Positions 1-26,171 of a DNA stretch of 26,171 nucleotides are shown in pieces. Source of the stretch: a virus; IMG/VR virus record IMGVR_UViG_3300019132_000069, positions 1-26,171 of that record; one strand, 5' to 3'. The notes beneath the pieces were generated by a model, which did no database searches, was not told the DNA's origin, and worked only from the letters and a program-made list of their open reading frames with translations. The translations under genes were made by a program, and so were the position numbers. Within the stretch, counting starts at the first letter, position 1, and each line of letters begins with the position of its first letter.

Positions 1-762
1 ATGGAAAAAGCGCGCATCGATATCGAGGATCTGCTCACCTGGGCCTATCGGGACATGTGTATCGACCGCACGACGGATCTTGCACCAGAGCGGGAATGGG
101 AGCCGATGTCCTATGCGGCGGGCTTCGGGGCGCTGAAGATGCTCGCCGAGCTGGGGATCATCGTGCATTCGACCGGGACGAACTCCGAGGGCCTGTCGAA
201 GCCGTGGGAGGACGCCAACCGCATCCATGCGGCGGTGCTCGATCTCGGCGACATGTTCATCGAGACGGACGGTGACGATGTGCGCATCTGGGACAAGGCG
301 GAGGAAGCGGCGGGCGGTTTCGAGATCCGCAAGACGGCGCGCGGTTATGAGGTGCGCCGCCCGGACGGTTTCGTGCGTTCGGTGGAACCCGCCATCACCA
401 CTGCACTGCTCGTTGTCCATGCCAAGGCGGGCACGCGGCCTGACTGTTATCTCGGCTGGCAGCCGGGCCAGCCCATGCGACGCGATGCGATGGGCCGCCT
501 TGTGCCGGATCACGACGCTGCTGAGGTATCGGCAATGGAGGTGAGCGTCGAGCGGGCGAAATACCATGTGTGGCGCACATCACTGGAGGCACTGGCCATC
601 ACGCTGCGTGATGGGCTTGAACTCTTCGCCGTGACTGGCCCGCGTGCGGAACAGACCCCTTGGCTCTCGCAAAAAGCTGCGCAGCGCGTGTTCGACGTTG
701 GCCCCATCAGTGAGGCAGAACACGATAAGCTCCTGAAACGGCGAAGAAATTTGGCTGTTTGA
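1..762 (+). CDS. Unrecognised phage protein upstream of the late operon
   Basis: A 253-residue acidic protein that I cannot assign to a family. It opens with ATG at the first base of the window, so an upstream start cannot be excluded. It has no obvious signal peptide, membrane segment or zinc-binding cysteine cluster. It ends in a short basic stretch (KLLKRRRN). The middle (about 105-135) looks like a small beta-rich unit (FEIRKTARGYEVRRPDGF). Its stop codon (760-762) lies inside the -35 box of a promoter-like sequence, which is followed by a strong terminator. This is the place a lambda-type late antiterminator (Q) gene would occupy, but there is no sequence evidence that this protein is one. 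The codon use is GC-rich like its neighbours, so it is probably a genuine phage gene of unknown role. Confidence 0.75.
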   Translation: MEKARIDIEDLLTWAYRDMCIDRTTDLAPEREWEPMSYAAGFGALKMLAELGIIVHSTGTNSEGLSKPWEDANRIHAAVLDLGDMFIETDGDDVRIWDKAEEAAGGFEIRKTARGYEVRRPDGFVRSVEPAITTALLVVHAKAGTRPDCYLGWQPGQPMRRDAMGRLVPDHDAAEVSAMEVSVERAKYHVWRTSLEALAITLRDGLELFAVTGPRAEQTPWLSQKAAQRVFDVGPISEAEHDKLLKRRRNLAV

Positions 763-786
763 CAGATGCCCCCTTGACGCTATGCT
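759..786 (+). promoter_or_regulatory. Putative sigma70-type late promoter
   Basis: A perfect -35 hexamer TTGACA (759-764) and a -10-like TATGCT (781-786) are separated by 16 bases. Transcription would start near 793, with a terminator hairpin only about 16 bases later. The -35 box overlaps the stop codon of the preceding gene. A second TTGAC (774-778) lies inside the spacer. The -10 box is only a 4/6 match, and the assignment rests on pattern alone. Confidence 0.45.
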
Positions 787-808
787 GGTCATACTAAATC
801 AGGTTCAG

Positions 809-837
809 AAAAGCCCCGGCCCATTGCCGGGGCTTTT
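809..837 (+). terminator. Strong Rho-independent terminator hairpin ahead of the late genes
   Basis: A perfect 12-bp inverted repeat (809-820 with 826-837) has the core GCCCCGGC/GCCGGGGC and a 5-base loop CCATT. It is flanked by AAAA on the left and TTTT on the right, then GCTTT. The A/T flanks make it able to act in both directions. It sits between the promoter-like sequence at 759-786 and the first late gene at 855, so late transcription from that promoter would have to read through it. Confidence 0.75.
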
Positions 838-854
838 GCTTTGGAGGGTGTCAT

Positions 855-1430
855 GTGATCGAGATCAAGCTCGACATGGTCGACGTCTCCCGGCTCGCCA
901 ATGCCCTGGCGGCGGCGGGCGACAAGGCTCCGCATGCCATCCGACGCGCCATCAACCACACCGGCGACAAGGTCCGCACCCAGGTAATCCGGTCGCTGAC
1001 GGCCCAGACGGGATTGAAGCGCCGGGTGATCATCAAGGCGCTGAAGGTCACGCGGGCGAACTACACCTCGCCGGTCTACATGCTGCGCACCCGCGGCGGT
1101 AACATCAGCCTGAAACACTTCGGCGCGCGCGAAACCCGCAAGGGCGTGAGCGCGGCGCCGTGGAACCGGCGGCAGATCTTTCCGGGCACCTTCAAGCGCG
1201 CGGGCTGGTGGCCCAGGCGTGTGGAGAAGGCCAACTGGCGCGGCCACGTGTTCAAGCGGACCGGCGGCACCACGTCGACCGGCATGGACGCCTTCGAGAA
1301 GCAGAGGTCGGGCCTCTTCATCCCTCAGGAGATGGTGACCGGCGCGACCGAGGCCGCCTTCATGGGCACGGTCCAGGCCAGCCTCCCGGCGCGCCTGGAG
1401 CACGAACTCTACCGCATCCTGCCGGTCTGA
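855..1430 (+). CDS. Lambda gpZ-like minor tail (tail completion) protein
   Basis: A 191-residue basic protein resembling the prophage minor tail protein Z family. Members of that family complete the tail end before it joins the head. The recognisable part is residues 30-66, with the pattern AINHTGDKVRTQVIRSL followed by QTGLKRRVI and KALKVTRA, typical of this family. The start is GTG at 855, because an ATG two bases earlier runs straight into TGA. GGAGG at 843-847 gives good spacing. In lambda, Z lies between FII and U, but here it lies upstream of the terminase genes while FII- and U-position genes are far downstream. The gene ends in a 7-bp hairpin (1420-1436) that overlaps the stop codon and has no T run. 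Family call fairly sure; role by homology only. Confidence 0.72.
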   Translation: MIEIKLDMVDVSRLANALAAAGDKAPHAIRRAINHTGDKVRTQVIRSLTAQTGLKRRVIIKALKVTRANYTSPVYMLRTRGGNISLKHFGARETRKGVSAAPWNRRQIFPGTFKRAGWWPRRVEKANWRGHVFKRTGGTTSTGMDAFEKQRSGLFIPQEMVTGATEAAFMGTVQASLPARLEHELYRILPV

Positions 1431-1467
1431 CCGGCACCCCGGCCACCCCCACCCTGACACCCCCGAT

Positions 1468-1590
1468 GGGGCGCGGGTCCTTCCCCGGGGCCGGTCCCAT
1501 GCGGGCACGTAGTGGCCCGAGATTTTGCCAGTAAACCAGTTTCAAAATCAGGGTTGACGATGTTGACGACGGCGACAACGGCGGTTGACG
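1468..1590 (+). other. Candidate packaging (cos-like) region upstream of the small terminase gene
   Basis: The 129-base gap before the small terminase gene holds several ordered elements. A G/C-rich block at 1468-1492 (GGGGCGCGGGTCC then CCCCGGGG) loosely recalls the GC-rich nick region of lambda cos. It is followed by an unusually AT-rich patch with an inverted repeat, GATTTTG at 1521-1527 and CAAAATC at 1543-1549, enclosing two CCAGT copies (1528 and 1536). Then come three copies of GTTGACG at 1553, 1562 and 1584. In lambda-type phages cosN and the small-terminase binding sites lie just here. Assignment is inferred from position and repeats only. Confidence 0.3.
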
Positions 1591-2189
1591 CGGGGCGCGT
1601 TTCCGACGCTGCCGCCGGCACTGCACCGCGCACCGTCATGTGGGCGGTGTCCCAGATCGCGGCCCGGGACGGCGTCTCGAAGCAGGCGGTGTCGAAGAAG
1701 GTCAAGGAGCTGGTCGAGCGCCACGGCCTGTCGGTCGAGCGCGACGGCCAGAACCGGATCGCGGCGGTGAACGTCGCCGAATACGATCATCTGCGCGGGC
1801 GCTTCGGCGACCCGTCCAAGGCTCAGGCCCCGCGCCAGCCCGAAGCGACCCTCCCGGCATCGGAGAGCTACGACGAGGCCCTGCGCCAGAAGACCTGGCA
1901 CGAGGCGGAAAAGCGCCGACTGGAGCTGGCCGAGATCAAGAAGCAGCTCGTGCGGGCGGATCGCCTGCAGGATGCTCTTGCACGGGCCGGGGAAGACATC
2001 GTGCGTACGATGGATCGCCTGCCCAACGCCGCCGACGAGCTCGCGGCGGCGTTTGCCCGCGAGGGCGTGCACGGCATGCGGGTGGCCCTGAAACAGATCG
2101 CCGTGCGCATGCGCCAGGACGTGGCCCAGGCGCTGACCGACATCGCAGCGGCGGCTCCCGCCGATGAGCCCTCGCCGACGGATTCCTGA
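1560..2189 (+). CDS. Terminase small subunit (Nu1-like DNA-packaging protein)
   Basis: About 209 residues from ATG 1560. The small terminase subunit binds the packaging site and loads the large subunit. The N-terminal part, about residues 20-70, holds a helix-turn-helix (VSQIAARDGVSKQAVSKKVK then ELVERHGL), as in the winged-helix domain of Nu1. The C-terminal half is helical and charged, fitting oligomerisation and contact with the large subunit. A GTG at 1512 in the same frame would add 16 residues. I prefer ATG 1560 because AGGG (1550-1553) precedes it and the extra segment runs through an AT-rich inverted repeat that looks non-coding. The gene lies two bases before the large terminase gene. 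The assignment rests on domain plus position. Confidence 0.75.
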   Translation: MLTTATTAVDAGRVSDAAAGTAPRTVMWAVSQIAARDGVSKQAVSKKVKELVERHGLSVERDGQNRIAAVNVAEYDHLRGRFGDPSKAQAPRQPEATLPASESYDEALRQKTWHEAEKRRLELAEIKKQLVRADRLQDALARAGEDIVRTMDRLPNAADELAAAFAREGVHGMRVALKQIAVRMRQDVAQALTDIAAAAPADEPSPTDS

Positions 2190-2191
2190 GC

Positions 2192-4246
2192 ATGAGCGGA
2201 CATCCCAATGCCCTGCGCCTGGTCGCCAGTGTGTTGGCTGAGGCCATCCGCCCGCCGCGTTCGATGCCGCTCTCCGAGTGGATGGCGGAAAACATCGTGC
2301 TCGTCGACGGGCCGATGGCCGGCGAACTCTGGGCTCCGGAGGGCGCGCCTTATCTCGTCGAGATCGCCGACTGCCTGTCGGAGGATCATCCGTGCAATCT
2401 GGTCACGGTGCGCAAGTCGCAGCAGACCGGCGCGTCGATCCTGGCGCTCGGCTGGACGCTCTACATCGCCGACCGCGAGCCGGGCAACACGCTCTATGGC
2501 GTGCCGGGAATCGACGCGCTGCGCGATCTCAACAGCGGCAAGCTGCAGCCGCTGATCGATGCCTGGCAGAAGCGTACGGGCCGGCAGGTGATCGTGCCGC
2601 AGACCTCGCGCTCCGGCTCGGGCTCGACGACGTATGAAAAGATTTTCCCGGGCGGCCGCCTCTGGCTCGCCAACGCCAACACCGTCATGGACCTCTCGTC
2701 CAAGACGGCGAAGAAGGGCGTCAAGGACGAGCTGTCGAAGTGGCAGGACATTCCGGGCTTCGGCGATCCCGAAACCCTGTTCTTCGGGCGCTTCACCGCG
2801 TTCCGGCGCACCAAGGGCTACAAGATCCTGGAGATCTCGACGCCTGAGGTCGACACCGGCGACGAGCTCGGCGAGATGCCAGGCCATTGCCGCATCGACC
2901 GCTCGTTCAAGCGCTCCGATCAGCGCTTCTGGAACATCGCCTGTCCGGAGTGCCACCGCCTGCTGGTGCAGTCGCACGAGCGCATGGTCTTCGACGAGAA
3001 GCACCCGCACAAGAGCACCCACAAGTGCCCCCATTGCGGCCATCACATCAGCGAGCCCGAGCGGGTCATCGCGGTGACTAATGGCACCTGGGTGCCGATG
3101 CTCGATGAGCCGGACCGGCATCCGGGGTTTCACATCGACGCCTTCATCTCGAAGATGATGTCCTATGAGGCCATCGCCGAGGACTGGATCCGGGCGCAGA
3201 AGTCCGAAAAGGACAAGAAGGATTACTACAACCTGACGCTGGGCCTGCCGTTCAAGTTCCGCGGCGACGCCCCGGATCACGTCAAGCTGATGGAGCGGCG
3301 CGAGGACGGCCTCAGGCGCGGCCACGTGCCGGCGCGCGGGCTGATCCTGGTTGCCTCGGCCGACGTGCAGATGCGCGGCATCTGGCTCGAAATCATCGCC
3401 GTGGCCCCCAACCGCGAGACCTGGACGGTCGAGGCGCTCTATCTCGACGGCGACACGTCGAGCCCGGACGGCGACGCCTTCGCGAAGCTCAAGAAGGAAA
3501 CGCTCGATCGCACCTTCCCGGATGCGTTCGGGCGCCAGCGCACCATCGACGCGCTCGGTATCGATTCCGGCTTCCGCACGCACGTGGTCTACTCGTGGGT
3601 GCGCAATCACCAGCGCCCGCATCCGGACACCGGTCGCGATCTCATCCTCGCGCTCAAGGGCGATGAGGGCTGGGGCAAGCCTGCCATCGGAACACCGGTG
3701 TTGCAGGACATCGATCTCGCCGGTCGCAAGATCAAGAGCGGTGCCAAGAAGTGGGGCATCGGCACATGGCCGCTCAAGGGCGGCTTCTACGCCGATCTGC
3801 ATAAGCAGGGCGTGCGCTCGGGCAAGCTGACCGATCCCGACGGCTACTGCCATTTCGGCATGTGGCTCGACGACGAATACTTCAAGCAGCTCACCGCCGA
3901 GACGCTCGAAGACATCGTCGTCAAGGGCCGGGTCACCGGGCGGCGCTGGGTGCCGTTGCGGCCGGACAACCATTTCCTCGATTGCCGGATCTACAATCTG
4001 GCGCTCGCCGAATACCTCGGCCTGTCAACCATGACGGACGAGGACTGGGCTGCGCTCGCGAGAGCGCGCGGATTGCCGGACGAACTGTTGAAGGTCGACC
4101 TCTTCACGCCAGCGCAGAGCGCATCGACTGAGCAAGAGGCGTCCGGCGCCCCTGAACCGGAGCCCGCCCCCCAGGCGGAGGCTTCGCCACCGGCTGAATC
4201 CTCGTGGTTCGGCGATCGCACGCAAGACTGGTTTTCGAGGGGCTAA
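2192..4246 (+). CDS. Terminase large subunit, lambda GpA family
   Basis: A 684-residue packaging motor: an ATPase that pumps DNA into the prohead and a nuclease that cuts the concatemer. The N-terminal ATPase domain shows a variant Walker A, KSQQTGAS (75-82), and a likely Walker B acidic pair in GVKDELSKW (DE at 179-180). Between the domains lies a four-cysteine zinc-finger-like insert (CPEC at 251-254, CPHC at 279-282), frequent in GpA proteins. The C-terminal nuclease carries ASADVQ (388-393, D391), GIDSGFRTHVVYSW (456-469, D458) and a late NHFLD (593-597). The length suits the family. The last ~50 residues are a low-complexity Pro/Ala/Glu tail. GpA terminases usually belong to cos-type phages, which supports looking for cos just upstream. 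Confidence 0.95.
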   Translation: MSGHPNALRLVASVLAEAIRPPRSMPLSEWMAENIVLVDGPMAGELWAPEGAPYLVEIADCLSEDHPCNLVTVRKSQQTGASILALGWTLYIADREPGNTLYGVPGIDALRDLNSGKLQPLIDAWQKRTGRQVIVPQTSRSGSGSTTYEKIFPGGRLWLANANTVMDLSSKTAKKGVKDELSKWQDIPGFGDPETLFFGRFTAFRRTKGYKILEISTPEVDTGDELGEMPGHCRIDRSFKRSDQRFWNIACPECHRLLVQSHERMVFDEKHPHKSTHKCPHCGHHISEPERVIAVTNGTWVPMLDEPDRHPGFHIDAFISKMMSYEAIAEDWIRAQKSEKDKKDYYNLTLGLPFKFRGDAPDHVKLMERREDGLRRGHVPARGLILVASADVQMRGIWLEIIAVAPNRETWTVEALYLDGDTSSPDGDAFAKLKKETLDRTFPDAFGRQRTIDALGIDSGFRTHVVYSWVRNHQRPHPDTGRDLILALKGDEGWGKPAIGTPVLQDIDLAGRKIKSGAKKWGIGTWPLKGGFYADLHKQGVRSGKLTDPDGYCHFGMWLDDEYFKQLTAETLEDIVVKGRVTGRRWVPLRPDNHFLDCRIYNLALAEYLGLSTMTDEDWAALARARGLPDELLKVDLFTPAQSASTEQEASGAPEPEPAPQAEASPPAESSWFGDRTQDWFSRG

Positions 4247-4249
4247 ACC

Positions 4250-4447
4250 ATGGCCTGGACGCAAGCGGACATCGACCGGCTCAAGGAGGCGATCTCCACG
4301 GGCGCGCGCAAGGTCCGCTATGCGGACGGACGCGAAACCGAGTTCCGCTCGCTCAAGGAAATGTGGGACACCCTCGCCCGCATGGAGCAGGAAGCCGCCG
4401 GGCAGCAGCGTGAGCTGGTCGGCTACGTGCAGCACAGTCGAGAGTAG
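4250..4447 (+). CDS. gpW-like head-tail joining protein
   Basis: A 65-residue protein that fits the gpW family of small head-completion proteins, which stabilise packaged DNA and form part of the portal-tail interface. It starts MAWTQADIDRLKEAI and continues with VRYADGRETEFRSL and a charged helix, the usual helix-hairpin-helix order of this family. It sits exactly where lambda W does, between the large terminase and the portal gene, with only a few bases on either side, so it is presumably translated in the same operon. Length and position are both typical. Confidence 0.88.
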   Translation: MAWTQADIDRLKEAISTGARKVRYADGRETEFRSLKEMWDTLARMEQEAAGQQRELVGYVQHSRE

Positions 4448-4449
4448 CG

Positions 4450-5928
4450 ATGTCCACAATCCTCAAAGCTCTCGCCTGGGTGGCCCCCAAGGCGGCGCTG
4501 GCGCGCGCCCATGCGATCGAAACGATCGGTCGCGCCTATGACGGTGCCCGGGTCGGCCGTCGTGGCGCATCCTTCGGCAACAAGGGCGGCTCCGCCAACA
4601 CGGCGATCGGACCGAGTCTCTCGCGCTTGCGGGATCGCTCGCGCGATCTCGCCCGCAACACCTGGATTGGTCAGCGCATTCTCGACGTGCTGGTCTCGCA
4701 TGTGATCGGTACCGGCATCATGGCGGTGCCGGACAACGGCTCCGACCGGATCGATCGGCAGGTTGCCCTGCTGTTCGAGGAGTGGAGCGATCAGGCCGAT
4801 ATCGCCGGCGAGGCTGATTTTCCGGCGCTGCAGGCGCTCGCGCTGCGCAGCATGCTGGAAGGCGGCGAATCTCTGCTGCGGTTCATCCCACGCCGGCTTG
4901 ATGAGGGGCGAGCCGTGCCGCTGGCCCTGCAGGGCCTCGAAGGTGATCACATCGACACCGCCCGCGAGGGCATGGTGGACAACCGGCGCACCCGCCTGGG
5001 CGTGGGCCTGGGCGAGTGGGATGCCCGCACGGGCTATTGGCTGTTTCCGGACCATCCCGGCGAGATGACTATCCCGACAGCGTCCACGCAGTCGGTGTTC
5101 ACGCCGCGCACGGATGTGATTCACCTGTTCCGCCCTCTGCGCTTCGGGCAGGTGCGCGGCGTGCCGGTGTTTGCGCCGATCCTGCAATCGAGCCGCGACA
5201 TCGCCGATCTGATGGACGCGATCGTCGTCAAGAGCCGCACCGAGGCCAGCTTTGCGGCCTTCGTCAAATCGAATGGCGGGCAGCGCACGCTGGGCAATCA
5301 GGTCCAGCAATCCGGCCGCACCCGCATTGAGGAGCTGCGGCCCGGATCGGTGAACTATCTCGATCATGACGAGGACATCGTCTTCGCCAATCCGTCGGGC
5401 ACAGGCCAGTTCGAGGCCGCCATGCTGATGGCGCTCATGGCGGCAGCGGCGGGGGCAGGCATCACCTATGACCAGCTCACCGGCGACCTGCGCCAGGCAA
5501 ACTATTCGTCCTTGCGCGCCGGCAAGATCGAGTTCCGCCGCCTCGTCGAACAGCTGCAGTGGCACGTGGTGAAGCCCAGGCTGATGAGGCCGACTACAAC
5601 ACGCTTCACTGACGTGGCCGTGATGGCCGGCAAACTGCGGGAGCGCCGCGAGGGTTACCGCTGGGACTACGTCATGCCGGCGGTCGAGCCGATTGATCCG
5701 AAGAAGGATCTGGAGGCGGACATCATGGCCGTGCGGGCCGGGCGCCTGTCGCCGCAGGAGTTCATCGCCGCCTGGGGCCGCGACTGGCGCAAGGTGGTGG
5801 CGGACATGGCCGCGTTCCTGGAAGAGCTCGACAAGCAAAAGCTCGTTCTCGACATAGACCCGCGCCGCACTACCCAGACCGGCGCGGCGCAGACCAATCC
5901 CGCCGACCTTCTGCCGCCGGCGGAGTGA
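4450..5928 (+). CDS. Portal protein, lambda gpB family
   Basis: A 492-residue protein forming the dodecameric ring at the unique capsid vertex through which DNA enters and leaves. Family features are RSRDLARNTWIGQRIL (63-78), the LEGDHID segment (163-169), FRPLRFGQVRGVP (227-239) and the strongly conserved LTGDLRQANYSSLRAGKIE (343-361). The C-terminal region is basic and helical, then ends in a Pro/Ala tail that may be trimmed. It starts two bases after the stop of the gpW-like gene. No ClpP-like protease/scaffold gene of lambda C type follows; an S78-type protease follows instead, so the head is not purely lambda-like. Confidence 0.94.
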   Translation: MSTILKALAWVAPKAALARAHAIETIGRAYDGARVGRRGASFGNKGGSANTAIGPSLSRLRDRSRDLARNTWIGQRILDVLVSHVIGTGIMAVPDNGSDRIDRQVALLFEEWSDQADIAGEADFPALQALALRSMLEGGESLLRFIPRRLDEGRAVPLALQGLEGDHIDTAREGMVDNRRTRLGVGLGEWDARTGYWLFPDHPGEMTIPTASTQSVFTPRTDVIHLFRPLRFGQVRGVPVFAPILQSSRDIADLMDAIVVKSRTEASFAAFVKSNGGQRTLGNQVQQSGRTRIEELRPGSVNYLDHDEDIVFANPSGTGQFEAAMLMALMAAAAGAGITYDQLTGDLRQANYSSLRAGKIEFRRLVEQLQWHVVKPRLMRPTTTRFTDVAVMAGKLRERREGYRWDYVMPAVEPIDPKKDLEADIMAVRAGRLSPQEFIAAWGRDWRKVVADMAAFLEELDKQKLVLDIDPRRTTQTGAAQTNPADLLPPAE

Positions 5929-5941
5929 TCCGGAGAGTTTC

Positions 5942-6580
5942 ATGAAGCACGAATCTGCCGCCCGGATCGAGGAGCGCTCGATCCCGTTGATGGCGCGCGA
6001 CGCCGCCGTCGAGTCCCTCGACACCGGTCGCCGCACCTTCGAGGTGATCTGGACCACCGGCGCCCCCGTCGTGCGCCGAGACTTCTGGACCGACGAGACC
6101 TGGATCGAGGAGCTCGTGGTCAGCCCGAACGCGCTTCGCATGGAGCGTCTGACCAGCGGTGCCGCGCCGTTCATGAGCGAGCACTGGCGCGGCATGGGCG
6201 TCGTCGAGCGTGCTTGGCTCAACGGTGCGGAGGGCCGTGCCCTGATCCGCTTTCCCAAGGCCGGGATCGATCCGGAGGCTGACCGCACCTTCGCCCTGAT
6301 TGAGGACGGCATCCGCAAGAACGTCTCGGTCGGCTACCGGGTGCACAAGTTCGAGCAGGAGCGCAATGACAAGAACCAGCTCATCCGCCGCGCGGTCGAC
6401 TGGGAGCCGTACGAGATCTCGACGGTGACCATTGGCGCGGATCCGAGCGCGCAGGTGCGCAGCGCTGAGCGCGGCACCTTCGCCTGCACCTTCGTCTCGC
6501 GGGCTTTGACGCCTGACCCCAACACCCAGGCCATCGCGGCCCGGATGCGCATGCGCGCGGCTCAAGCACTGCGCGTCTGA
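5942..6580 (+). CDS. HK97-type prohead protease (S78-like)
   Basis: A 212-residue protease that digests the scaffold part of the capsid protein during head maturation. The expected catalytic positions are visible: His81 in PFMSEHW, Ser129 in RKNVSVGYRV, and an acidic/EIS segment WEPYEISTVTIGADPSAQVR (154-173), the usual final motif. Length matches the family. GGAGAG at 5932-5937 lies four bases before the ATG. It precedes the capsid gene as usual. Related phages often carry a single protease-capsid fusion protein (family knowledge); here the two are separate genes 75 bases apart. The C-terminal ~40 residues, after the protease core, are basic and of unknown use. Confidence 0.9.
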   Translation: MKHESAARIEERSIPLMARDAAVESLDTGRRTFEVIWTTGAPVVRRDFWTDETWIEELVVSPNALRMERLTSGAAPFMSEHWRGMGVVERAWLNGAEGRALIRFPKAGIDPEADRTFALIEDGIRKNVSVGYRVHKFEQERNDKNQLIRRAVDWEPYEISTVTIGADPSAQVRSAERGTFACTFVSRALTPDPNTQAIAARMRMRAAQALRV

Positions 6581-6655
6581 TCCTTTGCCGCCTGCGCTCC
6601 GCCGGGGCCGCAGGAGATCGGCGCATCGCCCCGGTTCGACATGGAGACTAGGTCT

Positions 6656-8287
6656 ATGGGTAAGACCGTCCGTATTGTGGCGATGCTGATCGCATGCGCC
6701 GCCGTTGCTACCTTCCTGTTTGCTCCCGATGCCTTCGCGGCGGTCGGCCCGCAGCCCGTGTCGGGCCATGCCACGTCCTGGCTGTCCGACATGCTTGTGC
6801 AGGCCAGCCCGGCGCTGCTGTCGTTGCGCACCCAGCGCGACGATCTCACCGCCCGCGCCGCTCAAAAGCTCGCCGAGATCAAGGATGACACCTCCCCCGA
6901 GGATGCCGCCCGCATCGAGAAAGAGCACAGCGACCTGCTGCGCGAGCTGGAGCGCGTGAACGGTGAAATCGTCACCCTTGAGCGCGCTGCTCCGCCGGCC
7001 GATGCCGACGCCGCAGTGCGCGCCGAACGTGAGCGCATCGCCACCATCACCGACCTCGGCCGCCGCTCCGGCATGAGCGAGCAGGACATTCAGGCTGCGG
7101 TGACGGGGGGCACGACCCTTGACGTGTTTCGCCAGCGCGCCTTCGACCACATGGCGTCCCAGGCTGAAGCCACCCGCACCTCCGGCATTCGCGGCGGCCA
7201 GGACGAAACCGAGACTCGCCGCATGGCCCTCGGCGAAGCGTTGGGTGCTCGCATCCTCAATGCTGTGGGTGTTCGCACGGATGTGTCGGATGCCGCCCGC
7301 GGCTTTATGGACTTCAGCATCTCCGAGATGGCTGCCGAGGCGATCGGCCACCGTGGCATGATCCGTTCGATTGGCCAGCGCGAAGAGGTGCTGCGCCGCG
7401 CCTTCCACTCAACCTCGGACTTCCCGGCGATCTTCGAGAACGCGCTCAACCGGGTTCTGCAGGCCCGCTACGAAGCGGCCCAGCCGACCTATCGCCGGAT
7501 CGCGCAGCAGCGCACCTTCCGCGACTTCCGCCCGCATAAGGTGGTGCGCGCCGGTGACTTCCCGCAGCTGCAGCGGGTCGGCCAGGGCGGCGAGATCAAG
7601 CACGGCACCTTCGGCGAGAACAAGGAAGAGATCCAGGTGCTCGCCTATGCCGTGCAGTTCGGCATCACCCGCGAGATGATCATCAACGATGATCTCGGCG
7701 CAATCGACCAGGTGATGGGCTCCTACGGCACCACCGTCGCCTACTTCGAGGAGATTACGTTCTACGCCATGAAGAACGCGAACTCCGGTGCCGGTCCGGC
7801 CCTGAAGACCGACAACAAGGCGGTGTTTCACGCGGATCATGGCAATCTTGCCGGCTCTGGCACCGCGATCACGGTGGCCGCGCTCGGTGCCGCCCGGGCG
7901 GCCATGCGCAAGCAGACGAGCCTGGACGGCAAGACCAAGCTCAACATCTCGCCCCGCATCCTCCTGGTCGGTCCGGACAAAGAAACCGAGGCCGAGATCA
8001 TCACGGCATCGGTGACGCCGCAGCAGGCCTCGAACGTCAACCCGTTCTCGGGCAAGTTCCAGGTCGTTGCCTCGGCCGAGATCGCCGGCAACGCGTGGGA
8101 ACTCTACGCGGAGCCGTCGCAGATGCCGGTGTTTCAGTGGGGCTATCTCGAAGGCTACACCGCGCCGCGCGTGCGGATGGACCAGCCCTTCGGCATGCAG
8201 GGCGTCGGCATGTCGGTCGAGCACGACTTCGGCTGCGGTGCGATCGACTTCCGCGGCGCGTACCGCAACCCGGGCGCGGCCTCCTGA
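6656..8287 (+). CDS. Major capsid protein (Mu gpT-like / protease-fusion-type capsid family) with hydrophobic N-terminus
   Basis: 543 residues from ATG 6656, chosen because GGAGA (6643-6647) is well spaced; ATG 6641 in frame is the alternative. The C-terminal ~300 residues form the shell protein: FHSTSDFPAIFENALNRVL (250-268), FGITREMIINDDLGAI, VFHADHGNLAGSGTAI, ISPRILLVGPDKETEAE and a closing FGCGAIDFRGAYRNPGA, all typical of this capsid family. Residues 55-130 are a charged coiled coil, probably the internal scaffolding (delta) domain removed by the upstream protease. The first ~28 residues are odd: a lysine/arginine start, a hydrophobic core (IVAMLIACAAVATFLF) and an APDAFA|A ending, which looks like a signal peptide. 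This should also be cut away in maturation if the delta domain is. The shell identity is certain; the purpose of the leader is unknown. Confidence 0.92.
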   Translation: MGKTVRIVAMLIACAAVATFLFAPDAFAAVGPQPVSGHATSWLSDMLVQASPALLSLRTQRDDLTARAAQKLAEIKDDTSPEDAARIEKEHSDLLRELERVNGEIVTLERAAPPADADAAVRAERERIATITDLGRRSGMSEQDIQAAVTGGTTLDVFRQRAFDHMASQAEATRTSGIRGGQDETETRRMALGEALGARILNAVGVRTDVSDAARGFMDFSISEMAAEAIGHRGMIRSIGQREEVLRRAFHSTSDFPAIFENALNRVLQARYEAAQPTYRRIAQQRTFRDFRPHKVVRAGDFPQLQRVGQGGEIKHGTFGENKEEIQVLAYAVQFGITREMIINDDLGAIDQVMGSYGTTVAYFEEITFYAMKNANSGAGPALKTDNKAVFHADHGNLAGSGTAITVAALGAARAAMRKQTSLDGKTKLNISPRILLVGPDKETEAEIITASVTPQQASNVNPFSGKFQVVASAEIAGNAWELYAEPSQMPVFQWGYLEGYTAPRVRMDQPFGMQGVGMSVEHDFGCGAIDFRGAYRNPGAAS

Positions 8288-8307
8288 TCCCCGCCTGACT
8301 GAACCGC

Positions 8308-8329
8308 AGGGCTGGCCTGGGCCAGCCCT
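8308..8329 (+). repeat. Perfect inverted repeat between capsid and cement genes
   Basis: AGGGCTGGCC (8308-8317) and GGCCAGCCCT (8320-8329) form a 10-bp perfect inverted repeat with a two-base centre. It lies 20 bases after the capsid stop codon. The downstream bases (GTCCCTTTC) are not a clean T run. It could be a weak terminator or a 3' mRNA-protecting hairpin for the very highly expressed capsid gene. Confidence 0.55.
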
Positions 8330-8361
8330 GTCCCTTTCAGCTTCCTGTGAAAGCTTCCCGC

Positions 8362-8694
8362 ATGAAAAACTACACTCAGGATGGCAAGACCATCACCCTG
8401 ACCGCGCCGGCCGGCGGTGTCGCCTCCGGCGCCGGCGTGCTGATCGGCTCTCTCTTCGTGGTGCCGCTCCACAGCGCGTCCGCCGGCGAGGCCTTCGAGG
8501 CCCGCACCACCGGCGTCATCGAGATGCCCAAAGCCGCCGGTGCGGTCACCGAGGGCGCCAAGCTCTACTGGGACAACACGGCCAAGAACGTCACCACCAC
8601 AGCCACCGCCAACACCTTTATCGGCTATGCCGCCCAGGCTCAGGCCTCCGGTGACGCCACGGTGAGGGTGTTGTTGCGTCAGGCGGGCGTCTAA
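8362..8694 (+). CDS. Capsid cement/decoration protein (DUF2190 family)
   Basis: 110 residues from ATG 8362. DUF2190 proteins are small beta proteins that decorate or cement the capsid surface. The pattern is typical: MKNYTQDGKTITLTAPAGGV, then SGAGVLIGSLFVV, GVIEMPKAAGAVTEGAKLYW, NTFIGYAAQAQASGDATV and a short LRQAGV end. A GTG at 8347 is in frame, but the family begins with MKNY, and GTGAAAG (8347-8353) can serve as a weak ribosome site for ATG 8362. It follows the capsid gene directly, the usual order. Confidence 0.9.
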   Translation: MKNYTQDGKTITLTAPAGGVASGAGVLIGSLFVVPLHSASAGEAFEARTTGVIEMPKAAGAVTEGAKLYWDNTAKNVTTTATANTFIGYAAQAQASGDATVRVLLRQAGV

Positions 8695-8698
8695 GCCC

Positions 8699-9088
8699 AT
8701 GCCGTCGCTGTTCGCCCACCTCGAGCGCGTCGCGGGCGTCACCATCGACCGGGTCCTGGCCGATGTGTTTGTGTTCACGCCGCGCCTGAAGGCGGGTGGC
8801 GACGTCAATGGCCGCGCATCCGATGCCGGCCCATCCTTTGTCGTCACGGGCATCTTCGTCTGTGACGGCAAGCTGATCGCCACCAAGGGGCGCGGCCAGT
8901 CTGACGAGGACGCCCCCGCCATGATGGCGGCCCCGGCTTTCCTGGACGCCTTCGCCAGCGCGTTCCCGGTGCGGCCCGAGGAGGGCTGGCATGTGCAGCG
9001 TGCCGACACTGGCGAGCGCTTCCGGGTCGGATCGGTGAAAGACATTGAAGGCGGACGGCTCTACGTCGCGCTCATGAGGCAAGCATGA
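8699..9088 (+). CDS. Putative head-tail connector (FII/Gifsy-2-like position)
   Basis: A 129-residue protein in the position of lambda FII or other head-tail joining proteins, after the cement protein. The C-terminal part (GWHVQRADTGERFRVGSVKD then GGRLYVALMRQA) has the alternating beta pattern seen at the end of many connector proteins. The N-terminal half (residues 20-50, VLADVFVFTPRLKAGGD) is also beta-rich. I see no single diagnostic motif, so the role rests mainly on gene order. Its last four bases overlap the next start (ATGA), which implies translational coupling. Confidence 0.6.
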   Translation: MPSLFAHLERVAGVTIDRVLADVFVFTPRLKAGGDVNGRASDAGPSFVVTGIFVCDGKLIATKGRGQSDEDAPAMMAAPAFLDAFASAFPVRPEEGWHVQRADTGERFRVGSVKDIEGGRLYVALMRQA

Positions 9089-9852
9089 CCCTGGCCCGCA
9101 CCGCCCTGCGCCTGGCGGCCGTCGAGGCGCTCGCCGCCGATCCGGTGATTGCAGCCCTGTGCGATAAGCGCGTCTTCGACTCCCGCCTGACGGATTTCGA
9201 TCGCAAGGAGCCGGTCCCCGTGCTCATCGTCGCCACCGACGATGATCAGGGTGAGGCCTATTCGCAGAACGGCGGCTTGCCCTTCGATCTCATGGTGGAT
9301 CTGTCGATCGAGATCGCCATGAAGGCGGTGGCGGTCGATGACCAGGACGAGGTGGTCGGGATCGGCACGCCGGCCACCGACCGCGAGCTGGAGGCTGCCC
9401 TCGACCTGCTCGAGGAGCGGGCCGTGGCGGTGCTGACCGCTGGGGATTCGGCCCAGGCCCGCCTGGTGCGCCAGGTCACCCGCCGCATCAGCCGCAAGAA
9501 GTCGGTCCGCTTCGTCACCGACGAGACCGGCGAGAAACTCGCGATCCGGCTGGTGACCTTCTCGGCGAGCCTCAAGGGCGAGGAGCGGCATGCGCTCGAT
9601 TTGCCCACCGGCCCGTTCGCCCGCCTGCCGGATCCGCTGCGAACGGTCTGTGAGGGGATGCCGGTCGGCTCCTCGGCGCGTGAGATCTGCCAGATGATCT
9701 TTGACGCCCTGCCGCCGCTGGATGCCGAACCATTCACCGGCGCCGATCTGGCGCTGCAGCCGTCGCAACTGTCGCCCGCTGCGCCGCCCGTGCGTGCCGA
9801 CCAGCCTGGCGGCACCCCCGAGATTCACGACAACACCCACCAGATCCCGTGA
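9085..9852 (+). CDS. Putative tail terminator protein (lambda U / Mu gp37 position)
   Basis: A 255-residue protein just before the DUF2635 gene and sheath gene, the place of Mu gp37 or lambda U, which cap the growing tail. It opens with a helix (TALRLAAVEALAADPVIAALC), followed by VFDSRLTDFDRKEPVPVLIV and LPFDLMVDLSIEIAMKAV, a pattern common in tail-terminator folds (helix, then sheet). The C-terminal 75 residues are Pro/Ala-rich and probably less ordered. It is longer than the usual 130-200 residues. Assignment by order and general fold pattern, not by a specific motif. Confidence 0.55.
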   Translation: MTLARTALRLAAVEALAADPVIAALCDKRVFDSRLTDFDRKEPVPVLIVATDDDQGEAYSQNGGLPFDLMVDLSIEIAMKAVAVDDQDEVVGIGTPATDRELEAALDLLEERAVAVLTAGDSAQARLVRQVTRRISRKKSVRFVTDETGEKLAIRLVTFSASLKGEERHALDLPTGPFARLPDPLRTVCEGMPVGSSAREICQMIFDALPPLDAEPFTGADLALQPSQLSPAAPPVRADQPGGTPEIHDNTHQIP

Positions 9853-9859
9853 GGCTGCC

Positions 9860-10063
9860 ATGCGCAAGCACGTAACCCCGGCAGACCCTGCCGCCGCGAT
9901 TCCCGACCCCGCCCGTGGCCGTGATCTGCCACCTGAAGGCGCCGAGGTCGATTGGAATGCCTACTGGGCAGGCCTCGCGCAGCGGGGCGATATCACCGTA
10001 GCGGACGTCAAGGACGCTGCGCCGGTCAAGCCGGCTGCCCCGGCGAAAAAATCCCACCCCTGA
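9860..10063 (+). CDS. DUF2635 protein (Mu gp38-like)
   Basis: A short 67-residue protein starting at ATG 9860, eight bases after the previous stop. The diagnostic DUF2635 pattern DPARGRDLPPEGAEV is present, then a YWAGLAQRGDI segment. In Mu-like phages the gene (gp38) lies directly before the sheath gene, as here. Function unknown. The C-terminal ~15 residues are Lys/Pro/Ala-rich. The start is inside a longer open frame (from 9701) whose first half overlaps the upstream gene and is not real. Confidence 0.85.
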   Translation: MRKHVTPADPAAAIPDPARGRDLPPEGAEVDWNAYWAGLAQRGDITVADVKDAAPVKPAAPAKKSHP

Positions 10064-10095
10064 CCATCCACCCCGTTTGAGGAGAGCCCGCTACC

Positions 10096-11637
10096 ATGGT
10101 CGCCTTCAACAACATGCCCGGCGACATCCGGGTGCCCCTGTTCTATGCCGAGGTCAATGCGGGCGTGCCGCCCTATTCGGGTACCTCGCGCCTGGTGTTG
10201 CTCGGTCGCAAGACGGCCGGCGGCTCGGCCACGAGCATGGTCCCGCGCAATCTCGGCTCAGCCGATCCGAACGCCCTGTTCGGCGCGGGCTCCATGCTCG
10301 CCCTGATGGCGGCGGCTGCCCGCTGGCACAATCCTGTCGGCGAGATCTGGGTGCTGCCGGTCGCTGATCCGAGCGGTACGCCCGAGGCGGCCAGCGGCTC
10401 CATTGCCATCACCGGCACGGCGATCGCGTCCGGCACCCTGGTGCGCTACATCGCGGGCGAGCGCGTGCAGGTGACCGTCGCGGCCGGTGATACGGCGACC
10501 GTTGTCGGCGCGGCCCTGGCGGCTGCGGTCGGCAAGGGTTTTACCCGTTACGGCAGGACCCTCGGCCATCCGGTGACCGCGGCCAACAATGCCGGCACCG
10601 TGACGCTCACCGCCCGCCATGCGGGCACGGAGGGCAACAGCATCCGCATCGAGGCCGGCCTCGACGGCGACGAGGTCGATCCCCCTGGGCTCACCGTCGC
10701 CATCGCATCGCCGACACTGACCGGCGGCACCGGCGATGTCGACATGGCCGCAGCGCTCGCCGCTCTCGGCGCCGAGCCGTTCGACTGGATTGCCGGGCCC
10801 TATGCGTCAACGGCGCAGCTCGACGCCGTGCGCGACTTCCTGTCGGATTCGGGGTCCGGCCGCTGGTCGCCGACGGTGGGGCTCGATGGTCATTACCTCA
10901 CCTACCTCGACGGCAATCTCTCGACGCTGACGGCATTCGGATCCGGCCGTAACGACCGCCATGTGACGATCAAGGGCGGACTGAACTCGCCGACTGCGCC
11001 GTGGCAGCATGCAGCGGTCGACGGGGCGATCACCGCGTTCTCGAAGAACCTGGGTCGCTCGATCGCCGAGGCGGTCGAGATCGCCCGGCCGCTGCACACC
11101 CTGGTCAAGCAGGGCGTGCGCCCGCCGAAGGCGAGCGCCGACCAGTGGAAGCTCGCCGACCGCGATGCTCTCTACCGCAACGGCATTGCCGCCGACGTGG
11201 TGCGCGCCGACGGCCAGGTGGCGATCGAGCGCATGGTCACCACGTACCGCACCAACGATTGGGGCCAGTCGGACATCACCTTCCTGGATATCGAAACGCT
11301 GGCGATCGCAGCTTATGTGAAGCGCTACATCAAGACCCGCATCACATCGTTGTATCCGCGGCATGTGCTGAAGGACGAGAACCCGACCAGCCAGCAGGGC
11401 ATCGTCACGCCCAAGCAGCTGCGCGCGGCGATCATCCACGCCTATGGCGAGCTCTACGACGCGGGCCTCGTCGAGAAGCCGGATCTGTTCGCGCAGTATC
11501 TGATCGTCGAGCGGTCGGCCGATCCGAACCGGGTCAACGCCTATCTGCCGATCGACGTGGCCAACCAGTTCCGGGTGTTCGCGGCGAACATCACGATCTT
11601 CCCGGAACTCAACGACCAGATCGCGGCGCTCCAGTAG
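10096..11637 (+). CDS. Contractile tail sheath protein (Mu gpL-like)
   Basis: A 513-residue protein that polymerises around the tail tube and contracts on infection. It matches Mu-type sheath in length and layout. The N-terminal part carries MPGDIRVPLFYAEVNAG and a RLVLLGRKTAGGSA segment. A beta-rich insertion follows (about 95-205, Thr/Ala-rich). The C-terminal core includes LIVERSADPNRVNAYLPIDVANQFRVFAANI near the end. A clear ribosome site (GAGGAGA at 10079-10085) precedes ATG 10096. It is followed by the tube gene, as in all contractile phages. Confidence 0.93.
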   Translation: MVAFNNMPGDIRVPLFYAEVNAGVPPYSGTSRLVLLGRKTAGGSATSMVPRNLGSADPNALFGAGSMLALMAAAARWHNPVGEIWVLPVADPSGTPEAASGSIAITGTAIASGTLVRYIAGERVQVTVAAGDTATVVGAALAAAVGKGFTRYGRTLGHPVTAANNAGTVTLTARHAGTEGNSIRIEAGLDGDEVDPPGLTVAIASPTLTGGTGDVDMAAALAALGAEPFDWIAGPYASTAQLDAVRDFLSDSGSGRWSPTVGLDGHYLTYLDGNLSTLTAFGSGRNDRHVTIKGGLNSPTAPWQHAAVDGAITAFSKNLGRSIAEAVEIARPLHTLVKQGVRPPKASADQWKLADRDALYRNGIAADVVRADGQVAIERMVTTYRTNDWGQSDITFLDIETLAIAAYVKRYIKTRITSLYPRHVLKDENPTSQQGIVTPKQLRAAIIHAYGELYDAGLVEKPDLFAQYLIVERSADPNRVNAYLPIDVANQFRVFAANITIFPELNDQIAALQ

Positions 11638-11683
11638 CGCCGCCCTGATCCTTTCTATCCCGTAACAGCAGGAGAGCCGCGCC

Positions 11684-12049
11684 ATGGATACCAAAGGCGG
11701 TCGCTATTCCATCGACATCAACGGCCGCGTGTTTTCAGGGCGCGGCGAGGCCACCATCAACCCGAGCACGGTGTCGGTGAACGCCGGCGCCAATATGGAC
11801 GGCACGGGCTATCGCACGATCGCGCCGAAGCTGGCCTCACTCGAGCTGACCTTCGATCGCGGCAATGGCTTCAAGTGGGATGCTGCCATGCTGCTCGAGG
11901 AGGTCAATGTCACCTTCGAGGAGGACGATGTCGGCGTCACCCATCTCTTCACCAAAGCGACCTGGGTTGGTGAGGGCGCGGCGATCAACACCGCCACCGG
12001 CGAGGTGACGGGCATCAGCATCCAGACCGACCGCTATCGCGCCGTTTAA
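11684..12049 (+). CDS. Tail tube protein (Mu gpM-like)
   Basis: A 121-residue beta-barrel protein that stacks as rings into the inner tail tube. The start MDTKGGRYSIDINGRVFSG and the later GEATINPSTVSVNAGANMDG and EEVNVTFEEDD segments fit the Mu-type tube family. AGGAGA (11671-11676) is a good ribosome site. The stop TAA (12047-12049) overlaps by three bases the stop of a minus-strand gene, so the two genes are convergent and tail-to-tail. Confidence 0.92.
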   Translation: MDTKGGRYSIDINGRVFSGRGEATINPSTVSVNAGANMDGTGYRTIAPKLASLELTFDRGNGFKWDAAMLLEEVNVTFEEDDVGVTHLFTKATWVGEGAAINTATGEVTGISIQTDRYRAV

Positions 12050-12351
12050 GCTGCCCGCTTTTGCTCGGCGGCTTGTGTCAGTGCCGCCAGCATCTCGCGG
12101 TGCTGGCGGTCGCGCTTGCCATCCCTTGCGATCAGCCCAGCGGTCGCCAGTGCGATCAGCCAGACAACAGCGGTGGCCAGCGGCGCGAAGGGCAGGGCGA
12201 TCAGACCTGCCACCTGCACCAGGAGCAGGATCAGCGCCGCGAACCAGCGCCGCCAGTAAAGCGCTGTTCCCGCCGGCAGCAGGTAGCCGCAGACGAGCAC
12301 GGTGCCGACCAGCGCCGGGATGATCACCTCTGACATCAACAACTCGAACAT
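12046..12351 (-). CDS. Small three-TM membrane protein encoded antisense inside the tail operon
   Basis: 101 residues on the minus strand, from ATG at 12351 down to TAA at 12046-12048. The ribosome site AGGGGG (12356-12361, minus) lies four bases upstream, which favours this start over an in-frame ATG at 12435 that would enter the chaperone gene. The protein has three likely membrane segments, about 9-25, 37-53 and 55-75, and a charged C-terminus (RDGKRDRQHREMLAAL). It fills the whole gap between tube and chaperone genes, where no plausible + frame exists. Hydrophobic-segment order and ribosome site argue for a real gene. Function unknown; superinfection exclusion or another lysogenic conversion role is possible but not shown. 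No convincing promoter was found upstream of it. Confidence 0.68.
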   Translation of the reverse strand: MFELLMSEVIIPALVGTVLVCGYLLPAGTALYWRRWFAALILLLVQVAGLIALPFAPLATAVVWLIALATAGLIARDGKRDRQHREMLAALTQAAEQKRAA

Positions 12352-12361
12352 CGAGCCCCCT

Positions 12362-12676
12362 ATGACAACCAAGATCATTCCGCTCAGCACGCCGATCCAA
12401 GGCCATACTGGACCGATTTCCCAGGTCCTCGTCAAGGAGCCGACCGGGCGCGATTACATGGCCCTCGGCGAACCCTCGATCTGGGCGCGCAACGCCGACG
12501 GCACCTCGTATGTGATCGAACACACCGAGGTGATCGAAAAATACATCGAGCGCTGCCTGGCGGACCCCAAGGACCCGCTGCTGCTGTCCCAGCTCGGCCT
12601 GGCCGATGCCATGAAGGTGAAGGACGCGGTGCTGGATTTTTTCGGGGCCGCCCGCAAGGCGGCATCGCCAACCTGA
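12362..12676 (+). CDS. Tail assembly chaperone, short form (Mu gp41-like)
   Basis: A 104-residue chaperone that holds the tape-measure protein during tail tube assembly. It matches the Mu gp41-like family: KIIPLSTPIQGHTGPISQVL then VKEPTGRDYMALGEPS. I take ATG 12362 (the family start); ATG 12320 and GTG 12302 are in frame but would overlap the minus-strand gene. The ribosome site is weak (CGAG). The short form ends at TGA 12674-12676. A slippery heptamer at 12637-12643 allows -1 frameshifting into the extension described separately. Confidence 0.85.
   Translation: MTTKIIPLSTPIQGHTGPISQVLVKEPTGRDYMALGEPSIWARNADGTSYVIEHTEVIEKYIERCLADPKDPLLLSQLGLADAMKVKDAVLDFFGAARKAASPT
12637..12663 (+). promoter_or_regulatory. 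Programmed -1 frameshift site (slippery heptamer and hairpin)
   Basis: TTTTTTC at 12637-12643 is in the X XXY YYZ register for the chaperone frame (GAT TTT TTC), a canonical -1 slippery heptamer. Three bases later a GC hairpin follows: GCCGCC (12647-12652), loop CGCAA, GGCGGC (12658-12663). Such a hairpin can stimulate frameshifting, though a spacer of three is shorter than the typical 5-9. Confidence 0.75.
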
Positions 12677-12798
12677 TCGAGATTCTCGTGGTCGACCTTC
12701 GCTGGGTCGACGCGGTCGGCGTGGGCGACCTGACCCTGACCGAAATCGATTTCTGGATAGAGCGCGCGGTGGCGCGGAAACTGCTGAAGAGGAAGTGA
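12643..12798 (+). CDS. Frame -1 extension of the tail assembly chaperone (gpG-T-like)
   Basis: After slipping at 12637-12643 the ribosome reads from CGG 12643 through to TGA 12796-12798, adding about 51 residues to give a ~145-residue long form. The new part contains LIEILVVDLRWVDAVGVGDL, then LTEIDFWIERAVARKLLKRK. The ending has the 'L-E-x-x-F-W-x-E-R-A' pattern seen in the second reading frame of contractile-tail chaperones (P2 E' and Mu gp42-like). No ATG opens this frame, and it stops one base before the tape-measure ATG at 12800, exactly the usual layout. It is not expected to be made alone. Confidence 0.72.
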   Translation, partial: RGRPQGGIANLIEILVVDLRWVDAVGVGDLTLTEIDFWIERAVARKLLKRK

Positions 12799-12799
12799 G

Positions 12800-14797
12800 A
12801 TGGCGACGCGGACCATGGAAGCCCGGGCCGTCATCTCGGCGGTGGATCGCACCGGCAGCGTGCTCTCGGGCGTGGCCACCAAGTTCCGGCACCTTGCCGG
12901 CGCGGCGCGCCAGGTCAACGGCACGCTCGGACGTGTCGCAGCCACCTCGCGCGTCGTGGCGGCCGCCCAGACCCAGATCAATGCCGCCACCACCACGACG
13001 GTCGCCTCGGTCGGGCGCTATCTCGCCCCTGCTGCGGTGGCTTACGGTGTTAGTCGTGCCGTTCGCTCCTATGCGGATGTCGAGCGGCGGCTGACCCGCG
13101 TCGGCATCACGGCTGATACCTCGCGCGAGGAAATGCAGGCGGTCCGCAAGGAGGCGCAAGCGCTCGCCGATGAAGTCGCGATGCCGTTCGACAACATCGT
13201 CGGCGGTTTCGAGGCGCTGGCCGCGCAGGGCAAGTCGATGGGCGAGATCCGGCGGCAAATGCCGGCGGTCGCCCGGGCGGCTCAAGCTGCGGGCGCTGAC
13301 GTGAACGACATCGCCAATGCGGCCGGCGCGGTGGGCGATCAGATGCAAATCGCCGGCGACCGCATGCAGGCGGCCTTTGACATCATGATCGAAGGCGGCA
13401 ATGCCGGAAAGTTCGAACTCAAGGACATGGCGCGGTATCTGCCGAGCCTGGCGCCGCTGGCGGCCTCGATCGGCATGGTCGGGGAGGAAGGCCTGCAGCG
13501 TCTCGTTGCGACTGCCCAGGTGGTGCGCAACCAGACCGGCACGGCCTCAGAAGCGGCTACTTCGCTGCAGAACGTCTTCGCCAAAATGGAGGCCAACGAG
13601 ACGGTCAAGCGCTTCGGCGAGTTCGGCGTCGATCTCCCGAAGGCGATGGCCGCGGCGCGCAAGCAGGGCAAGGACCTGCTCTCGGTCTTCATCCAACTGT
13701 CCGACAAGGCGCTGAAAGGCGACCTGTCGAAAATCCCGCAGTTGTTCAGCGACATGGAAGTGCAACGCGGCATGCGTGCTCTGCTGTCGCAGCCCGGCGC
13801 CGTCGACCGTCTGGCGCGGGCGCTCGGCCGGGCCGATGGCGCGACCATGCGGGCCTTGGGCGAGGTGCTGGAGGACAACGAGACCAAGCTCCAGCGTCTG
13901 TCGAATTCCTGGAACAAGTTCGTCACGGAATCGGGCAATGCCGCCACCAATCTGGGAGCCGCCAAGGCGCTCAGCTGGATGGCGGACTCAATGCGAATCC
14001 TCAACGAGGAGATTGATCGCTTCAACGCGGGCCAGCGCACCAATGCCGAGGGCAATCTCAATGTCCTGAAGAATTTCGTGCTGACCGGGCAGGCAGTCGA
14101 TCAACCGGCGGCGTCGTTGGCGGCGGCCCGGGCTAATTTGGTTGATCGGGAGCGTCTTCTCCAGGCCCAAGAGCTGTCACGGCAGGAGGCGGACCGCGCC
14201 CGGGCCCAGCTCCGTAAGTTCGATGAGCTCGATGCTTTGCCACCCGGGTCGCCCCGGCGTGAGTTCGGATTCTCTGCGCGGGCCACCGAGCGGGAGCGCC
14301 TGCACGGGATCATCCGGCGAGCGGAGGAACTCGATGCGAACGCGGGAGCGCTTGATGACCTCAATCTGCGCATCACCGAGACGGTGGCGCTGCAGCGGCG
14401 GTTCGCAGGCCTGCGCATTAACGCTCCGGCAGAGGTGCGGCCGATCACCCCGGGCCTGCTGTCGTTCGGTCCAGGAGGTCCAGTCGGGCAGACCCAGTTC
14501 TGGGACAGCCAGGTGCGGGCTCCATCAGCTCCGGCACCGGTCGCTCCTGCAGGGCCGCCGATGCTCTCCCGGCTGGAGGACGTGCTCGGACCGGGCAAGA
14601 TCGAAGCGGTGGTGACGCAGCCGGTCGATGTGACCGGCAAGGTCGAGGCGGAGGTCACCGGGCAGGCCACCGTCAACGTGCGGGTGCAGGTTGAGGGCGG
14701 CGGTCGTGTCACCGGCATGAGTGCGGAATCGACCGGTAACATCCGTGCCCGTGTCGGCACCTCCATGCCCCAGGTTGTCAACCCGACGGGACGCTAA
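12800..14797 (+). CDS. Tape measure protein (TP901-type)
   Basis: A 665-residue tail-length ruler that fills the tube lumen during assembly. It is largely helical. The N-terminal part, about 90-330, matches the TP901-type tape measure domain: YADVERRLTRVGITADTS, LADEVAMPFDNIVGGFEALA, then PSLAPLAASIGM and a later NETKLQRLSNSWNKFV. Residues 60-85 are moderately hydrophobic and could be a membrane-active segment. The last ~60 residues are a valine-rich beta repeat (VDVTGKVEAEVTGQATVNV) common in Mu-like measures. It follows the chaperone directly, as in almost every long-tailed phage. If the usual ~0.15 nm per residue holds, the tail would be about 100 nm long. Confidence 0.92.
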   Translation: MATRTMEARAVISAVDRTGSVLSGVATKFRHLAGAARQVNGTLGRVAATSRVVAAAQTQINAATTTTVASVGRYLAPAAVAYGVSRAVRSYADVERRLTRVGITADTSREEMQAVRKEAQALADEVAMPFDNIVGGFEALAAQGKSMGEIRRQMPAVARAAQAAGADVNDIANAAGAVGDQMQIAGDRMQAAFDIMIEGGNAGKFELKDMARYLPSLAPLAASIGMVGEEGLQRLVATAQVVRNQTGTASEAATSLQNVFAKMEANETVKRFGEFGVDLPKAMAAARKQGKDLLSVFIQLSDKALKGDLSKIPQLFSDMEVQRGMRALLSQPGAVDRLARALGRADGATMRALGEVLEDNETKLQRLSNSWNKFVTESGNAATNLGAAKALSWMADSMRILNEEIDRFNAGQRTNAEGNLNVLKNFVLTGQAVDQPAASLAAARANLVDRERLLQAQELSRQEADRARAQLRKFDELDALPPGSPRREFGFSARATERERLHGIIRRAEELDANAGALDDLNLRITETVALQRRFAGLRINAPAEVRPITPGLLSFGPGGPVGQTQFWDSQVRAPSAPAPVAPAGPPMLSRLEDVLGPGKIEAVVTQPVDVTGKVEAEVTGQATVNVRVQVEGGGRVTGMSAESTGNIRARVGTSMPQVVNPTGR

Positions 14798-14800
14798 GTC

Positions 14801-15274
14801 ATGCGCGACTGGACGAAAACGCTCCGGCCGGCCTCGTTCCGGGGCGTGCCGTTCCAGGTCGAGCTGGAGGGCTTTACCGGTGGCCGCAATGTGGTCACGC
14901 ACGAATACGTCAATTCGGAATTCGTGATCTCCGAGGACAAGGGCCGCAAAGCCCGGCGTTACCGGGTCAGTGCCTACATCGCCAACGATCTCGCCGACGT
15001 GCACGGGGCCGCCCTGATGGCGGCTCTGACGATGCGCGGTGCGGGGCTCCTGGTGCTGCCGATGATGGGCCCCGTGGAGGTGATGATCTCCGGGGATATC
15101 ACGACCACGCACGACAAGACCGCGCTTGGTTACATCGGCTTCGAGTTCGAGGCCGTGGAGGCGGGCTCCGGCGCCCTGTTTCCGGTGCTGGCGCTCGGTG
15201 ACCGGCTTGCGGCGTCCGTTGCTGCGACCATCGCCGGCATCGCCCGGTCCGTCATCGGAGGCTTCCGGCCATGA
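14801..15274 (+). CDS. gpN-like tail/DNA circularisation protein, N-terminal half
   Basis: A 157-residue protein equal to the N-terminal domain of Mu gpN (DNA circulation family). It begins with the family hallmark MRDWTKTLRPASFRGVPFQV, then EYVNSEFVISEDKGRKARRYRVSAYI. Mu gpN is a baseplate/tail component around the tape-measure end and is usually one polypeptide of over 400 residues. Here the frame ends at TGA 15272-15274, which overlaps the next ATG (15271) in an ATGA junction. The following gene resembles the missing C-terminal half, so this looks like a gene split with coupled translation rather than a damaged gene. Confidence 0.88.
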   Translation: MRDWTKTLRPASFRGVPFQVELEGFTGGRNVVTHEYVNSEFVISEDKGRKARRYRVSAYIANDLADVHGAALMAALTMRGAGLLVLPMMGPVEVMISGDITTTHDKTALGYIGFEFEAVEAGSGALFPVLALGDRLAASVAATIAGIARSVIGGFRP

Positions 15275-15990
15275 GCGAGCGCACTGCCATCGCGACCAGC
15301 GTCGTGAGAAACCTGTGCGATCGGTTGGAGGTGATCCGCGCTGAACTCCCCTTCGAGGTGGCGACGGCGTCCGACCTGGCCACGCGCCTGGCCCGGGTGC
15401 GGGCCAGCATGGTCGGGGCGGTCGGCATTGCCGATCTCGCCGAAGCGACGGGAGCCTTGTGCGATGTGGTGCGGGATATGGGCCGCGAGGCCGATCCGGC
15501 GCAGGCCGAGTCCGGCTTTGCGGCGGCTCTTGCGGGGCTTGCCGACACCGTTCCGGCCACATCGTCGCCGGCGGTGATCCTGGCCTCTGATCTCGGCTTC
15601 ACGATCACGGCCTGCCTCGAGGCGGCCGTGCTGGCCGAGATCGCCGTGGCCGTGGCGTCGCGCTCCTACGCCGATCGGCGTGAGGCCTCCGCGGCCGCAT
15701 CCCGTCTGCGCAGCCTCGCGGCGGTTGCGCTGGAGGACATTGCGTTGCGGGGTGGGGAGGGCCTGTGGCGGGCTGCCAGCGAAGCCGTCCACCACGCCCT
15801 CGATCATCTGAACAAGACCGCGCTGGATCTCAAGCCCGTGGTGCTGGTGGAGTCCCTGCGCTCACTGCCGTCCACGGTGCTCGCCTGGCGCCTCTATGGA
15901 GATCCCGCGCGGGCGGAGGAGCTGGTGGAGCGCAACGGCGTCTCGACCGCGCTGTTCATGCCGACCACACTGGAAGCGATTGCGTCATGA
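15271..15990 (+). CDS. gpN-like C-terminal half (separate polypeptide)
   Basis: A 239-residue, mostly helical, Ala-rich protein. It starts inside the stop of the DNA circulation N-terminal gene (ATGA at 15271-15274). The C-terminal segment LAWRLYGDPARAEELVERNGVSTALFMPTTLEAI is the type of ending seen in gpN proteins (LYGDA-x-RA-x-E-x-x-x-RN). The C-terminal gpN assignment therefore rests on that ending and on order. It is intact, with no internal stop, and its codon use is like its neighbours. Probably it still assembles with the N-terminal half. Confidence 0.68.
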   Translation: MSERTAIATSVVRNLCDRLEVIRAELPFEVATASDLATRLARVRASMVGAVGIADLAEATGALCDVVRDMGREADPAQAESGFAAALAGLADTVPATSSPAVILASDLGFTITACLEAAVLAEIAVAVASRSYADRREASAAASRLRSLAAVALEDIALRGGEGLWRAASEAVHHALDHLNKTALDLKPVVLVESLRSLPSTVLAWRLYGDPARAEELVERNGVSTALFMPTTLEAIAS

Positions 15991-17054
15991 TCACCGACGA
16001 GCAGGTGGCCCTCATCGTAGGCGGCAAGCGGCTGGTGGGGTTTCAGGAGGTCAACGTCACCCGCTCGATGGAGGACGCGGCGATCCGCTTCGCGCTGAAG
16101 GCCACCAACCCCGCCTGGACCGAGGATGCCTGGGCGCTGCGGCTCGGCGCGCCGATCGAGCTCTATGCCAACGGCACGTTGCTGGTGCGGGGCTATATCG
16201 GCAATTACGAAGGCGATCACGAGTCCACCAACCATGTCGTCACCATCGATGGCCGCTCGAAAGCCGGGGATGTGGTCGACTGTCCGCCGGCCAGGCACAA
16301 GACCGGCCGGGTCGAGGGCAAGGATCTTCTGGGCGTCGCGCAGGAGTTCGACGAATTCGGCGTCGGTTTCTCCGCCGACGTGCCGTTGAAGCCGATCGCA
16401 AAAGTGCAGCGCCACCCGATGGACACCGTCTTCGACACCCTGGAGCGCGAGGCCCGCGAACAGGGCTTGATGCTGGCGGGGCAGCCCGACGGCTCGATCA
16501 AGATCACCCGTGCCGGCACCCGGCGTCATGCGGGCGCACTGGTCGAGGGCATGCCGCCGGTCAAGAAGTTCAAGGTGCGGTTTTCGGCCGACGGCAAGTT
16601 CAGCCATGTGACGGTGCGAGGCCAGAAGGCATCCGGCGCCGGGAAGGCGGACCTGCGGCAGGAAACGACGGAATACGACCCGGAGGTGGGGCGGTATCGC
16701 CCTCTGGTTCTGTTCGTCGAGGGCGATGCCACCGAGAGGGATCTGAAGAATCGGGCGCAATGGGAGCGGCTGCGCCGGACCGGCGCCGGCACCGCCATCG
16801 ACATTCCTGTCACCACCTGGCGCGATGCGCAGGGCGAGCTCTGGGAGCCGGGACGCCTGGTGGCGGTCTCTCTGCCGAGCGAGCGGGTCGATCAGGACAT
16901 GACCCTCTCGGCGGTGACGTTCATCCAGAACAACGGCGAGGACGGCGGCACGATTGCACTGCTGACCCTGGTCGATCCCCGCACCCACGGCGGCAAGAAG
17001 CCGAAGGGGAAATCCGACAAGGCCTATGACACCAGGGAAGGGGAGTTCAACTGA
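15987..17054 (+). CDS. Baseplate hub protein (Mu gpP / gp44-like)
   Basis: 355 residues from ATG 15987 (ATGA overlap with the upstream stop). A longer in-frame opening from 15765 overlaps the previous gene and is ignored. The protein forms the baseplate hub at the tube tip. Its start (VALIVGGKRLVGFQEVNVTRSMED) and its first part, GAPIELYANGTLLVRGYIGN, then VVTIDGRSKAGDVVDC, have the hub domain pattern. Later parts repeat beta motifs typical of the gp27/gpD-like fold (FKVRFSADGKFSHVTVRGQK). It is followed by the spike gene, as in Mu. Confidence 0.87.
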   Translation: MITDEQVALIVGGKRLVGFQEVNVTRSMEDAAIRFALKATNPAWTEDAWALRLGAPIELYANGTLLVRGYIGNYEGDHESTNHVVTIDGRSKAGDVVDCPPARHKTGRVEGKDLLGVAQEFDEFGVGFSADVPLKPIAKVQRHPMDTVFDTLEREAREQGLMLAGQPDGSIKITRAGTRRHAGALVEGMPPVKKFKVRFSADGKFSHVTVRGQKASGAGKADLRQETTEYDPEVGRYRPLVLFVEGDATERDLKNRAQWERLRRTGAGTAIDIPVTTWRDAQGELWEPGRLVAVSLPSERVDQDMTLSAVTFIQNNGEDGGTIALLTLVDPRTHGGKKPKGKSDKAYDTREGEFN

Positions 17055-17536
17055 TGTTCGACCTCTTCCGCACCGAACTGCGCGAGACACAGGATGACGG
17101 TGATCTGCAGACGGTGACCCTCTACGGGGTCGGCGGCGAGGAGCTCACCAGGGTTCACCGGGTACAGCCCTTCGGTCTCTCCAGCCATCCGCCGGCGGGC
17201 GCGCACGGCATCGGCGCGGCCTTGCACGGCCGGCGCGACCTCGCCGTGGTGCTGGGCCTGGAGCACGCACAGTTTCGCCCGAGAGCCACGCAAATCGGCG
17301 GCACGGTGCTGTACGACATGTACGGCTCGGCAGTGTCGCTGGTGGAGCAGAACCTGCGCATCGTCCACGCCCAGAAGATCGAGCATGTGGTGGGCGGCTG
17401 TTCTTTCACCATCACGCCCGGCGGCTTTCAGTTCGCCGGCGGCACGATCACCCACGACGGCAAGAACATCGGCGCAACCCACATCCACGGCGGTGTGATG
17501 TCGGGACCGGCCACAACGGGCGTTCCTGCCAACTAA
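17054..17536 (+). CDS. Baseplate spike protein (Mu gp45-like)
   Basis: A 160-residue trimeric spike at the tip of the tail that pierces the outer membrane. The N-terminal OB-like part runs about 12-80 (VTLYGVGGEELTRVHRVQPF then HGRRDLAVVLGLE). The middle is a narrow beta helix (LRIVHAQKIEHVVGGCSFTI). The tip (GKNIGATHIHGGVMSGPATT) contains the HIH triplet that binds a metal ion in spike apices. It shares one base with the upstream stop (TGATG), so translation is coupled to the hub gene. Confidence 0.9.
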   Translation: MFDLFRTELRETQDDGDLQTVTLYGVGGEELTRVHRVQPFGLSSHPPAGAHGIGAALHGRRDLAVVLGLEHAQFRPRATQIGGTVLYDMYGSAVSLVEQNLRIVHAQKIEHVVGGCSFTITPGGFQFAGGTITHDGKNIGATHIHGGVMSGPATTGVPAN

Positions 17537-17545
17537 AGGCCTGCC

Positions 17546-18052
17546 ATGCTCACCATTACGCCTTTGACCGGGCCGGACCAGCCGGTGCTGGCGCCGGATG
17601 TCGTCCTCATTGATGGCACCTACGGCGATCTCGTGTTCGACGCCGCCGGCGAACTGATGGCGAGAAACCCCATCTCGACCGCCGCCCTGCTCCTGCTGGG
17701 GACCGATGCGCGCTGCTCCGACGACGAGCTGTTGCCCGAGCATGCGGGCGATGCCCGCGGCTGGGTCGGCGACGGTTTCGATGTCGACGCGGCTCGCGGC
17801 GAGGCGCCGCTCGGCGCAAAATTCTGGCTCTACCGGCGCGCCCATCTCACCGATGAGACCGGGCGGCAGGTCGAGGATGAAGCCCGGCGTGCGCTCAAGC
17901 CGCTCCTCGATCAGGGAGTGGTCGCGCGCATCGAGGCCAAGGCCACCGTGCAGAAGGCCGAGGGGCGGCTGGTGCTGGCCATCGCCCTCATCGGCCGCGA
18001 CGGCCGCACGATCACCGACATTCGATTCGATCCTCTTTGGAAGCTGGTCTGA
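17546..18052 (+). CDS. Baseplate protein gp46-like (wedge, gpW-type)
   Basis: A 168-residue baseplate wedge protein of the Mu gp46 family. Its start GTYGDLVFDAAGELMARNPI, the middle GFDVDAARGEAPLGAKFWLYRR, and the final GRDGRTITDIRFDPLWKLV are typical. Charged helices link the beta parts. It follows the spike and precedes the gp47-like gene, the Mu order. The next gene starts on its stop codon (TGATG). Confidence 0.9.
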   Translation: MLTITPLTGPDQPVLAPDVVLIDGTYGDLVFDAAGELMARNPISTAALLLLGTDARCSDDELLPEHAGDARGWVGDGFDVDAARGEAPLGAKFWLYRRAHLTDETGRQVEDEARRALKPLLDQGVVARIEAKATVQKAEGRLVLAIALIGRDGRTITDIRFDPLWKLV

Positions 18053-19143
18053 TGGCTTATCCCATGCCTACCCTGGCCGCGCTGTCGCAACGGGCGCGCG
18101 GTGTGATCGCCGAAGCCGTGGGGGTCACGGTCGGCCTCTGGCCGAGCTTCTGGGCTATCCTGGCCAAGATCCTCGCGGCGCTTGGCTTCGAGTATCACCA
18201 GCGGCTGAAATGGCTCTACAAGCAGCTATTCGCGGCCAGTGCCGACGAAGCCTGGCTCATCCGGCATGGGTTCGAGCTCGGCATCACCCGTGTCCCGGCG
18301 GCCGTGGCCACCGGGACCGCGACGGTGGCGTGCCCACCCGGCACGGTGATCCCGTTCGGCATTACCTTTCGCCGGGTGGATGGGGTGCTGTTTCGCACCC
18401 GCGCAAGCGCCATTGGAACCGGCGACCCCACCACGATCCAGCTTGAGGCGCTGACGGCCGGAGCGGCCGGCAACACCGCGGCTGACGAGGAGCTGGTGCT
18501 GGTCGACACCGGCGCGGTGGCGGGCCTCGGCGAAATCGCAACCGTTGGGTCGGTTGGTCTCGGCGGCGGCGCTGAAGCGGAGACCGTCGAGGCGCTGCGC
18601 CAGCGCATCCTCGAGCGCAAGCGCAACCCGCCGCAAGGCGGCTCGGCCCCCGACTGGATCCGCTGGACGAAGGAGAGCTCCGGCGCCATCACCCGGGTGT
18701 TCGTCGACAGTTTCATCGGCGATGCGCGTGAGGTGTGGATCTGCTTTCTGCGCTCGGACCGTGCCCATGGCATCCCCACGGGAGCCGATGTGGCGGCCGT
18801 GCAGGCCTACGTCGAGGACCCGGTGCGTCGGCCGGTGACGGCGCGGGTTTCTGTGGTCGCGCCGGCGCCGCAGCCGGTCAACATCACCATCGCGAATCTG
18901 GTGAACGACACACCCGCGATCCGGGCAGCGATCACGGAAGAGCTCGACGCGATGTTCGCCGACCGGTGTGCGCCGGCGACGCCGTCCAAGAGTTTCCTGC
19001 TGCCGCGGTCCTGGATCTCGGAGGCGATCTCCCGCGCCACCGGCGAGGAAAGCCACTCGCTGCCGGGGCTGCCGGAATACCTCACCTATGCGACCGCCGG
19101 GCACTACCCCGTGCGCGGCACGGTCTCCTACACCAGCGCTTAA
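18052..19143 (+). CDS. Baseplate J-like protein (Mu gp47)
   Basis: 363 residues from ATG 18052, preceded by GGAAG (18039-18043). The open frame starts a little earlier (18037), but the overlap with the upstream stop and the ribosome site support 18052. Baseplate J proteins form the wedge ring that joins the tube to the fibres. Typical elements are GVLFRTRASAIGTGDPTTIQ, EALTAGAAGNTAADEEL, and RQRILERKRNPPQGGSAPDW then RWTKESSGAITRVFV. The end (LPEYLTYATAGHYPVRGTV) also fits. High certainty. Confidence 0.94.
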   Translation: MAYPMPTLAALSQRARGVIAEAVGVTVGLWPSFWAILAKILAALGFEYHQRLKWLYKQLFAASADEAWLIRHGFELGITRVPAAVATGTATVACPPGTVIPFGITFRRVDGVLFRTRASAIGTGDPTTIQLEALTAGAAGNTAADEELVLVDTGAVAGLGEIATVGSVGLGGGAEAETVEALRQRILERKRNPPQGGSAPDWIRWTKESSGAITRVFVDSFIGDAREVWICFLRSDRAHGIPTGADVAAVQAYVEDPVRRPVTARVSVVAPAPQPVNITIANLVNDTPAIRAAITEELDAMFADRCAPATPSKSFLLPRSWISEAISRATGEESHSLPGLPEYLTYATAGHYPVRGTVSYTSA

Positions 19144-19155
19144 GGAGCAGACCCG

Positions 19156-19854
19156 ATGGCGGTGCAACCCGGCTGGCCCTGTGCGTTGCTGCCGGCGACG
19201 CCGCCCTCTGTGGGCGACCGCTTGAGCGACCCCGATCCTGACGATCTTCTGCCGCAGGTGATCGCGGTCGCGCCACGCGGCCCGATCTGGGGCACCGACG
19301 AGGCCGGGGACGGCACCGGGGCCTCGCCGGTGATGCGGAAGCTCTGGAGGGCCGTTGCAGGCTGGCTGGCGGATCTCTACCGCGAGGCCTTCGAGACCGC
19401 GGCGCAGTGTTTCCCCTCGGCCATCACCTTTTCACTCGACGACTGGGAGGCGGAATACGGCCTGCCCGATCCCTGCACCTCGCCGGACTCGGGCGAGCTG
19501 GGTCGCATCAACGCCGTGCGCGCCCGCTTCGGTGCGCAGGGCGGCGCCAGTCCGGCGTATTTCGTGTGCCTGGCGGCCTCGGTCGGCTACGACATCACGA
19601 TCAGCGAACCGTCCGACTTTATCTGCGATCTGTCGGAGTGCGACGGTGACGACACCGTCGTCACCGTCAATGGCCATCACGAATGGATCGTCCGGCTCAA
19701 CGGGCTCGGCGACACCTGGTTCTATTGCGACGACGGCATGTGTGACGACACCCCGCTCGAGGGCTTCGTGGTCGCCACCGATCTCGAATGCGTTCTGCGC
19801 CGCGTCGCGCCTACCCACACCACCCTCATCTTCGATTACTCGGGAGTCTCCTGA
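19156..19854 (+). CDS. Baseplate/tail protein gp48-like (DUF2313)
   Basis: A 232-residue protein of the Mu gp48 family, probably linking baseplate to fibres. AAGGAG (19142-19147) is a good ribosome site. Diagnostic text includes LLPQVIAVAPRGPIWGTD near the start, SLDDWEAEYGLPD (about 95-107) and ARFGAQGGASPAYF. The C-terminal 100 residues are unusually rich in Cys and Asp (CDLSECDGDD, YCDDGMCDD, LECVLRR), and could form disulphides or bind metal. The next gene begins on its stop codon. Confidence 0.9.
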   Translation: MAVQPGWPCALLPATPPSVGDRLSDPDPDDLLPQVIAVAPRGPIWGTDEAGDGTGASPVMRKLWRAVAGWLADLYREAFETAAQCFPSAITFSLDDWEAEYGLPDPCTSPDSGELGRINAVRARFGAQGGASPAYFVCLAASVGYDITISEPSDFICDLSECDGDDTVVTVNGHHEWIVRLNGLGDTWFYCDDGMCDDTPLEGFVVATDLECVLRRVAPTHTTLIFDYSGVS

Positions 19855-20873
19855 TGAAGTACCAGCCGCCGACCGGTGCGGTCGATCCGAACGAGTCCTA
19901 TGTCGGGCGTGACATCGCCGCCGGGCGGCAGGGATCACGCGTGCCTCCGAAAGCGATCGAGCAGAACCAGCGCGAATTGCATCATCTCGTCGAGTATGCA
20001 GGACTGCAACCGTCGGATGACGATCTGGAGCAAGTCCGCAAGGCTATCCAGTCCCTCATCCTGTCCCATAAGATCGGGCTCGGAGATCTGCTGCGGGCTC
20101 CCTTTGTGGTCGTGAACAGCGCGACGGTAACATCGCCGCCGGCGTCCCCCGTTCTCGGCGACACCTATGCGATCCCGGCGAATGCGCTCGGTGCCTGGAG
20201 CGGCCTTGGCGGCCAACTGGCGCAGTGGAACGGTGCGGTCTGGATTACGAAGGCTGTCCCGCTCGGGCATCTGGTGGTGGTCGCAGACGCTGCCGTCGAC
20301 AGTGTCAACCGCTACAGGCGCAGCACCGGAACGGAGTGGGTCTCGGCCTATGCGAGCAGCGCGGCAGTCGGCTTGGTCCGGTTGGCGACGCAGAACGAGG
20401 CGAATGGCGGCACCGAGGCGGGTGCGGTTCTGACGCCGGCCGTACTTCGCGGCCTGCAGGTGCCCAACTTCCGCTATGAGCGCATCAGCATGACCTTGGC
20501 GGAAAACACGGAAACGACCGTGTTCAACTTCGATAGCGGCTCAGGCCTGATCCTGATGCCGAATTCCACCTTCATCAATAACGTGCTGACGATCGGCGAA
20601 GCGGGGTTGTGGGACTTCCTGGTCGCCGTGCGCTCGGCTTCGCTCTCTGGCCCTGGTTTTCTTGAGGTTGGTCTTATCGTCAACGGCCTCCTGAGCACGA
20701 CCGAAACCGCCGGTAAAACGGGTGATTTCAGTGAGGCGTTGGGCGTCACCTACAGCGAAACCCGCACGATTCCGGCCGGTACGACTGTCCAGGCCAGGGT
20801 CAAACACCGCAACGCATCAGCGGCGGCCCGCGATCTTTATGTGCGGTTCCTCGGCAAGCGCGTGGCCAGCTAA
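19854..20873 (+). CDS. Tail fibre protein with C1q-like tip
   Basis: 339 residues from ATG 19854, overlapping the upstream stop by one base. It is probably the receptor-binding fibre. The N-terminal part (1-75) is a baseplate-attachment segment. Residues 100-165 resemble DUF2793 (LGDTYAIPANALGAWSGL, then QWNGAVWITKA), a domain typical of alphaproteobacterial fibres. Residues 172-200 contain a fibre-type repeat (GLVRLATQNEANGG, then AVLTPAVL). The C-terminal ~130 residues are a probable C1q/TNF-like jelly roll (TEWVSAY... then FNFDSGSGLILM, LWDFLVAVRSASL). This tip would determine host range. There is no fibre-tip chaperone of the Mu U/S type, only the DUF4376 gene next to it. Confidence 0.78.
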   Translation: MKYQPPTGAVDPNESYVGRDIAAGRQGSRVPPKAIEQNQRELHHLVEYAGLQPSDDDLEQVRKAIQSLILSHKIGLGDLLRAPFVVVNSATVTSPPASPVLGDTYAIPANALGAWSGLGGQLAQWNGAVWITKAVPLGHLVVVADAAVDSVNRYRRSTGTEWVSAYASSAAVGLVRLATQNEANGGTEAGAVLTPAVLRGLQVPNFRYERISMTLAENTETTVFNFDSGSGLILMPNSTFINNVLTIGEAGLWDFLVAVRSASLSGPGFLEVGLIVNGLLSTTETAGKTGDFSEALGVTYSETRTIPAGTTVQARVKHRNASAAARDLYVRFLGKRVAS

Positions 20874-20888
20874 AAGGAAACAGCCATC

Positions 20889-21467
20889 ATGACAAGAGTG
20901 AACTTTGCGAGCAACGCCGAGGCCATGCTGGCGGCGTCTGTGTTGACCTCGGCGCAGCGCGGCGCGCTGGCCTATGTCGAGGACGAGGATGGCTTCGGCT
21001 TCGAGGGCCCGAATGAGATTGTCACCCTGCTGGCCGGTGTCAATATCGAAGCCGCAGAGCTCCGCCAGCGGAAGAACGATCTGCTTGCGCAGGTGAATGC
21101 CAAGCGGGATTCGGTCCTGACGCAGGGATACGAGTATGATTTCGGCGCAGCGGGCGTGCGGACGCTCGACAACCGCAACGAGCAGGATGCCGTCAACTGG
21201 CTCGGGCTGGAGCGCATTGTCGAGAAGATGATCGCTGCCGGACAGGGAACTGCGCTGGTCCAGATCCGTGACGCCGGCAACGATACGTTCTCGGCACCAG
21301 CGCAGGCGGTCTCGGATGCGCTGTTTGCCATGGCACAATGGCGGTCTGCGGTCCTGGCACAATCCTGGCAGCTGAAGGATCTGATTGAAGCGGCTGGCGC
21401 TGACGATCTGCCCACCATCAACATTGATAGCGGCTGGCCGATTCCGGGGTCTCGGACCGCCGCATAG
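20889..21467 (+). CDS. DUF4376 fibre-associated protein
   Basis: A 192-residue protein with a DUF4376 layout. Diagnostic parts are VNAKRDSVLTQGYEYDFGAAG, then GTALVQIRDAGNDTFSAPAQAV and LAQSWQLKDLIEAAGADDL. AGGAAA (20875-20880) precedes the ATG. DUF4376 proteins occur beside phage tail fibre genes and are thought to act as fibre components or assembly proteins, but no activity is known. It ends the structural series: after it the strand switches to a mixed intergenic region. Confidence 0.8.
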   Translation: MTRVNFASNAEAMLAASVLTSAQRGALAYVEDEDGFGFEGPNEIVTLLAGVNIEAAELRQRKNDLLAQVNAKRDSVLTQGYEYDFGAAGVRTLDNRNEQDAVNWLGLERIVEKMIAAGQGTALVQIRDAGNDTFSAPAQAVSDALFAMAQWRSAVLAQSWQLKDLIEAAGADDLPTINIDSGWPIPGSRTAA

Positions 21468-21489
21468 GCCTATCCCGCCCGCGCACTAC

Positions 21490-21510
21490 GCGTCTCCTGA
21501 CGTCTTTTTT
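21490..21510 (+). terminator. Possible weak terminator after the tail fibre gene block
   Basis: A short hairpin CGTC-TCCT-GACG (21491-21502) is followed by TC and six T residues (21505-21510), 23 bases after the DUF4376 stop. The stem has only 4-5 pairs, so termination may be partial. The T run is the clearest part. Confidence 0.35.
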
Positions 21511-21531
21511 GCCATGCATCACGAGGACACC

Positions 21532-21720
21532 ATGACCACCGAGACACTCGGGCGGGCGCTTTCGCTCGGGAATCACATGGCAGGAAAAAGCCCCGTCGGG
21601 ATCTGGCTGAACGGGGCTGAGTCAGCGGAGGCAGAGCCAAGGAGTTGGCTGTGGGTTGCGGGAAAGGCCTCCGCACTGAGTCAACCCAACATCTTCGATT
21701 TGGTTCCAAGTAAATCCTGA
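21532..21720 (+). CDS. Doubtful small ORF in the pre-endolysin gap
   Basis: A 62-codon frame from ATG 21532 (ATG 21514 is in frame) to TGA 21718-21720. GAGGA (21523-21527) lies four bases before the ATG. The first 15 codons have GC-rich third positions, but from about 21590 the frame runs through strong inverted repeats, and its protein (KSPVGIWLNGAESAEAEPRS) resembles nothing I know. It may be a real small gene whose message is structured, or simply an accident of the structured RNA. Confidence 0.25.
   Translation: MTTETLGRALSLGNHMAGKSPVGIWLNGAESAEAEPRSWLWVAGKASALSQPNIFDLVPSKS
21589..21687. ncRNA. Candidate structured RNA before the endolysin gene
   Basis: The segment holds three nested or linked helices. 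AGCCCCGT/ACGGGGCT (21589-21596 with 21611-21618) is the first. GCGGAGGC/GCCTCCGC (21625-21632 with 21667-21674) is the second. It encloses hairpin AGCCAA-GGAG-TTGGCT (21635-21650). The TGAGTCA copies flanking the second helix (21618-21624 and 21677-21683) could extend it with one mismatch and a two-base bulge. GGGTTG (21653-21658) can also pair with CAACCC (21682-21687), making a pseudoknot. On the minus strand the first helix is followed by a TTTTT run (21585-21589 in + numbering), like a terminator for an RNA read leftwards. Which strand is used is unknown. The rest of 21468-21855 shows only a small inverted repeat (GGCGGT/ACCGCC, 21737-21773) and a leader for the endolysin. Confidence 0.45.
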
Positions 21721-21855
21721 TAAGTAGCTGAGATATGGCGGTTTTCTTGGATTTTGCCATGGGGCTCACCGCCACCAATGAACTTTGGTCGAGCGCTCCC
21801 GCTCCGCTGGGCAGCCTCTGACCCCTTCTAAGCCTCACAACTGAAAGATCTACTC

Positions 21856-22512
21856 ATGGCTGTAGAAAACTTCGGCGAGTCGCTGACGCGCGTCCTTAAA
21901 CATGAAGGGGGCTGGTCAGATCACCCCAAAGACCCAGGCGGAGCGACGAACCGCGGGATCACCCTCGCCACCCTGAGCACCTGGCGGGGCCGGAAGGTGA
22001 CAAAGGCTGAAGTCAAGGCGCTCACAGTTGAAGAGGCTGGGGCCATCTACAGGGCGAATTACTGGAACGTTGTTAAGGGCGATGACCTTCCTGCCGGAGT
22101 CGACTTCGCTGTGTTCGACTTCGCGGTGAATTCGGGCCCTGCTCGAGCAGCGAGGCACCTTCAGGCGTTGGTCGGAACGGCAGCAGACGGCGTGATCGGA
22201 CCCAAAACCCTGGCTGCCGTCAAAGCCAAAGACCCGAAGGATCTCGTCCGAAGTCTTACACGGTCTCGGCTCGATTTTCTCTCTCGCCTCGACACCTGGC
22301 CCATCTTCGGCAAGGGGTGGCGAGCCCGCGTGCTTGATGTGGAGAAAGCGGCCCTTGCCATGGCCGGGGAGGCACCCGCACCTGTGCCGATCCCGCCGCC
22401 ACCTGACATAGAACCTGCCCCGGTTCCCGTTTCCCAGCCCGCCACTTCAGGCGGGTTTTTCTTTGTCACCCTCAAGAACTTCCTTGAGGCTCTGTTCGGA
22501 AGGAAGGCCTGA
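21856..22512 (+). CDS. Endolysin (GH108-type N-acetylmuramidase with PG-binding domain)
   Basis: A 218-residue cell-wall hydrolase that releases progeny phage. The catalytic domain (1-90) carries the family motif LKHEGGWSDHPKDPGGATNRGIT, with catalytic Glu17. A peptidoglycan-binding part follows (95-165, GTAADGVIGPKTLAAV, then RSLTRSRLDFL). There is no N-terminal signal peptide, so it should need a holin. The C-terminus is unusual: a Pro-rich linker (about 175-198) and then GGFFFVTLKNFLEALFGRKA, an amphipathic segment that may touch the membrane. GAAAGA (21843-21848) is the ribosome site. The next gene starts on its stop codon. Confidence 0.93.
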   Translation: MAVENFGESLTRVLKHEGGWSDHPKDPGGATNRGITLATLSTWRGRKVTKAEVKALTVEEAGAIYRANYWNVVKGDDLPAGVDFAVFDFAVNSGPARAARHLQALVGTAADGVIGPKTLAAVKAKDPKDLVRSLTRSRLDFLSRLDTWPIFGKGWRARVLDVEKAALAMAGEAPAPVPIPPPPDIEPAPVPVSQPATSGGFFFVTLKNFLEALFGRKA

Positions 22513-22988
22513 TGCCTCCCATCATCGGATTGTTGCTCCAGTATGCTCCCGATCTGATCGGGGTGTTTGCCGGCGAGAAGGCGGGGCAGGCCATCGGGAA
22601 GGTGGCCGATACTGCGAAAGTCGTGTTCGGGACGGATGACCCGGCCGCCGTGCAGCGTGCGATTACCGTCGATCCGAAGCTGGCCGAGGCTTTCGCCGAG
22701 CAGGCACGTCAGGCACTCGCCTACATGCTCCAGGCGAACCAGGCGCAGTCGGCCCTCGCCCTGGCCGAGGCCGGGAAGAGTTTTTGGCATTCCGGCTGGC
22801 GGCCGGCGCTGTCCTGGCTGCTGATCTTCATGTGGCTCTGGAATGTCTGCGTCGGGTGGTCGGTTCAGGTTCTGTCCGGCATTCCGGTCCCGATCATCCC
22901 GTGGGAACACCTTCTGGGCTTCTCGGGCTTGTGGCTCGCGATCTACGGCGGCGGCCACACCCTCAAGAGCATCATGGGAGGGCGCTAG
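22512..22988 (+). CDS. Holin, GTA-type three-TM family
   Basis: A 158-residue membrane protein that would form the lesion letting the endolysin out. The N-terminus is amphipathic or hydrophobic (MPPIIGLLLQYAPDLIGVFAG). Two strong C-terminal membrane segments follow, about 99-122 (ALSWLLIFMWLWNVCVGWSV) and 131-150 (GFSGLWLAIYGG). This corresponds to the three-TM holin family first seen in the Rhodobacter gene transfer agent. Residues 25-90 are a charged helical part. It begins on the endolysin stop codon (TGATG), behind a strong AAGGAAGG ribosome site. Confidence 0.85.
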   Translation: MPPIIGLLLQYAPDLIGVFAGEKAGQAIGKVADTAKVVFGTDDPAAVQRAITVDPKLAEAFAEQARQALAYMLQANQAQSALALAEAGKSFWHSGWRPALSWLLIFMWLWNVCVGWSVQVLSGIPVPIIPWEHLLGFSGLWLAIYGGGHTLKSIMGGR

Positions 22989-22990
22989 CC

Positions 22991-23356
22991 ATGACCGAAC
23001 CCGCCACGATCCTTGGTCTGAAGGCTGGATTGCTCGTCAGTGCTGGCACAGGCGGCATCGTCGCCGTGGTGCGCACTCGCGGCCCCTGGTGGATGCGCCT
23101 GATGAGTGGCTTCTCGGGGGCGGCGGTGTCCTATTACTGGGCACCCCTCGTCGCCCCGGTGGCGGAGATCGCCATGGAGCGTGGGGTCGAGTGGGCGCTT
23201 GGCGCGCGGATAGATCTCGACAGCGCCGGCGTGCTCTCGGCCGTCGGCCTGATGATCGGTTCGACCGGGCTGGTCCTGCCGCAGATGCTCGTCGACGTGC
23301 TGCGGGGCGAGCGCACCTTGCCGCTGCTGAAGCAGCGCCCGAAACTGGAAGCCTGA
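22991..23356 (+). CDS. Second small membrane protein of the lysis cassette
   Basis: 121 residues from ATG 22991, two bases after the holin gene. A longer in-frame opening overlaps the holin and is discarded. It has three likely membrane segments: about 8-25 (GLLVSAGTGGIVAVV), 37-58 (GFSGAAVSYYWAPLV) and 77-98 (VLSAVGLMIGSTGLVLPQML). The C-terminus is basic (QRPKLEA). It may be a second holin, an antiholin or a pinholin. It lacks the coiled coil of an Rz-like spanin, and no spanin pair is apparent in this window. Function not known. Confidence 0.72.
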   Translation: MTEPATILGLKAGLLVSAGTGGIVAVVRTRGPWWMRLMSGFSGAAVSYYWAPLVAPVAEIAMERGVEWALGARIDLDSAGVLSAVGLMIGSTGLVLPQMLVDVLRGERTLPLLKQRPKLEA

Positions 23357-23358
23357 CC

Positions 23359-24651
23359 ATGAAACGATCACCCAAACCTGTCCAGGGCCGGCACATCGAC
23401 CCTGTGGTCGAGGCTGAGTTGGAGCGCCGGGTCCGCGCGGGCGAGATTCCGGCGCATGCGGCTGATGCCCTCGGGGTCGGCCGCCGTTCGGCCTGGCGCA
23501 TTGCCAAACGGATAGCCGAGGCAATGCCGGAGACTGCCGATCCGGCGTCCTCCGGGGCTTTCCGCCTCGGCGGGTCCGCTGCGGACCGCCGGGTCGTCGC
23601 GCTCGAAGACGAAAACAAACGTCTCAAGAAGGAGCTGCGGGAGGTCCACCGCGCCGAGCTCACCGAGGAGAGCGTGCGCGCCATCCTCGGGCGGATGGCC
23701 GCTGCCCCGACCGCACCGCCGGACTGGCTGCTATCGCCGGCGAAAGCCAAGACCAACCGGACGCCGGAGGTGCCGGCGACGATCTGGTCGGACTGGCATC
23801 TTGGTGAGGTCGTATCCCACGCCGAGACCAATGGCCTCAACGTTTACGACATCGAGACGGCAGGGGCCCGTGTGCGCCGCCTGGTTGATGCCACAGTGCA
23901 TTTGTGCCGCCACCATGGCCCGGGCCGCTATCCCGGCATCGTGGTCAATCTTTTGGGCGACTTCGTCTCGGGCGGGCTGCATCCCGAGCTCGCCAAGACC
24001 GATGCTGAGGAATCGATCCCGTCGGCGCTGCGGGCGCGCGATCTGATCGTCTGGGGGTTGGAGACGTTGGCGGCCGAATTCGGCCGCGTCTATGTGCCGT
24101 GCGCCTCGGGGAATCATGGCCGCGCGACGCTCAAGCCGGAACACAAGCGCTACGTCTTCAAGAACTACGACTGGCTGATCTATCAGCTCCTCGCCCGGCA
24201 TTTCGATGGGCGGAAAGACATCCACTTCGACATCCCGGAATCGAACGAGGTGTACTACCGGATCTACAACCAGCGCTATCTCGCCATGCATGGTGATCAG
24301 CTCGGTGTGAAGGGTGGCGACGGCATCATCGGTGCGATCGGCCCGATCATGCGCGGCGAGGTCAAGACTCGCGGACAGGCGACCTCGTCAGGACGGGACT
24401 ACGACATCCTGCTGATGGGACACTGGCACCAGGAGCTGTGGCTACCGCGTGCCATCGTGGCCAACTCGATCAAGGGCTTCGACGAGTTCGCCAAGAACGT
24501 GCTGCGGGCGCCGCCGAGCGAGCCGTCGCAACCACTGTGGTTCGTCCATCCCAAGCGCGGCATCACCAGTCGCTGGAGCGTGAAGGTCGAAGAGCCACGA
24601 GCAGGGCAAGGCATGGGCTGGGTCTCGCTACCGGAAAGGGAGGCGGCATGA
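23359..24651 (+). CDS. Metallophosphoesterase with N-terminal helix-turn-helix
   Basis: 430 residues from ATG 23359. All five calcineurin-type metallophosphoesterase motifs are present: SDWH (144-147), GDFVSGG (200-206), GNHGR (251-255), MHGDQ (310-314) and GHWH (354-357). The enzyme should therefore bind two metal ions and cleave a phosphoester; the substrate cannot be read. The N-terminal ~60 residues look like a DNA-binding helix-turn-helix (AHAADALGVGRRSAWRIAK). Residues 75-110 form a short coiled coil (LEDENKRLKKELREVHRAE). The fusion suggests a DNA substrate, but this is inference. It overlaps the next gene by four bases. Confidence 0.85.
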   Translation: MKRSPKPVQGRHIDPVVEAELERRVRAGEIPAHAADALGVGRRSAWRIAKRIAEAMPETADPASSGAFRLGGSAADRRVVALEDENKRLKKELREVHRAELTEESVRAILGRMAAAPTAPPDWLLSPAKAKTNRTPEVPATIWSDWHLGEVVSHAETNGLNVYDIETAGARVRRLVDATVHLCRHHGPGRYPGIVVNLLGDFVSGGLHPELAKTDAEESIPSALRARDLIVWGLETLAAEFGRVYVPCASGNHGRATLKPEHKRYVFKNYDWLIYQLLARHFDGRKDIHFDIPESNEVYYRIYNQRYLAMHGDQLGVKGGDGIIGAIGPIMRGEVKTRGQATSSGRDYDILLMGHWHQELWLPRAIVANSIKGFDEFAKNVLRAPPSEPSQPLWFVHPKRGITSRWSVKVEEPRAGQGMGWVSLPEREAA

Positions 24652-24998
24652 CGGATCGGATTGCTGTCGCTGACGAACACGGGCGCAAGGATGATTGTGG
24701 CAAGCCGACTTTCGACTTGTTGCCCTTCGAGGCCTTGGCGGAGGTACAGCGCGTTCTCGATTTCGGGGCCCAGAAATATGAGGCTTGGAACTGGGCGCGC
24801 GGGATGAAGTGGCTCCGCCTCTGGAATGCGTGCATGCGCCACCTATGGGCATGGGTGCGGGGTGAGGATCTGGATCCGGAATCTGGTCTGTCACACTTGG
24901 CGCACGCTACATGCTGCCTTTTGTTCCTGCTAACCTATACGAAAGTGGGGTCCGGTGAGGATGATCGCCAAAGGGGACCGATGTTTGCGACACGATAG
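24648..24998 (+). CDS. dATP/dGTP diphosphohydrolase-like protein (DUF5664)
   Basis: 116 residues from ATG 24648 (ATGA overlap with the metallophosphoesterase). It matches the dATP/dGTP diphosphohydrolase N-terminal family (DUF5664): KPTFDLLPFEALAEVQRVLDFGAQKYEAWNW, with long runs split by conserved charged residues, then MRHLWAWVRGEDLDPESG and LSHLAHATCCLLFLLTYTK. These helical MazG-like proteins are thought to hydrolyse dNTPs; relatives occur in phages with modified genomes. Nothing else here points to base modification. It is probably a nucleotide-pool enzyme. Its C-terminus (SGEDDRQRGPMFATR) is variable in such proteins. Confidence 0.8.
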   Translation: MTDRIAVADEHGRKDDCGKPTFDLLPFEALAEVQRVLDFGAQKYEAWNWARGMKWLRLWNACMRHLWAWVRGEDLDPESGLSHLAHATCCLLFLLTYTKVGSGEDDRQRGPMFATR

Positions 24999-25016
24999 CG
25001 AGGTGCTATAGGAAGC

Positions 25017-26171
25017 GTGACATCTTTAGGTAGACCTCTGAATATGCCTGTTCTAACCGAACCAGAACTACAAAAAGCTATTGCTTCGAGGGAAATTGGC
25101 GCGGTTGCTATTGATACGAGTGTCATCGATCATTACCAAACGAACCTCGAATTTAAGCTGCTGAGGAGCCTTGAGCAGTTCAAGAGAACCGGGATTTCAG
25201 TGCTACTGTCCGAAGTGGTTTTGGGCGAAGTCAACTCACATCTCGTCCGAAAGAATAATGAAACAAAGAACAAGCTTCACACAGCACTGAATCAGTTCTC
25301 AAGAAATTGGAAATTGGACCCCAAGCGTTTGGAGGCTGTATCCAAGGAGCTGGCCGTTGATGAGCCAGCTGCGTTCGCCGCAGCACAGATAAACGCGTAT
25401 GTCTCCCACATCGGGGCTGAAATCGTCAAAGCTGAGGGTAATGTTTCCTTATCTGACATTCTCTCAATGTACTTCTCTAACTCAGCTCCTTTCTCTACGG
25501 CTGAGAAGAAAAAGAATGAATTTCCTGATGCGTTCGCTCTTTGCTCCCTAGAGGCATGGGGCAGAAACAAGAATAAGAAGGTCATTGTTGTCAGTAGGGA
25601 TTCCGACTGGCAAAAATATGCCGAACAATCTGATTGGCTCGTCCACATACGAGATCTGCCGGTATGCCTCAACCTCTTCAACGAGGACGAAGTATTCATC
25701 GCATCTCGCGTCATGAAAATGCTGATTGATGGTCAAGCGACCGGTGTGTTGAAAGCTATCAGAGATGCTGTGGAGCAAGAAGTCGAGAGTACCGACTTCC
25801 ATGTCGAGGCAGATTCACCATTCTATTTCAGTGCAAGCGCCGCGTATGCAAGGTTTCTAGACCTGACGATAGAAGACGGGGAACCTTTAGTTATTGAAGC
25901 TGATGCGGAGGTTTTGACGATTCAGGTCCGTGCCCAGGCGCAAATAGAAGCGAATGCAGACTTCGACTTCACAATGCGGGATGGCATCGATCGGGACTAC
26001 GTCTCTATTGGCTCCTCGTCACATAGCGTAAGGCATTGGATCGATGTCTCCGCATTTGTGACAGTAGATCGGAAATTTGATGGTGAGCCAGGTCTGGTCG
26101 ATCTCGATATCGATATCGGATTTCCCACTGTCGAGTTCGGTATTGTCGAACCAGTTTGGGATGCTGACTAG
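25017..26171 (+). CDS. PIN-domain protein (DUF4935-like), probable cargo gene
   Basis: A 384-residue protein. The N-terminal ~205 residues form a PIN nuclease domain with its acidic residues: Asp33 (AIDTSVID), Glu66/Glu71 (SEVVLGEV), Asp171 (FPDAFAL) and Asp195/197 (SRDSDW). PIN domains are Mg-dependent RNases, so an RNase is likely. The C-terminal part (about 240-384) is beta-rich and acidic (DLDIDIGFPTVEFG) and unrecognised. Start GTG 25017 follows GGAAG at one base, with GAGGTG (25000-25005) further away; ATG 25044 (residue 10) is a possible alternative. The DNA is more AT-rich than the rest of the window. No antitoxin-like partner is visible. It ends at the window's last base. Confidence 0.75.
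   Translation: MTSLGRPLNMPVLTEPELQKAIASREIGAVAIDTSVIDHYQTNLEFKLLRSLEQFKRTGISVLLSEVVLGEVNSHLVRKNNETKNKLHTALNQFSRNWKLDPKRLEAVSKELAVDEPAAFAAAQINAYVSHIGAEIVKAEGNVSLSDILSMYFSNSAPFSTAEKKKNEFPDAFALCSLEAWGRNKNKKVIVVSRDSDWQKYAEQSDWLVHIRDLPVCLNLFNEDEVFIASRVMKMLIDGQATGVLKAIRDAVEQEVESTDFHVEADSPFYFSASAAYARFLDLTIEDGEPLVIEADAEVLTIQVRAQAQIEANADFDFTMRDGIDRDYVSIGSSSHSVRHWIDVSAFVTVDRKFDGEPGLVDLDIDIGFPTVEFGIVEPVWDAD

Follow-up and report, generated by a model that had tools for sequence, protein, structure and literature searches.

The minus-strand frame at positions 12046-12351 of the window, the whole 26,171-nucleotide stretch of viral DNA analysed here, is by comparison with sister phages a genuine, selected gene. 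It lies between the tail tube and tail assembly chaperone genes of an alphaproteobacterial, contractile-tailed phage group, in a gap that the related sequences define as a variable accessory slot with exchangeable antisense cargo of exported or membrane type. The gene, cargo gene A, stands about an even chance of being a moron-type cargo expressed from the prophage, most likely for an inner-membrane protein that excludes the genome entry of related phages. The features of the locus are as follows:

11684-12049, plus strand: tail tube gene, bounding the slot on the left (PF10618, E=4.7e-16; phrog_185)
12046-12049: 4-nt overlap (TTAA) of the cargo and tube stop codons, with the same -3 offset in L015, L011, L025/L048 and L046
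12046-12351, minus strand: cargo gene A, predicted three-helix membrane protein with a Lys/Arg-rich C-terminal tail (ORF, L015 homolog, hydrophobicity, AlphaFold2 helices)
12356-12361, minus strand: AGGGGG ribosome-binding site of cargo gene A (from the sequence)
12362-12676, plus strand: first frame of the tail assembly chaperone, bounding the slot on the right (HMM, conservation in L015, position between tube and tape measure)
12425-12460, minus strand: speculative promoter region of cargo gene A (TTGACG kept in the window and L015, weak -10)
12800-14797, plus strand: tape measure gene, the allele accompanying cargo A (PF10145, phrog_34270)

Cargo gene A, its stop included in these coordinates, begins with an ATG at 12351, 4 nt from the AGGGGG site, and encodes 101 amino acids. 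It occupies the whole gap between the tube stop codon (12047-12049) and the chaperone ATG (12362). The preliminary description had reported an antisense frame with this ribosome site, three hydrophobic segments and a charged tail, filling the gap and overlapping the tube stop; ORF listing and Kyte-Doolittle analysis recovered all of these features, and from the coordinates 4 nt are common to both stops. An alternative upstream start, TTG at 12435, would give 129 amino acids; the ATG with its ribosome site is preferred. GGGGG is also found 5' of the cargo start in L015, L002 and L014, and most other cargos have purine-rich sites. The chaperone matches its HMM at E=3.9e-38, a value to be read with the window's own membership in mind, since the model was made from sister loci together with the window. 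Within the chaperone gene, the slippery sequence GGATTTTTTCGGGG (12634-12647) is followed by an overlapping downstream frame that runs to 12798, which likely marks programmed frameshifting in this gene; L002 and L015 have a comparable T run.

Is the frame more than a by-product of base composition? Antisense frames are abundant in this GC-rich window, where 163 ORFs of at least 60 amino acids were listed and a 503-residue minus-strand frame (11837-13348) spans the same gap, so the openness of an antisense frame is in itself no evidence. The case for a gene comes from sister loci, found through relatives of the tube protein (PF10618). In L015 (IMG/VR 3300048852_000106, 50 kb), the corresponding gap holds a homolog that is likewise antisense, shares four stop-codon bases with the tube gene and is preceded by GGGGG. 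The two proteins are 54% identical, ungapped over 101 amino acids, with pN 0.30, pS 0.60 and dN/dS about 0.31. When the same substitutions were placed at random, 0 of 20,000 placements matched the observed identity with the frame open; simulated pairs kept 37 identical residues on average, compared with the 55 actually seen, and just 11% of simulations left the frame open. This conservation, selection and simulation together support a real, selected gene. A spurious frame held open by GC bias alone would suit a window so rich in long antisense frames, but it is extremely improbable given the frame kept in L015, the simulations and the conserved antisense genes that other phages hold in the same slot. 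Stops interrupt all three plus-strand frames of the gap in both the window and L015, in agreement with the earlier remark that no plus-strand frame there is protein-like. The same description had named the lack of a preserved frame in sister prophages as grounds for giving up the gene, and L015 preserves it.

Tube-to-chaperone distance was then measured with the chaperone HMM at 25 distinct loci (the window, L002-L008, L011-L026 and L046; L027, on the same contig as L023, was left out). The slot is empty (12-86 nt) in 11 of the 25 loci and filled in 13, while L026 has a 213-nt gap with no clear gene. Less closely related phages, among them Rhizobium phages PPF1 and RR1-A, carry no cargo in the slot. 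The chaperone-proximal cargo is antisense in 13/13 filled slots and carries a predicted TM or signal segment, called by hydrophobicity or by eye, in 13/13. These cargos form eight families, with between-family similarity no better than weak matches:

cargo A, in the window and L015, antisense: three-TM protein
cargo B, in L011 and L013, antisense: TM hairpin with a UPF0547 zinc ribbon
six families of periplasmic type, 109-171 amino acids, antisense: in L002; L006 and L007; L014; L018 and L020; L023; L046 and L025/L048

All five two-member families are under purifying selection. Because sister slots are either empty or hold unrelated antisense genes for exported proteins, cargo A is exchangeable and no fixed feature of the tail operon; the preliminary reading was right about a real antisense membrane-protein gene, as its conservation indicates, and its suggestion of superinfection exclusion is plausible. 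The gene is absent from relatives that keep its neighbors, as is characteristic of a moron, and the slot has the variable content between conserved borders that is typical of hotspots. It differs from hotspots with recognised defence systems in that eight cargo proteins, drawn from seven families, gave no convincing PADLOC match.

The bigger slots hold extra regulators adjoining the tube gene (Arc-like in L023, HTH in L046) plus plus-strand genes, and that of L025 a TM coiled-coil gene followed by an Arc-like gene. The multi-gene slots of L046 (4363-7918) and L048, a Microvirga zambiensis prophage, measure 3.5-6.2 kb; each has an antisense gene at the tube end (HTH in L046; TM coiled-coil plus Arc-like in L048), plus-strand genes, and at the chaperone end an exported antisense protein common to both. 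Cargo B (L011, 4369-4725; L013, 4389-4733) is related to the function-unassigned PHROGs 8436 and 9201.

Comparison of close relatives points to two modes of exchange. Window and L002 DNA are 84% identical across a 4-kb stretch whose right-hand end is the tube stop; beyond it, they are unalignable until 14539, the alignment resuming only at the end of the tape measure; the window tape measure is 87% identical to that of L015 (first 400 amino acids) and about 26% identical to that of L002. Between the window and L015, the sheath is 72% and the chaperone about 77-78% identical, and the cargo is common to both. The L015 sheath is instead 97% identical to that of L016, whose slot is empty and whose tape measure is different. 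Cargo, chaperone and tape measure go together in the window and L015 although their sheaths diverge, so cargo A moved with the chaperone/tape-measure block. Cargo has also been swapped alone: L006 and L007 differ from L023 in cargo between flanks (tube, chaperone, tape measure) that are 85-98% identical, and L013 has a cargo where L012, L016 and L017, with chaperone and tape measure of like type, have none. On these alignments, cargo is exchanged either alone or jointly with the chaperone/tape-measure block, and recombination borders lie at the tube stop. There, a T preceding the stop codon yields an antisense TAA that serves five cargo genes and may act as a joint for incoming antisense frames.

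How tightly is a cargo bound to its tape measure? Cargo A was seen with one chaperone/tape-measure allele only, in 2/2 phages (the window and L015, its single known homolog). Scans for these two alleles returned the L015 contig alone, and the tape-measure allele was absent from 385 class-level genomes. Cargo-chaperone linkage is no rule, since cargo B accompanies two different chaperone types. Cargo A diverges faster than its neighbors (54% identity against 87% for the tape measure, window versus L015).

The cargo A protein has hydrophobic segments at residues 9-27, 37-55 and 56-74 (Kyte-Doolittle windows) and a C-terminal tail rich in Lys and Arg; in the L015 homolog, the third TM segment falls below threshold. 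An AlphaFold2 model from the two sequences places helices at 2-24, 32-52 and 56-100 with low confidence (pLDDT 64, pTM 0.28). A Foldseek search of this model against viral models returned no hit with E under 6.8, and no fold is claimed. No family match was found in Pfam, PHROGs, NCBIfam or PADLOC, known exclusion and defence families included, and no relative beyond L015 in 50,697 phages, 72,556 plasmids, IMG/VR or 782 genomes (397 from one bacterial order and 385 from its class). By these searches, cargo A is a protein family new to all libraries searched. Weak phage matches (MT838970, E=0.09; vsMR; Microbacterium phages) were dropped, as the L015 protein did not reproduce them. Two genome matches were judged to be chance: G324 (E=6.7e-4), within a 1080-residue frame, and G702 (E=2.3e-4), by eye a chromosomal membrane protein adjoining histidine-biosynthesis genes.

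What might such a protein do? The gene's orientation, opposite to the late operon, makes transcription in the prophage most likely, at a time when late genes would be silent; after induction, opposing late transcription would shut it off. A temperate lifestyle is supported by an integrase on the L015 contig; the window contig, a 26-kb fragment, has none. No sigma-70-like promoter or terminator-like site was found in 11400-13000, where the sigma-70 consensus may not be that of the host. For the speculative promoter region at 12425-12460, codon conservation in the overlying chaperone gene was compared: between the window and L015, 23 of 31 codons for identical amino acids are unchanged within its first 40 codons, and 23 of 47 in the later part. 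The protein would sit in the inner membrane with its N-terminus out and its basic tail in. The exported or membrane nature of the cargo, its injection-gene neighbors, antisense orientation, dispensability and fast divergence all suggest an envelope-active protein expressed in the lysogen. Superinfection exclusion is favored for cargo A, at roughly even confidence, because of the link to chaperone and tape measure, the exported nature of all slot cargos and the known precedents that act at the envelope on genome entry. In this mechanism, cargo A would block the entry of related phage genomes via their tape-measure or injection machinery.

Alternatively, the cargo could have another role in the lysogen, as an envelope protein that alters host physiology, stress resistance or surface with no exclusion of phages. 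This is a possible though less probable reading: the slot holds diverse cargo (a UPF0547-type zinc-ribbon protein with a TM segment, several periplasmic proteins, Arc or HTH regulators) and no cargo is a recognised defence gene, whereas adjacency to the tape-measure block, block exchange and fast divergence (54% vs 87%) better fit a conflict between phages.

The crowding of the two divergent starts raises a different possibility, that an antisense transcript over the chaperone start damps leaky tail expression in the lysogen and the protein is secondary. In the window, L015 and L002, 9-13 nt separate the cargo start from that of the chaperone, and the chaperone has no Shine-Dalgarno sequence in any of the three. 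This regulatory role is unlikely, as selection acts on the cargo A protein (dN/dS 0.31), about half of the relatives have no antisense gene at all, and the distance between starts is 20-126 nt in other phages. In the window, the chaperone start region in question is 12352-12362, with the ATG 10 nt from the antisense cargo start.

A small, multi-TM protein with a basic tail also recalls a second holin, an antiholin or another lysis protein, and phrog_9284, a holin PHROG, matched very weakly (E=0.12). A lysis role is nonetheless highly unlikely, since an endolysin gene (21856-22512) and a holin-like gene (22512-22988) are already present on the plus strand of the phage; the cargo is moreover antisense to late transcription and absent or replaced in sisters. 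Holin identity was rejected on the same separate pair of genes and on the missing lysis-cassette context on the late strand.

The preferred reading, exclusion at the inner membrane, has several relatives among described systems. The Z/fun gene of phage P2 lies in reverse orientation. It is an accessory phage-exclusion gene at a horizontal-exchange site between G and the sheath gene FI (PMC3091744) and resembles the slot in being an accessory site between tail genes of a contractile-tailed temperate phage. The site differs (G/FI rather than tube/chaperone), as does the phage group, and with no sequence match in the libraries searched, fun is set beside cargo A by description alone. HK97 gp15, a prophage moron for superinfection exclusion, is a predicted inner-membrane protein, and its specificity has been mapped to the tube and tape-measure genes (PMC10883804). 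Cargo A is likewise moron-encoded and predicted to be in the inner membrane; HK97 is a siphophage and no library match links cargo A to gp15, while cargo A is antisense with an exclusion role that is so far putative. P22 SieA, an inner-membrane protein that like cargo A has three predicted TM segments, blocks DNA injection (PMC10883804), but it has 162-164 amino acids versus 101, belongs to a podophage and lies at another genome place, and the family libraries gave no match to it for cargo A.

Targeting of the tape measure is known from SNIPE, which contacts it at the membrane (PMC13190303), and from Tab, the tail assembly blocker of Pseudomonas phage JBD26, a small prophage-expressed moron of a Mu-like phage with specificity set by the tape measure (PMC10884400). 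Terminase genes flank that of Tab, which acts during virion assembly, whereas cargo A is a predicted membrane protein with no known counter-protein. Tape-measure-contact exclusion is documented in siphophages, whereas the phages bearing the slot have contractile tails. In the antiviral hotspots of P2 and P4 phages, conserved phage genes flank highly variable accessory genes (Rousset 2022; PMC9122126), as conserved borders enclose variable content in the slot. Those hotspots lie near cos or integrase and carry recognisable defence systems, whereas the slot lies within the tail operon and its chaperone-proximal cargos are all predicted to be exported or membrane proteins.

No description of the tube/chaperone slot was found in the open-access papers searched. 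Exclusion genes at variable tail-gene sites and antiviral hotspots in prophages are known precedents, so that cargo A, though its protein family is new and its slot newly described, belongs to a kind already known (P2 Z/fun, HK97 gp15, P22 SieA). A single odd frame thereby becomes a recognisable site, and reading the gap across the phage group yields eight small exported families, most without a known relative, as candidates for superinfection exclusion. More tentatively, and with rather doubtful confidence, the slot may be an arsenal site of prophage-expressed envelope exclusion proteins, set against the tail operon and often exchanged with a matched chaperone/tape-measure block; if so, injection machinery and the gene that excludes rivals would evolve as one module. 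Because sister phages differ independently in cargo and tape measure, they provide natural pairs for tests of tape-measure specificity in contractile-tailed phages. Elsewhere in related phages, Rhizobium phage RR1-A (L030) has an antisense hypothetical gene (7332-7751) between the tape measure and a gpU-like gene, which may mark another site for antisense cargo.
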